Positions 1 through 49,837 of a stretch of 49,837 bases of DNA are shown piece after piece. The stretch spans positions 1-49,837 of the forward strand of contig JALGVQ010000003.1 of the NCBI GenBank assembly GCA_025774615.1, in the 5' to 3' direction. The position numbers were made by a program, and so were the translations under genes. The stretch comes from a bacterium. Its GTDB lineage: Bacteria; Blakebacterota; Blakebacteria; Blakebacterales; Blakebacteraceae. Numbering within the stretch: position 1 is the stretch's first letter; every line of letters begins with the position of its first letter. The notes beneath the pieces are model-generated. The model made no database searches and had not been told where the DNA came from. It worked only from the letters and a program-made list of their open reading frames with translations.

Positions 1-246
1 AGTCAGGTCGTTCCCATCGACATGGAGCCTGATCGAGTTGATGTCGAGCTGCCGCTCTGAGTCGATGAAGGAGATCGAGATCATCGAGGTGGTTTGTGGT
101 ACCGTCTCTCCCGGTTCGGGGGAGAGGATGAGGGTATTGAACACAGGTTCCTGGGCCGAGGCATTCCACAGGGGAACGACGATCAGCGCGACCAGCACTC
201 CCCGGAGAAGGAGCCGCGCGGGCTGAAATCGTGATGTAATACGCAT
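1..246 (-). CDS. Secreted protein, N-terminal part (runs off left edge)
   Basis: This gene is not in the ORF track because it has no stop inside the window. Reading the minus strand from the ATG at 246 gives 82 codons without a stop. It starts MRITSRFQPARLLLRG, followed by a hydrophobic stretch and a signal-peptidase-like site (NASAQ), so the protein is exported. The mature part (LSPEPGETVPQTTSMISISF, then SIRLHVDGNDLT) has the beta-rich, Ig-like look of large surface or outer-membrane proteins. A GGGAG ribosome site lies about 7 bases before the ATG. It begins 19 bases after the FecR gene and is probably the third gene of that operon. The rest of the protein is not visible and I assign no function. 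Confidence 0.75.
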   Translation of the reverse strand, partial: MRITSRFQPARLLLRGVLVALIVVPLWNASAQEPVFNTLILSPEPGETVPQTTSMISISFIDSERQLDINSIRLHVDGNDLT

Positions 247-265
247 GGCGATTCTCCCTTCCCTC

Positions 266-1021
266 TCAGTTCAGGCCTGGTGGAATGAGCTGTGCAACCT
301 GTGACTTCGGCAGTGTGATGACCATCGTCTTCAAGTTTCCGTCCTCATCCATGAACGGGATCTCGATTTCAATCATCTCTTCCCCTGCCTCGGTGGATTC
401 TTCCTCGCTCCCAAGCGCTCTGAACGAGGTCACTTCTTCAGGATCGGTCTTGTTCACCTCGGGGGCAGCCGAGGCCTCAGTGATCGTTCCGGTAAAACCC
501 GCTGGAATCTCAACGGTACCGATATCGTTGAAGAAGTCGAGTACGCCGTCGATGGTGATGATCGTGGTCGCCCCGTCCGGAGCGACCCGTACATAGAATT
601 CAGTGCCCTTGACCGCCGCGACAGCGGTGGGTGTCTCGATCCGGTATTCGGCGTTCTCCCGGCGATTGATCCGAGCCCACAGTTCACCGATCTCGATCGT
701 CAGGGTCTTGCGCATCGCGGTGCGCTCTCCCTCTGCCCGGATCTGAAGATCACAGCTTCCATTCATCCGCATGATCGATCCGTCATCGGTGAACCGGATG
801 GCCGCCCTGGTGTTGTCTGAAGTGTACAGGTTGTCACCATGGTTCAGGATATCCCCCATCGCGCCCTCCCGTGTCTGACCTGACTCAGGCGTGACGGCAA
901 GTCGCTGGTCGAGAAGCAGCCGGTAAACGATGGCGATGTTCTGGTTCTGCGCGTATGTGGCTGTCGTAAGGATCCCGGCAAGGAGGATCCCGATCACAGC
1001 GCCTTTCAGTATCTGTCTCAT
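266..1021 (-). CDS. FecR-domain secreted protein
   Basis: The 251-residue product has an N-terminal signal peptide (ILKGAVIGILLAGILTTATYAQ). A FecR-like beta domain follows at roughly residues 45-150, with the typical run of a GD/NL loop, RFTDDGSIMRM, GELWARI and ETPTAVAAVKGTEFYV. The C-terminal third is acidic (SEEESTEAGEEMIEIEIP). Stand-alone FecR domains without a sigma-interacting N-terminus are common in secreted proteins and are not iron regulators. No inner-membrane anchor or sigma factor is present here. AGGAGG lies just before the ATG. The gene follows the 1032-2168 gene by 10 bases and precedes the edge-truncated secreted protein by 19, so the three are probably co-transcribed. A role in surface structure is inference. 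Confidence 0.8.
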   Translation of the reverse strand: MRQILKGAVIGILLAGILTTATYAQNQNIAIVYRLLLDQRLAVTPESGQTREGAMGDILNHGDNLYTSDNTRAAIRFTDDGSIMRMNGSCDLQIRAEGERTAMRKTLTIEIGELWARINRRENAEYRIETPTAVAAVKGTEFYVRVAPDGATTIITIDGVLDFFNDIGTVEIPAGFTGTITEASAAPEVNKTDPEEVTSFRALGSEEESTEAGEEMIEIEIPFMDEDGNLKTMVITLPKSQVAQLIPPGLN

Positions 1022-1031
1022 CGGCCTCCTC

Positions 1032-2168
1032 CTATCTGATGATGATGGATACGACCTGGAGCTGACCGTTCAACACCTGCTCCAGGAGGTTTCTGAGTGA
1101 GTTCAGGTTCATCGGCTGGCCATCCACGATCACCTGCCCGGTGGGCTGGAATCCTTCGAGCTGGCTCCCCACACCCTGCATCTCCTGGATCTGGTCGATC
1201 ATCTGGTTGACCTCTTCATCGACCGTTGCTCCGACAACGCCGGCCGAGGGGTCCTCCATCTTGAACCAGAAGATCGGGCTCTCGATCTCGACCGTTCCGC
1301 TCGATGTCTCAATCTGCCGATTCACCTGCCAGGCATAAGTGGCACCCGATTCGAGCTGAATCGCTGAGATCGAAGAGGGGTAGATAGCGGTCATCTGATC
1401 GGTGATCTGAGACTCCCAGACCGCGAAACCGGATATCGCCTCTTCGGCTGATGAAGCGCCTTCTGCTTTCACTACCCGTATCTGGAACCGGGTAGTTATT
1501 CCGGCCGCGGCGGCGTCGGTACTCCAGAAGAACTGTGGCGTGCTGGTTGCGACAACGGGAAGGGTCTGTCCGAATTCATCCCCCGGCCCGAGCAGGTCGA
1601 CACGGGTAGGATTGCTCACCCAAATGCTAAATGGCATAGGAGACGGGAGCAACTGCCCATATTCATCGAGGAGTTCGAACTCGAAGATGTACTGTCCCGT
1701 CGGCAGCAGACCGGTCTGCAGGATGAGGTCCTGAAGCTCATCGGTCGCGGCATCATCGTAATCGGATTCCCGGATCCTGATGTCGCTCCCCTGATCAGCG
1801 ATATCGCGGTTTGTGAAGATCCGACCGGCCGGGGGAACCCCGAAGACCGTGGTCTCGATCGAGGCCAGGTTGGGATAGCTGTCCGAGAGGGCACCGGCAC
1901 TCAGATTTTCAATTCCAAATTTAATTCGCACCGCAACATACTGTGTGTCCGCTGATGTGTTCGTAAGTAAGGCGGTGAAAAGATCAGGATGAGAGCTGGT
2001 GTCAAATGTTTCCTGGGCCAGGTTGATGAAATCGGCCACAAAGAACGTCTGCATATTCGGCTGACTCCAGGTGAACACCATGCTTACCTGCGCCCTGCCG
2101 GCGGATGGTGATAGAACCATCATGGCTACAACACCGACGGCCAGATACCGTCGTGAACCTGAGTTCAT
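1032..2168 (-). CDS. Secreted protein of unknown function with Ig/fibronectin-like domain
   Basis: The track ORF starts at 2255, but the better start is the internal ATG at 2168. It has GGAGG at a 7-base spacing and opens directly on a signal peptide (SRRYLAVGVVAMMVLSPSAGRAQ), giving 378 residues. The N-terminal half is beta-rich and describes no family I recognise. The middle (TPQFFWSTD, TRFQIRVVKAEGASS, AIQLESGATYAWQV, SPIFWFKM) reads like one Ig/fibronectin-type repeat of a kind seen in secreted proteins of Bacteroidota-like phyla. The C-terminus is a Gln-rich amphipathic segment (EEVNQMIDQIQEMQGVGSQ). It leads the FecR operon. Function unknown. Confidence 0.75.
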   Translation of the reverse strand: MNSGSRRYLAVGVVAMMVLSPSAGRAQVSMVFTWSQPNMQTFFVADFINLAQETFDTSSHPDLFTALLTNTSADTQYVAVRIKFGIENLSAGALSDSYPNLASIETTVFGVPPAGRIFTNRDIADQGSDIRIRESDYDDAATDELQDLILQTGLLPTGQYIFEFELLDEYGQLLPSPMPFSIWVSNPTRVDLLGPGDEFGQTLPVVATSTPQFFWSTDAAAAGITTRFQIRVVKAEGASSAEEAISGFAVWESQITDQMTAIYPSSISAIQLESGATYAWQVNRQIETSSGTVEIESPIFWFKMEDPSAGVVGATVDEEVNQMIDQIQEMQGVGSQLEGFQPTGQVIVDGQPMNLNSLRNLLEQVLNGQLQVVSIIIR

Positions 2169-2335
2169 GACACATACCTCCACGAGGTTTGTACTGCAGC
2201 TCTTCTGGAGCGGGGAAGAGCAGCCCGAAGCGGCGGCCCTGTAAGTGTAACGCAACAGTCGACAAAACCGCCAGCAAAAGCCACATTTCAGGTTATATTA
2301 CCTTGTACTGCTGAATCTCACCTGATCAGGGTCGC

Positions 2336-3898
2336 TCAGAGCCCGAAGAAGCGCTGAATACGTCTCAGCAGCACCCGGTCACCGCTCTCACTCTCTTCCG
2401 GTGTACCTGATTCCTCGGTAGCCCGCTCCCGTGTTTCAGTCAGTTCCTGCGTCCGCTGGTAGTAGATCGCTGCCATCTCGGCCGCGACTTCCGGATGCTC
2501 CAGGATGATCCTCGCGAAGGCTTCCTTGTCGATGATCACGATCCGGACATCCTCGATAGCTTTCACTGTCGCCGTGCGCCGGTCTCCGGCAAGCAGACTC
2601 ATCTCACCGAAGAAGTCCCTCGGTCCCAGAACCGCCACCGACGCCTCCACACCCCCCTCTTCAGAGGCCAGGAGTACCTCTACCCGCCCCTGTTCGATGA
2701 CATAGAAGGATTCACCCTCATCACCCTGCTTGACCAGAACCTCTCCACGTCCGAAGAATTTGGGCACCAACCCCTCTGACAGGCTTTCCAGTTGCTGACG
2801 CGTCAGCGGCGTGAAGATATCCACCTGGCGCAGCAGATCGGTAATGGAGTCGGCCGTCTCCTCGATAGTCAGCGTCTCCTCCTGGCGCATGTAGACGTTC
2901 CGGATCGGCCAGGGGATGGTGATGTTGTACCGCTTGAAGACGTACCAGATGTTGGTCAGCACCTCATCGGCGGTCCTCTGCATCTTCTGGTAATCCTTCA
3001 CCCAGAACCGGAGCCGGTAGATGATGGCGCTGCTCCCGTATTCATGGGTCAGAACACGTGGAGGCGGTTGCCGAAGGGCGTCCCCGCACATCAGAATCCC
3101 CTCCATGATGGCACCCTTGACCCGGTTCGGCGGCTCCTTGTACTCGGTACGCACGTAGAGGTCGATCGCAGCGCTCGGTGTGGCCAGGTTGAAGTTGCGG
3201 ATCTCGGCTTTGGCGATCACCGAGTTCGGGATGACAACGCCGACATGCTGACGTGTTTTCAGCCGGATCGCCCGCCAGTTGAGTTCCACGACCTCTCCCT
3301 CATGATCGTCGATCTCCACCCAGTCTCCCTGCCTGAACGGGCGTTCGAACTGGAGCACCACTCCCGAAAAAAGGTCACCAAGTATATTCTGCAGGGCCAG
3401 ACCCAGAACGACGGTGATAACTGCGGCGCTTCCTCCCACCGCGACCGCATTGACGTCAAAGACCTCCACCAGGATAAGGACCAGCGCCAGGACGATGATC
3501 ACCAGGCGGAGGGCATCCCTGAGAAGCTTCGGAACGGCTTCATCCCGGTTAACGAGATAAATCTCGAAAATCAGGGTGTCGATGAGTCGAGCGAAGAGGA
3601 AGGCAGCGACCAGAATAACGGCTGCATCAGCCAACCGTGTCAGAATCACTATCGTTTCACCAGGATCACCAACGGGGCCGATCAGAACCTGCAAGCCAGC
3701 CATAGCCTCCTTCCCCCCGGAACCGAAGAAGATGATGGCGGTGATCAGGATGATGAAGAGGCGGATGGAGCGTTCAAAAAGCCCGAGCCACTCCTTGCGC
3801 AACAGCCAGCGGAGAAGTGCCCAGGCGGGAACCGCAAAAAGGGCGGTGTAGAGGAGAGCCAGCAGGCCCGGCTTCAGTATCTCCAACCAGCTGTTCAT
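2336..3898 (-). CDS. MscS-family mechanosensitive channel fused to cyclic-nucleotide-binding domain
   Basis: The 520-residue product has about four N-terminal transmembrane helices (residues 10-160). The MscS core follows at about 160-340 (ALQNILGDLFSGVVLQFERPF, GDWVEIDDHEGEVVELNWR, VVIPNSVIAKAEIRNFN). A C-terminal cNMP domain at about 355-480 keeps the phosphate-binding cassette (FFGEMSLLAGDRRTATV) with the Glu and Arg that contact cAMP/cGMP. The protein is therefore likely a tension-gated channel tuned by a cyclic nucleotide, as known for the bCNG subfamily; the ligand is inferred. Its ATG overlaps the TGA of the upstream TIM-barrel gene by four bases (ATGA), so it is translationally coupled as the last gene of the mlaE operon. 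Confidence 0.9.
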   Translation of the reverse strand: MNSWLEILKPGLLALLYTALFAVPAWALLRWLLRKEWLGLFERSIRLFIILITAIIFFGSGGKEAMAGLQVLIGPVGDPGETIVILTRLADAAVILVAAFLFARLIDTLIFEIYLVNRDEAVPKLLRDALRLVIIVLALVLILVEVFDVNAVAVGGSAAVITVVLGLALQNILGDLFSGVVLQFERPFRQGDWVEIDDHEGEVVELNWRAIRLKTRQHVGVVIPNSVIAKAEIRNFNLATPSAAIDLYVRTEYKEPPNRVKGAIMEGILMCGDALRQPPPRVLTHEYGSSAIIYRLRFWVKDYQKMQRTADEVLTNIWYVFKRYNITIPWPIRNVYMRQEETLTIEETADSITDLLRQVDIFTPLTRQQLESLSEGLVPKFFGRGEVLVKQGDEGESFYVIEQGRVEVLLASEEGGVEASVAVLGPRDFFGEMSLLAGDRRTATVKAIEDVRIVIIDKEAFARIILEHPEVAAEMAAIYYQRTQELTETRERATEESGTPEESESGDRVLLRRIQRFFGL

Positions 3899-4674
3899 CC
3901 GCGCAATCCGATAGAGCGAAGGAAGCGTATCGACTGGACTGCATTATCCCGGTGCATCTCCAGTACTACGGTCGAATCAAGACACGCCCCACAGAGCTCC
4001 GGCAGGATGGTCGCATAGGGGATCTCACCCTCCCCCAGCGCGAGGTGATCATCACTCTTTCCTTCATTGTCATTGAGATGGAGGTGGGTAATCAGGTGCC
4101 CCATGGTGATGACCCACGCTGACTGGCCATCCCGGCTGTAGAGATGCACATGGGCGGGATCGAAGCACATCCGGGTACGGGCATCGGCGAAGGTATTGAA
4201 AATATCGGTAAAGAACTCGACTGTCGGTTCGTAACTGTTCTCGATACAGACCTCTACTCCCTCCTCCTCAGCGACCCCGTTCAGTTCCGCCCATACCGGC
4301 TTTGAGCGCTCCTTCCAGCCCGGGAGCACACCCGCCGGCAACAGTGGATTATGGAACGTGTGGTATACGATCTTCTGCCCGCCCAGAGCGGCGCAGACCT
4401 CCACACCCTGGATAAAGCAATTCCTGGTATAGTCACGGATAGTCGGATCGAGACTGCCGGGATTGAGGTCGAAGAGTGGTCCGTGCGTTGTCACTGCACC
4501 CGCCCGGTCTTCCAGAGTTTTCCTGATCTTCTCCGCGTCGTCGAGTGCTCCCTTCCCCATCAACCAACTGGTATCATAGAGGGTTACCTCGAGCCCCAGA
4601 CCTTCCTCCTCCACCCAATCGAGCACTGATTCCACCTCATCGAAGGAAACACTCAGCAATAATTGCCCGATCAT
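3895..4674 (-). CDS. Sugar phosphate isomerase/epimerase-like TIM-barrel protein
   Basis: The 259-residue product has the AP-endonuclease-2/xylose-isomerase-like TIM-barrel pattern. Candidate metal ligands appear in order: THGPLFDL near residue 65, CIENSYE, CFDPAHVHLYS, HLHLNDN and VLEMHRD near the end. Family members isomerise or epimerise sugars or inositols, or act as endonuclease IV; the short length and HLNDN/GEGEI motif fit the epimerase-like branch. The substrate cannot be read from the sequence. It overlaps mlaD upstream and the MscS gene downstream by four bases on each side, which ties it to the lipid-transport operon although no known Mla system uses such an enzyme. Confidence 0.85.
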   Translation of the reverse strand: MIGQLLLSVSFDEVESVLDWVEEEGLGLEVTLYDTSWLMGKGALDDAEKIRKTLEDRAGAVTTHGPLFDLNPGSLDPTIRDYTRNCFIQGVEVCAALGGQKIVYHTFHNPLLPAGVLPGWKERSKPVWAELNGVAEEEGVEVCIENSYEPTVEFFTDIFNTFADARTRMCFDPAHVHLYSRDGQSAWVITMGHLITHLHLNDNEGKSDDHLALGEGEIPYATILPELCGACLDSTVVLEMHRDNAVQSIRFLRSIGLRG

Positions 4675-5579
4675 GGGAGTCCCTGCTTTCCCCCGGTCGA
4701 ATCAGGAGGTCGGACCTTGAACAACATCTGCCACATTGAATATCTGTTCATGTCGGCAAGAAGCCGGTGCAGTTCATCGAGTACGGCTTCCATCTGTTCC
4801 AGGTTCCTGTCGATCCGGGGACCTGTTGAATCGAGCATCGAGTCGGCGTTCCTGGTCAGGGCACTGAGGTTGCCGATCAGGGTCAGCGTCGTGTCGAGTG
4901 TCGCCGAAAAGCGCGGACGATTCTCATCGATGACACTGTTGACAAGATCGAGCGAGTGAGCCGCCGATCGCATCGCGTATCGCAGGCTGTCAGCGAGTAC
5001 GACAAGTTCATATTCGAGCAGCGCGAACGTCTCCCTGGCGAACACCATGGTGTTGGTGAACTCATCGATCAGATTCCCCGCTCTCTCAGGATCGAGTATC
5101 TCAGCCAGATTGCTTGCCACGAGTTCGACCGTCTGGGCGAGTGTGTCGGCCCGGCTGATCATCTGGGCGAGTCCGGGAGAGGTGATCTGGGGAAGTATCG
5201 CTCCATCCATGAGACGGGCCCCGGGGAGTTCAGGGATCCGCAGATCCACGACAGCATCACCCACGAGTCCGCCCACGGCGCCGATCGAAGCTGCCGTTCC
5301 TTCGAAGAGGGGAAAATCGGCATCTACCGCCAGGGTCAGATCGAAATAAAAGGGGGTTTCATCAACCACCGGGGTTATCAGCGTGAGCTCACCGACCCGG
5401 TATCCCGATACGTACACGGCGGTGCCCCGACGTACAGCCGGGAGAGTATCCACCTGGATGTGCAGATTGATCTTCTCTTTTTCAAGGATTCCCGCGACCG
5501 TGATGAGCGCGGCTACCACCGCCGCAATGGCCCCGAGAACGAAGAGTCCCAGCGCGAAATCCTGACGCTCGAAATTCAT
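4671..5579 (-). CDS. mlaD: MlaD/MCE-domain substrate-binding protein
   Basis: The 302-residue product has one N-terminal membrane anchor (FALGLFVLGAIAAVVAALITVAGIL). An MCE domain at about 40-125 follows (VDTLPAVRRGTAVYVSGYRVGEL, AASIGAVGGLVGDAVVDL). A long, mostly helical C-terminal region may extend across the periplasm. MCE proteins form hexameric rings that pass lipids between inner and outer membrane with an MlaE permease and an MlaF ATPase. It is longer than E. coli MlaD (about 180 residues) and nearer to other MCE proteins with helical tails. It starts two bases after the degenerate ATPase gene and overlaps the TIM-barrel gene by four bases. Confidence 0.9.
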   Translation of the reverse strand: MNFERQDFALGLFVLGAIAAVVAALITVAGILEKEKINLHIQVDTLPAVRRGTAVYVSGYRVGELTLITPVVDETPFYFDLTLAVDADFPLFEGTAASIGAVGGLVGDAVVDLRIPELPGARLMDGAILPQITSPGLAQMISRADTLAQTVELVASNLAEILDPERAGNLIDEFTNTMVFARETFALLEYELVVLADSLRYAMRSAAHSLDLVNSVIDENRPRFSATLDTTLTLIGNLSALTRNADSMLDSTGPRIDRNLEQMEAVLDELHRLLADMNRYSMWQMLFKVRPPDSTGGKQGLP

Positions 5580-5581
5580 AT

Positions 5582-6412
5582 TCAGGACGCCTCTTTCTGT
5601 TCCAGAATGTCAGTCGGGTGGCTCATTCCCCTCCGGTCGTACTCCCGGGGGTTCTCATTGAAGACCACCCTGCCTTGATCGATGATGATAAGTCGGTCCA
5701 CGTATCTGAATAAACCCTCATGCAGTCCCTGTGAAGTGATAAGTACCCCGGGGTTCGCCGGTCTCGGATCATGGCCGATCCACTCGGGAGGCGTGGGACC
5801 GAATGCGAGATCGAGCAGTTCACTCCCCGACGAGCTGTCTATATCCATCAGGGGGTCTTCCAGAATCAGGAAGGGCGGCCGCATGGCCCATGCCCGGGCC
5901 AGCGCGACCCGCTTGCGGGATGCTTCATCCAGTTCCGCGGGACGGAGTTGACAGATTTCTCTGAGACGACAGCGGTCGATCAGCGGTTCAATGCGTTCCG
6001 TTACTCCCTGTACGTCGGTGAAGCGGGTATGGTAGAGCGCCGGGAGCGCCACATTATACCAGACGGTGAGGTTGTGTATCAGACCACTGTTGTGGAAGAG
6101 GTAGCCAACCATATGACGTAGTGCCAGTCGCTGACGCTCACTGAGGTCGTGATGGATCGTGCCCAGCAGTTCCATCTCCCCTTCATCCTGGGTTTCCACA
6201 CCGATAGCGATCCTGGGCACCAGGCGGGCACACCACTCCGATTCGACGATAAGCGCCACGATCTCTCCACCGATGACCTCGAAATTCAGTCCTTCGAACA
6301 GAATCTCGTCTCCATGTGAGGCCCGGAGATCTCTGCAGGTGAGAACCGGCCGCCCCTCGAACGCCGATCCACCGTCACCGATCACTTCTGATAATGTGGT
6401 ATCCCGTTTCAC
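5582..6412 (-). CDS. Degenerate ABC ATPase-like protein of MCE transporter (pseudo-MlaF)
   Basis: The position between mlaE and mlaD, the 276-residue length and motifs such as VGYLFHNSGLIHNLTVW and SRKRVALARA identify an MlaF-type ABC subunit. Every catalytic motif is altered. The Walker A position reads VESEWCAR (no glycines; Lys replaced by Ala62 and Thr by Arg63). The Q-loop Gln is His107. The LSGGQ signature is LDEAS. Walker B ends LILEDP, with the DE pair swapped. The H-loop reads ITSQ, without His. The frame is open throughout and neighbouring frames contain no intact P-loop, so this is not a simple frameshift. GTG start at 6412 with GAGG 8 bases upstream. It probably binds the permease without hydrolysing ATP; an active ATPase would have to be encoded elsewhere. 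Confidence 0.85.
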   Translation of the reverse strand: MKRDTTLSEVIGDGGSAFEGRPVLTCRDLRASHGDEILFEGLNFEVIGGEIVALIVESEWCARLVPRIAIGVETQDEGEMELLGTIHHDLSERQRLALRHMVGYLFHNSGLIHNLTVWYNVALPALYHTRFTDVQGVTERIEPLIDRCRLREICQLRPAELDEASRKRVALARAWAMRPPFLILEDPLMDIDSSSGSELLDLAFGPTPPEWIGHDPRPANPGVLITSQGLHEGLFRYVDRLIIIDQGRVVFNENPREYDRRGMSHPTDILEQKEAS

Positions 6413-6425
6413 CTATTCGACCTCA

Positions 6426-7244
6426 TCAGTAGTAAAAGAGCACCGAGACGATCGCGGATGCCAGGAACACGAGCGCAAGACATTCCACGACGGCACGCGT
6501 CGTCGCCTTCGGTACATCGGTTGGGGCGCCCCTGACCACCAGCCCGTGGAAGGACGGGAGCAGCGCGATGATCGCCCCGAAGAGCATCCCTTTCAGACCG
6601 GTGACCCAGAGATCGGCAATAGTCGCCTGATCGATGATGTAGGTGAGATAGGTACCCAGACTCATGCTGGTGGTCATCTGCGCGGCGAGAAATCCAAAGA
6701 GGATCGCGACGACATCGAAATAGACCACCAGGCACATGGTAGCCAGGGTTACACCTACGAGCCGCGGAAACACCACGTAGTGAAGCGGATCGATCCCCAT
6801 CGTCTCCAGGGCGGTTATCTCCTCCATCACCTGATTGGTGCCGAGTTCGGCGGCGATTGCGGTCCCTGATCGTCCGATTACCACCACAGCTGTCATCAGG
6901 GGACCGAGTTCCCTGATCACGGCGGCGACGAAGACCATACCGATGATCCCCTCGAATCCGACCTTCGAGGCCTGACTCAGTGTCTGGATGACGATCAGCG
7001 CGGAGATGGCGGCAGAGATAAAGGTCAGGAAGGGCAGCGCCTGCAGTCCGGTGAACTTGAGCTGATTGAGAATGACGCGCCAGGTGTATCCGATACCGTG
7101 AGAGCCGAGCCGGAAAAGCACGCCTCCCACCTGAGCGGCGAATCTGACCTTGTTGGAGATCCGCTTCAGAGAGGTTCGGGTTCGGGTTCCCACCCTCCCC
7201 ACAAAACCGGTAATTCCGTTTGCTGAAACAGGTGCGCTGGACAT
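6426..7244 (-). CDS. mlaE: MlaE-family lipid transport permease
   Basis: The 272-residue product has about five transmembrane segments. It carries the MlaE family core: FISAAISALIVIQTL, FVAAVIRELGPLMTAVVVIGRSGTAIAAELG, then EEITALETMGIDPLHYVVFPRLVG. MlaE is the inner-membrane channel of MCE lipid transporters and pairs with an ATPase and an MCE ring. It is the first gene of the operon. There is no Shine-Dalgarno sequence before the ATG. Instead a TTGCCG-N18-TATACT promoter ends 8 bases upstream, suggesting a leaderless message. The next gene follows after 13 bases. Confidence 0.92.
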   Translation of the reverse strand: MSSAPVSANGITGFVGRVGTRTRTSLKRISNKVRFAAQVGGVLFRLGSHGIGYTWRVILNQLKFTGLQALPFLTFISAAISALIVIQTLSQASKVGFEGIIGMVFVAAVIRELGPLMTAVVVIGRSGTAIAAELGTNQVMEEITALETMGIDPLHYVVFPRLVGVTLATMCLVVYFDVVAILFGFLAAQMTTSMSLGTYLTYIIDQATIADLWVTGLKGMLFGAIIALLPSFHGLVVRGAPTDVPKATTRAVVECLALVFLASAIVSVLFYY

Positions 7245-7252
7245 GGAGCGAT

Positions 7253-7282
7253 AGTATAGGGACGCTCAGGAGACCTCGGCAA
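7253..7282 (-). promoter_or_regulatory. Promoter of mlaE operon, probably leaderless
   Basis: On the minus strand TTGCCG (7282-7277), an 18-base spacer and TATACT (7258-7253) form a good sigma-70-type promoter. TATACT ends 8 bases before the mlaE ATG, so the transcript should start within about 1-4 bases of the start codon. No ribosome-binding site exists in that space. Nearly the same arrangement precedes the AAA+ ATPase gene at 32301. Confidence 0.6.
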
Positions 7283-7363
7283 CCCTCAGGTCATATGAAC
7301 CGGATACCCTGAACTGCAACTGATGGCCTGGAACTGCAATAATCTGTGTGAGAAGAGTGGCAT

Positions 7364-7392
7364 TTGCCTGAAACCGGACAGACCGTTAAAGT
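7364..7392 (+). promoter_or_regulatory. Candidate promoter of the diguanylate cyclase gene
   Basis: TTGCCT (7364-7369), a 17-base spacer and TAAAGT (7387-7392) match the -35/-10 style seen elsewhere in the window, although the -10 is weak. The predicted start near 7399 leaves a leader of about 33 bases that contains the AGGAGG site at 7420-7425. The remainder of the 7245-7431 gap shows only a short direct repeat (GAACTGCAA twice). Confidence 0.35.
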
Positions 7393-7417
7393 AATATGAT
7401 ACCCCTTGTATGATGAC

Positions 7418-7434
7418 AGAGGAGGAAGCTCCTG
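7418..7434 (+). promoter_or_regulatory. Ribosome-binding site that points to a CTG start
   Basis: AGAGGAGG (7418-7425) is the strongest Shine-Dalgarno match near this gene. Six bases later, in frame with the GGDEF ORF, lies CTG (7432-7434). Two TGA codons lie just upstream in the same frame, so translation cannot start earlier. The track start, ATG at 7564, has no ribosome site before it. The AGGAG/CTCCT bases around the site could also pair into a small hairpin. Confidence 0.5.
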
Positions 7435-9456
7435 ATCGAAGAACAGTACACCAGGACGTACACGAATGTACTCATAGAGGCTCTCTCTCATCTCTATGAA
7501 AAGGGAGACGTACGGGCACTTCTCGGGCAGTTCCTCAGCGACACCGAGAATCTCTTCCGCGCCATGGCCGTGACCTGGTGGGAATACGAACGTTCTGATG
7601 AGACACTTCTCCTGTCTGCTGTCTCCGAAGGCTTCGGTGCGCCCGGCACCAATATCTCAATCTCCGCCAAAGATGGACTGGCCGGCGCAGTCCTGAGGGA
7701 TGGCGGGATCCAGATCCTTGAAGGCACGGCAATGGCCGGAAACCTTCCCGACATCATCTCCTCTCTGGAGGACCTGGAAACAGCACTCGTCATCAGAGTG
7801 GGAACGGATATCCGCCCTCTGGGGATACTCATCGCTCTCTATCCCTCTTCTGCTTCACTCGCCATGCAGCAGAAAGAGATAATCGAGCTCATCGCTTCTG
7901 CCCTTGGACGGGCGCTGGAAGCAAATCTGCTCAGCGAGGAAGTGGAGATCCAGTACCAGCGACTGCTCCTGCTGCAGAATTTCAGCCAGCTGCTTCAGTC
8001 AGGACAGCCGATGGAGGTCCGGCTGAAGCGGCTCGTCGACAACCTCACCGAAGCGTTCAGAGCCCGATTCGGTCACATCATCCTGTCTGAGGAACGTGGA
8101 GAGCGGCTGCGGTTTCTGGCTATCTCCGGCCTCAGCATGACTGAACTGGGTGATCCCGATGTCGGACCGGGGCAGGGAGTCATCGGCAAGGTATTCGAGA
8201 GCGGTGAGCCGAAACTGGTCTCTGATGTCACCCTGGACCAGGATTACATATCAGGCCACCGTGATGTCCGCAGCGAGATGGCTGTGCCGATCAAAGCAGA
8301 GGGCGAGGTCATCGGTGTCCTCAATCTCGAATCGGATCAGCTGGACTGGTTCTCTCAAGACGATCTCCGTCTCGCCACTATTGTGGCATCGCACACCGGA
8401 GTGGCCCTGCAGCACGCGCTCGCATATGAGTCGGCACTGACCCGGATGCGTGAGCTGGAACTGCTGAATCGTGTCATGCAGGTCATCGAGCGGATCGATG
8501 ACTTCGGTGAACTCCTCCAGGAGATCACGGTTGAAATCCAGACATTCCTGCAGGTCGCTGTGGCCGGGATCATCCTTCTGGAGGAAAACCGAGTGGATAT
8601 GCGCATTCACGCAACCGCCGGAGGAGACCAGGAAACGCTAGCGAACCTCAAGCTCAAAGTCGGCAAAGGTATCACCGGTGCCGCGGCACTCACCGGTACC
8701 GTGCAGTATGTTCCGGATGTGACCCTGGATGATCGCTACATCCCCATCGACCCGCGGATCAGGTGCGAGCTGGCTGTACCCCTCACAGAGAAGGGTTCGG
8801 TGATTGGACTTCTCAATATCGAGAGTGAAGTCCGGGACGCGTTTTCCGAGGAGGACATAAGGGTGGTCGAGATCGTGGCTGCCCAGATATCACAACTGCT
8901 TTCCAAGGCCCTGCTGTATGAAGAACTTGCCACGATGGCAGTGACTGATGGACTCACCGGACTTTTCAATCATCGTCACTGTTTTGTACGGTTGGAAGCT
9001 GAGTTCAAGCGGGCCCTGCGATACTCCTACCCTCTTTCACTCATCATGATGGATATCGATCACTTCAAAGATTTCAATGACACCTACGGGCATCTGCAGG
9101 GAGATGATGTGCTGCGGAAGATCGCCGACATCATCACACTGACAATGCGTGAAACCGATGTTGTCGCGAGATATGGCGGTGAGGAATTCGTCGCCATCCT
9201 GCCGCTCTGTCACGAATCTACCGCAAAGGAAGTTGCAGACCGACTCCGGCAGAGGGTGGAGGACGCCAATCTCACCGGAGACGGCGACTCCGCCCCGATC
9301 ACCATCAGCCTCGGCATCTGCACCGCACCCCAGAACGCTTCCACATATGAAGCGCTGGTCAGAAGAGCTGACGATGCCATGTATTTCAGCAAGAAATCCG
9401 GCAGGAACCGCTGCACCATCTGGCGTGAGGAACTGGGCGAGGAAACCGACGGATAA
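7432..9456 (+). CDS. Diguanylate cyclase with three GAF-type domains
   Basis: The C-terminal GGDEF domain (about residues 500-670, numbered from the CTG) carries the active-site GGEEF at 582-586. The product-inhibition I-site RETD lies exactly five residues before it, so it should make c-di-GMP and be feedback-inhibited. Upstream are two clear GAF domains (about 165-310 and 325-485) and a more diverged GAF-like domain at the N-terminus. No transmembrane segment is seen, so it is a soluble sensor; the GAF ligands are unknown. The track starts at ATG 7564. I prefer CTG 7432 because of the AGGAGG site and because the extra 44 residues (NVLIEALSHLYEKGDVRALL) supply the expected first helix of the first GAF domain. 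Confidence 0.85.
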   Translation: MIEEQYTRTYTNVLIEALSHLYEKGDVRALLGQFLSDTENLFRAMAVTWWEYERSDETLLLSAVSEGFGAPGTNISISAKDGLAGAVLRDGGIQILEGTAMAGNLPDIISSLEDLETALVIRVGTDIRPLGILIALYPSSASLAMQQKEIIELIASALGRALEANLLSEEVEIQYQRLLLLQNFSQLLQSGQPMEVRLKRLVDNLTEAFRARFGHIILSEERGERLRFLAISGLSMTELGDPDVGPGQGVIGKVFESGEPKLVSDVTLDQDYISGHRDVRSEMAVPIKAEGEVIGVLNLESDQLDWFSQDDLRLATIVASHTGVALQHALAYESALTRMRELELLNRVMQVIERIDDFGELLQEITVEIQTFLQVAVAGIILLEENRVDMRIHATAGGDQETLANLKLKVGKGITGAAALTGTVQYVPDVTLDDRYIPIDPRIRCELAVPLTEKGSVIGLLNIESEVRDAFSEEDIRVVEIVAAQISQLLSKALLYEELATMAVTDGLTGLFNHRHCFVRLEAEFKRALRYSYPLSLIMMDIDHFKDFNDTYGHLQGDDVLRKIADIITLTMRETDVVARYGGEEFVAILPLCHESTAKEVADRLRQRVEDANLTGDGDSAPITISLGICTAPQNASTYEALVRRADDAMYFSKKSGRNRCTIWREELGEETDG

Positions 9457-9532
9457 AACATGAAAACCTCTTCAGCACCCCGGTAGAGCCCTCTGGCGCT
9501 GCATCTTCTGTTCATCTGGATTGTGTGTCGTT

Positions 9533-9563
9533 CGAATGACGAGCATATCGTACGTTTCATTCG
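9533..9563. repeat. Inverted repeat upstream of CoA-binding gene
   Basis: CGAATGA (9533-9539) and TCATTCG (9557-9563) form a perfect 7-base inverted repeat around a 17-base loop that contains the palindrome CGTACG. It lies in the 162-base gap before the CoA-binding gene and could be an operator or an mRNA hairpin. The sequence gives no further support. Confidence 0.25.
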
Positions 9564-9618
9564 GCTGATTTCCGATTCGCGTCAAGTCGAAGGACTCTGG
9601 TGATGACTGGAGGATGGA

Positions 9619-10077
9619 ATGACAACTCGATCGGCTGTTGATCAGTTTCTTTCCCGGAAACATATAGCCCTGGCAGGTGCCTCCAGGAGCGGGAAGAAAT
9701 TTGGCAATGCCATCGTGAAGGAGCTGGGCAAGAAGGGGTATTCCTTCTCCCTGGTTCATCCTGAAGCCGATGAGATTGCCGGTCAGCAATGTTACTCGTC
9801 GTTGTCGGATCTGCCTGATGACATCGAAAGCCTGCTGTTGGTCGTACCCCCTGAGCAGACAGAAAAGCTGGTCAGGGAAGCTGCTGCTGCCGGGATCAGG
9901 AACGTCTGGATGCAGCAGGGATCGGAATCAACTGAAGCGGTAGATTTCTGCTCTGAGAATGGAATCAATGTCGTCCACGGGGAATGCATCCTGATGTTCG
10001 CCGATCCGGGTGGCCTGCACAAATTCCATCACTGGCTCTGGGGCCTGTTCGGTAAACTTCCGGAGGAAGGCTCCTGA
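9619..10077 (+). CDS. CoA-binding domain protein (YccU-like)
   Basis: The 152-residue product is a single CoA_binding_2 Rossmann domain of usual length. It has KHIALAGASRSGKKFGNAIVKELGKKGY at the N-terminus, LVHPEADEIAGQQCYSSLSDLP, and the C-terminal half with LLLVVPPEQT, NVWMQQGSES and VVHGECILMF. Members resemble the CoA-binding part of succinyl-CoA synthetase alpha, but their cellular role is not settled. GGAGG stands just upstream of the ATG. It lies 45 bases before the MATE gene on the same strand and may share its message. Confidence 0.88.
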   Translation: MTTRSAVDQFLSRKHIALAGASRSGKKFGNAIVKELGKKGYSFSLVHPEADEIAGQQCYSSLSDLPDDIESLLLVVPPEQTEKLVREAAAAGIRNVWMQQGSESTEAVDFCSENGINVVHGECILMFADPGGLHKFHHWLWGLFGKLPEEGS

Positions 10078-10122
10078 TTCCCACCGGATGCTACATTCAG
10101 GATGATATGATCGGGTTTTCCC

Positions 10123-11493
10123 GTGGCTGAAGAACCGAATTCCGGCCCCACTGAATCTATCCTTACCCACGGCAACCTGAACCGCGCGATCCGGATCCTG
10201 GCCGTTCCCATGGTCCTGGAGATGTCCATGGAATCGGTCTTCGCCGTGGCCGATGTCTTCTTCGTCAGCCGGATCGGTACTGATGCCGTGGCTGTGGTGG
10301 GACTGACGGAGGCATTCCTCTACCTGGTCTATGCTGTCAGCTTCGGTCTTGCGATAGGCACTACCGCCCTGGTGGCACGCCGTATCGGAGAACAGAAGCC
10401 CGACGTGGCAGCCAGGGCTGCGGTCCAGGCCAACTGGCTGGGATTGCTGGTCTCGATCCCGATCGCGGTCATTGGTGTGCTGACCGCTGAAAAGCTCCTG
10501 CTGGTCATGGGAGCATCGACCGAACTGGCGTCATATGGCCGGGTATATCTGGGAATTGCCCTGGGCGGCAACCTCGTGGTCATGCTCCTCTTCATCAACA
10601 ACGCGGTGTTCCGGGGCGCCGGTGATGCAAAAATGGCCATGTGGTCCCTCTGGATCGCCAACGGCATGAACCTGATCCTCGATCCCTGTCTGATCTTCGG
10701 ACTGGGACCGTTCCCCGAACTCGGGCTGAAGGGAGCCGCAATTGCTACGGTGATCGGTCGCGGTACCGGGGTGGCTTATCAGGTGTTCAGACTGTTCAGG
10801 GGGAGGGGACGGATCCGGCTGGCTGGCACCACTCTTCGTCCTCGACTGGATGTCATGAAACGGCTTGGGCGGCTGTCGATGGGCGGATTGGCCCAGCAAC
10901 TGGTGGAAACCACCAGCTGGCTGATCCTGGTCAGGATTGTGGCGACGTTCGGGGCGACAGCGGTAGCTGGATATACGATCGCGATGAGGGTTCTGGCCTT
11001 CGTCTTCCTGCCTGCATGGGGACTGGCCAATGCAGCAGCTACCCTGACAGGTCAGAATCTGGGAGCGGGGAAGCCGGAGCGGGCGGAACGGGCGGTATGG
11101 ATCACCGCCGGATACGCGGCGGGATTCCTGTTTGCTGTCATGCTTACATTCATTCCTCTGGCTGAAGCACTGATCCGACTGTTCACATCTGAACCGGAGG
11201 TGGTCAAGATCGGTGAACAATGCCTCAGGATCATCAGTTATGGGTATGTTTTCTTCGGTTTCGGTATGGTGATGACCGAAGCTTTCAACGGTGCCGGTGA
11301 TACCATGACGCCGGCCTGGCTTCATGTGGTCACACTATGGCTCATCAAACTCCCGCTCGCTCTGATCCTGGCCAACACTCTGGGATTCGGTCCAACCGGT
11401 GTGTTTTCTGCCGTGACCATATCGTACGGGATCCTGGCGGTCTTAGCGGTCTTCATATTCCGGCGAGGCAAATGGAAGGATCGTGTCGTCTGA
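10123..11493 (+). CDS. MATE-family efflux transporter
   Basis: The 456-residue product has 12 predicted transmembrane segments in two similar halves. MATE signatures appear in both halves: ILAVPMVLEMSMESVFAVADVFFVSRIGTDAVAVVGL at the start and NLGAGKPERAERAVWI in the second half, plus AVFRGAGDAKMAMW and EAFNGAGDTMTPAWL. MATE proteins export cationic drugs or metabolites in exchange for Na+ or H+. The start is GTG at 10123; a TGA lies four codons upstream in frame and no other start fits. There is no clear Shine-Dalgarno sequence, and a TATGAT box lies 11 bases upstream, but I find no matching -35. The substrate is unknown. Confidence 0.9.
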   Translation: MAEEPNSGPTESILTHGNLNRAIRILAVPMVLEMSMESVFAVADVFFVSRIGTDAVAVVGLTEAFLYLVYAVSFGLAIGTTALVARRIGEQKPDVAARAAVQANWLGLLVSIPIAVIGVLTAEKLLLVMGASTELASYGRVYLGIALGGNLVVMLLFINNAVFRGAGDAKMAMWSLWIANGMNLILDPCLIFGLGPFPELGLKGAAIATVIGRGTGVAYQVFRLFRGRGRIRLAGTTLRPRLDVMKRLGRLSMGGLAQQLVETTSWLILVRIVATFGATAVAGYTIAMRVLAFVFLPAWGLANAAATLTGQNLGAGKPERAERAVWITAGYAAGFLFAVMLTFIPLAEALIRLFTSEPEVVKIGEQCLRIISYGYVFFGFGMVMTEAFNGAGDTMTPAWLHVVTLWLIKLPLALILANTLGFGPTGVFSAVTISYGILAVLAVFIFRRGKWKDRVV

Positions 11494-11556
11494 GACTGCG
11501 CGGAGATGTACTGCGGGTACGTCGCACGAGCAGGAACGAAGCATGACGCTGAGATG
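11494..11556. repeat. Intergenic palindromic element, copy A
   Basis: The gap between the convergent MATE and SDR genes holds GTAC-N5-GTAC flanked by CTGCGCGGAGAT on the left and CGTCGCACGAGCAG then GATGACG on the right. It aligns well over both arms with the element at 45136-45225. Shared pieces are GCGCGGA, GTAC, CGCAC-AGC and GAGATGAC. This copy has lost the outer left arm. Because both copies sit between convergent genes, they may act as bidirectional mRNA 3-prime structures. Confidence 0.45.
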
Positions 11557-11573
11557 ACGTGGAAGGCCCGCGG

Positions 11574-12329
11574 TCACCCGCAGAGGACGGCACCTCCGTT
11601 CACATTGAGTATCTCCCCCGTGATATGCACTGCCCCGTCCGAGGCCAGGAACGCGACCGGGCGGGCGATATCTTCAGGATGGGCCATACTGCCCCGGGGA
11701 ATGATCTTCTCCACCTCGGCTATCTCCTCATCGGAGAGGGCATCGGATACCATGTCGGTGAGGACCCAGCCCGGCGCGAGCGCATTGACGGTGATCCTGT
11801 CCGGTGCCAGTTCCACCGCCAGCGACTTGGTCAGGCTCTGGAGCGCTCCCTTGCTCGCCGCGTAGTGGCTGTGCTCCGCTTCACCCCGTTGCGCGGCAGT
11901 CGAAGTGATATAGATGATCCTTCCATGAGATCGTTCGCGGAGGTGCCCGACAGCGGCGCGGGTCAGGTAAAAAGCGGAATCGAGATTGACCTGCATGGTC
12001 TCACGCCAGATCTCGTCCGGCATCGCTTCGATGGAACCTCCCGTCCAGATACCGGCGTTATGCACGAGGATATCAAGTCCTCCGAGCTGAGAGGCCGCCT
12101 CACTGACAAGGTGTTCACAACCCTTACGCGATCCCAGGTCTGCCTGGATTGCGTGAGCTGACTTCCCGGCCTCTTCCAGTTCCGCCACCAGTTCATCGGC
12201 CCGATCTGATCGTTCCCTGAAGGAGAACGCGACGTCGGCTCCCGCGTCTGAGAATACCGTGACACAGGCTGCTCCTATCCCTCGTGAGCCACCGGTGATG
12301 AGTGCCCGCCTTCCCGTGAGATCGAACAT
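11574..12329 (-). CDS. Short-chain dehydrogenase/reductase (FabG-like)
   Basis: The 251-residue classical SDR has the cofactor motif TGGSRGIG near residue 12, HNAG near 90, and the catalytic Ser in ITSTAAQRG with Tyr and Lys in YAASK. NALAPGWVLTDM and the C-terminal GEILNVNGG complete the family pattern. It most resembles 3-oxoacyl-ACP reductases, using NAD(P)H on a 3-keto or related alcohol substrate. No other fatty-acid genes are adjacent, so the true substrate is open. GGAGG stands before the ATG. It lies 68 bases downstream of the adenosine-specific kinase gene on the same strand. Confidence 0.88.
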   Translation of the reverse strand: MFDLTGRRALITGGSRGIGAACVTVFSDAGADVAFSFRERSDRADELVAELEEAGKSAHAIQADLGSRKGCEHLVSEAASQLGGLDILVHNAGIWTGGSIEAMPDEIWRETMQVNLDSAFYLTRAAVGHLRERSHGRIIYITSTAAQRGEAEHSHYAASKGALQSLTKSLAVELAPDRITVNALAPGWVLTDMVSDALSDEEIAEVEKIIPRGSMAHPEDIARPVAFLASDGAVHITGEILNVNGGAVLCG

Positions 12330-12397
12330 CCTTGCCTCCAGATAGTCTCGAACCGTGGATATCTACCGTCTGAAAACGGCTCTCTCCGCCATGCAAA

Positions 12398-12880
12398 CTA
12401 CAGTTTGTAACCGATCATGCGGAGGAACTCCCTCCGCTCCTGCTGCTGTTCATCCGTTTCCTCACCGAGCGGAGTCTGCCCGTCGATGACACCGGCCACC
12501 CCCCTGCCCGCCTCCGATTCCACCACGATCACCTGGAGCGGATTGGCGGTGGCACAGAAGATACGGCAGACCTCGGGAACCATCTTGATCGAATTCAGAA
12601 CGTTGATCGGAAACGCATCCTTGAGGAAGATGGCAAAGAAATGACCAGCCGCAACATCCGCGCATGCCTTGCGGGCGCCCGCGATCATCTCCTCATCGGT
12701 GCCGGAGAACCGTATCAGCCTCGGACCGGATGCCTCGCAGAAGGCGAGTCCAAACCTGAGACCGGGCACCCCCTGGATCAGTGCTTCGTGGAGGTCCTCA
12801 ACGGTCTTGATGAAATGGGACTGTCCGAGGATGATATTCGATTCATCGGGCATCTCGATGGGAACCAGTTTCATTTCCAT
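12398..12880 (-). CDS. Adenosine-specific kinase family protein
   Basis: The 160-residue product matches the small Adenosine_kin family along its whole length. Landmarks are FGLAFCEASGPRLIRFSGTD, AGHFFAIFLKDAFPINVLNSIK, VPEVCRIFCATANPLQVIVVE and the C-terminal RREFLRMIGYKL. A structure-led assignment from hyperthermophiles proposed adenosine-specific kinase or nucleoside-binding activity, but the physiological role is poorly known. Two ATGs (12880 and 12874) are possible; GGAAGGAAAG precedes them. A candidate promoter at 12935-12962 overlaps the promoter of the divergent small membrane protein. Confidence 0.88.
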   Translation of the reverse strand: MEMKLVPIEMPDESNIILGQSHFIKTVEDLHEALIQGVPGLRFGLAFCEASGPRLIRFSGTDEEMIAGARKACADVAAGHFFAIFLKDAFPINVLNSIKMVPEVCRIFCATANPLQVIVVESEAGRGVAGVIDGQTPLGEETDEQQQERREFLRMIGYKL

Positions 12881-12905
12881 GATGACATCTTTCCTTCCAA
12901 TGGCC

Positions 12906-12936
12906 TTGAAACACCAGGTGGCCGGGCACGTATGAT
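12906..12936 (+). promoter_or_regulatory. Candidate promoter of small membrane protein gene
   Basis: TTGAAA (12906-12911), a long 19-base spacer and TATGAT (12931-12936) precede the ATGs at 12940 and 12946. A start about 7 bases after TATGAT would leave almost no leader and would favour the second ATG. No Shine-Dalgarno sequence is present. The -10 shares two bases with the divergent promoter on the other strand. Confidence 0.35.
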
Positions 12937-12962
12937 AGTATGCCGATGATCGCTACTTTCAA
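12935..12962 (-). promoter_or_regulatory. Candidate promoter of adenosine-specific kinase gene
   Basis: On the minus strand TTGAAA (12962-12957), a 16-base spacer and TACTAT (12940-12935) precede the kinase gene and leave a leader of about 50 bases with GGAAGG. Its -10 overlaps the plus-strand -10 at 12931-12936, so the two promoters should exclude each other. Confidence 0.4.
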
Positions 12963-13209
12963 GACGTTACTCAAGAAGACCGCCGGAGCGGCCCTGGTAG
13001 GGGTCGGAGCCGTCGGCATGATCGTGCCCGGGATTCAGGGAGTCATCACCCTGTCGGCGGGTCTGCTTCTTCTCTACCCGGAGGATACCGAAAAGGGACG
13101 CAGGATCCGGGAATGGATAAAGCGGAAGGAAGATGAGGCCGCCGCGGATCTTGAGCGCCGCAGGAAGAACCGGCCGCTTACCAGAACCGATCGCCGTCGA
13201 CCGTTCTGA
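12940..13209 (+). CDS. Small membrane protein, PGPGW-like
   Basis: The product has 87-89 residues. One or two hydrophobic helices (GAALVGVGAVGMIVPGIQGVITLSAGLLLLYP) are followed by a highly charged tail (RRIREWIKRKEDEAAADLERRRKNR). The IVPGIQG turn between helices resembles the PGPGW family of small membrane proteins, whose function is unknown. ATG 12940 is the track start, but the promoter position and lack of ribosome site make ATG 12946 equally likely. It is followed after 13 bases by the convergent ybhR-like gene. Confidence 0.65.
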   Translation: MPMIATFKTLLKKTAGAALVGVGAVGMIVPGIQGVITLSAGLLLLYPEDTEKGRRIREWIKRKEDEAAADLERRRKNRPLTRTDRRRPF

Positions 13210-13222
13210 ACATCTCCATACA

Positions 13223-14347
13223 CTAGCGCGCCCGCTTCCGGAACCGGAGAGCCGCTAGCGCCATCGCCACCGGACCCAGGATCATCAATCCCATCGTCTC
13301 CACCCGGAACGACATCATACCGCTGCCCTTCAGGAAAAGTTCGCGTACCACCGCCATGAAATATCGAAGCGGATTCAGGTACGTGAGTCGCTGCATCAGG
13401 AGCGGCATGTTCTCGATAGGGAAGAAGAAGCCCGACATGAGGATCCCGAAGATGAGGAGGAACCAGACCATGAAGACCGCCTGCTGCTGGGTGTGGGCGA
13501 CCGTACTCACCAGCAGTCCCATTCCGAGCGTGTTGAGCAGGAAGAGAAGCGAGAAGAGAACCAGCAGAGTCCATGATCCCCGCATCGGAACGCCGAACCA
13601 GACGAGACAGACCGTCAGGGCGATCGCGAGCACGAAGAAGGCGATGAGGACGAAGGGAAGAATCTTTCCCAGGAGCAGTTCCACGGTTCGTATCGGTGTC
13701 ACTGAGAGCTGTTCGAGGGTTCCTGTTTCACGTTCCCGTACCAGTCCGAGACCGGTCATGAGTGTTGTGAGCATGGTGAGCAGAACGACCACCACGCCGG
13801 GGATCATGTAGAATCGGCTGATGAGTTCAGGATTGTAGAGCACGTGTATTCTCGGCCGCAGGTCGGGAAGAGGTGTCCCGACAAGAGTCTTGCGCAGGAC
13901 ATCGAGGGAATACGACTCCACGATCCCACGGGCATGGTTGAATGCGATAAGGGACGCGTTGGAATCCACTCCATCGAGCAGCAGCTGCACATCGACCGAC
14001 TCATTTCGACCGAGCCTGCGGGCGAACCCCCGGGGGATCACGAGCACCGCCGCGACCTCTCCCCGATCGAGCGCGTCCCTGATCTCATCCGGACCGCTCA
14101 TCACCCGATCGAGGTCGAAGGTCTCATTATGCCGGAAGTCCTCCACGAGCTGCCTGCTCTCGGGCGATCGATCGTAGTCCATTACCCCGAGTGAGAGGTC
14201 CCGGACATCCACCGTGATCGCGTATCCCAGCAGGAGCACCTGGATGACCGGCATGATGAACATCATGCCGAGCATCTGATGATCCCGGAAGGCCTGGATG
14301 AACTCCTTCCGGATGAGATGGCCTATGATCCGCAGGCTCTTCAACAT
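13223..14347 (-). CDS. ybhR: ABC-2 permease, YbhR-like
   Basis: The 374-residue product has one N-terminal transmembrane helix, a periplasmic domain of about 140 residues (LSLGVMDYDRSPESRQLVEDF, VIPRGFARRL) and five or six C-terminal helices. The conserved ABC-2 loop VRERETGTLEQLSVTPI lies in the middle. This architecture is that of YbhR/YbhS-type exporter permeases. It is the last gene of the exporter operon, two bases after its paralogue, with which it should form a heterodimer fed by two ATPases and the fusion protein. Confidence 0.88.
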   Translation of the reverse strand: MLKSLRIIGHLIRKEFIQAFRDHQMLGMMFIMPVIQVLLLGYAITVDVRDLSLGVMDYDRSPESRQLVEDFRHNETFDLDRVMSGPDEIRDALDRGEVAAVLVIPRGFARRLGRNESVDVQLLLDGVDSNASLIAFNHARGIVESYSLDVLRKTLVGTPLPDLRPRIHVLYNPELISRFYMIPGVVVVLLTMLTTLMTGLGLVRERETGTLEQLSVTPIRTVELLLGKILPFVLIAFFVLAIALTVCLVWFGVPMRGSWTLLVLFSLLFLLNTLGMGLLVSTVAHTQQQAVFMVWFLLIFGILMSGFFFPIENMPLLMQRLTYLNPLRYFMAVVRELFLKGSGMMSFRVETMGLMILGPVAMALAALRFRKRAR

Positions 14348-14349
14348 GG

Positions 14350-15498
14350 TCAGTCGAGCCTCGGCTTGAAGCGGGCTATGCTCACAACGGTGAGTATTAC
14401 GGTGAGGGCCAGGAGGAAGAGGCCGTTCTCCCAGAAGACGTCGGCACCGACACCTTTGAGCAGCACACCGCGAACGATCGGTATGTAATAGGTCGCCGGA
14501 ACCACTCGACTGATAAGCTGCAGGAACACCGGCATGCTCTTGACCGGAAAGATGAAGTTGGAGAGCATGAACGCCGGCAGCACGGTCACGAGCATCGCAC
14601 CAAACATCGCTACCCGTTGCTGGTCCACGAGGGTCGAGATGAGGAGCCCGATGGTGAGTGCAGCCATGATGTACAATCCTGTGAAACCGAAGAGTACGAG
14701 GAGACTGCCGCGAATGGGAACGCCGAATACCATCGCTCCGAAGAAAAGGATGAACGCGCCGTCCGCCATGGCGAGTACGCCGTAGGGCAGCAGTTTGCCG
14801 ACGATCAGCTCTCCCGGCCTGACCGGACTCACCAGGAGCTGTTCGAGGGTTCCTGTTTCCTTCTCACGGACAACGGTCGCGCTCGTCAGCAGCGCTGATG
14901 CCATCATCAGGATCACCGCGATCAGAGCGGGCACGATGAAGTGGCTGCTCTTCTGCTCCGGGTTGTACCAGAAGCGGGGATGAAGTTCGATCGGCAGGCC
15001 TTCCCATCCGACTGCGGAACCTGACCTGTCCCTTACCACCGAGAGGGCGTTCATCGATCCTTCGATCGTCACGCGGGAGATGATGCCCTGCGCGTATCCG
15101 AGGGCAAGCGAGGCAGTATTGGGATCTGAACCGTCCACGAGGAGTCCGAGCGGGCGCTCGGGCCCCCCATCCAGTGAACGGGAGAACCCGCGCGGTATCA
15201 CCAGCGTGAGAACCGTTTCCCGAAAACTGAATCCCTCCTCCGCATCACCCATGTCCCGGTAGCGTCCGGCAAGAACGAACTGCCCCGATGCGAGGAACGA
15301 GGTGGTCAGCTCCCTCGATGCTGGAGTGCTGTCCTGATCGACCACTCCCAGAGGGATATCCTTGATATCGAAATTCATGGCATATCCGTAGAGGAAGGTC
15401 ATCACCACCGGCATGATGAAGATGATCATCAGACTCCGGGAATCCCGCACGATGTGACGGAACTCCTTGGCCATGACCGCAATGGTTCGCCCGATCAC
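14350..15498 (-). CDS. ybhS: ABC-2 permease, YbhS-like
   Basis: The 382-residue paralogue of the following permease has the same plan: N-terminal helix, periplasmic domain (IPLGVVDQDSTPASRELTTSF, LVIPRGFSRSL), VREKETGTLEQLLVSPVRP and a C-terminal membrane block. It overlaps the second ATPase gene by four bases and ends two bases before the ybhR-like gene. In E. coli the order ybhG-ybhF-ybhS-ybhR encodes an exporter for cationic drugs; substrates here are unknown. Confidence 0.88.
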   Translation of the reverse strand: MIGRTIAVMAKEFRHIVRDSRSLMIIFIMPVVMTFLYGYAMNFDIKDIPLGVVDQDSTPASRELTTSFLASGQFVLAGRYRDMGDAEEGFSFRETVLTLVIPRGFSRSLDGGPERPLGLLVDGSDPNTASLALGYAQGIISRVTIEGSMNALSVVRDRSGSAVGWEGLPIELHPRFWYNPEQKSSHFIVPALIAVILMMASALLTSATVVREKETGTLEQLLVSPVRPGELIVGKLLPYGVLAMADGAFILFFGAMVFGVPIRGSLLVLFGFTGLYIMAALTIGLLISTLVDQQRVAMFGAMLVTVLPAFMLSNFIFPVKSMPVFLQLISRVVPATYYIPIVRGVLLKGVGADVFWENGLFLLALTVILTVVSIARFKPRLD

Positions 15499-16244
15499 GA
15501 CGCGTCCTCCCCTGTGCCGGCCACATTCAGAAAGACCTCTTCCATGGTCGCGACCTGATGGGTGTTCCGGAGCTCATCAGGAGATCCGACTGCCACGATC
15601 CGCCCATCCCGCATGATGCCGAGACGATGGCAGTATTCGGCCTCATCCATGTAGTGGGTGGTTACCATGACGGTCACCCCGGCCGAGGCCAGGTCCGATA
15701 TCACCCGCCAGAAGGTGCGCCTGGCCACCGGATCGATCCCTCCCGTTGGTTCATCGAGAAAGAGCAGCGGTGGTTCATGGACGAGCGCTGAGGCCAGCGC
15801 CAACCGCTGACGGTGTCCTGTCGGCAGACTCGAGGTGATCCGATCCGCCATATCCTTGAGATCGAACAGATCGAGTAACGCCTCCTTTCTTCGCCTGAGA
15901 TCAGGTCTCCGGAGGCCATATACGCCGCCGAAAAAGGTAAGGTTCTCCGCGACGGTAAGATCTTCATAGAGGGAGAAGCGTTGCGACATGTATCCCAGCC
16001 TGTGCTTCACCTTCTCCGGTGAGGAATGGACCGGTATGCCAGCCACCCACGCCTCTCCCCTGCTTGGTTTGAGGAGTCCAGTGAGCATCCGGATCGTGGT
16101 GGTCTTGCCCGCCCCGTTTGCCCCCAGCAGACCGAATATCTCCCCCTTCCGAACCTGGAGCGAGACACTGTCAACGGCGATGAATCGCCTGAAGGTGCGG
16201 GTGAGCTCACGCGTCTCGATCGCGATTGTCTCTGGAGGAGTCAC
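15495..16244 (-). CDS. ABC exporter ATPase, equivalent to C-terminal half of YbhF
   Basis: The 249-residue nucleotide-binding domain has Walker A GANGAGKTT, Q-loop YMSQRFSLYEDLTV, signature-region LPTGHRQRLALASAL, Walker B PLLFLDEPTGG and H-loop MVTTHYMDEAEYC with an intact His. The LPTGHRQ signature is the divergent type typical of the second YbhF domain. It overlaps both neighbours by four bases. In E. coli two such domains are fused in YbhF; here they are separate proteins, and this one carries the complete catalytic set. Confidence 0.9.
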   Translation of the reverse strand: MTPPETIAIETRELTRTFRRFIAVDSVSLQVRKGEIFGLLGANGAGKTTTIRMLTGLLKPSRGEAWVAGIPVHSSPEKVKHRLGYMSQRFSLYEDLTVAENLTFFGGVYGLRRPDLRRRKEALLDLFDLKDMADRITSSLPTGHRQRLALASALVHEPPLLFLDEPTGGIDPVARRTFWRVISDLASAGVTVMVTTHYMDEAEYCHRLGIMRDGRIVAVGSPDELRNTHQVATMEEVFLNVAGTGEDAS

Positions 16245-17167
16245 GCCGTGTCCGCTCCTCTGGCCAGGGCCACAAAGACATCCTCCATACCGGGTGAGGC
16301 GGTCTGTACTGTACCTACCTCCACTCCCTCACCGCTCAGGGCCGCTCTCATTTCATCCAGGTCCTCCCGCCCACCCTCCACCGTGAGATGGAGCCTGGTA
16401 CCGAAGGGCACCACGTCACCGATCCAGTCAATTTGTTCCAGTATTCGCATGGCCCGACCGACCGGTCGCGCCTCGATCTCGATGATCTCATGCGGAAAAC
16501 GCGACCTCAGTTCCACCGGGGTTCCGCGATCGAGGATGATCCCATCACTGAGGACAAGAACCTCATCACACCGGTCCGCCTCATCCATGTAGGGAGTGCT
16601 GACGAGTATGGTGGTACCATCGGCCTTCAGCTCGAGGAGGATCTGCCACAGCTCCATCCGGGATATCGGGTCCACGCCGGTCGTCGGCTCATCGAGGAGG
16701 AGGATCTCAGGGGTGTGGATCAACGTGCATGCCAGGGCCAGCTTCTGCTTCATGCCACCAGAGAGCGCTGACGCCCGACGGCGACGGAAGGACGTCAACC
16801 GGGCGAAATGGAGCAACTGTTCGGTGCGCTCGCGGCGTTCCCGGCCGCGCACCCCGAAGATGTTGGCATAGAACTTCAGGTTCTCTTCCACGCTCAGGTC
16901 GTGATAGAGACTGAACCGCTGCGGCATGTAACCGATACGGCCGCTGGAGGCACGCATACCGGTCACATCCTCTCCACCCAGCAGGATTCGCCCTTCATCA
17001 GGGCGAAGCAGACCGGTCAGCAGCCGCATGGCCGTCGTCTTTCCCGCTCCATTGGGACCGAGCATTCCGGTGATGGTGCCCCGCTCGAGACCGATATCGA
17101 GGTGTGAAAGGGCCTCGACCGACCCGTATGATTTCGAAAGTGACTCCGTGGAAAAGACGTACTTCAT
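16241..17167 (-). CDS. ABC exporter ATPase, equivalent to N-terminal half of YbhF
   Basis: The 308-residue protein has Walker A GPNGAGKTT, Q-loop YMPQRFSLYHDLSV, signature LSGGMKQKLALA and Walker B EILLLDEPTTG. The H-loop is LVSTPYMDEADRC, with Pro where catalytic His is expected. An accessory domain fills the last 80 residues. The same loss is typical of the first domain of YbhF-type ATPases, so an asymmetric pair with the downstream ATPase is likely, each of the two composite sites using motifs from both proteins. It overlaps the fusion-protein gene by four bases. Confidence 0.9.
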   Translation of the reverse strand: MKYVFSTESLSKSYGSVEALSHLDIGLERGTITGMLGPNGAGKTTAMRLLTGLLRPDEGRILLGGEDVTGMRASSGRIGYMPQRFSLYHDLSVEENLKFYANIFGVRGRERRERTEQLLHFARLTSFRRRRASALSGGMKQKLALACTLIHTPEILLLDEPTTGVDPISRMELWQILLELKADGTTILVSTPYMDEADRCDEVLVLSDGIILDRGTPVELRSRFPHEIIEIEARPVGRAMRILEQIDWIGDVVPFGTRLHLTVEGGREDLDEMRAALSGEGVEVGTVQTASPGMEDVFVALARGADTA

Positions 17168-18105
17168 GGAGAGATCTCAGGAAGATCGACATCTGCGGGA
17201 AGCCCGATCTTTAACAGGCCGTCGGGATTCGAGACAGCCACCTTCACCGCGAAGACGAGGTCTACTCTGGCCTCGATCGTCTGTACGTTCTTCGGGGTGA
17301 ACTCGGCTTCATCCGATATATGGACGACCCGACCCGGGAAACTTCGATCGGGGAAGGAGTCCACCCGAACGATCGCCTCTCCGCCAAGCTGGATCCGGCC
17401 GATGAGCAACGCGGGAACGTATACCCGGACGAAGAGCTCATCCAGGTCAGCAATCCGCACGATCCCCCGACCGGGAGCCGCGACCTCACCGGGCTCCATG
17501 AACACCGTGATGACCGTTCCCGTCCGGGGCGCGGTGATGCGGCATTCGCCGATCTGGCGAGTGAGTGACGCCAGACGAAGCTGTATCTCCTCTTCCTGCA
17601 CGGGGAATACATCGAACGCAGTCTCCGCCGACTCGACCTGTCTGGCCGCAAGCTCGACCATCGATTCCAGATCATCGAGCTGAGCCCTGGTCGCGGCGGC
17701 ACCCTCCACGAGTCTTTTCACCCGGTCACGATTGAGGATCGCCTGATCGAGCTGTTCCCGCACGGCCGCCAACGCGGTTTCGGCCTGCCGCCGCTGCACG
17801 GTTATCGCCCGCAGTCCGACGCGTGCCAGTTCCCGGGCTTCCACCAGAGCAGTCGAATCGACAAGAGCGACCAGACCTCCCTCCTCGATCCGATCTCCCT
17901 CCTCGACCGCGCGCAGAAGCAGGCGTCCGCCGATCACCGGAGAGACCACCACTTCCTCGGCTTCCAGGGTTCCCGATCCCCAGAGCAGTGCCGGTTCCTC
18001 TTCCTCACATCCCGGCAGAAGGATGAGCAGCAATAAAAATGAAACGTGGATCGGGGAACGTATGATCGTGCCGATCCTTGAGTCGCGGAAATCGCTGATC
18101 AGCAT
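17164..18105 (-). CDS. Lipoprotein membrane-fusion protein, YbhG/HlyD-like
   Basis: The 313-residue product starts with a hydrophobic segment ending in a lipobox (LLILLPGC). The fusion-protein pattern follows: biotinyl-lipoyl half SPVIGGRLLLRAVEEGDRIEEGGLVALVD, a helical hairpin of about 110 residues, then the second half GECRITAPRTGTVITVFMEPGEVA and a beta-barrel. It links the inner-membrane exporter to an outer-membrane channel that is not encoded here. Its ATG shares one base with the TGA of the TetR gene (TGATG), so it is translationally coupled. Confidence 0.9.
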   Translation of the reverse strand: MLISDFRDSRIGTIIRSPIHVSFLLLLILLPGCEEEEPALLWGSGTLEAEEVVVSPVIGGRLLLRAVEEGDRIEEGGLVALVDSTALVEARELARVGLRAITVQRRQAETALAAVREQLDQAILNRDRVKRLVEGAAATRAQLDDLESMVELAARQVESAETAFDVFPVQEEEIQLRLASLTRQIGECRITAPRTGTVITVFMEPGEVAAPGRGIVRIADLDELFVRVYVPALLIGRIQLGGEAIVRVDSFPDRSFPGRVVHISDEAEFTPKNVQTIEARVDLVFAVKVAVSNPDGLLKIGLPADVDLPEISP

Positions 18106-18782
18106 CAGCTCGCCTCCTTGCCGGTAAACAGGCCATGGTCGAACAGATCGGCTATGGCGTCAGCCCTCTCCGCCATGAGTTCATCGTATTCACCCGATCC
18201 CAGTTCCCAGATCGATTCGAGCAGTGGACGGGCCGCAAAGGGGAAGATCGACAGGGAGAGTATGTGGAGGAAGAACTGCCGGGGATCTCCCGGACGCACG
18301 GCGCCAGCCTCAATCATCTCCCCGATCTGACCGAACACCCGTTCTACATCGAGACCTGGAATGCTTTCGAACAGCGAACGGACCACCGAGGAGAGATACG
18401 GCCCTCCCGCGGCCAGTTCGTACAGCATCAGTGACCGAAGATGTGGATTCTCCCTGAGGAATCCGAGATAGGAGGAAACGATTGTGAGCAACCGTTCGCG
18501 CGCGTCCAGGTCGGGTTGAATGAAGGTGGGAAACACCTGTCTGAAAATGACCTGAAAATGACTGGTAAGTATCTCCCGGTAGAGGTGCTCCTTGTCCTGG
18601 AAGTGATAGTAGAGCATCGCCTTGTTCACACCGGCTTCATCGGCGATAGCCTGGGTGCGCGCCCCATCAAATCCCTTTTCAGCAAAGTGGATAGTGGCGG
18701 CTTCAAGTATCCTGGATCGGGTACCGCCGCCCCGCTCATCCCCCTCGCCATGGTGTGATCCATTTGTTTCCGATCTCTGCAT
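18105..18782 (-). CDS. TetR/AcrR-family regulator of the exporter operon
   Basis: The 225-residue product has an N-terminal TetR helix-turn-helix (RILEAATIHFAEKGFDGARTQAIADEAGVNKAMLYYHFQDKEHLY) and a longer helical ligand-binding domain. By position it corresponds to CecR, which represses the YbhGFSR-type exporter in E. coli. A perfect palindromic operator lies 34 bases upstream, so autorepression relieved by a drug-like ligand is likely. GGGAGAGG precedes the ATG. It is the first gene of a six-gene overlapping operon. Confidence 0.9.
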   Translation of the reverse strand: MQRSETNGSHHGEGDERGGGTRSRILEAATIHFAEKGFDGARTQAIADEAGVNKAMLYYHFQDKEHLYREILTSHFQVIFRQVFPTFIQPDLDARERLLTIVSSYLGFLRENPHLRSLMLYELAAGGPYLSSVVRSLFESIPGLDVERVFGQIGEMIEAGAVRPGDPRQFFLHILSLSIFPFAARPLLESIWELGSGEYDELMAERADAIADLFDHGLFTGKEAS

Positions 18783-18810
18783 CGATCCTCTCCCGCTGCC
18801 GGAGTAATCA

Positions 18811-18837
18811 GTATATTAACTAACTGGTTAGTTAATA
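18811..18837 (-). promoter_or_regulatory. TetR-type operator with -10 box of exporter operon
   Basis: ATTAACTAAC (18816-18825), two bases, then GTTAGTTAAT (18828-18837) form a perfect 10-base palindrome, the usual size and shape of a TetR-family operator. On the minus strand TATACT (18816-18811) abuts it and would be the -10 box, so a bound repressor should block the promoter. A good -35 is not evident within the palindrome. The rest of the 18783-19043 gap contains a GAGTGG/CCACTC inverted repeat (18948-18972) but no clear promoter for the plus-strand gene. Confidence 0.8.
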
Positions 18838-19043
18838 CTGGCCCAGAATATATGTCAATATGAATCTGCGTACCGGACCGAACCTGTCGCCATGCCTGTA
18901 TACCATCAGACTCACCTGCGGATAATTGGACTCACCCTCGTATTATTGAGTGGACAGAGTGATGGACCACTCCGTTATCTGTACAGGTGCAGGGTACAAG
19001 CAGTCCTGACCATACCCGGATATCAGTCTGAAAGGACCTGACG

Positions 19044-19709
19044 GTGAAACGCCTGGTTTCCCTTCTTTCCTGTTCCATCATCCTGATCCTCTTCCTCTCC
19101 CCGGCTCTCCGTGCTCAGATCGGACCGACCGCGAGAGAGATTCTGCCCGATCCGCCCCGTTTCATCTTCCAGGTCGGTGGCAATCTGGGCATGCCGGTGG
19201 GAGATCTGGGAGCAACCGATTTCACAAGGGGCGGCTTTGCGACTCAGGGGATCGGTTTCGAACTCAGGGGATATGCCGCGCTCACCAGGCATGTCTCGAT
19301 CTTCGCCGGCTATTTCCGATCGAGGTTCGGCTACGACACGACGATGCTCGAGGAACAGATCGGGCTTCTGATAGAGAATCCGAAACAGGGATTCAGAACT
19401 GTTCATACAGGTGTGCGGTTCTTGTTCTCAGACGCCAGTGAGGCGATTTCCTATATGCAGGGAAGTGTGGGGAGGTACCAATTCGAGAGTCAGGCTACTC
19501 ACGGCGGTGATCTGCTCGTGGATTCGGTCGATTCCGAAATCGGTTACTCACTCGGTGTCGGGGTCATGAACCGTCATATGGGCCCCGGATTCGATGTGAC
19601 CTTCGCGATCCACTTCACCGACGTCACGTTTCCCAACGGGTATAAGATGAAGGCCCGCTGGCTCTCATTCACGATCATGACAGGCCTGGCAGCGGGCAGT
19701 GTGAAGTGA
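19044..19709 (+). CDS. Secreted outer-membrane beta-barrel-like protein
   Basis: The 221-residue product begins with a signal peptide (LVSLLSCSIILILFLSPALRAQ). The mature part has alternating hydrophobic/polar strands (RFIFQVGGNLGMPVGDLG, FELRGYAALTRHVSIFAGYF, VHTGVRFLF, GYSLGVGVMN, FDVTFAIHFTDVTF), which suggests an eight-strand outer-membrane barrel. I cannot name a family. The start is GTG at 19044 with AAAGGA seven bases upstream. It is divergent from the TetR operon and convergent with the glycosidase gene. Function unknown. Confidence 0.75.
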   Translation: MKRLVSLLSCSIILILFLSPALRAQIGPTAREILPDPPRFIFQVGGNLGMPVGDLGATDFTRGGFATQGIGFELRGYAALTRHVSIFAGYFRSRFGYDTTMLEEQIGLLIENPKQGFRTVHTGVRFLFSDASEAISYMQGSVGRYQFESQATHGGDLLVDSVDSEIGYSLGVGVMNRHMGPGFDVTFAIHFTDVTFPNGYKMKARWLSFTIMTGLAAGSVK

Positions 19710-19751
19710 CCGGATGAGACCGACCGTTCTCTTAGCGTTCAACCTCCACCT

Positions 19752-19889
19752 TTACTTCAACCGCAGCCGGATAGTGAAACGGCGGTAATCGTCGACGCCG
19801 ACTGCCGAACCATCCCCTTCCCGTACTGCGAAACGCAGCGCCGGGCCATAAACAACAGCCGTGTCACATGCCGAATCGAACTTGATCAC
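19752..19889 (-). pseudogene. Possible coding remnant downstream of the glycosidase
   Basis: On the minus strand, straight after a TAG, a GTG at 19889 opens 45 codons that read like the end of a beta-sandwich protein (FDSACDTAVVYGPALRF, then DDYRRFTIRLRLK and TAA). The GTG overlaps the glycosidase TGA and has no ribosome site. In the same frame just upstream, FRLPYLTPPGIELLPD precedes the TAG. Either this is the decayed end of a protein, or chance; the stop in between argues against a live gene. Confidence 0.3.
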
Positions 19890-22360
19890 CTAATCAGGGA
19901 GGAGTTCGATCCCCGGCGGTGTGAGGTATGGCAACCGAAACCTATCGGGGCATCCCCCTCACGCGCGTCTGACCTGACGGGGCCTTCCTCAACGGTACCC
20001 CATCTGAGACCATCAAGATCGAGTTCGAATCCACGCCGACCACTGACCTCCAGCGTCCTGCTCCCCGAGCGGAGGGCACCTTCGTCCGTGCCCTTTCCGG
20101 ACAGCCGTTCATGCACGTTCGGCCGGGGGGCGAATGTGACCGTGAGACCCTCCGGGCCGCTCACCCGGAGAGTGTAACTCACCTGCCGACCTGTATAGGA
20201 CCTGGCAAGGTCCAGGCCGAGGTATCCACCCCCGGGAAGGGGATAGCCGCGCATCTGCATGCGTTTCCACCCGCCTGGCAGCTGGGGGGCGACGGTGATC
20301 GTATTGTTCGGCAGATCGAGTTCCAGCCCCAGAACGCCGCGGATCAGATTGGCCGGGACAGGACTGGCTGAAAATAACTGGTGGGGGACGGTCGTCTCGA
20401 GCGCAGTGAAATAATCCCCCGACATCACCTCCGGTTGTCGGCCGAGCGCATCGATGAAGGTATTGCGGGCGACCTGCTGCAGGTGCTGATACCCGGCATA
20501 CCGGCGTCCGGCGGCATATTCGGCCATGGCCACGTAGCCGGTGAGGAACGGCCAGACGGCCCCGTTGTTATAGCCGACCGGGTCGTAGAAGGAATTATCC
20601 TCAGAGAGCATCCTGGTGCCCCAGTCGGTGGTGATCCGCGCCGAGGCGACCATGTCGAGGGTGTTCTCTGCCGGCTCGCCCTCGATCAGCCCGAAGACGA
20701 TCGGGAATGTGGCCCAGGCAGTAGCGTCGTTCTTCGACTCCCCGCTCACCGCCACCCCGAAATTGAGAGTCTCTGTTTCCGGATCGATGAAGAGTTCTGC
20801 CAGCCGCTCCCTCGCCCTCTGGTGCTCGTTCTGAAAAAATCCGATGAGGTCGAGCTCCCCTCTGAGTTCCGCCAGATAGGCAAGATCGGAGAGCGCCCGG
20901 GTCCAGACCGTGGCGATGAAGACACCTGTTTTCAGCCCTTCACGGAGACTACCCAGTTCGGAGGCTCCAAGCCCGGCCCGGGAGTTGTCCATGAGACCGT
21001 CGCCATCCTCGTCGGCCCACTTCCCGAATTCATACGCCTTCATCAGGTGAGGCCATGACCGTTCGAGCAGGTTCCGGTCGTCGGTCCAGCGGATGTAGTT
21101 GGCAAGCGCCACGATATAGAAAGGGGTCGTGTCGCCGTGTATCCAGGCATAGGGATACTCGCCGAACCAGTCGATGAGCATCGCCGAACGGGTGAGTTCG
21201 TGCATCATCTTCCCATCCTCGCGCTGGAAACCTTCGAGGAACGGGAAAGCGTCGGCCAGGACCCATCCCTGCCCGGCGGCCACGAGACCGAATGAGTTGA
21301 TGCTGGTATCTCCCCCGAAGTACCAGGAGAAACCGGGCCTGAAACCACTCCCCGTCGGACCGAATCCGGCCACCAGCCCGGTGCCGAGTCCCGGCGTCAG
21401 CTGGTGACCATCGGTGAGCGAACTCACCGCCCACCGGTACGCCTCCTCGAGGCGGTCGTCAGGCAATGAAATATCCACCACCCGCGGCCCTTCGGCCCAG
21501 GCACGTTTCCGCTCGGCAAGCAGATCTCCTCCCAGCGCTGCTGCCTTCCGGTATCGCTCGAGCGTTACCTGTCGATCCTCCTCTCCACCGGTGACAATCA
21601 TGACGACTGGGCCTTCACCCGCACGTTCACAGGTAACGGGGATCTCGAACGCATTGGCACCGGCCAGCTGGTGCGCGGGAGCCGATGATCCCCGCGTGGC
21701 GTCCGGTGATCCGATGACGGCGTTTACCTTTCCACGGCTCTCTCCAAGCACGTATCCCGGAACGCCGGCATCGAACCAGGCGTACTGACCACCCATACCG
21801 GCAGGCCACATCGGCAGAAGGTCAGGTATGAACGAAGCGACGATGGTGAGGTCGGTGGAGGTGTCCACCTCAAGGAGCATCACCAGCGTCGGATCCACGG
21901 CATGCGCCAGCAGAGTCTGTCTGATCTGGAAACGGGAATGCACGAAAGTGATCTGTACACCATAAGGACGCACCTCGACCGTGCGGGCCAGATCGGTCAG
22001 GTCAATCTCGCTCCCTACCTCACCGGTGCGGACTGCCAGATTGAAACCATGAAAGACTTTCCACGGCCACACCCACGCCTCGAGTATTCCCTCTTCGGTC
22101 CCCATCCAGACCGCCGAACGGCCGATGGCGTCGATGAAGGCGCCCGGTCTGGCCGGGCCCCGCAACACCCATTCATCCTGGCCGAGTGATTTGACGGGAT
22201 ACGCCCCGTTCGCGGGCGCGAAGTTGAGACGTGCCGACACCCCGGGGACCGTTTCCTGCGCCAGAGTGTCCGCCGGACTGACTGTGAAGAGAAGGGGAAG
22301 CGCCATCACGAAGAGGGCGAATGACATCCTGGTGACAGGTAGTGATCGACAGACACGCAT
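19886..22360 (-). CDS. Secreted six-hairpin (alpha,alpha)6 glycoside hydrolase
   Basis: The track ORF begins at 22639, but the real start is ATG 22360. It has AAGGAG 5-6 bases upstream and a signal peptide (MSFALFVMALPLLFTVSPADTLAQ), giving 824 residues. An N-terminal beta-sandwich domain (about 30-280) is followed by an (alpha/alpha)6 barrel with SWYFGGDTSINSFGL, EYPYAWIHGDTTPFYIVALANY, WADEDGDGLMDNS and YNNGAVWPFLTGYVA. A C-terminal beta domain closes it. The fold and motifs fit glycogen-debranching/GH63-like glucosidases. The protein is exported, so the substrate is probably an external or periplasmic alpha-glucan or other oligosaccharide. It is the last gene of the ten-gene operon, 11 bases after Yip1. 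Confidence 0.85.
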   Translation of the reverse strand: MRVCRSLPVTRMSFALFVMALPLLFTVSPADTLAQETVPGVSARLNFAPANGAYPVKSLGQDEWVLRGPARPGAFIDAIGRSAVWMGTEEGILEAWVWPWKVFHGFNLAVRTGEVGSEIDLTDLARTVEVRPYGVQITFVHSRFQIRQTLLAHAVDPTLVMLLEVDTSTDLTIVASFIPDLLPMWPAGMGGQYAWFDAGVPGYVLGESRGKVNAVIGSPDATRGSSAPAHQLAGANAFEIPVTCERAGEGPVVMIVTGGEEDRQVTLERYRKAAALGGDLLAERKRAWAEGPRVVDISLPDDRLEEAYRWAVSSLTDGHQLTPGLGTGLVAGFGPTGSGFRPGFSWYFGGDTSINSFGLVAAGQGWVLADAFPFLEGFQREDGKMMHELTRSAMLIDWFGEYPYAWIHGDTTPFYIVALANYIRWTDDRNLLERSWPHLMKAYEFGKWADEDGDGLMDNSRAGLGASELGSLREGLKTGVFIATVWTRALSDLAYLAELRGELDLIGFFQNEHQRARERLAELFIDPETETLNFGVAVSGESKNDATAWATFPIVFGLIEGEPAENTLDMVASARITTDWGTRMLSEDNSFYDPVGYNNGAVWPFLTGYVAMAEYAAGRRYAGYQHLQQVARNTFIDALGRQPEVMSGDYFTALETTVPHQLFSASPVPANLIRGVLGLELDLPNNTITVAPQLPGGWKRMQMRGYPLPGGGYLGLDLARSYTGRQVSYTLRVSGPEGLTVTFAPRPNVHERLSGKGTDEGALRSGSRTLEVSGRRGFELDLDGLRWGTVEEGPVRSDAREGDAPIGFGCHTSHRRGSNSSLIR

Positions 22361-22371
22361 CGACTTCTCCT

Positions 22372-23019
22372 TTACGACAGGACGGGGAGACCAAGCAGGT
22401 CGGGTGCGATAAGCGAGACCACAATGACCACGGTCGCCACTGCCAGTATGAGTATTACCACGACCGGAAGCAGATATGCCAGGAGGAGTATCCAGACAGG
22501 GACCTGGTGGATCCGTTTCAGCGCAATGAACTGGAGGATCCCCATCCACATTCCTCCCACCAATGCGCCCACGTAGGGTATGTAGCCGAAAATGGCCGGG
22601 GCGGATGCGTATCCTCCGGCCCTGAAGGTGCCGCCCCACCCACCCCGGGCATGTCCCATCAGTTTGAGCAGGACATGTACGGCACAGAGATCAGCCAGAA
22701 GCGAGGCGAACTGCAGCAGCGGCGCCACGATCACGAATACCCACCAGGGAATCGTGAAGTAGAGGGGTTCAGGCGAGGTGACGAGGATCTCCAGCATCTC
22801 ATTGAGGAATGCGTAGGCGCTGATTCCCGATATGAACATGGGGGGCAAGGTCGTGAGCATCCAGAATCCGACAACGCTCGCGACCGGACCTGAAGGTGGA
22901 AGCGCTTCGAAGAAGAGGATCGGCGCCCTCACCACATCGATGATGGTTCCGAAGAATGCCGTGAGCGGACCGGTCTCTGATATCCGTTCCCAGGCAGGTG
23001 GCATCTGAGGAGCATTCAT
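22372..23019 (-). CDS. Yip1-domain membrane protein
   Basis: The 215-residue product has about five transmembrane segments with the Yip1 pattern. It opens FFGTIIDVVRAPILFFEALPPSG, then VASVVGFWMLTTLPPMFISG, WWVFVIVAPLLQFASLLADLCAVHVLLKLMG, GTFRAGGYASAPAIFGYIPYVGALVGGMW, and a hydrophobic end. Bacterial Yip1 proteins have no firmly assigned job; some are linked to membrane trafficking-like or regulatory roles. It lies 42 bases after the DUF4340 gene and 11 before the glycosidase in the same operon. Confidence 0.85.
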   Translation of the reverse strand: MNAPQMPPAWERISETGPLTAFFGTIIDVVRAPILFFEALPPSGPVASVVGFWMLTTLPPMFISGISAYAFLNEMLEILVTSPEPLYFTIPWWVFVIVAPLLQFASLLADLCAVHVLLKLMGHARGGWGGTFRAGGYASAPAIFGYIPYVGALVGGMWMGILQFIALKRIHQVPVWILLLAYLLPVVVILILAVATVVIVVSLIAPDLLGLPVLS

Positions 23020-23061
23020 CCTCTCATCCTAACACTCAAGAGAGTCTTTTCGACAGTCTCC

Positions 23062-24036
23062 TCAAGAACCTGATTCACCCTCCTCATCAGCGATCAGGTC
23101 TCCCCGCTGTTTCAGTATCGAATCGAGAGTGCTCCTGTAGATCAGGAAGACCGTTTCATCCCCACCCTTCCTGATATAATACCGGTTGTTATCATCGGGA
23201 ATCTCACAGACTCTCATCTCGATCGTCGACCCGTCCACGAGACGTCCGTCGATCATGATCACCGGGTTTTCCCAGTCAGCTTCGACCGGATCACCCGGTT
23301 CCGGGAACCCGGAGGCACCGAGACCGGCAACCTTCCGGACGATCGCCATGGCCTTGCTGGAGTCTGCTTCGGCCAACCCTTCCTCAGTCTGAAGCACCCA
23401 GGGAACCTCAGGAGCATCCGGTATGCTCCCCCGGATCGCCAGCGCGTAGTTCACTTCTTCCCCGACCACCTGCAATTGTTCGATGCTCTCGACCGGGAGG
23501 GAGAAGATCGTCCGGTCCTGCCAGGCACTCACTGTCTTGTTGAAGTACCCGCTGAGAAGCCCGCTGGCAGTGTGGACGTCATCCTCGGTGAAACGGCGGA
23601 TAAACGTATGACTGAAATCACTGGTCATCTTCCCGACATACATCGACATCAGCCTCCGGTCGCCCTCTCTGCCTCCGTAGAGCTGGACGAGTACACCGGT
23701 ATCGGCCCCCACCTCGTAGAGATCGTGATTCGCGGAATTGCTCGAGACGACGTTCACCGTCGTGAGCTCCTCGACCTTACCGAGGAGCTCATCAACCAGG
23801 GTCTGGTTTGCGGGATACTCGATCGGAGCGGTGATCAGCCACACCCCACCCCGCTGTTCCAGGGTGACGTCGTTTCCCTTACCGCTGATGGATATCCGGG
23901 TGACATCTTCAATAACCACATCTTCGAAAGAGCGGACCCGGGAGGTTGTTCGTCGCCGTTCCATGCTGTTCCAGGCGATGGTCACCACCAGCAGGACTCC
24001 AAACGCGATCAGCAGTTTTCTTGTGCTTCCTGACAT
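23062..24036 (-). CDS. DUF4340 protein of a GldG-type ABC module
   Basis: The 324-residue product has one N-terminal membrane helix (KLLIAFGVLLVVTIAWNSM) and then repeated extracytoplasmic beta units. The first (VVIEDVTRISISGKGNDVTLEQRGGVWLITAPIEYPANQ) is the standard DUF4340 opening, and a second follows around residue 175 (WQDRTIFSLPVESIEQLQVVGEEVNYAL). DUF4340 proteins regularly sit next to GldF/GldG-like ABC genes and presumably sit on the periplasmic face of that complex; the biochemical role is unknown. It begins three bases after the GldG gene. Confidence 0.88.
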   Translation of the reverse strand: MSGSTRKLLIAFGVLLVVTIAWNSMERRRTTSRVRSFEDVVIEDVTRISISGKGNDVTLEQRGGVWLITAPIEYPANQTLVDELLGKVEELTTVNVVSSNSANHDLYEVGADTGVLVQLYGGREGDRRLMSMYVGKMTSDFSHTFIRRFTEDDVHTASGLLSGYFNKTVSAWQDRTIFSLPVESIEQLQVVGEEVNYALAIRGSIPDAPEVPWVLQTEEGLAEADSSKAMAIVRKVAGLGASGFPEPGDPVEADWENPVIMIDGRLVDGSTIEMRVCEIPDDNNRYYIRKGGDETVFLIYRSTLDSILKQRGDLIADEEGESGS

Positions 24037-24039
24037 GTC

Positions 24040-25725
24040 CTATTCCTCCGATGCTGACGCTACAACTGCCGTTTCATGTTCCCGCCTCCGACGATACCGC
24101 CACCAGAGGAGTCCCGCCAGAATCGCGAGCGTGGAAGGCAGGAGGATGTTCAGCCATTTGATGAGGGCCCGCACAGTGTCGGGAAGTTCCTTCAGGGGGC
24201 GGTGATCGACCTCCTTGGCCCTGATACTTATCAGGGCTTCATCCTGGAAGAGCCAGTCGGCCATGTTGAGCAGCAGGGTGATATTCGCCCCATTCTGATC
24301 GGCAGTCACGAACTGTTCCTTCGCAAAGGTGCCGTCACCCACCACCACTAACCGGTTTTCAACGGGGCCGGAGATGATACCGGGAAGGAACACCGAGTCA
24401 GGAACCGCGGGGGGTGCGCCGAAAGCGCTCGTGAACTCCCCGGTGATCGTGGCCGCCAGGGCGTAGGGTCCACCCTGGAAATTGCCCCCCGCCATCGCCT
24501 GGTTGGGCTGGGTGAAGAAGAACTCTTCCTGAAGGCTGGAGATCTCACTCGAGTAGATGATCGGCTCGATGGTCACGCGCGGTGGTGAAGCCGGCCACGT
24601 GTGGATGGTGTCTGCGTCGACCCAACTCGTGGAGTCCGGCATGGCGAATGAAGTATCTATCGGGCTCACATAGAAGAACACCGCGTCGCTCATATTCTTT
24701 ACCATCGGGTGTTCTTTATTGTAATTCCGGATCCTCGGGAAGAAGGGGTAGGGCATCTGCTCCTGGACCCGGAACATGCCGCGCTGTGACGTCACACCGA
24801 TCGGAAAGTTGTACCGATCCATCACCAGCGCTTTCCGCACCCGGATGCCGTAGTAAGCGAGCCACGAATCCATTCCAAGGAGCATCGGTTGAGCCATTCC
24901 CTGCTGTGACCGCTGCAGATCGGCATCGACCGCGTCTATAAGCCACGCGGTCCGCCCGCCGCGCATGATGAACTGATCGATGGCGTACCGCTCCCACTTG
25001 CTGAAACCCTCAACCGGTCCGACGATATAGAGTGCCTCGATATCGGGCGGCACCGATCTGAAGCTGTCGACCGAAACCGTTCTGATCTGATAGTGGCGTG
25101 CCAGCTCTCTCGTCCAGGTCTGCAGATCGGTATCCGGCTCTGCCATACCATGTCCGGAGAGGAACCCGATGACCGGGAGCGATTCCTGGCTCACCCGCCT
25201 GATGGCCGTGGTGATATCATATTCGAGACCGGCAGTCTGCTGGACGAAGGGGATCGTCTCGGTCCGATCCTGGTACATGAACACAAGGGCAAGGTAGACC
25301 AGCCGATACTCCACCTTGTCCCGCTCGATGACCTGCGCCTGGACCGGCTGGATACCGAAGGCCAGTGCCTCCTGCTCCAGCTCCTCATCACTCGACGGAT
25401 CGACGAATTCGAAGTGAACCTTCTGCCGGCCATAGGCCTGGTAGTCATCCAGCTTGTCCCTGACATACCGCGAGATGCCGACGGCCTGCGCCGGCAGGTC
25501 GCTGCTGAAATACGCCTTGATGGTCAACCTGTCATTGAGTGACCGGACCACTTCCTTGCTCGCCGAACTGAGACTGTAGATACCCCGACCGGAAAGGTCG
25601 AGACGGAGGAAGAGGTTCGTGCCGAGAACATTCGCGACAATCAGTATCCCGGTTATCAGGATCAGGTTTGTCAGGCGGGTCCTGCGGAGTTGCATTGCCT
25701 TCTGGTGAATCATCTGCTCGCTCAT
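24040..25725 (-). CDS. GldG-family ABC auxiliary protein
   Basis: The track start (25773) is probably too early; ATG 25725 has AGGAGGGG seven bases upstream and gives 561 residues. An N-terminal helix (LILITGILIVANVLGTNLF) is followed by the GldG/ABC_transp_aux extracytoplasmic domain (SGRGIYSLSSASKEVVRSLNDRLTIKAYFSSDLP, KVHFEFVDPSSD, ALYIVGPVEGFSKWERYAIDQFIMRGGRTAWLID). A C-terminal membrane helix (WLNILLPSTLAILAGLLWW) and a basic tail end it. In Bacteroidota GldG works with GldA and GldF in gliding, but homologues occur in many non-gliding bacteria, where the function is unknown. It follows the permease gene by 13 bases. Confidence 0.9.
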   Translation of the reverse strand: MSEQMIHQKAMQLRRTRLTNLILITGILIVANVLGTNLFLRLDLSGRGIYSLSSASKEVVRSLNDRLTIKAYFSSDLPAQAVGISRYVRDKLDDYQAYGRQKVHFEFVDPSSDEELEQEALAFGIQPVQAQVIERDKVEYRLVYLALVFMYQDRTETIPFVQQTAGLEYDITTAIRRVSQESLPVIGFLSGHGMAEPDTDLQTWTRELARHYQIRTVSVDSFRSVPPDIEALYIVGPVEGFSKWERYAIDQFIMRGGRTAWLIDAVDADLQRSQQGMAQPMLLGMDSWLAYYGIRVRKALVMDRYNFPIGVTSQRGMFRVQEQMPYPFFPRIRNYNKEHPMVKNMSDAVFFYVSPIDTSFAMPDSTSWVDADTIHTWPASPPRVTIEPIIYSSEISSLQEEFFFTQPNQAMAGGNFQGGPYALAATITGEFTSAFGAPPAVPDSVFLPGIISGPVENRLVVVGDGTFAKEQFVTADQNGANITLLLNMADWLFQDEALISIRAKEVDHRPLKELPDTVRALIKWLNILLPSTLAILAGLLWWRYRRRREHETAVVASASEE

Positions 25726-25738
25726 TTCATCCCCTCCT

Positions 25739-26482
25739 TTATTCTTTCCGATCCGCCAGACGGTCGGCGGCAAATGCCAGTCCCAGGACCGTCAGGGAGA
25801 GGAAGTAGAGCAGGTCGCGACTGTCGAGTACTCCCCTCGACAGATTGTCGAGATGGTAACCGAGGGAGAGGTACTCCAGGACTCCGGCGATACCCGCGGG
25901 AAGGAAGACAATGACACTGTCGAGTATGAAGAGCGTGAAGAGAACCGCGAACGCAAAGACGAACGCAACGATCTGGTTCCGGCTCAGACTCGACGCGAAC
26001 AGTCCGAGCGCGCAACCGGCTGAGCCCATGAGCATCAGACCGAGGTAACCACCGATCACCGCTCCTTCATCGGGATTACCCAGGAGGAAGATGGTGAACC
26101 AGTAGATGGAGGTGAAGAGAAGTGTCGCAGCCAGGAGGGTGACCCCGGCGAGCCATTTGGCGATCACGATCTCCATATCACTGATCGGATAGGTCACGAG
26201 CAACTGCAGGGAACCGCTCTGCCGCTCTTCAGCAAGAAGCCGCATGGTGATGGCAGGTATGAAGAACACGAATATCAGGCGTCCCACCTCAAAGAAGGTG
26301 CGTAAGCTCGCCTTTCCGCCCAGGAAGAGATCGTTCGCGAAGAACCAGCCCGCCATGAGGAGGAAGACGCTCATCACGACGTACGCGATCGGGGAATTGA
26401 AGTAGGCCTTCAACTCCTTTTTGTAGAGTGCCGTGATATTGCTGTTGGCTATCGCAGTGAGATTCAGAGTCGACATGTTCAC
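25739..26482 (-). CDS. ABC-2 permease, GldF-like
   Basis: The 247-residue product has six predicted transmembrane helices and the ABC-2 core: NITALYKKELKAYFNSPIAYVVMSVFLLMAGWFF, then AITMRLLAEERQSGSLQLLVTYPISDMEIVIAKWLAG. GldF-type permeases pair with a GldA-type ATPase and a GldG-type protein, all of which are adjacent here. Its start overlaps the ATPase gene by four bases, so it is translationally coupled. Confidence 0.9.
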   Translation of the reverse strand: MNMSTLNLTAIANSNITALYKKELKAYFNSPIAYVVMSVFLLMAGWFFANDLFLGGKASLRTFFEVGRLIFVFFIPAITMRLLAEERQSGSLQLLVTYPISDMEIVIAKWLAGVTLLAATLLFTSIYWFTIFLLGNPDEGAVIGGYLGLMLMGSAGCALGLFASSLSRNQIVAFVFAFAVLFTLFILDSVIVFLPAGIAGVLEYLSLGYHLDNLSRGVLDSRDLLYFLSLTVLGLAFAADRLADRKE

Positions 26483-27462
26483 CCCTCCCTCTCTGAGGCC
26501 GGGCCGGTCCTGCGGACCGATTCGTCGCCGACGGTGAGTTCACGGAAAATGTCCTCGAGGGTGCCCTGCTCGAGGTGGAGTTCCACGAGCGGCCACTCAT
26601 TGCCGGCTGCCAGCCGGTAGAGATCGAGTCGGAGATCACTTTCCTTCCCGGTCTCGAGCGAGAGGAGTGCCACCCCCCCCTCGACTCCGGTGGACTCGAC
26701 ACTCGAGACACCCGGAAGCGCTTCGATCACCGGCACGGCCGTGGAGACGTCGAACGATCCGGCGGCAAATCCGATCTGAAGGCGCTGCGAGCCCTGCATT
26801 CGGCCCACCAGTTCCTCGGGACTGCCATCAGCCACGATCCCTCCCCGGTTGATGATGATCACCCGGTCGCAGGTGGCGGTTACCTCCGGGAGGATGTGGG
26901 TGGAGAGGATCAGCGTCTTCTCCTTCCCGAACTCCCGGATGAGGGTACGGATCTCCGCTATCTGGTTCGGATCGAGACCGGAAGTCGGTTCATCGAGGAT
27001 GATCAGATCGGGATCGTGCACGAGCGCCTGGGCCAGACCGACCCGCTGGCGGTATCCGCGGGAGAGTTCCCGGATATCCCTGGAAAGGACATCCCCCAGC
27101 CCGCAGACCTCGATCATTTCCCGGATGCGTTTCCCGCGAATGGGAGGCTGCAGTCCTCGCATCTCGGCAACAAACTGCAGGTACTCCAAAACAGGCAGGA
27201 AGGTGTAGAGAGGAGAGTCTTCCGGCAGATATCCGAGACTCTTCCTTATCTCCATCGAATCCTCGAGCACGGACCGGCCGTTGATGATGACATCCCCGGA
27301 TGTGGGAGGCATGTAACAGGTCATGATCTTCATCGTTGTGGTCTTCCCTGCCCCGTTCGGACCGAGAAATCCCAGCACTTCACCTGTCTGTACCTCGAAG
27401 GAGATGTCGTCTACCGCGACGGTCCCGTCATAGCGTTTTCTCAGATTCTCGACGCTGATCAC
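26479..27462 (-). CDS. ABC ATPase, GldA-like
   Basis: The ATPase has Walker A GPNGAGKTTT, Q-loop YLPEDSPLYTFLPV, signature LSRGYRQRVGLAQAL, Walker B LIILDEPTSGLDP and H-loop LSTHILPEV, plus a C-terminal extension of about 90 residues. All catalytic motifs are intact. The track start is GTG 27513; I prefer GTG 27462 (VISVENLRKRY) because GGAG lies eight bases upstream and the family normally begins there, giving 327 residues. It energises the GldF/GldG-like proteins downstream. Confidence 0.88.
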   Translation of the reverse strand: MISVENLRKRYDGTVAVDDISFEVQTGEVLGFLGPNGAGKTTTMKIMTCYMPPTSGDVIINGRSVLEDSMEIRKSLGYLPEDSPLYTFLPVLEYLQFVAEMRGLQPPIRGKRIREMIEVCGLGDVLSRDIRELSRGYRQRVGLAQALVHDPDLIILDEPTSGLDPNQIAEIRTLIREFGKEKTLILSTHILPEVTATCDRVIIINRGGIVADGSPEELVGRMQGSQRLQIGFAAGSFDVSTAVPVIEALPGVSSVESTGVEGGVALLSLETGKESDLRLDLYRLAAGNEWPLVELHLEQGTLEDIFRELTVGDESVRRTGPASEREG

Positions 27463-27576
27463 GGGTATCACTCCGTTGTTAGTGTTATGCGATCCAACTG
27501 CTGCCCTTACCACCGTTCCGTTTCACAGAACGGGACGTTCAGTGCCCTGTCATGCAGCAACCGTGGCATTCGCCAC

Positions 27577-28014
27577 CTAGCGCAGGAAGTCGACCAGCTC
27601 GAACCACCAGTCGTAGACACTCTGGACGCCTTCGGCTATCTCGTACCTGAGCGAATCAGCCATTGCTCCCCGATAACCTATAACAAAATTCAGGTTCCCC
27701 ACCGCCCGCACGAACAGCCGCTGATTCGTATCCCAGTCTCTCTTCTGGATGATCCTGTTCTCCGGGCAGTCGAGTCGGGAGACCGGTATTTTCAGGCGTT
27801 CGATCTCCACGATGTTCGCACGTATCGCCGTCCAGTCACTGTCGATTACGGCCTGCTGATAGAGCGGCACGTAGAGCGTGCCGAATTCATGCAGTGCCGG
27901 GATCTGCCGGCTCTTCTCAAGCGTCTTTTCCGGAGACGGATCACCGCAGGCGGACAGCAGAAGCGCTACGGCTGCTACTCCGGGAACCATTCCTGTTATC
28001 AACCGTGATTTCAT
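27577..28014 (-). CDS. Small lipoprotein of unknown function
   Basis: The track ORF begins at 28086 inside the preceding gene; ATG 28014 is better because it opens on a lipoprotein signal (MVPGVAAVALLLSAC, lipidated Cys at 23), giving 145 residues. The mature part is helical and shows no family I recognise (TLEKSRQIPALHEFGTLYVPLYQQAVIDSDW, YEIAEGVQSVYDWWFELVDFLR). AGGAG lies only one base before this ATG, closer than usual. It lies between the two ABC modules of the operon, 58 bases after the large permease and 114 before the GldA-like gene. Confidence 0.7.
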   Translation of the reverse strand: MKSRLITGMVPGVAAVALLLSACGDPSPEKTLEKSRQIPALHEFGTLYVPLYQQAVIDSDWTAIRANIVEIERLKIPVSRLDCPENRIIQKRDWDTNQRLFVRAVGNLNFVIGYRGAMADSLRYEIAEGVQSVYDWWFELVDFLR

Positions 28015-28072
28015 ACTCCTGACCTTTCCCGCGGTTCCCCGGTTGTGGAAAACGTTCGACAGGGATTCATGA

Positions 28073-29788
28073 TCACCAGATCTCACGCTCCTCGAGCCTC
28101 CGTAGTACGATTTCCATCGGTACGATAAAACAGAATACGCAGAGTAAAAGCATAAAGAGGCCGCTCAATCCGGCACTGAACCACTGTTCCTGTGTGATCA
28201 CCCACCCGCGCATCACCGAGATCAGGATGCTGTAGACAGGACTCCACTCGATAACGACCACGACACCCACCATTGTGATCGAGAGCACCATGAAGACGAT
28301 TCCCCCGAAACCGGTCGGGATCTTGGCGACGTTCTCCCAGTTGAACCTCGGATAGGCAGCTCCCACGCCGATACCGAGACCGGTGATCGCGAGGGTTATG
28401 AAGAAGATGGTAACGATCCCGACCCACCTGATCACCGGATGGGTTCCGAGAAACAGGCTGGTGATCACGATAAGCGCCTCCCCGAGAAGAAGGAGGGGGA
28501 AGAATGAGATCCAGAACTTGCTCCAGAGAAAACCCTTGAGCCCGAGTGGACTCGAGCGTATGAGCCAGAACGCGTTTCCTTCCAGGCTCACTGCCGGGAA
28601 CACGAATCGCGCAGCGACCGCGGCCACGACGAATCCCGCCAGCCCCAGGTTCAGAAAGGAGACCAGATTCGTCATGTAGACAGTTGGCATATACGTCCCG
28701 GCCAGGGGAAGAGCACGGAAATTGTATACATAGATTACCACCAGAGCCATCAGGAGGAAGATCTGGGACCATTGGGTGATATCCCGCAGGAACGACTTCA
28801 CATCCTTCGAGATGATCTGCTTCAGCTGTCGGGGAAAGAAGAACGAGTAGACATTGATCAGCCGGTCGATGAAGGGGGCATGCGAGAAGCGTGTGCGCCG
28901 CACCTCCTGGGTCTTGGTGAATCCATTGTTATAGGTTCGGGCACTCACCCAGGCTCCCGCGACCACGGCCGCCATCGAAGAGATCACCAGCATACCGAGA
29001 TAGAAGGGATCGTAGACGAAGGATCCAACCAGGTAGGGCGCGATCGCTTCCGCAGCCCACTGGCTTGGCAGTACCGGTGACAGGGGGGCCCGCATGGCAT
29101 TGAAAAAGTCCACCAGGGAGATGAATGCGTCAGGGTCGAGCAGTCGTTCCGGTCTCAGTATCCGGAACGCCAGCACCAGACCGGCAAAGAAAAGGATGCT
29201 GACGACCATCAGGACATCTTTGGCGCGTCGAGCCGGGAAGACATTGACGAGAACCATAGTCAGGCCCACTCCCAGCACCGCCGGGATGACCACGAACGAC
29301 AGATTCACGACCACCACGATCAGGTAGTAGAGTACCCCCCCCTCGAAGACGACCCCGTACGCGATGAACACCGGCAACGCGAAGAGGAGCACCATCCACG
29401 AGGCGTTGAAGACCGTTTCGAAGAGCCTCGACAGATAGAGCGCGTCATCCGAGACGGGAGATGAGGTCAGAAGCTGGAGGTCACTCGACATGAAGAAGAC
29501 ACCGAAGCTCGTCAGAAGCGATGACCACATCAAGATCCCGAGAAAGAAGAGGAACAGCATAGCCATGAGTTTCCCGGGCAGGATCTCGCCGAATTCCTCC
29601 ACGATCTTGAACTGGTAGAGGAAGTTGGAGAATATCAGATAGATCGTTGCCCAGAAGATCACGATGATCACGAACAGTATGATCGATCGGGTCAGGTCGC
29701 CTTCACCCCTGAAGCGGACACGGTTCCGGAGCGTGTACCACTTCGGCTTCAGCAGGAGCAGGAATTCGACCAGGAGCGGATTCTTCAT
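28073..29788 (-). CDS. Large ABC exporter permease-like membrane protein
   Basis: The 571-residue product has about 12-14 transmembrane helices in two halves joined by a cytoplasmic stretch (RTYNNGFTKTQEVRRTRFSHAPFIDRLINVYSFF). Features include SSDLQLLTSSPVSDDALYLSRL and LEGNAFWLIRSSPLGLKGFLWSKFWISF, which resemble the coupling segments of ABC-2 permeases. It fits the putative ABC exporter family PF16949 (ABC_tran_2). The matching ATPase lies 18 bases upstream. The substrate is unknown; no clear ribosome site was seen. Confidence 0.85.
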   Translation of the reverse strand: MKNPLLVEFLLLLKPKWYTLRNRVRFRGEGDLTRSIILFVIIVIFWATIYLIFSNFLYQFKIVEEFGEILPGKLMAMLFLFFLGILMWSSLLTSFGVFFMSSDLQLLTSSPVSDDALYLSRLFETVFNASWMVLLFALPVFIAYGVVFEGGVLYYLIVVVVNLSFVVIPAVLGVGLTMVLVNVFPARRAKDVLMVVSILFFAGLVLAFRILRPERLLDPDAFISLVDFFNAMRAPLSPVLPSQWAAEAIAPYLVGSFVYDPFYLGMLVISSMAAVVAGAWVSARTYNNGFTKTQEVRRTRFSHAPFIDRLINVYSFFFPRQLKQIISKDVKSFLRDITQWSQIFLLMALVVIYVYNFRALPLAGTYMPTVYMTNLVSFLNLGLAGFVVAAVAARFVFPAVSLEGNAFWLIRSSPLGLKGFLWSKFWISFFPLLLLGEALIVITSLFLGTHPVIRWVGIVTIFFITLAITGLGIGVGAAYPRFNWENVAKIPTGFGGIVFMVLSITMVGVVVVIEWSPVYSILISVMRGWVITQEQWFSAGLSGLFMLLLCVFCFIVPMEIVLRRLEEREIW

Positions 29789-29806
29789 GGTGTTGACGGG
29801 CCGAGC

Positions 29807-30622
29807 CTAACCGCGGATCGCATCCACGACATCGATCATCTCTTCATCGGTTGTGAGCTTGAGGAATACGGCTTCGAGTCGGGCTGCCTCATCATCTCCC
29901 ATTCCGGCCCGGATCCTCAGTTCCTGAAGAGTACCTTCTGCTATAAGCTCGCCCTCCTGGATAATTGCTATCCGGTCACACAGTTCCTCGGCCACCGCAA
30001 GGGTGTGAGTGGACATGAAGATCGAGCCTCCCCCCCGGACCCTTTCCTTGAAGAGATTCTTCAGGAGTCTTGCCCCCCTGGGGTCGAGACCCACCATCGG
30101 TTCGTCGACGATGATGATCTCCGGATCGTGCAGAAGGGCAGAACTCATCACCAGGCGCTGTTTCATGCCATGGCTGTATGCTTCGACCAGTTCATCTCCC
30201 CATTCTTCGAGCTGGAAGAAACGAAGCAGTTCCTCGATACGTTCCTCCAGCGTCTCCGGTTCATCATCGTACACACGGTATAGCCCTGCGATGAACCTCA
30301 GGAACTCACGCCCTGTCAGCTTCTCATAGAGGAATGGGCGATCCGGGATGAAGCCCACGATGCTTTTGGCTTCGACGGGGTCATCCTTGAGGGAAAATCC
30401 ACCCAGAAAGATATCACCGGCGGTCGGCTGCAGCAGTCCGACCAGGGTGCGGATCGTGGTGGTCTTGCCAGCGCCGTTCGGCCCCAGGAAACCGAAGATC
30501 TCACCCCGTTCGACCTTCAGGTCGATTCCTCTGACCGCCTCTATTGCAGAATAATGCTTCTTCAGACCGCGCACCTCGAGAGCAGGAGCCTCGGGATTTC
30601 TGATAACCAGTGCGCTCATCAA
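29807..30622 (-). CDS. ABC exporter ATPase
   Basis: The 271-residue ATPase has Walker A GPNGAGKTTT, Q-loop FIPDRPFLYEKLTG, signature SHGMKQRLVMSSAL, Walker B EIIIVDEPMVGLDP and H-loop MSTHTLAVAEEL, all intact apart from the divergent signature and the Asp at the Q-loop position. It overlaps the transglutaminase gene by four bases (ATGA) and is followed by the large permease, so the pair forms one exporter. No periplasmic partner other than the transglutaminase-like protein and the lipoprotein is adjacent. Confidence 0.92.
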   Translation of the reverse strand: MMSALVIRNPEAPALEVRGLKKHYSAIEAVRGIDLKVERGEIFGFLGPNGAGKTTTIRTLVGLLQPTAGDIFLGGFSLKDDPVEAKSIVGFIPDRPFLYEKLTGREFLRFIAGLYRVYDDEPETLEERIEELLRFFQLEEWGDELVEAYSHGMKQRLVMSSALLHDPEIIIVDEPMVGLDPRGARLLKNLFKERVRGGGSIFMSTHTLAVAEELCDRIAIIQEGELIAEGTLQELRIRAGMGDDEAARLEAVFLKLTTDEEMIDVVDAIRG

Positions 30623-32178
30623 CGTCCTCCCTCTCCGGGAAGGGGGTAATAATTGACAACATCAATCGCCAGGCGACCGATGATCTTCATCAGTTCCACC
30701 TGCCGATCGAGGCCTCCCCGCACAAATCCAATGTGTGTGGCGTCGGCTGGAAACTGATCGAATGTCGGATCGACCGCTACCCAGTCCCCGACCCAGACCG
30801 TCGGCCAGGCATGGTAATAGAAATTCCCGTCCACATAGACGACACCGGCATTCATGACGGTCGGCAAACCGGCCGCTCTGGCCAGTGCTGTATAGAGTAC
30901 GGTGTGTTCGTTGCAGTCCCCGGCGCGGCGATCGAGCACCTCCCGGGCCCTCGGTACTCCGGCCGTCGGTACCTTGTCGAGATATTCATAGACCCAGTGA
31001 ACCAGATTCTCGGCGAATGCCAGCGCGCTTCTTCCCTCTCGCTGGATCCGGGAAGCCCGATAGATAATCCGGGAATCCTCCGCCTGCACGAACGGAGTGG
31101 CTCTCAAGTACTGACGGAGGATGAAATCTTTATTCGGCAGATCGTAATTCTCGAGAACCGTCAGATCCTCCTTCTTCACCTCCACGATCTCCTCGATCAG
31201 TTCCTGCCGACCGAAGGTGATCTCGAAATCAGAGAAGTCGAGTCCGGAGAGCCTTACGCTCATCGAATCGACCTGCCGTGCCCCCTCGATCTTCATCGTA
31301 CGGGCCGGGATCGCCGCGAGGTTCACCAGGTCGAGCGTGGTGGCATCATCCCACCCCGATCCGATCGCGGTCTCATACGGTTCCCTGACCGTCACGAGGT
31401 TGATGAGGCCCATCGGAACCTCACCGCGCAATTCCTCACCTCTGTCATTCACCCAGAGTGTGGCAGTGAAACCCATGATGTCGGACTCGATCCGCCAGGC
31501 GTGTTCTTCAACTTCCCCGACAGTGACGGTATCGAGCGCCACCACCCTCAACTCGCTGCTCTGGGTCGACATCGTGACCGGATCGAATATCGGCACCCTG
31601 ACTGTTTCTCCCACCATGATCCCATTGCGGGCCAGCAGCATCTCGGGCCCTGCTTCCAGGTAGATCGGCCCCTGAATCGGAATGAGTACCTCCTGCCCGG
31701 TTGCATCATTGCCCTGTCTGACCACCAGGCGCATCCTCCTGCCATCCACACCGCCCCGGATCTCGAGATTCGTCCCCACTGGACCAGATCTGCGACCCCC
31801 CGGGGCCGTGAGGCTGGAAGACGCGTCATCGGTGCGGTAGGTGAAGGAGAAGGATCTGAGACTGTAATCGGTGTTCAGGGTCGATTCGCTGCGAACGTTG
31901 ATGACCTGGGTGACTCCGAGGATGTCTATCCGGAGCAGTTGATTCGAAGCGACCCGATAGAGCGTATCCCCCTGGCTCGACCTGCTCGACCAGGAATAGC
32001 CGATCTTCTGGCCGTTCATATAGAGACCTGACCACCACTCGACAGCAGTGGTATCGATCCTCCCTGAGCCGGGCAGCCAGAAGATCTCCTCGGTGAAATA
32101 CGCTTTCTTCACGAGGATCCCGGCCATGAGGATCCATGCGCCGATGATCAGCAACGGTATTGGTCTGAATCTGGACAT
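30619..32178 (-). CDS. Membrane-anchored transglutaminase-like protein
   Basis: The product has an N-terminal membrane anchor (IPLLIIGAWILMAGILVKKAYF), a large beta-rich extracytoplasmic region and a transglutaminase core near residue 400-470. The core shows the Cys-His-Asp order: RRAGDCNEHTVLYTALARAAGLPT, FYYHAWPTVWVGDWVAVDPTFDQF. Such proteins act as thiol peptidases or scaffolds in the periplasm. The track start is TTG 32217 (532 residues). I prefer ATG 32178 (519 residues) because a candidate promoter with TTGCCC at 32217-32212 overlaps the TTG and ends nine bases before the ATG. First gene of the ten-gene operon. Confidence 0.85.
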   Translation of the reverse strand: MSRFRPIPLLIIGAWILMAGILVKKAYFTEEIFWLPGSGRIDTTAVEWWSGLYMNGQKIGYSWSSRSSQGDTLYRVASNQLLRIDILGVTQVINVRSESTLNTDYSLRSFSFTYRTDDASSSLTAPGGRRSGPVGTNLEIRGGVDGRRMRLVVRQGNDATGQEVLIPIQGPIYLEAGPEMLLARNGIMVGETVRVPIFDPVTMSTQSSELRVVALDTVTVGEVEEHAWRIESDIMGFTATLWVNDRGEELRGEVPMGLINLVTVREPYETAIGSGWDDATTLDLVNLAAIPARTMKIEGARQVDSMSVRLSGLDFSDFEITFGRQELIEEIVEVKKEDLTVLENYDLPNKDFILRQYLRATPFVQAEDSRIIYRASRIQREGRSALAFAENLVHWVYEYLDKVPTAGVPRAREVLDRRAGDCNEHTVLYTALARAAGLPTVMNAGVVYVDGNFYYHAWPTVWVGDWVAVDPTFDQFPADATHIGFVRGGLDRQVELMKIIGRLAIDVVNYYPLPGEGGR

Positions 32179-32187
32179 AAGAAATAG

Positions 32188-32217
32188 AAGGTACGTCCAC
32201 ACCACCTTGAAGGGCAA
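32188..32217 (-). promoter_or_regulatory. Candidate leaderless promoter of the transglutaminase/ABC operon
   Basis: On the minus strand TTGCCC (32217-32212), an 18-base spacer and TACCTT (32193-32188) are followed after nine bases by ATG 32178. There is no Shine-Dalgarno sequence. The layout matches those of mlaE and the divergent AAA+ gene. The -10 is weaker than in those two. Confidence 0.4.
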
Positions 32218-32263
32218 GACACGCCTTGCCGGTCGAGCCCGTCGTCACTCTCGATGCCGACAT

Positions 32264-32292
32264 TTGCCGCGCGACATGACACTGGGTATACT
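32264..32292 (+). promoter_or_regulatory. Leaderless promoter of the AAA+ ATPase gene
   Basis: TTGCCG (32264-32269), a 17-base spacer and TATACT (32287-32292) form a good promoter. The GTG start at 32301 lies eight bases after TATACT, so the transcript should begin at or just before it; ATG 32307 is the alternative start. The -35 and -10 hexamers are identical to those of mlaE. Confidence 0.6.
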
Positions 32293-32300
32293 CTCCAGCT

Positions 32301-33782
32301 GTGAGCATGATCACTGAACTACTCACTCTGGTCCGTTCCCGCTATGCGCTGGTCGGTGTCGAGACCCATGAAGAGGATCGGCTGGAGAACATTCTGACCG
32401 AAGTGGCTTCGGAGCTGCAGGTGCCGCTCAGAACATGGGACCGCTCCAGCGGTCTGGTGCACAGCAATACCGGCAACAGCATGTACAACACCTCCCGGAT
32501 AGACCAGCTACTTGCTTACCTGGAGTCGTTCGATGAGGAGGGGATATTCCTCATCAAGGATCTCTACCACAATCTCTCCGACCCGGTGATCCAGCGGGCA
32601 CTGCGCAACGCGTCATCCAATTTCAAGCAGGATCGCAGGTGCGTGTTCCTCGTCGCCCCGCAGTTCGATATTCCCGTCAGCCTGGAAAAGGAGATCCTCG
32701 TCCTGCCGCTCGCCCTGCCGGGTATCGATGAGATCAAGAGACTCATCTATCAAACGGTCCGGGGGCTCCGGGACGGGCGGACAGTCAAGGTCGAGATGAC
32801 CACCGAAGAGATGGAGCAGTTGATCGGTGCTCTGCGGGGTTTCACCCTGGAAGAGGCCGAACGGGTCATGGTCCAGGTGGTGCTGGAAGACCGGAAGCTG
32901 TCGGCAGCCGACATCGAAGAGGTGATCGACCTCAAACAGCGGACCTTGATGCGCGACGTTCTCCTCGACTTCACCCCGTCCGATCAGGACCTGGGAGATG
33001 TCGCCGGGCTCGACAATCTGAAATCGTGGCTCGACCGTCGCCGGGGAGCGTTCGGCACAAAAGCCCGTGATTTCGGGCTCGATACACCGAAGGGGATCCT
33101 CCTGCTGGGTGTGCAGGGATGCGGCAAGAGTCTCTGTGCCAAAGCGGTAGCACGGGAATGGAACCTGCCCCTTCTGCGACTCGATCCGGCCCGTCTCTAC
33201 GACAAGTACATCGGGGAATCGGAACGGAAACTGAGGGAAGCCATACGGACGGCCGAAGCGATGTCGCCCGCGATCCTCTGGATCGACGAGATCGAGAAGG
33301 GACTGGGAGGGATCGGCGGTTCCGACGCCGACGGAGGGCTCTCCAGGCGGATGCTTGGAACCTTCCTCGGATGGCTTCAGGAGAAGAAGTCTCCGGTATT
33401 CGTTATCGCCACCGCCAACGACATTACTTCACTCCCCCCTGAACTGATCCGGAAAGGCCGGTTCGATGAGATATTCTTCGTGGATCTGCCCGACACAGCA
33501 GCCCGCCGGGAGATATTCCGGATCCAGCTCCAGCGCCGCGAGCGTGAACCGGACCGTTTCGACCTCGACCTGCTCGCTTCGGCCTCGGAGGGTTTCTCGG
33601 GAGCAGAGATCGAACAGGCGGTTGTAGGGGCGCTTTATCTTGCATTCTCAGACGCGGGGAGACTGACGACCGACCACATCGTGGCCGAACTCGTGGGGAC
33701 CAGACCCCTCTCTGTCACCATGGCCGAGAAGGTCGCCGCCCTCAGGAGCTGGGCTGAGGAACGGACGGTCTCGGCCGGCTGA
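32301..33782 (+). CDS. AAA+ ATPase, Ycf46-like
   Basis: The 493-residue product has an N-terminal domain of about 240 residues, beginning with [20 protein letters not shown] and containing a decayed P-loop-like fold. One C-terminal AAA+ module follows with Walker A GVQGCGKS at about 270-277, pore-loop region [16 protein letters not shown], Walker [12 protein letters not shown], sensor 1 IATAND and arginine finger RKGRFDE. This order is that of Ycf46-type ATPases of cyanobacteria, plastids and other bacteria, linked to CO2 or stress responses in cyanobacteria but otherwise poorly known. It is divergent from the transglutaminase operon and ends 17 bases from the convergent FAD enzyme gene. Confidence 0.88.
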
Positions 33783-33799
33783 GCTGATCGAACGGAGCG

Positions 33800-34975
33800 T
33801 TACTCACCCGGAACCCGACCCGTCTCATCACCCGGATCACGTGACTCCTCTTCCTGAATCGGTTTCCATGTGCGGATCACGTACCGACTCGAACCATAGA
33901 AAGCTCGCCGGACGAATCTGGTTTTCAGGACCGCGGGGACGATGGTCATCCCGAGGTTGACCATCCAGTCGTATGAGAATGTCTCATATACCGTCCGGAC
34001 CGCCTGTTTGAGGATCAAACGCCGCCTCAATTCGGGGGGGAGCGGTCGTCTGAAGAGCTTCGGATCGTCGGTCTCCAGATAGCGGCAAACGAGGTAGGCT
34101 GCGCGGCGGGCATGCTGAAGGACGTAATGAATCCCGCCGGCTGTCAGCGGCGAGACCAGACCAGCGGCATCACCCACCAGCATCACCCGTTGCTTCACCA
34201 GGACCGGTCGCGGTCCGCGACTGGGAATCACTCCTCCCCGTCGGAAGACCAGGGCTCCCAGCCCGTATTCGTCTGTGATCCTGTCGATGAGCCCGTCGAG
34301 CGCGCGGGCCGGAGACCAGCCCGATCGTTGGTGCCCGGCGACGCCCACCTGGTAACCTCCTGCCGCGGGGATGACCCATGCCAGATATCCCGGCGCGAGT
34401 TTACGCCCGAAATACCAGTGGATGCCCTCACCCTCCCTGACATCGGCGGCCCGGAGTTCCTCCACGCCGTGGAGGAATCGCCGGTACCGCGGCAGACCGA
34501 GAGAAGCAGCCACCACCGAGCGCGGCCCATCCGCGCCGAGCACAAATCTGGTCTCAAGAGTGAAGGGTTCACCGCCCGGGTACTGCACCAGCAGTTCCAC
34601 CCCCGAGTCGGTGAGCTTGAGATCCATGAGACGGTGGCGTTCCCTGATCTCGGCGCCGGCATGTCTGGCTTCCCTGGCCATCCAGTCCAGAACGGCGGGC
34701 ATGTCGGCTACCGAGAAGCGGTAATGGGGGTGCTCAACCGTCAGTGTGTTCCCACCCGGTGCATGGATGGTGAAGCGTGAGATATCATCCCCGAAGAGAT
34801 GCCGTGGAAAGGGAAGCTCTTCGAATGCTTCCTGAACGAAGAGACCGGTTACCGCGATGACCTCACCGATGAGGTTCTGATCGAGACAGAGAACCTTGAG
34901 TCCCCGCATGGCCAGCAGGCGGGTTGTCTGGAGCCCGGCAAGACCACCACCTATGACAACAACATCATAATCCAT
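33800..34975 (-). CDS. FAD-dependent oxidoreductase, geranylgeranyl-reductase-like
   Basis: The track start is 35086; the better start is ATG 34975, which opens directly on the dinucleotide fold MDYDVVVIGGGLAGLQTTRLLAMRGLKVLCLDQ and gives 391 residues. The second FAD motif is RVMLVGDAAGLVSPLTAGGIHYVLQHARRAA, typical of the geranylgeranyl reductase group, which reduces isoprenoid double bonds or hydroxylates. The middle has LGADGPRSVVAASLG and WYFGRKLAPGYLAWVIP. The substrate could be an isoprenoid lipid or quinone side chain, but this is inference. GGGAAGAG precedes the ATG. A palindrome-rich promoter lies upstream, after the btuB gene. Confidence 0.85.
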   Translation of the reverse strand: MDYDVVVIGGGLAGLQTTRLLAMRGLKVLCLDQNLIGEVIAVTGLFVQEAFEELPFPRHLFGDDISRFTIHAPGGNTLTVEHPHYRFSVADMPAVLDWMAREARHAGAEIRERHRLMDLKLTDSGVELLVQYPGGEPFTLETRFVLGADGPRSVVAASLGLPRYRRFLHGVEELRAADVREGEGIHWYFGRKLAPGYLAWVIPAAGGYQVGVAGHQRSGWSPARALDGLIDRITDEYGLGALVFRRGGVIPSRGPRPVLVKQRVMLVGDAAGLVSPLTAGGIHYVLQHARRAAYLVCRYLETDDPKLFRRPLPPELRRRLILKQAVRTVYETFSYDWMVNLGMTIVPAVLKTRFVRRAFYGSSRYVIRTWKPIQEEESRDPGDETGRVPGE

Positions 34976-35029
34976 CAGATACTCTTCCCGCTGACGCTGC
35001 CCGTGTGACGTCCCCTCATATCTGATACT

Positions 35030-35086
35030 CCATGGACCATGGTTCAACAGACCATGGTAGGGTAGACCGATCTTTCCGAAAAGCAA
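35030..35086 (-). promoter_or_regulatory. Candidate promoter with triple CCATGG palindromes
   Basis: On the minus strand TTGCTT (35086-35081), a 16-base spacer and TACCCT (35064-35059) could be a promoter for the FAD enzyme. The palindrome ACCATGGT follows immediately (35058-35051), is repeated at 35043-35036, and CCATGG occurs a third time at 35035-35030. The two 8-base palindromes are 15 bases apart. A regulator binding them would sit on the transcription start. Confidence 0.4.
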
Positions 35087-35104
35087 TCTCGAATGCCCGG
35101 GTTG

Positions 35105-37024
35105 TTACCGCCTGAGCACGATCCCCAGATAGATCGACCGCCCCATACTGCCATACCCCCATACCCAGACGGGTGAAGCATCGGTTATGTTCCGCATCCT
35201 GAGCCTCAGCAGAAGTGAATCATCAAGTTGCCATGAGACTTCACCATCCAGGAGTACGACCGGATCAAGATCGACGATCGGATAGGGTGGTGCAGACAGG
35301 TCTCTGTCCTTCCGGGTACCTATCCGGCGGAATCTCAGAGAAGTTGAGAGACTGGACTCCGGACGGTAGATGACACCGGCCGAGAGTGACATATCAGGCC
35401 GTCTCACCAGATCCTCCCCTGTCCGCTCGTCAACGGCCTCCATGATCGTGACCGAGGCATCGAGTCCGACACTACCCGAGAGCGCCAGCCGTGCCTCTCC
35501 CTCCCATCCTGCGAGCCGGACACTGCCCCGGTTACGGTAACTCGAGACCCAGGTCACTTCATCGGTCACGAAATCGATGAGATTGCCGATCTCCTGTCGA
35601 TAACGGGTGATCTCGACCGACCCTCTCTGCATGACCGGCACCTCGATGCCGGCATCCCACCCCGTCGATGTCTCCGCCTCGAGTGAGCTGTTGCCGTAAT
35701 CAGGACTGAACCTCTGATAGATGCTGGGAGCCCTGAAGCCGGTGCCTACCGAAAACCTCAGGCGCGCGCTGCCCACTCCGGTCGAGGCCGCCACCCTGCC
35801 TGTCGGTTGCATGCCGTAGTCGGTATAGGAGTCGATCCTGCCGCCGATGGTCAGCGCTACCCCGGCCACCGTAATCTGGTCCTGCAGGTAGAGCGCCGCA
35901 GATGACTGGCTTGCCTCCGGTACGTCATTCGTGAACGTACCCCAGGTCGAAACCGACTCATACCGGCTCCGGCCCTGCTGCCGTTCCAGGGTAACGCCGG
36001 CGGCGATCCTCTGACCGCGCAGCGAGAGGGTATGATGCCATTCCACGTTTTGTGTTGTGCCGAGGTAATCGCCGGAAGTCTGCGCATCATCAGTACTCCC
36101 CGGGTCGATCGGGTCGCGCAGTCCCCGATGGATGCGGCTACCGCCGATCGTCAACTGCTGTTCCCATCCCTCCTTCAGCTGTCTGTGAAGGGTGATGGCC
36201 CCGGTGAGATCGTTCTTCCATGACGTTGCGTTGGGATCGTCGCCACCCGGACCTCCCCAGTCATCGATATCGAAATCAGAACGGCTCGCCCTGACCGTCG
36301 CCGACAACCTGCCCGCCTTGAGTTCACGGTCGATACGAAGCGCGCCTGACCACATGCTCCAGGCATCTGCTTCGTCGTTTCCATCTCCTTCGACGGCGGT
36401 CGAGATACCTCCCATCTCTCTGCGGGAGATATCGACGGTCACACCGGTTCCCGAGACGATTCCGGAAAAACCGGCAGATGCGTTCACTGTCCGGTAACTG
36501 CCCGATTCGAGATCGAGCCACGGAGAGAATCCGGCCGTCGGGGCGCGGGTGATGATGTTCACGACACCCGCGATCGCATCAGAGCCATAGAGGGTACTCT
36601 GGGGACCCCTGACTATCTCGATCCGCTCGATGGCATCAGCCGATATCGTGCTCCAGTCGAAACTGCCTCCGGGGCTGATGGGATCGTTCACTGCGATCCC
36701 ATCCACCAGTACGAGCAGGTGCTCGAGTTTTCCACCTCTCAGGTAGACTCCTCCCGTTCCGGCTGCTTCTCCTGCCCGTGAGACTGCCATTCCGGGCAGG
36801 TAGGTGAGGGATTCCAGCAGTGTGGTGACACCTTGTGCCCGCAGGTCCTCCCCGTTGATGACAGAGACAGATGAACCGATCTCATCCGCGGACGTAGGGG
36901 TCCGTGTAGCGGTCACGATGATGGTGGGGAAGGTATAATCGGGCTGCTGTGTTGCTGCCAGGAGCTCGGATCCTGTGCCACCCGTCAGGAGTCCGGCTGT
37001 CAGAAGGCATGCTGTTACGCGCAT
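35105..37024 (-). CDS. btuB: TonB-dependent outer-membrane receptor, BtuB-like
   Basis: The 639-residue product has a signal peptide (ACLLTAGLLTGGTGSELLAA) and a TonB-box-like segment (PTIIVTATR). The plug domain (about 45-165) contains GTGGVYLRGGKLEHLLVLVDGIAVND and AIERIEIVRGPQSTLYGSDAIAGVVNIIT. A long 22-strand-type barrel ends in a strand near YLGIVL. The upstream cobalamin riboswitch shows that the likely ligand is cobalamin or a precursor. AGGAGG lies five bases before the ATG. The C-terminus is RR rather than the usual aromatic residue. No periplasmic-binding or BtuCD genes are adjacent. Confidence 0.9.
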   Translation of the reverse strand: MRVTACLLTAGLLTGGTGSELLAATQQPDYTFPTIIVTATRTPTSADEIGSSVSVINGEDLRAQGVTTLLESLTYLPGMAVSRAGEAAGTGGVYLRGGKLEHLLVLVDGIAVNDPISPGGSFDWSTISADAIERIEIVRGPQSTLYGSDAIAGVVNIITRAPTAGFSPWLDLESGSYRTVNASAGFSGIVSGTGVTVDISRREMGGISTAVEGDGNDEADAWSMWSGALRIDRELKAGRLSATVRASRSDFDIDDWGGPGGDDPNATSWKNDLTGAITLHRQLKEGWEQQLTIGGSRIHRGLRDPIDPGSTDDAQTSGDYLGTTQNVEWHHTLSLRGQRIAAGVTLERQQGRSRYESVSTWGTFTNDVPEASQSSAALYLQDQITVAGVALTIGGRIDSYTDYGMQPTGRVAASTGVGSARLRFSVGTGFRAPSIYQRFSPDYGNSSLEAETSTGWDAGIEVPVMQRGSVEITRYRQEIGNLIDFVTDEVTWVSSYRNRGSVRLAGWEGEARLALSGSVGLDASVTIMEAVDERTGEDLVRRPDMSLSAGVIYRPESSLSTSLRFRRIGTRKDRDLSAPPYPIVDLDPVVLLDGEVSWQLDDSLLLRLRMRNITDASPVWVWGYGSMGRSIYLGIVLRR

Positions 37025-37047
37025 GAGACCTCCTCAGACTGAGTATG

Positions 37048-37088
37048 AAAAAGAACGACCACCGGCCCGGAGGTTGGGAACGGTGGTC
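37048..37088 (-). terminator. Attenuator terminator in the btuB leader
   Basis: In the btuB leader GACCACCG (37088-37081) pairs with CGGTGGTC (37064-37057) around a 16-base loop, followed directly by GTTCTTTTT (37056-37048). This intrinsic terminator ends only 24 bases before the ATG. Upstream, GGTGG (37116-37112) could pair with the CCACC of the 5-prime arm and so form a competing antiterminator. Confidence 0.75.
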
Positions 37089-37144
37089 TGTCGGCCTGAG
37101 AGGTCGAGTGTCCACCATCACCCCACCCCCGCGGGTACATGCGG

Positions 37145-37350
37145 TCGAGCTTCCCAGCAGGTCTCCTGGCTCCCGGATCATCCTCCCGCCGCGCCTTCCC
37201 GAACGGCCAGCCCTCCCGGCGATTCAACCGGTCCGACCGTACCGATCAGTGGCATGAGGTCAACGTGACCTTGCGACGTTCGTCCCCGGTTACAGTGGCG
37301 GGGGCCGCGCCGGATTCACACCGGCTTCCCTCCTGGATCCCCTGAGGGAT
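37145..37350 (-). promoter_or_regulatory. Cobalamin riboswitch
   Basis: The minus strand shows the conserved cobalamin aptamer in order: GGGAAGCCGGTG then GAATCCGGC, GCCCCCGCCACTGT, ACCGGGGAC, GCCACTG, GGGAAGGC, and the B12 box AGCCAGGAGACCTGC (37174-37160). It lies upstream of a TonB-dependent receptor and is followed by a terminator hairpin, so bound cobalamin should switch transcription off. The exact edges are approximate. Confidence 0.92.
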
Positions 37351-37377
37351 CACTGGAAAGCATCTGAATGTGAATGA

Positions 37378-37407
37378 AGAGTAGCAGGTGAATGCGACAT
37401 CGGACAA
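37378..37407 (-). promoter_or_regulatory. Candidate promoter of the btuB leader
   Basis: On the minus strand TTGTCC (37407-37402), an 18-base spacer and TACTCT (37383-37378) lie just upstream of the riboswitch and would start the transcript about 20 bases before the aptamer. The match is modest but the position is right. The remaining bases between here and 37503 show no other feature. Confidence 0.35.
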
Positions 37408-37502
37408 CTTCAAAGAGATCGACAATTGAATGACTTCTCCCTCTGAAAGGTTATCTATATGGTTGGGCTCATCAATCGTCTGATAGGGCAGAGTATTGCA
37501 GA

Positions 37503-37531
37503 TTGACTCTACATTGACCCCTTACTAGTAT
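37503..37531 (+). promoter_or_regulatory. Promoter of the acidic-linker membrane protein gene
   Basis: TTGACT (37503-37508), a 17-base spacer and TAGTAT (37526-37531) form a strong sigma-70-type promoter. Transcription would begin near 37538, leaving about 27 bases of leader with GGAGG before ATG 37565. Confidence 0.6.
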
Positions 37532-37564
37532 TCGCTCCGCACATCGACCGGAGGACAGAATCAC

Positions 37565-38836
37565 ATGGCCAGATACTGGCATTCATCGACATTCAACGGC
37601 TTCTTCGTCGAAGGGAACCGTCAGGACCGGACCCTCACCGAACAGCTCTCCGAAGCACTCGAGGGCATCAGGACGAAGGAGATCATCGGTGCCGGATTTT
37701 ACATCTGGCTCGACAAGGGCGATCCCAAGATCCGGGTAAAAGACCTGGCCGACAGGACTCTTGTCGAACTCCTCGTACCGGAAGCGCCCGTCAAGCCCGT
37801 CAAGAAAGAGAAAAAACCGAAGGTCAAGGACGAGCTCCCCGTCGAAGGCGAGGAGGGTGTAGAGGAGGGTGTAGAGGAGGCTGTGGAACCCGAGCCAGAA
37901 CCAGAACCTGAGGAGGAAGAAGAACTTCCACCGGTTCCGGGGGAACTCGAGATCCTCAGGACACAGATCGATGAGATTCTGGGGAACCGCTTCGAGCGTG
38001 TAGACGTCATGCCCCCCGAAATGGGAATGAAGCTCGATCTTCAGCTTCCCAAATGGAATTCACCAAAGGCAATGGCGATCATCGAAGGTGAGCCGCTTGG
38101 CGGCACCGAAGAGATCGCGACCGCCACGGTGGGACGCAGGGGCGGCGGCATCACGCAGATCCTGGGACTGCTCGCGTTCGTCATCGCGATTGGTTTTGGA
38201 GCCTACTACGTGCTCACAAACCAGACTAACGATGACTACTTCGTCTATATGCCCGGCACCCAGTTCGAGAACATCGGCTCTGCTCGAGGATTCATCAACC
38301 ACAACGACGAATTGATCATCATCACCGTCCCGACCAGCTCCGACACCGGCTGGAACGCTGAAGGGTTCAGATTCGTGAGAGCCAATGACGATTCCATTGT
38401 GACAAACCGGTTCCTCTCTACAGAGAACGATGAGCTGCGGATCGACCATACCCGAGGAATCTGCGCGATACTCGAGCCCGCAGAACCTCTTGACTCGTCG
38501 ACTGCCGTCGAACTCAACGTTGCCGATCTTCAGTGGAACCAGAACCAGGGCTGGCAGGAGTTCTTCGCCACCGAGATCAATCGGGCCATCGTCTTCGGAT
38601 CCCTTGTCCGGGCTGATGACCAGCTCTGGCTCATGGCTGGTGACAACTTCATAGCTATCACCGAATGGGAGTTCCTGACAGATGAAGACCGGGTGAGACT
38701 CGCGTTCGCGGAGAGTGAGTCAAGGCGGGTAAACCTGGAGATCCAGTTCATTGAATCGCTGGCCTATGGCAGCGAACGGACCGCAGCGACGCATCGGCTC
38801 TTCAGGGCCGAGATCCGCAAGGTGAGCGTGGAGTAG
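37565..38836 (+). CDS. Single-pass membrane protein with acidic linker, function unknown
   Basis: I do not recognise a family for this 423-residue protein. Residues 1-75 form a small globular-looking cytoplasmic domain (ARYWHSSTFNGFFVEGNRQDRTLTEQLSEAL). A Lys/Pro then Glu/Pro linker follows (about 75-125, EEGVEEGVEEAVEPEPEPEPEEEEE). A second segment (about 125-195) precedes one transmembrane helix (about 200-220, ILGLLAFVIAIGFGAYYVL), and a C-terminal beta-rich extracytoplasmic domain follows (about 225-423). The linker contains a three-fold 12-base repeat. It has its own promoter and a strong terminator, so it is monocistronic. GGAGG lies 11 bases before the ATG. Confidence 0.8.
   Translation: MARYWHSSTFNGFFVEGNRQDRTLTEQLSEALEGIRTKEIIGAGFYIWLDKGDPKIRVKDLADRTLVELLVPEAPVKPVKKEKKPKVKDELPVEGEEGVEEGVEEAVEPEPEPEPEEEEELPPVPGELEILRTQIDEILGNRFERVDVMPPEMGMKLDLQLPKWNSPKAMAIIEGEPLGGTEEIATATVGRRGGGITQILGLLAFVIAIGFGAYYVLTNQTNDDYFVYMPGTQFENIGSARGFINHNDELIIITVPTSSDTGWNAEGFRFVRANDDSIVTNRFLSTENDELRIDHTRGICAILEPAEPLDSSTAVELNVADLQWNQNQGWQEFFATEINRAIVFGSLVRADDQLWLMAGDNFIAITEWEFLTDEDRVRLAFAESESRRVNLEIQFIESLAYGSERTAATHRLFRAEIRKVSVE
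37850..37885 (+). repeat. Three tandem 12-base units in the acidic linker
   Basis: GAGGAGGGTGTA occurs twice in a row (37850-37873) and a third copy differs at two bases (GAGGAGGCTGTG, 37874-37885). The units encode EEGV, EEGV and EEAV, so the linker probably grew by in-frame slippage. Confidence 0.8.
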
Positions 38837-38865
38837 CTTTCCGCAACAGGAAGAATGGGTGTATC

Positions 38866-38906
38866 AACCCCGTTCGGTCCACGGACCGTGCGGGGTTTCT
38901 TCTTTT
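38866..38906 (+). terminator. Intrinsic terminator between convergent genes
   Basis: AACCCCG (38866-38872) pairs with CGGGGTT (38891-38897), and GGTCC/GGACC inside extends the stem. TTTCTTCTTTT follows on the plus strand. It ends the acidic-linker gene; the U-rich side overlaps the last codons of the convergent gene. Confidence 0.85.
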
Positions 38907-40021
38907 CAGTAGGCGAGATCGTTCAGCACGTTCCGCATGAAGGGGATATAGAACTTCCAGAAAGTCTCTTCCCCTGGAAAATGCTTCTCGATAATCGACG
39001 AAATGCCGCTCCTGATCTCGGGCATCCACCTGACCTGCGCGGGACCGAGCCAGGTCGGAGCTGTTCCCAGGTCAGCCGCGAGATAATAGGTGTTCCTTTC
39101 CACCCACTGCGAGACGATGGCGGGGAATGTGGTGGGGATCCTGTTCTCCTGCATGATTCCGTCACCAACACCGGTGAGAGAAAGCTGGATCATGGCCCGG
39201 ATCTGTTCCACACGGTTGGCCTCCACTATCTCGAACCACCCATTGACCGGAAGACCCGATTCGACACCTTCGGCAAGCGCGCCGTCGCGTCGTGTGAGAG
39301 TGATCCGTGGGCTGGCCTCCCGCACTTCCACCCCCGGTCTGAGAATCACGAACTTCTTCAGTTCCGGTTCCATGAGGATGATCCCGGGACCGGTGAAGTC
39401 CCAGGTCCGACCGATCTCCCTCTCGTAAAATGTCCGCGCCCAGAACGGAACCTTGAACATATTGCTGAGATCATCGAAACAGCCGCCGATCCAGCCGGTC
39501 CACGTCACACCGAATGCCTCCTCCAGTTTCCGGCGCGATCGATTGCCGCCCTCGTGAGAGGAATAGAAGAGGAAGGCTTCCGCCACGGTTGTACGTCCGG
39601 AGTTCACAAAGTCGACCACCGCGTCAACTTCGCGCAGGCTCAGGCCGGAATGGAGAAGCTCATCCCGGCGAGGGTTACGGAGCACCTCGAACTTCTCGGT
39701 GCCGCTCCTCCACACTCCTCGCAGGTCACAGAGGTAGAGCAGATCGATCTCTTCAAGCACCTCAGGTTCGAACCTTGCGATGCGTTCGGTCTGATTGGGG
39801 AAGAAACCGTAGTAGTTATCAAGACGGTAGGGACTCCCGTTCCTGCGGCGTATCCTCATCTGCTCAGTGAGCCAGGTGATCCCCGCGTGTGTTTTCACTT
39901 TGTCGTCGGTGACCGAGGCGTCCACTACCACCATGTCGACTGTCCTGTCATCCGCAAGCTTCCACGCAACTGGTGGAGCCAGAACCAGGATGAGGAAAAT
40001 CAGTAACAACAGCTTTTTCAT
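38906..40021 (-). CDS. Secreted or membrane-anchored protein of unknown function
   Basis: The 371-residue product begins with a hydrophobic signal or anchor (KKLLLLIFLILVLAPPVAWKLA). The rest has VDMVVVDASVTDDKVKTHAGITWL, SPYRLDNYYGFFPNQTERIARFEP, IDLLYLCDLRGVWRSGTEKFEV and LSLREVDAVVDFVNSGRTTVAEAFLFYSSHEGG. It loosely recalls uncharacterised proteins of some Firmicutes that share the VVDxxVxxxxxxxHxGxxWLxxxxK and YYGFFP patterns and may have a glutamine-amidotransferase-like fold; this is from memory and weak. No catalytic motif is obvious. It stands alone, between the terminator and the DUF917 gene. Confidence 0.75.
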   Translation of the reverse strand: MKKLLLLIFLILVLAPPVAWKLADDRTVDMVVVDASVTDDKVKTHAGITWLTEQMRIRRRNGSPYRLDNYYGFFPNQTERIARFEPEVLEEIDLLYLCDLRGVWRSGTEKFEVLRNPRRDELLHSGLSLREVDAVVDFVNSGRTTVAEAFLFYSSHEGGNRSRRKLEEAFGVTWTGWIGGCFDDLSNMFKVPFWARTFYEREIGRTWDFTGPGIILMEPELKKFVILRPGVEVREASPRITLTRRDGALAEGVESGLPVNGWFEIVEANRVEQIRAMIQLSLTGVGDGIMQENRIPTTFPAIVSQWVERNTYYLAADLGTAPTWLGPAQVRWMPEIRSGISSIIEKHFPGEETFWKFYIPFMRNVLNDLAY

Positions 40022-40199
40022 GGTCAGGTCAGCCCTTCCGCGGCCAGCAGACTATGCCTACCCCCACATCAACGCATCATTAATGATACCGTGCTGCTTT
40101 CGGATAAGGATAGCGGAAAGCCCCCCCCTGCTGAGCGTATCGCCCGGTGAGGACGAAGCTGTGTACTTAATGCCTGAAGTCGGGTATCGTTCCATTACT

Positions 40200-41255
40200 A
40201 TGCAGATGAGTGAGACATGGCTTGAGGATATCGTCTGGGGCGGTGCCCTCCTGGGCGGCGGAGGAGGAGGCAGTGTCTCCGAAGGTCTGGCACTGGGCAG
40301 AGCCGCCTTCAGTGTCGGTCGACCGACGCTTGTTCATCCCGCCGATCATCCCCCAGAGGGACTGCTCGCTTCCTGTACCGTGGCTGAAGCGCCCGTAGGC
40401 AGGAGGGCCAATCTCAATCCCGGCCATCATATGCGCGTGGTCGAACTGCTTCGTGAGCACCTCAGCGGTGAATTGTCCGGGCTGATCCCCGAGGGTATGG
40501 GGGGACGAGCTGTCGTGGATGGATGGTACCCGTCGGCTGTGCTCGGTTTTCCGGTAATCGACCTCCCCGGTGACGGGCGGGGACACCCGCTCACCCTGCA
40601 GGGAACACTTGGTCTCACACAGGTGAAGGGATACATCTCATGGCAGGCCTGTGCGGGAGGTGATTCCAACCGCAGCGAATACGTCGAACTGTACGTCTCG
40701 GCTTCTCTACCTATAGCAGACAAACTGATCCGGAGAGCAGCCGCGCAGGCAGGCGGGACCGTCGCTGTCGCGCGCAATCCGATCGACCTGAATCGGGTGA
40801 TCGATGGCGGCGTTCCTGGCGGGATCCGGCTCGCTCAGGAACTTGGCAGGGATTATCGCAGACAGCTCGGCATGAGCCTTGAGCTAGCCGCTCACTGGCT
40901 CACCGAACAGCCGGGGGCGAGATACTGGGGTGAAGCGGAGGTCGGTGATTACCGGGAGAGTTTCACTCGTGGCATGTCGATCGGGATGATCGAATGCCCG
41001 CCATTCCGCCTGATGGCAGTCGGCACATTCATCACCATGGAACGGGACGGGGAATACCTGGCCCGTTATCCCGACCTTATCATCGCGCTCGACGCGCTCA
41101 ACGGAATGCCCCTGACGATCAATGAACTGAGCAAGGGACGTAAAATTCTTCTGCTCACGATCCCGTCACACAGTCTGAAACTGGGGGCCGGTGCGACCGA
41201 TACCAGCCTGTTGGAATCACTGGAAACGCTGACCGGCGTATCGATGGTTCAGTAA
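40200..41255 (+). CDS. DUF917-family protein
   Basis: The track ORF starts at 39867 but the family start is near ATG 40200 (or 40206), giving about 351 residues. The N-terminus LEDIVWGGALLGGGGGGSVSEGLALG is the glycine-rich opening typical of DUF917. Later parts (GWYPSAVLGFPVIDLPGDGRGHPLTLQGTL, YPDLIIALDALNGMPLTINELSKGRKILLLTIP) also match the family. Members include S-methylthiohydantoin desulfurase-like and hydantoinase-associated proteins. No hydantoinase gene is adjacent. There is no ribosome site. The 178-base gap before it shows no clear promoter. Confidence 0.8.
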   Translation: MQMSETWLEDIVWGGALLGGGGGGSVSEGLALGRAAFSVGRPTLVHPADHPPEGLLASCTVAEAPVGRRANLNPGHHMRVVELLREHLSGELSGLIPEGMGGRAVVDGWYPSAVLGFPVIDLPGDGRGHPLTLQGTLGLTQVKGYISWQACAGGDSNRSEYVELYVSASLPIADKLIRRAAAQAGGTVAVARNPIDLNRVIDGGVPGGIRLAQELGRDYRRQLGMSLELAAHWLTEQPGARYWGEAEVGDYRESFTRGMSIGMIECPPFRLMAVGTFITMERDGEYLARYPDLIIALDALNGMPLTINELSKGRKILLLTIPSHSLKLGAGATDTSLLESLETLTGVSMVQ

Positions 41256-41265
41256 TGGTTCAGTA
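41244..41265 (+). repeat. Tandem duplication across the DUF917 stop codon
   Basis: ATGGTTCAGTA occurs twice in tandem (41244-41254 and 41255-41265). The first copy contains the last three codons, and the TAA stop is formed at the junction. It looks like a recent slippage event that does not alter the protein. Confidence 0.7.
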
Positions 41266-41292
41266 AGAGAACTACACTGCCTTCAGATGCAT

Positions 41293-41317
41293 CGGATAAT
41301 GACAGGCCAGTTATCCG
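41293..41317. terminator. Hairpin between convergent genes
   Basis: CGGATAA (41293-41299) and TTATCCG (41311-41317) form a perfect 7-base stem with an 11-base loop between the convergent DUF917 and SPOR genes. There is no U-tract on either strand, so it may only protect mRNA ends. Confidence 0.3.
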
Positions 41318-41320
41318 CAA

Positions 41321-41794
41321 TCAGATCCCGGGCGGTACGTCTCCCATGGAAAAGTTGTCCACCCAGTTGCTCTCAATATCCACCAGGGAACGCGCGGCTT
41401 CCTGTGCATCGGTCAGCGCCGGATAGCGGCCGACCCTGACCCGGTACCAGGTTCCCATCCCGGGTATATCCGCCTTCTGCACATAGGCCTCCAGCCCCAT
41501 CTCCTGATACCTGCGGGCTTCACGATCAGCTTTCGTCTCTGTCTTCCAGGAAGAGAGCTGAATGGTGTAGAACCCGAAGGGACTCTCAGCAGCCTCCCGC
41601 ACCACGGCTGGTTCCTCCGCGGCGGCCGGCTGTTCGGTCGGTTGTACAGCTGGTTGCTGAGCCGGTTGTGTCGCAGGCTGTTCAACTGTAGCGGCTGGTT
41701 CTTCGTCGGCACCGCCGCCACATCCGACTGCCATTATGGTGATCATGATGAAAGGTATTACCGCGGCGAAAAACCGATTCCGTTCCACTCTCAT
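41321..41794 (-). CDS. SPOR-domain lipoprotein
   Basis: The 157-residue product has a lipoprotein signal (IPFIMITIMAVGC). A low-complexity Gln/Pro/Ala linker follows (QPATQPAQQPAVQPTEQPAAAEEPA). A SPOR domain covers about residues 72-150 (FGFYTIQLSSWKTETKADREARRYQEMGLEAYVQKADIPGMGTWYRVRVGRY). SPOR domains bind denuded peptidoglycan at division sites, so a cell-envelope or septal role is likely. AGGAG lies 11 bases before the ATG. The gene is divergent from the M1 peptidase gene and no clear promoter was found for it. Confidence 0.88.
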   Translation of the reverse strand: MRVERNRFFAAVIPFIMITIMAVGCGGGADEEPAATVEQPATQPAQQPAVQPTEQPAAAEEPAVVREAAESPFGFYTIQLSSWKTETKADREARRYQEMGLEAYVQKADIPGMGTWYRVRVGRYPALTDAQEAARSLVDIESNWVDNFSMGDVPPGI

Positions 41795-41897
41795 AGCCCT
41801 GAACTCTCCTGCCCTATCGTCTGATCGATCGACGTGGTGAGAAAGCTGTCGGTGAGAGCGTAACCATGTCGAGACGGCAGGTCAACCGGGGTGAGCC

Positions 41898-41927
41898 TTG
41901 ACACTCCCTGAAAGTGATGAGGATAAT
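41898..41927 (+). promoter_or_regulatory. Promoter of the M1 peptidase gene
   Basis: TTGACA (41898-41903), an 18-base spacer and GATAAT (41922-41927) are the closest match to consensus in the window. Transcription would start near 41934, giving a leader of about 75 bases before ATG 42009. Confidence 0.65.
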
Positions 41928-42008
41928 TCCATGATTCCAGACTCTTTACCTGGTGGGATTCCGGCGTAAACCTTCTGGCCTTCTGCTCATCACATGCGAG
42001 GAGTACCG

Positions 42009-44045
42009 ATGAGAACAACTCCCGGACAAACGGCCCTGCTGACGACACTCAGGGGAACGATGCTTTCCCTCCTGCTCGTCACGGGTGTCCAGGCCCAGCT
42101 TCCAGGCGGTGTGACCGTACCCGTTCCCGGTTACCGTCCGGTCGCGTCATACGAGATGGATGTGACCCTCGACCGTGAGAATCATACCGTTTCAGGAACT
42201 GAGGTAATCACCTTCCGGAACACCACCAGGCATCCGGTCACCGAACTTCTCTTCCACAGCTACTACAATGCCTGGAAGACCGATGGCAGTACCTGGCTCA
42301 GTTCCAGGGGCCGGAGGATCCCTCCCGATACCCCGGAAGAACGTCTCGCCTGGCTCCAGGTCACTGATGCCGTGATCCAGCCGAACATGTTCTTCAGCCG
42401 CGACGATATCATCGAGACATTCGCCTACATCCAGCCTGATGACGGGAATGTCTGGGATCAGACCCTCTTCCGGCTCGGATTGCCTCGCCCTCTTCCAGCC
42501 GGAGGCGAGGTGGAACTGCTCATCGAGTTCACACTAAAGGTACCACGGACCTTTTCCCGCACGGGATACATCGACGACTACTACTTCCTGGCCCAGTGGT
42601 TTCCGAAGATCGGAGTACTCACTGATGAAGGCTGGGAGGCGCACCAGTACTTCCCCGTGGAATATTTTGCCGACTACGGCACCTATGATGTCAGGATCAC
42701 CGTGCCGAGCGACTGCGTGGTCGGAGCAACCGGGGAGCTGACCGGACGACCGGAGGTCCATCAGGACGGAACCACCACCCACAGATTCAGACAGGAGATG
42801 GTCCACGACTTCGCCTGGGTGGCCTGGCCCGATTACCTGGTCTATACCGAGGATTATGAGTTCATGCCGGGGTACGAGACCGAGGTGACCCTGCTGCTCA
42901 CTCCCGAGCACAGGAGACTGCGTGACCGTTATCTCGACGCTACGAAATTCGGCATCAAGTACTACTCTGAATGGTTCGGTCCCTATCCCTACACCACCGC
43001 AACGATCGTCGATCCCGCTTTCAATTCAGGCGCCGGAGGCATGGAGTACCCCACCTTCTTCACCGGGGGCGCTCCACTCTTCGCAGCCGAGGGCGTTCTG
43101 CGTCCCGAGGGAGTCACGATCCACGAGTTCGGACATCAATACTGGTACGGGATCGTGGGGAACAATGAGGTGGTGGATGCATGGCTCGACGAAGGATTCA
43201 ACTCCTACAGTGAATCCCGCGTGCAGATGGTTGCATATGAACCGAACCGCGAGATGATGACCTTCTTCAACCTGCCGGTTGTTTTCGATGAGGTGGAGAT
43301 CCCCTTCCGATGGGCGGCGGCTCCTCGATACCGCTCTTCGGTGCTGACAGAACCACTCGATATGCCCAGCTATCAGAAACGCTACAGCTATGGAGCGAAC
43401 GCCTACAATAAAGGCGAGCTCATGCACTGGACCCTCGAGGGATTCCTCGGCTGGGAAACATGGCAGGAGGTGATGTCGACCTACTACGAACGGTGGAAGT
43501 TCAGGCACCCGACCTCAGAGGATTTCTTTGTAATAGCTAACGAGGTGTCGGGCATCGATCTGAATCCTTTCTTCGACACCTTCTACCATACGGCCTCGTT
43601 CATGGATTATGACATCTATGCTGTGGAGAACATTCGGAGCGAACCACCAGCCGGGTCGCTCGAGCGACCGGACTTCGCGCCCGGGGGTGGCCCCGAGTGG
43701 GCACCGGTCGATCCAGGTCCGGCCCCTGACGGGTGGCTCTCCCGCGTCACGATCAGGCGCCTCGGGGAGCTGATCCTGCCGGTCGAGGTTCTCGTTGAAT
43801 TCGGGGATGGCGATCAGGTGATCGAACGCTGGGATGGCAGGGATCGATCGATCACCTGGACCTGGCAGCGGCCCGATGAGGTTGTATCTGTAGTGATAGA
43901 TCCAGAGGAGAAGCTGGTCCTCGACATCAACCGTACCAATAATTCGTGGATACAGAAGGCTGACCATCGCGGGGCCAGGAAACTCGTGCTCCGCTGGCTG
44001 TTCTGGGTACAATCACTCCTCGAAATGCTGGTATTCACCAGTTAG
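42009..44045 (+). CDS. Secreted M1-family metallopeptidase
   Basis: The track start is 41994, but ATG 42009 has AGGAG at five bases and is preferred (678 residues). A signal peptide (MLSLLLVTGVQAQ) is followed by the M1 N-terminal beta domain. The catalytic domain has the GAMEN-like GGMEYP and HEFGH at 372-376, with the third zinc ligand Glu395 in WLDEGFNSYSE, the exact HExxH-x18-E spacing. A long C-terminal beta domain follows. It is probably a periplasmic or surface aminopeptidase. It is followed after 15 bases by a membrane protein gene with which it may form an operon. Confidence 0.92.
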   Translation: MRTTPGQTALLTTLRGTMLSLLLVTGVQAQLPGGVTVPVPGYRPVASYEMDVTLDRENHTVSGTEVITFRNTTRHPVTELLFHSYYNAWKTDGSTWLSSRGRRIPPDTPEERLAWLQVTDAVIQPNMFFSRDDIIETFAYIQPDDGNVWDQTLFRLGLPRPLPAGGEVELLIEFTLKVPRTFSRTGYIDDYYFLAQWFPKIGVLTDEGWEAHQYFPVEYFADYGTYDVRITVPSDCVVGATGELTGRPEVHQDGTTTHRFRQEMVHDFAWVAWPDYLVYTEDYEFMPGYETEVTLLLTPEHRRLRDRYLDATKFGIKYYSEWFGPYPYTTATIVDPAFNSGAGGMEYPTFFTGGAPLFAAEGVLRPEGVTIHEFGHQYWYGIVGNNEVVDAWLDEGFNSYSESRVQMVAYEPNREMMTFFNLPVVFDEVEIPFRWAAAPRYRSSVLTEPLDMPSYQKRYSYGANAYNKGELMHWTLEGFLGWETWQEVMSTYYERWKFRHPTSEDFFVIANEVSGIDLNPFFDTFYHTASFMDYDIYAVENIRSEPPAGSLERPDFAPGGGPEWAPVDPGPAPDGWLSRVTIRRLGELILPVEVLVEFGDGDQVIERWDGRDRSITWTWQRPDEVVSVVIDPEEKLVLDINRTNNSWIQKADHRGARKLVLRWLFWVQSLLEMLVFTS

Positions 44046-44060
44046 AAAGGGGGGCGAACG

Positions 44061-45098
44061 ATGACCATTTTCGATGCATTCCTCAAGGGGATCACCCTCG
44101 CCACCCGGCACTGGAAAGCCCTGCTGGTTGTGTACGCTCTCAATCTGCTCCTGGTGGCCACCGTCGCGATACCGGTGTACCACGCGATCGACAACAACCT
44201 GTCACATTCCGAATCCGCCGAAGAGATGGCAGAGGGCTTCGACTGGCTCTGGTATCAGGAGTTCACGGCTTCGCGTGATCCCGATTCCGACCTCTCTGCA
44301 ACGATCGCGCCCTGGCAGACGGGTGTGGCACCCCTGATGCGGAACTTCGAAGGATATGTTCGAGGCACCCTGCGCGGCTCACTCCCGCCAGGGCTTGCCT
44401 GGATCGGGATACTCTACCTGCTGATGACCACGCTGCTGACAGGAGGGATCCTCGGCCTCTTCGCTGAGGAGGGAAGTCGATTCACATTCAGGTTCTTCTT
44501 CGATCGGGCAGGTCGATATTTCCTCATGCTCCTGGGGATACTGGTGATCTCCCAGGCATTCTACTGGCTGTTGTGGAACCCGATCGGTAACGCTCACCAG
44601 GGGCTTGTCTCATCGATACGACCCGAGGCTGTCACGGAGTGGACTCCGATACTCATCGACTGGGCAGGTGTCCTGGTCCTGATGTTCGTCGCGTTCTCCA
44701 TTCACATGGTGATGGATTACGCGCGTATCGCTGTGGTCGCATGGGACAAAATGGGACTGGGTCCATCGCTGGCCGGAGCACTCGGCTTCTGCCTGAGGAA
44801 CATCCGGAAGACTCTTGGATTGTTCTATCTGACCACCCTGCTGGCGATCGTGATCGCGCTTCTCTATGGACTCCTTGTCAAGCTGGGTGGCGGTTCGACC
44901 ACGTCACAACTCATTATCCTTTTCATCGCCCAGCAGCTCTTCATTATCGGCTCGATCTGGATACGGATGGTCTACCTCGGGAGCCAACTGGCATTTTACC
45001 GGGGCGCGATGAACATGCCGGTTTGGGTGACCCCATCGGGCCCCGCCCCGGAGGGTCTTGAAGATAACGTGGAGATAGAGGAAGCAGCACTCGCGTAG
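44061..45098 (+). CDS. Polytopic membrane protein of unknown function
   Basis: The 345-residue product has about six transmembrane helices (around 18-40, 111-135, 150-172, 197-220, 257-275 and 285-305). A periplasmic loop at 45-110 is rich in acidic residues, and the C-terminal tail is acidic (EGLEDNVEIEEAALA). Motifs such as HMVMDYARIAVVAWDKMGL and SLAGALGFCLRNIRKTLGLF resemble uncharacterised DUF-type integral membrane proteins. I assign no function. AGGGGGG lies just before the ATG, 15 bases after the peptidase gene. The intergenic palindromic element follows. Confidence 0.8.
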   Translation: MTIFDAFLKGITLATRHWKALLVVYALNLLLVATVAIPVYHAIDNNLSHSESAEEMAEGFDWLWYQEFTASRDPDSDLSATIAPWQTGVAPLMRNFEGYVRGTLRGSLPPGLAWIGILYLLMTTLLTGGILGLFAEEGSRFTFRFFFDRAGRYFLMLLGILVISQAFYWLLWNPIGNAHQGLVSSIRPEAVTEWTPILIDWAGVLVLMFVAFSIHMVMDYARIAVVAWDKMGLGPSLAGALGFCLRNIRKTLGLFYLTTLLAIVIALLYGLLVKLGGGSTTSQLIILFIAQQLFIIGSIWIRMVYLGSQLAFYRGAMNMPVWVTPSGPAPEGLEDNVEIEEAALA

Positions 45099-45135
45099 GA
45101 GCAGAGCGCGAAGTGGAGGTAGCTGAGCGAGGAAT

Positions 45136-45225
45136 CATCTGTCAGATCGAGGCGCTCGACGAGGCGCGCGGAAGCGTACAGGTATGTACGCCGCACAAGC
45201 GGCGAGGATGAGCAACGCAGAGATG
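45136..45225. repeat. Intergenic palindromic element, copy B
   Basis: GCGTAC-aggtat-GTACGC (45174-45191) forms the centre. GCCGC-acaa-GCGGC (45190-45203) forms a second hairpin, and CATCT (45136-45140) pairs with AGATG (45221-45225) at the ends, so both halves form one imperfect palindrome of about 90 bases. Copy A at 11494-11556 is related. I recall similar elements (CATCTGCGTTGC, CCGC-GCGGCGTAC, GTACGCC) scattered between genes in many unrelated environmental genomes. Both copies here lie between convergent genes. Confidence 0.6.
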
Positions 45226-45240
45226 ACTGATGAGAGCCGC

Positions 45241-45987
45241 TCAGAATCCGATGTAGAGGCCGATCCGCACCCCCATCCCCGACAGATCCAGTTCGGGCGA
45301 TCCGGTAAAGCTCAGACCGTTCTCTGTGAGTTTGCCGGCGCCGATCGTGGCGAACTGCCAGGTCGCCCCCAAATCGACAGCCAGCAGTGGTACGATCCAG
45401 TAGCGGAGACTGATGTACGGTTCGAAGAGGAAGTACTTCCCCTCGATTGTGGTGGAGGTGGCAAGTGACGCGGCGCCGACACTGCCTGCGAAGGAGGTGG
45501 CATAGTACTCCCAGACATCATCCCACGTCCCGGCTGCCGCCGGCCGCCGGACCAGCCGGATGTCGATGTGCCCCATGCCGACGGTTCCGCCCAGGGTAAG
45601 TTTCATCATGCCGAATGCCTTGAGATACCCGAGCGACAATCCACCCTGGGAGAGATCGATACGCGCTGTCCGCAGAATACCGCCGGAGGTGGCGCTCATT
45701 TCGACAGTCCCTCCGCAGGAGAATCCACCGATCCAGAACGAACCGATGTTTATGCCACCCCCCCCACCCTGCAATGAGATCCAGTCGGAAAAAGGGTCGA
45801 GCCCCATCGCGGCCAGCCGGCTGTCGAGATCGGGAACCTCGACTTTGATCATCGAAATGTATGCCCCACCTCCCGCACCGATCGCCTGTGGCGCGTGATA
45901 GCCGGACTCCAGATTCTGCGCACTGGCTGAAGAAAACGGGATCAGCATGGCAGATACGAGCAGGCTGGTACGGAGTGGAAGTGACAT
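45241..45987 (-). CDS. Secreted glycine-rich barrel-like protein, function unknown
   Basis: The track start (46083) is too early. ATG 45987 has AAGGAG eight bases upstream and begins a signal peptide (LPLRTSLLVSAMLIPFSSASAQ), giving 248 residues. The mature protein is glycine-rich (AIGAGGGAYISMIK, QGGGGGINIGSFWIGGFSCGG) and ends with alternating strands (EPYISLRYWIVPLLAVDLGATWQF, GVRIGLYIGF). This is typical of a small outer-membrane barrel or a surface protein. No family recognised. It is divergent from the RAM-domain gene and convergent with the membrane protein gene across the palindromic element. Confidence 0.72.
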   Translation of the reverse strand: MSLPLRTSLLVSAMLIPFSSASAQNLESGYHAPQAIGAGGGAYISMIKVEVPDLDSRLAAMGLDPFSDWISLQGGGGGINIGSFWIGGFSCGGTVEMSATSGGILRTARIDLSQGGLSLGYLKAFGMMKLTLGGTVGMGHIDIRLVRRPAAAGTWDDVWEYYATSFAGSVGAASLATSTTIEGKYFLFEPYISLRYWIVPLLAVDLGATWQFATIGAGKLTENGLSFTGSPELDLSGMGVRIGLYIGF

Positions 45988-46089
45988 GCAGATATCTCCT
46001 TTTTCTTGCCCACAAGCCGTCGAGTCAGCATGTTCTACCCTGGTCAGGGAGAGAGGATCACTACCAACCCGAGGAACGAGCACAACAAC

Positions 46090-46320
46090 ATGTCAGCAAA
46101 AGCATTCGTTCTCGTCAACGTGGAACCGGGTGTGGTCACAGAAATCGTGTCCCGTCTCAGGGATGCTGCCCACATCAAGTCTGCGTATATGGTCACAGGA
46201 CCCTATGACGCGATTGCGGAAGTCGAGGCGGAGGACTACGCTCGGATCGCGGAAATCGTTGAGGATGAAGTAAGAAAAATGGAGGGCATCGAGAAAACGA
46301 TGACCCTGGTGGTTTTTTAA
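46090..46320 (+). CDS. Stand-alone Lrp/AsnC ligand-binding (RAM) domain protein
   Basis: The track ORF starts at 46006, but ATG 46090 gives a complete 76-residue RAM domain with no extra tail: KAFVLVNVEPGVVTEIVSRLRDA, HIKSAYMVTGPYDAIAEVEAEDY and the final VVF strand. It lacks the helix-turn-helix of Lrp-type regulators. Such proteins form oligomeric ligand-binding rings, often for amino acids, and their partners are mostly unknown. It lies 24 bases before the STAS gene on the same strand, so co-transcription is likely. Confidence 0.88.
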   Translation: MSAKAFVLVNVEPGVVTEIVSRLRDAAHIKSAYMVTGPYDAIAEVEAEDYARIAEIVEDEVRKMEGIEKTMTLVVF

Positions 46321-46344
46321 GCACCTGTTGGAGGAGACGCTTCA

Positions 46345-46686
46345 ATGGCAATCAAGAAAGAAATGATCGATGACGTGGCGGTCCTCACCCTGAAGGGCAA
46401 ATTAATGGGTGGACCAGAAACTACGGCGATCCATGACCAGGTGAAGGAACTCGTCGACGGAGGGACGAAGAAAGTCGTCCTCGACCTCACAAAGGTCAGC
46501 TGGCTCAACAGCACCGGCCTCGGCATGATCATGGCTTCCAGCACCACACTGGGAAGTGTCGACGGTGAACTCAAGATCGCCGGGCTCCAGGACAAGGCCC
46601 GGGGACTCTTCTCCATCGCAAAGCTCGACACGGTCTTCAAGATCTACGGAACGGCCGAGCGGGCCGCTGCTGATTTCCAGATCTAG
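46345..46686 (+). CDS. STAS-domain anti-sigma-factor antagonist-like protein
   Basis: The 113-residue single-domain protein has IDDVAVLTLKGKLMGG at the start and the phosphorylation loop WLNSTGLGMIM with the conserved Ser56, then VDGELKIAGLQDKARGLFSIAKLDTVFKIYG. STAS proteins of this kind are phosphorylated by a switch kinase and control a sigma factor or another partner. No kinase or anti-sigma gene is adjacent. GGAGGAG lies eight bases before the ATG. It sits between the RAM gene and nhaC, 9 bases before nhaC. Confidence 0.9.
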   Translation: MAIKKEMIDDVAVLTLKGKLMGGPETTAIHDQVKELVDGGTKKVVLDLTKVSWLNSTGLGMIMASSTTLGSVDGELKIAGLQDKARGLFSIAKLDTVFKIYGTAERAAADFQI

Positions 46687-46695
46687 CCAGCACGG

Positions 46696-48192
46696 ATGAA
46701 TCGCGGTCTGAAATGGGTTCTGGCCTTCATCGGCCTGGCTCTTCTGCTTTATATCCGTACGAACACCGATCTGATCAGCCGGGTTCCCGGGGAGAACGAT
46801 TTCGGGGTCTGGTCGATCGTTCCAGCCGCGATCACCCTGGTCCTCTGTTTCATCACCAAAGAGGTGGTCTCGGCATTATTCCTCGGCATCGTGGCTGGAG
46901 GAATCGTAAGCGGGCAGTTCAATATCATCGCCGATTTCCTCCTTCCGGCAGTGGGCACGGAATCGTTCGCCCAGATACTGCTGGTCTACCTCTGGTGTCT
47001 CGGAGGGTTGATCGGCCTCTGGACCAGGACCGGGGGGGCGCAGCACTTCTCTCGCTGGCTGGGGGAACGGATCGTGAAGGGGCGCCGGAGCGCCAAGCTG
47101 TTCGGCTGCATGATCGGGACCCTCTTCCACCAGGGCGGTACGGTCAGCACCATCCTGGCCGGCAGTACGGTCCGACCGGTCTGTGACGAAGCGGGGGTCT
47201 CACACGAGGAACTCTCCTACATCATCGACTCGACTGCATCGCCGATAGCCACCGTGATCCCCTTCAATGTCTGGCCCGCCTACGTGGCCGGGCTTGTGGC
47301 TGGCACCATCCCTCTTCTGGCCGACGCGCAACTCTCCCAGGCGTTCTTCTACAAGGCCATTCCGTTCAATTTCTACGGGATCTTCGCCGTCGTGTTCACC
47401 TATACCTTCGCGCTCGGAGTGAACCCGTTCGTGTTCGGCAAGATGAAGCGGGCGATTGAACGGGTGAAGGAGACGGGGGAACTCGACCACCCGGACGCCC
47501 ATACCATGTCGAGCAGGGAATTGAGCGAGCTGAAGATCCCGCACGGATACCGGCCCGGCAATATCGACTTCGTCATCCCGATCGGCACTCTTCTGGCGGT
47601 CGCGATCATCCCCTACATCATGGGCAAGGGTGTCCCCATCAACGAAGCTTTCTCCCTGGCGGTCATCTCGGCGATGCTCGTCGCGCTCATGAAAGGGATG
47701 CGGCTGGGTGAGGTGATTGATGGATTCATCGACGGGGTGAAGGGGGTGACGCTGGGAGCGATCATCCTGGCGTTTGCAGTCACCCTTGGTCAGGTCTCCA
47801 ATTCCCTGGGGACGGCGAATTTCCTGATCCGTACCACCGCGGAGATAATCGTTCCATTCCTGCTGCCGGCGATCCTCATGGTCATCTGCATGGTGACCGC
47901 CTTCGCGGTCGGATCATCATGGGGTACCTACGCGGTCGTCTTTCCGATAGCCATGCCGCTTGCCTGGGCAGTCAATCCCGATCCGCTCTTCATCACTCTC
48001 TGTTTCGGCGCGGTGCTGGGAGGGGCTGTGTACGGAGACCAGTGCTCACCGATCAGTGACACGACTATCCTCTCGAGTCTGGCGACCGGCTCTGATCATA
48101 TGGATCACGTCACCACACAGATGCCGATCGCGACGATCGCCGCCGGGTTCGGCGCGGTACTCTATACCGCTATCGCACTTATCTGGACCTGA
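46696..48192 (+). CDS. nhaC: Na+/H+ antiporter, NhaC family
   Basis: The 498-residue product has about 11-12 transmembrane segments and NhaC landmarks: GTLFHQGGTVSTILAGSTVRPVCDEAGVSHEELSYIIDSTASPIATVIPFNVWPAY, ILAFAVTLGQVSNSLGTANFL, GSSWGTYAVVFPIAMPLAW and GGAVYGDQCSPISDTTILSS. It should exchange Na+ for H+ across the inner membrane; related proteins exchange organic acids. Nine bases separate it from the STAS gene. It ends 16 bases from the convergent symporter gene; no terminator is evident there. Confidence 0.9.
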   Translation: MNRGLKWVLAFIGLALLLYIRTNTDLISRVPGENDFGVWSIVPAAITLVLCFITKEVVSALFLGIVAGGIVSGQFNIIADFLLPAVGTESFAQILLVYLWCLGGLIGLWTRTGGAQHFSRWLGERIVKGRRSAKLFGCMIGTLFHQGGTVSTILAGSTVRPVCDEAGVSHEELSYIIDSTASPIATVIPFNVWPAYVAGLVAGTIPLLADAQLSQAFFYKAIPFNFYGIFAVVFTYTFALGVNPFVFGKMKRAIERVKETGELDHPDAHTMSSRELSELKIPHGYRPGNIDFVIPIGTLLAVAIIPYIMGKGVPINEAFSLAVISAMLVALMKGMRLGEVIDGFIDGVKGVTLGAIILAFAVTLGQVSNSLGTANFLIRTTAEIIVPFLLPAILMVICMVTAFAVGSSWGTYAVVFPIAMPLAWAVNPDPLFITLCFGAVLGGAVYGDQCSPISDTTILSSLATGSDHMDHVTTQMPIATIAAGFGAVLYTAIALIWT

Positions 48193-48208
48193 GAAACAAA
48201 GCGGTCGA

Positions 48209-49543
48209 TCACCACGTATCCTTTGCAGGAACGGCCAGCTCACCTTCGGTTTTTGCCACCAGCATCGCGCACACCGTATCACCGGTGACGTTCACTGCTG
48301 TCCTGGTCATATCGAGTATCCGTTCAACACCCACGACGAAGGCGATCCATTCGAGCGGGATGCCCAGCTGGGTAAGCACCAGTGTCAGGGTGATCATGCC
48401 GATCCCCGGGACTCCGGCTGCTCCGATCGAAGCGAGGGTTGCCATCACGATCACCGTCAGCAGATCCATCACGCCGAGGGTCAAGCCGGCGACCTGGGCG
48501 ATGAATATGACACTCACCCCCTGGTAGATCGCCGTTCCGTTCATGTTGATGGTGGCACCAAGGGGCAGAACGAAGGAAGCAACCTCTTTCGATACTCCGA
48601 GGTCCTCCTCGGAGACCTGCAGGTTGAGCGGCAGTGTCGCGTTGCTCGAAGAGGTGGTGAAGGCGAAGATGAACACCTCATAGAATCGCTTGAAGAAGAG
48701 TACCGGCGAAACTCCGATGGAACGGAGGACGATCGGATAGACGGTCACGGTGAACAGGACCATCGTACCGATGGCGATCGAGACATACTTGAGCAGTGTC
48801 AGGAGCATTCCGTATCCGAATTCAGCAGCCTGGGACGCAATGAGCGCGAACACACCGATCGGAGCGACCTTCATGACAAGCTTCACCATCATGATCATCA
48901 CGTCGTTCACTCCCTGCAGGACATCAAGGAGCGGTTTTCGCTGCCTCTCCTCGAGCAGGGTCATGGTGATACCGAAGAGGAGCGCGAAGAAGATGATCCC
49001 GAGGAAGTCGGTATCGGCCATTGCCTTGAACGGGTTCCTCGGGATGATCCGGACGATGAATTCCCCGATGGAGCTCTTCTCCCGCTGGGCAATCGCCTGA
49101 TCGACCCGCGAGGTGGCATCTTCAGCGTACTGGGAAACGATCTGGTCCTTGACGCTCTCGTCCATCCCCTTCCCCGGGCCGAGCAGGAGACCTGCTCCCA
49201 GTCCCAATCCGACAGCGATGGCAGTTGCCAGCAGGTAGAAGGTGACCGTCTTCAGACCGATTCGCCCCAGTTTCCGCAGATCACCCAGACTCGCGGTACC
49301 GATGATCAACGAAGCCATGATCAGGGGAACGACCACCATCACGAGCAGGTTGATGAAGGCATTTCCGAGCGGCTTGATCGCCACGGCGACCTGACCGAGC
49401 ATCGGACCGGTAAGAGCTCCCAGCAGAAGCGCCACGAGTATCTGTGTATGAAGCGGTATACCCTTCAGTCTCTGGCCGAAGGATTTCCGTTCCTCAGGTG
49501 TCTCTTTCTCTCTGCCGGTCTCTTCTGCTGCCATCAGTTCCAT
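48209..49543 (-). CDS. Dicarboxylate/amino acid:cation symporter (DAACS family)
   Basis: The 444-residue product has about eight transmembrane helices and two re-entrant loops. Family motifs are VVPLIMASLIIGTASLGDL in the N-terminal half, the serine-rich loop FAFTTSSSNATLPLNL and NMNGTAIYQGVSVIFIAQ. The Asp of the usual NMDGT motif is Asn here. VPGIGMITLTLVLTQLGIPLEWIAFVVGVERILDMTRTAVNVTGD completes the substrate site. It takes up glutamate/aspartate or C4-dicarboxylates with Na+ or H+. GAGAGGA lies before the ATG. A 20-residue charged N-terminal extension (EETGREKETPEERKSFGQRL) precedes helix 1. Confidence 0.9.
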   Translation of the reverse strand: MELMAAEETGREKETPEERKSFGQRLKGIPLHTQILVALLLGALTGPMLGQVAVAIKPLGNAFINLLVMVVVPLIMASLIIGTASLGDLRKLGRIGLKTVTFYLLATAIAVGLGLGAGLLLGPGKGMDESVKDQIVSQYAEDATSRVDQAIAQREKSSIGEFIVRIIPRNPFKAMADTDFLGIIFFALLFGITMTLLEERQRKPLLDVLQGVNDVMIMMVKLVMKVAPIGVFALIASQAAEFGYGMLLTLLKYVSIAIGTMVLFTVTVYPIVLRSIGVSPVLFFKRFYEVFIFAFTTSSSNATLPLNLQVSEEDLGVSKEVASFVLPLGATINMNGTAIYQGVSVIFIAQVAGLTLGVMDLLTVIVMATLASIGAAGVPGIGMITLTLVLTQLGIPLEWIAFVVGVERILDMTRTAVNVTGDTVCAMLVAKTEGELAVPAKDTW

Positions 49544-49630
49544 CCTCTCTGATCATTGCGGGCATGAGGAGTACGGTGGACTTCTCTAACACCACCCACC
49601 TCTGACTGCAAGGAGAAAGAGATCGGGTGA

Positions 49631-49666
49631 CATGACACAAGGATAATACCGGAACGGGGTGTCATG
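49631..49666. repeat. Inverted repeat upstream of the symporter gene
   Basis: CATGACAC (49631-49638) and GTGTCATG (49659-49666) form a perfect 8-base inverted repeat with a 20-base loop. It starts four bases after the stop of the thermonuclease-like gene and surrounds TATTAT on the minus strand. It could be a terminator stem without a U-tract or an operator for the symporter gene. Confidence 0.3.
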
Positions 49667-49669
49667 CCT

Positions 49670-49837
49670 TCACGGGCAGGCTCCGGGGTGCCACAGACCC
49701 CGTCGTGCCGCCTGCGCCTGTGCCGCGGCAAGCCTGAGGCGCTCGCGCCACCTGACTGAGTCTCCCGCGTGGAATCTGGCATACCCCTCACGCAGCAGAA
49801 CCTCGTTCAGAAATCTCTCTCCATCCCACAGATAGGC
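49670..49837 (-). CDS. Thermonuclease (SNase)-like protein, C-terminal end (runs off right edge)
   Basis: This gene is absent from the ORF track. Reading the minus strand from the window edge gives 55 residues and then TGA at 49672-49670. They include AYLWDGERFLNEVLLREGYARF and LRLAAAQAQAARRGLW, which match the C-terminal part of staphylococcal-nuclease-like domains (the VNELLVREGYAR and AQ-EAR-AGRGLW pattern). Members are Ca2+-dependent nucleases, usually secreted. The active-site residues lie outside the window. The 85-residue ORF in the track (49534-49791) overlaps it out of frame and is a shadow. Confidence 0.8.
   Translation of the reverse strand, partial: AYLWDGERFLNEVLLREGYARFHAGDSVRWRERLRLAAAQAQAARRGLWHPGACP

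Follow-up and report, generated by a model that had tools for sequence, protein, structure and literature searches.

The window, by which we mean the whole 49,837-nucleotide stretch of Blakebacteraceae DNA analyzed here, carries on its minus strand an operon-like set of mlaE, mlaF-like and putative mlaD genes with two further genes close behind. The features to which we refer are listed below in the direction of transcription; clade N and the related genomes G002 and G003 are described in later sections.

6426 to 7244, minus strand: MlaE-family permease of clade N, with the diagnostic residues Pro245, Thr65 and Ala69 (PF02405, 202.7 bits; tree)
6780 to 6824, minus strand: coupling-helix segment of this MlaE, EEITALETMGIDPLH, kept (alignment including YrbE1A)
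5582 to 6412, minus strand: pseudo-ATPase of 276 amino acids, a degenerate MlaF-like NBD (pseudo-MlaF), with a GTG start and an intact open reading frame
6221 to 6247, minus strand: former Walker A, residues 56-64, VESEWCARL (canonical GPSGxGKST; alignment and model)
6020 to 6106, minus strand: Q-loop and coupling-helix groove segment, GYLFHNSGLIHNLTVWYNVALPALYHTRF (28/29 residues shared by all three genomes)
6071 to 6073, minus strand: Asn114, the marker residue of clade N NBDs (50/50 versus 0/49)
5918 to 5932, minus strand: former ABC signature, residues 161-165, LDEAS (canonical LSGGM; alignment)
5852 to 5866, minus strand: former Walker B, residues 183-187, ILEDP (canonical hydrophobic-DEP; alignment)
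5747 to 5794, minus strand: family-specific insert, TPPEWIGHDPRPANPG, ahead of the H-loop strand (alignment)
5729 to 5737, minus strand: former H-loop, residues 226-228, TSQ (canonical THD; the 18 surrounding residues identical in three genomes)
4671 to 5579, minus strand: putative MlaD/MCE-domain protein of 302 amino acids (PF02470, 21.3 bits against a gathering score of 25.1)
3895 to 4674, minus strand: xylose-isomerase-like TIM-barrel protein, with a 4-bp overlap with mlaD; a neighbour in G002 and G003 too (domain search)
2336 to 3898, minus strand: MscS-type channel with a cyclic-nucleotide-binding domain, a conserved neighbour (domain search)

A degenerate MlaF in the mlaF position

The initial annotation took the gene at 5582-6412 to occupy the slot of mlaF and to have kept its family homology, and both statements hold: it lies between mlaE, which ends 13 bp upstream, and mlaD, which starts 2 bp downstream, and its product matches solved MlaF both in sequence (6z5u_K, 2.3e-16, phmmer with pseudo-MlaF as query) and in fold. 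In a PDB fold search with an AF2 model of the protein (mean pLDDT 87.9), E. coli MlaF 6xgz came first (1.9e-18), and MlaF chains gave TM scores of 0.71-0.76. Pseudo-MlaF is a member of the ABC NBD fold and of the MlaF lineage. It reaches 57 bits against the NCBIfam MlaF profile, the cut-off of which is 441, and Pfam ABC_tran covers only residues 67-188 (35.8 bits), the match beginning past the P-loop.

Motifs were called from profile alignments against canonical MlaF, and these agree with the earlier reading that none of the five motifs (Walker A, Q-loop, signature, Walker B, H-loop) is unaltered. The Walker A Lys and Ser/Thr are absent from VESEWCARL, the Q-loop Gln has become His107 (LFHNS), and the AF2 model places a helix, starting at residue 59, at the position of the P-loop. 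With all five nucleotide motifs gone, pseudo-MlaF cannot, judging from its sequence, act as a normal ATPase.

By its PF02405 match and its coupling helix, the permease encoded upstream is a member of the MlaE family, scoring 150 bits against the NCBIfam TIGR00056 cut-off of 212. The protein encoded at 4671-5579 is matched by the NCBIfam models for the MCE family (TIGR00996, 2.2e-10) and for MlaD (1e-7), in each case under the model's own cut-off. At 2336-3898 (minus strand), a cyclic-nucleotide-binding domain is fused to an MscS-type mechanosensitive channel; the gene apparently belongs to one transcript with the mla genes and is conserved in G003.

Elsewhere in the window, an ABC-2 exporter operon at 13223-17167 (minus strand) encodes two permeases, two NBDs, an HlyD-like protein and a TetR-like regulator. 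One of its NBDs (15495-16244) has the signature LPTGH and an intact H-loop, the other (16241-17167) the signature LSGGM and the H-loop STP. The two are thus degenerate in a complementary manner, leaving one composite site complete, in contrast to pseudo-MlaF.

Conservation and selection in related genomes

Orthologues of the window gene (genome G000) with 60-64% identity are found in two further genomes of the same family, G002 and G003, where the adjacent MlaE is 73-74% identical to that of the window. The search for the same substitutions in relatives thus gave a positive result, the replacement residues VESEW[CA]ARL, LFHNS, LDE[AS][ST], EDPLM[DN]ID and TSQG being common to all three genomes, and this sharing is, on the alignments, far beyond chance. 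Gene order in G002 and G003 is also that of the window (GAF-GGDEF, TIM barrel, MscS), the longer contig adding the 1032-2255 and FecR proteins. In a GTDB contig scan with the pseudo-NBD, the hits were all unrelated ABC proteins (23-31% identity).

The G002/G003 pair gives pseudo-MlaF an omega (dN/dS) of 0.15, with a 2dlnL of 112 against omega=1. Two more lineages with catalytically dead NBDs gave omega values of 0.03-0.07. Since dS is saturated between the window and G002/G003, usable omega values come only from the G002/G003, f17 and f285 pairs, several of them with dS above 2. Conservation across the three genomes is uneven, with 28/29 residues identical in the groove segment, 18/18 in the replaced H-loop region and 12/16 in the replaced Walker A, compared with 54% over the whole protein. 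By homology to MlaF, from which the position of the coupling-helix groove was also assigned, pseudo-MlaF seems to owe its retention to docking and to a new surface at the old ATP site.

The degenerate motifs by themselves would suit a decaying pseudogene, or an assembly or frame error. We regard such an origin as extremely improbable and reject it, given the strong rejection of omega=1, the intact reading frame in three genomes, and the substitutions and gene order that these share. The outcomes that would have pointed that way, namely orthologues with intact motifs beside an assembly error here, or a dN/dS near 1, did not materialize: all three genomes lack the same motifs, no orthologue with them intact was found, and the dN/dS obtained falls well short of 1. 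The earlier suggestion that the frame is intact and the gene kept as a protein is therefore well borne out.

A wider MlaE clade with non-canonical NBDs

The MlaE loci of 486 further screened genomes were read for an adjacent NBD. These loci were picked by similarity to the MlaE of the window or of genome G019, so the frequencies given here describe the sample and are not prevalence estimates; the genomes are mostly metagenome bins, that of the window being 82% complete. The window MlaE falls in a clade, here called clade N, which holds 61 rows of a quick tree (SH-aLRT 100) and 49 rows of a careful tree (UFBoot 100, SH-aLRT 100, stem 0.95). A canonical adjacent NBD was found in 0 of the 61 clade N rows. 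The signature is altered (e.g. LSMGQ, LSTGE) with the Walker B Asp-Glu retained in 23, Walker A is retained with catalytic residues lost in 11 (e.g. G019: WDNP, H to D), and the NBD is fully degenerate in 16, so that 27 rows show catalytic loss; in the remaining 11 of the 61, no adjacent NBD was detected. Outside clade N, the NBD is canonical in 47/48 rows having one adjacent. The sole exception there, L107 (G297), has the signature EVSIGM with the remaining motifs intact. Mapped onto the careful tree, the Walker A Lys or Walker B Glu was lost in 6 changes, at least 4 of which are forced by well-supported branches.

Two residues mark the clade independently of each other and agree with its tree. 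The groove residue of the NBD is Asn in 50/50 clade N NBDs and in 0/49 others (Ser in 47/49 of these), and the MlaE Pro corresponding to Pro245 of the window is present in 61/61 clade N proteins versus 0/56 others. The window locus has its MlaE in the 100/100 clade, the groove Asn and the MlaE Pro245, and stands, on this placement, at the far end of a large MlaE/NBD group whose NBDs are non-canonical or dead.

Phylum-level searches place G045, G149 and G336 in separate phyla, sampled here by 2, 19 and 24 genomes respectively, and with G019, whose phylum is taken as Spirochaetota, and the window's own group, clade N is present in at least 5 phyla. Its distribution is patchy: the relatives G517 and G519 of G336 are likewise degenerate, whereas in the phylum of G149 clade N occurs in 1/19 genomes. 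Clade N is thus, as far as sequences and trees can tell, a previously unflagged branch of transporters spanning at least five phyla, with repeated catalytic loss. The survey and tree also reject the view of the locus as a lone oddity of one operon, which the initial annotation had implied.

In Leptospirales-type Spirochaetota, six loci (L121-L125 and L128, in G452, G438, G458, G431, G478 and G400) have a clade N MlaE with no adjoining NBD or MlaD. The MlaE of L124 and that of L128 are each followed by a gene resembling dihydrolipoamide acyltransferases.

A canonical Mla system in the same genomes

The proposal to look for a second, intact mlaF was rewarded within the window genome itself, where G000:C178 carries an intact mlaEF. 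MlaE was counted in 40 genomes. Wherever the clade N NBD is catalytically dead, the genome has another MlaE locus (24/24 scored), while a second MlaE is missing from 5/11 genomes whose clade N NBD keeps its catalytic residues, a difference (Fisher p=0.0014) that is not significant after correction for relatedness, the three phylogenetically independent pairs all lying in the expected direction. There is thus a hint that a dead NBD is tied to a second MlaE system. Most of the partner loci fetched have an intact MlaF, including those of G000, G002, G019, G045, G126, G149, G172, G263 and G336; for some second MlaE copies (e.g. G433, G465, G475), no NBD lies inside the stretch taken. In G305, G388, G411 and G422, a clade N MlaE with intact Walker A/B is the sole MlaE of the genome.

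At one locus, L182 (G436:C292), it is the NBD of the second MlaE that is degenerate (GHSDKERTL and GLDNT, yet LIDEP), and the Walker motifs are intact at the clade N locus of the same genome.

Discussion

The window operon resembles MlaFEDB in its E-F-D gene content and order, its MlaE fold family, its putative MCE protein and its NBD fold, and differs in an NBD without the five nucleotide motifs, in an MlaE from a separate clade and in the lack of adjacent MlaB, MlaC and MlaA. MCE lipid transport without an ABC ATPase of its own is familiar from PqiABC and LetAB/YebST, but PqiA and LetA are not MlaE-type permeases and these systems have no NBD-like subunit. The operons of mycobacterial Mce1 and Mce4 likewise supply no working ATPase of their own, relying on MceG, but they contain no NBD gene, whereas the window operon keeps a conserved dead one. 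Heterodimeric exporters with one degenerate site (PMC7756269) also have degenerate NBD motifs under selection; they keep one complete composite site, however, and a dimer containing pseudo-MlaF would have none. The three-component MlaEFD of diderms (Veillonella parvula), as described in the excerpted text of PMC10665443, is a minimal E-F-D operon without MlaABC, as is that of the window; the same excerpt reports MlaDE duplications and transfers and uncertain MlaF annotation in the Gracilicutes, but treats the ATPase as normal and makes no mention of a dead MlaF. In the open-licence papers searched, we found no published description of a degenerate or pseudo MlaF, in line with the initial annotation, which knew of none.

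We suggest, with a probability of roughly 55%, that pseudo-MlaF is a structural, nucleotide-independent subunit of an MlaE-MlaD lipid conduit that works beside an ATP-driven Mla system. A structural role for the NBD is favored by the motif loss, the fold, purifying selection, the groove, the distinct MlaE clade and the intact Mla elsewhere in the genome. Pseudo-MlaF would bind its own MlaE dimer at the cytoplasmic coupling helices and keep the MlaE-pseudoMlaF-MlaD complex together. Because the complex would hydrolyze no ATP at its own NBD, phospholipid would move passively down its gradient, with the MCE (MlaD) channel at one end and the inner membrane at the other, while a second, ATP-driven MlaEFD system would run in the same cell. 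MlaD has been reported to hand lipid to MlaC in vitro without ATP (review PMC10212509). In E. coli MlaF, K47R abolishes both ATPase activity and in vivo function (PMC5016091), and MceG Walker B mutants make Mce1 and Mce4 unstable (PMC9947336); a dead NBD is thus not tolerated in known systems, and clade N must, on the structural reading, have compensated.

It seems to us unlikely that the clade N MlaE and its pseudo-NBD instead assemble with the canonical MlaE and MlaF of the other locus into a heteromer whose dead NBD is the half without catalysis, an arrangement with parallels in the YrbEA/YrbEB pair of Mce systems and in heterodimeric ABC exporters. Such a partner is on hand in all 24 dead-NBD genomes, usually with an intact MlaF, and both the NBD groove and the MlaE coupling helix are kept. 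The pseudo-NBD, however, lacks the Walker A/B half as well as the signature half of a site, so that by site geometry neither composite site would be complete, whereas known degenerate-site ABCs retain one full site; the classical degenerate-site model is therefore improbable here. The four sole-MlaE genomes with intact Walker A/B suggest moreover that the ancestral clade N system was self-sufficient, and the Asn/Ser split of the groove suggests that each NBD fits its own MlaE.

The same split (50/50 Asn in clade N, 47/49 Ser in others) argues against a borrowed ATPase, in which the canonical MlaF of G000:C178 would drive the clade N MlaE while the pseudo-NBD regulates by competing for or releasing the docking site, as does the persistence of the pseudo-NBD beside its own MlaE in nearly all clade members. 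We consider this still less likely, even though one ATPase, MceG, serves both Mce1 and Mce4 in mycobacteria (PMC9947336) and an intact MlaF exists in the window genome. The lowest standing among these alternatives goes to a regulatory or sensory subunit, whose conserved surface at the old ATP site would bind another ligand or protein and gate the transporter. The conserved replaced motifs (Walker A 12/16, H-loop 18/18), the family-specific insert and, among the neighbors, both the GAF-GGDEF protein and the MscS channel with its cyclic-nucleotide-binding domain would suit such a role, but a nucleotide-free dimer interface explains the surface conservation equally well. Among the three functions that the initial annotation had put forward, ATP-independent transport with a structural subunit fits best, and a borrowed ATPase fits less well, the groove being specific to the clade's own NBD.

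Extending the structural reading beyond the window is more tentative, at somewhat short of even odds: a class of MlaE-type MCE systems in several phyla may repeatedly have dropped ATP hydrolysis and kept the NBD as a structural part, giving ATP-free conduits beside ATP-driven Mla pumps. Both the direction in which phospholipids travel between the inner and outer membranes and the source of the energy that moves them are disputed, with retrograde ATP-driven and ATP-independent anterograde transport both argued (PMC10212509). Genes annotated as mlaF from synteny cannot be presumed to encode ATPases. A natural lineage that is without the ATP machinery but has kept the architecture offers a direct test of the roles of the NBD besides hydrolysis, and clade N would also allow passive lipid conduction by MlaE-MlaD to be tested.
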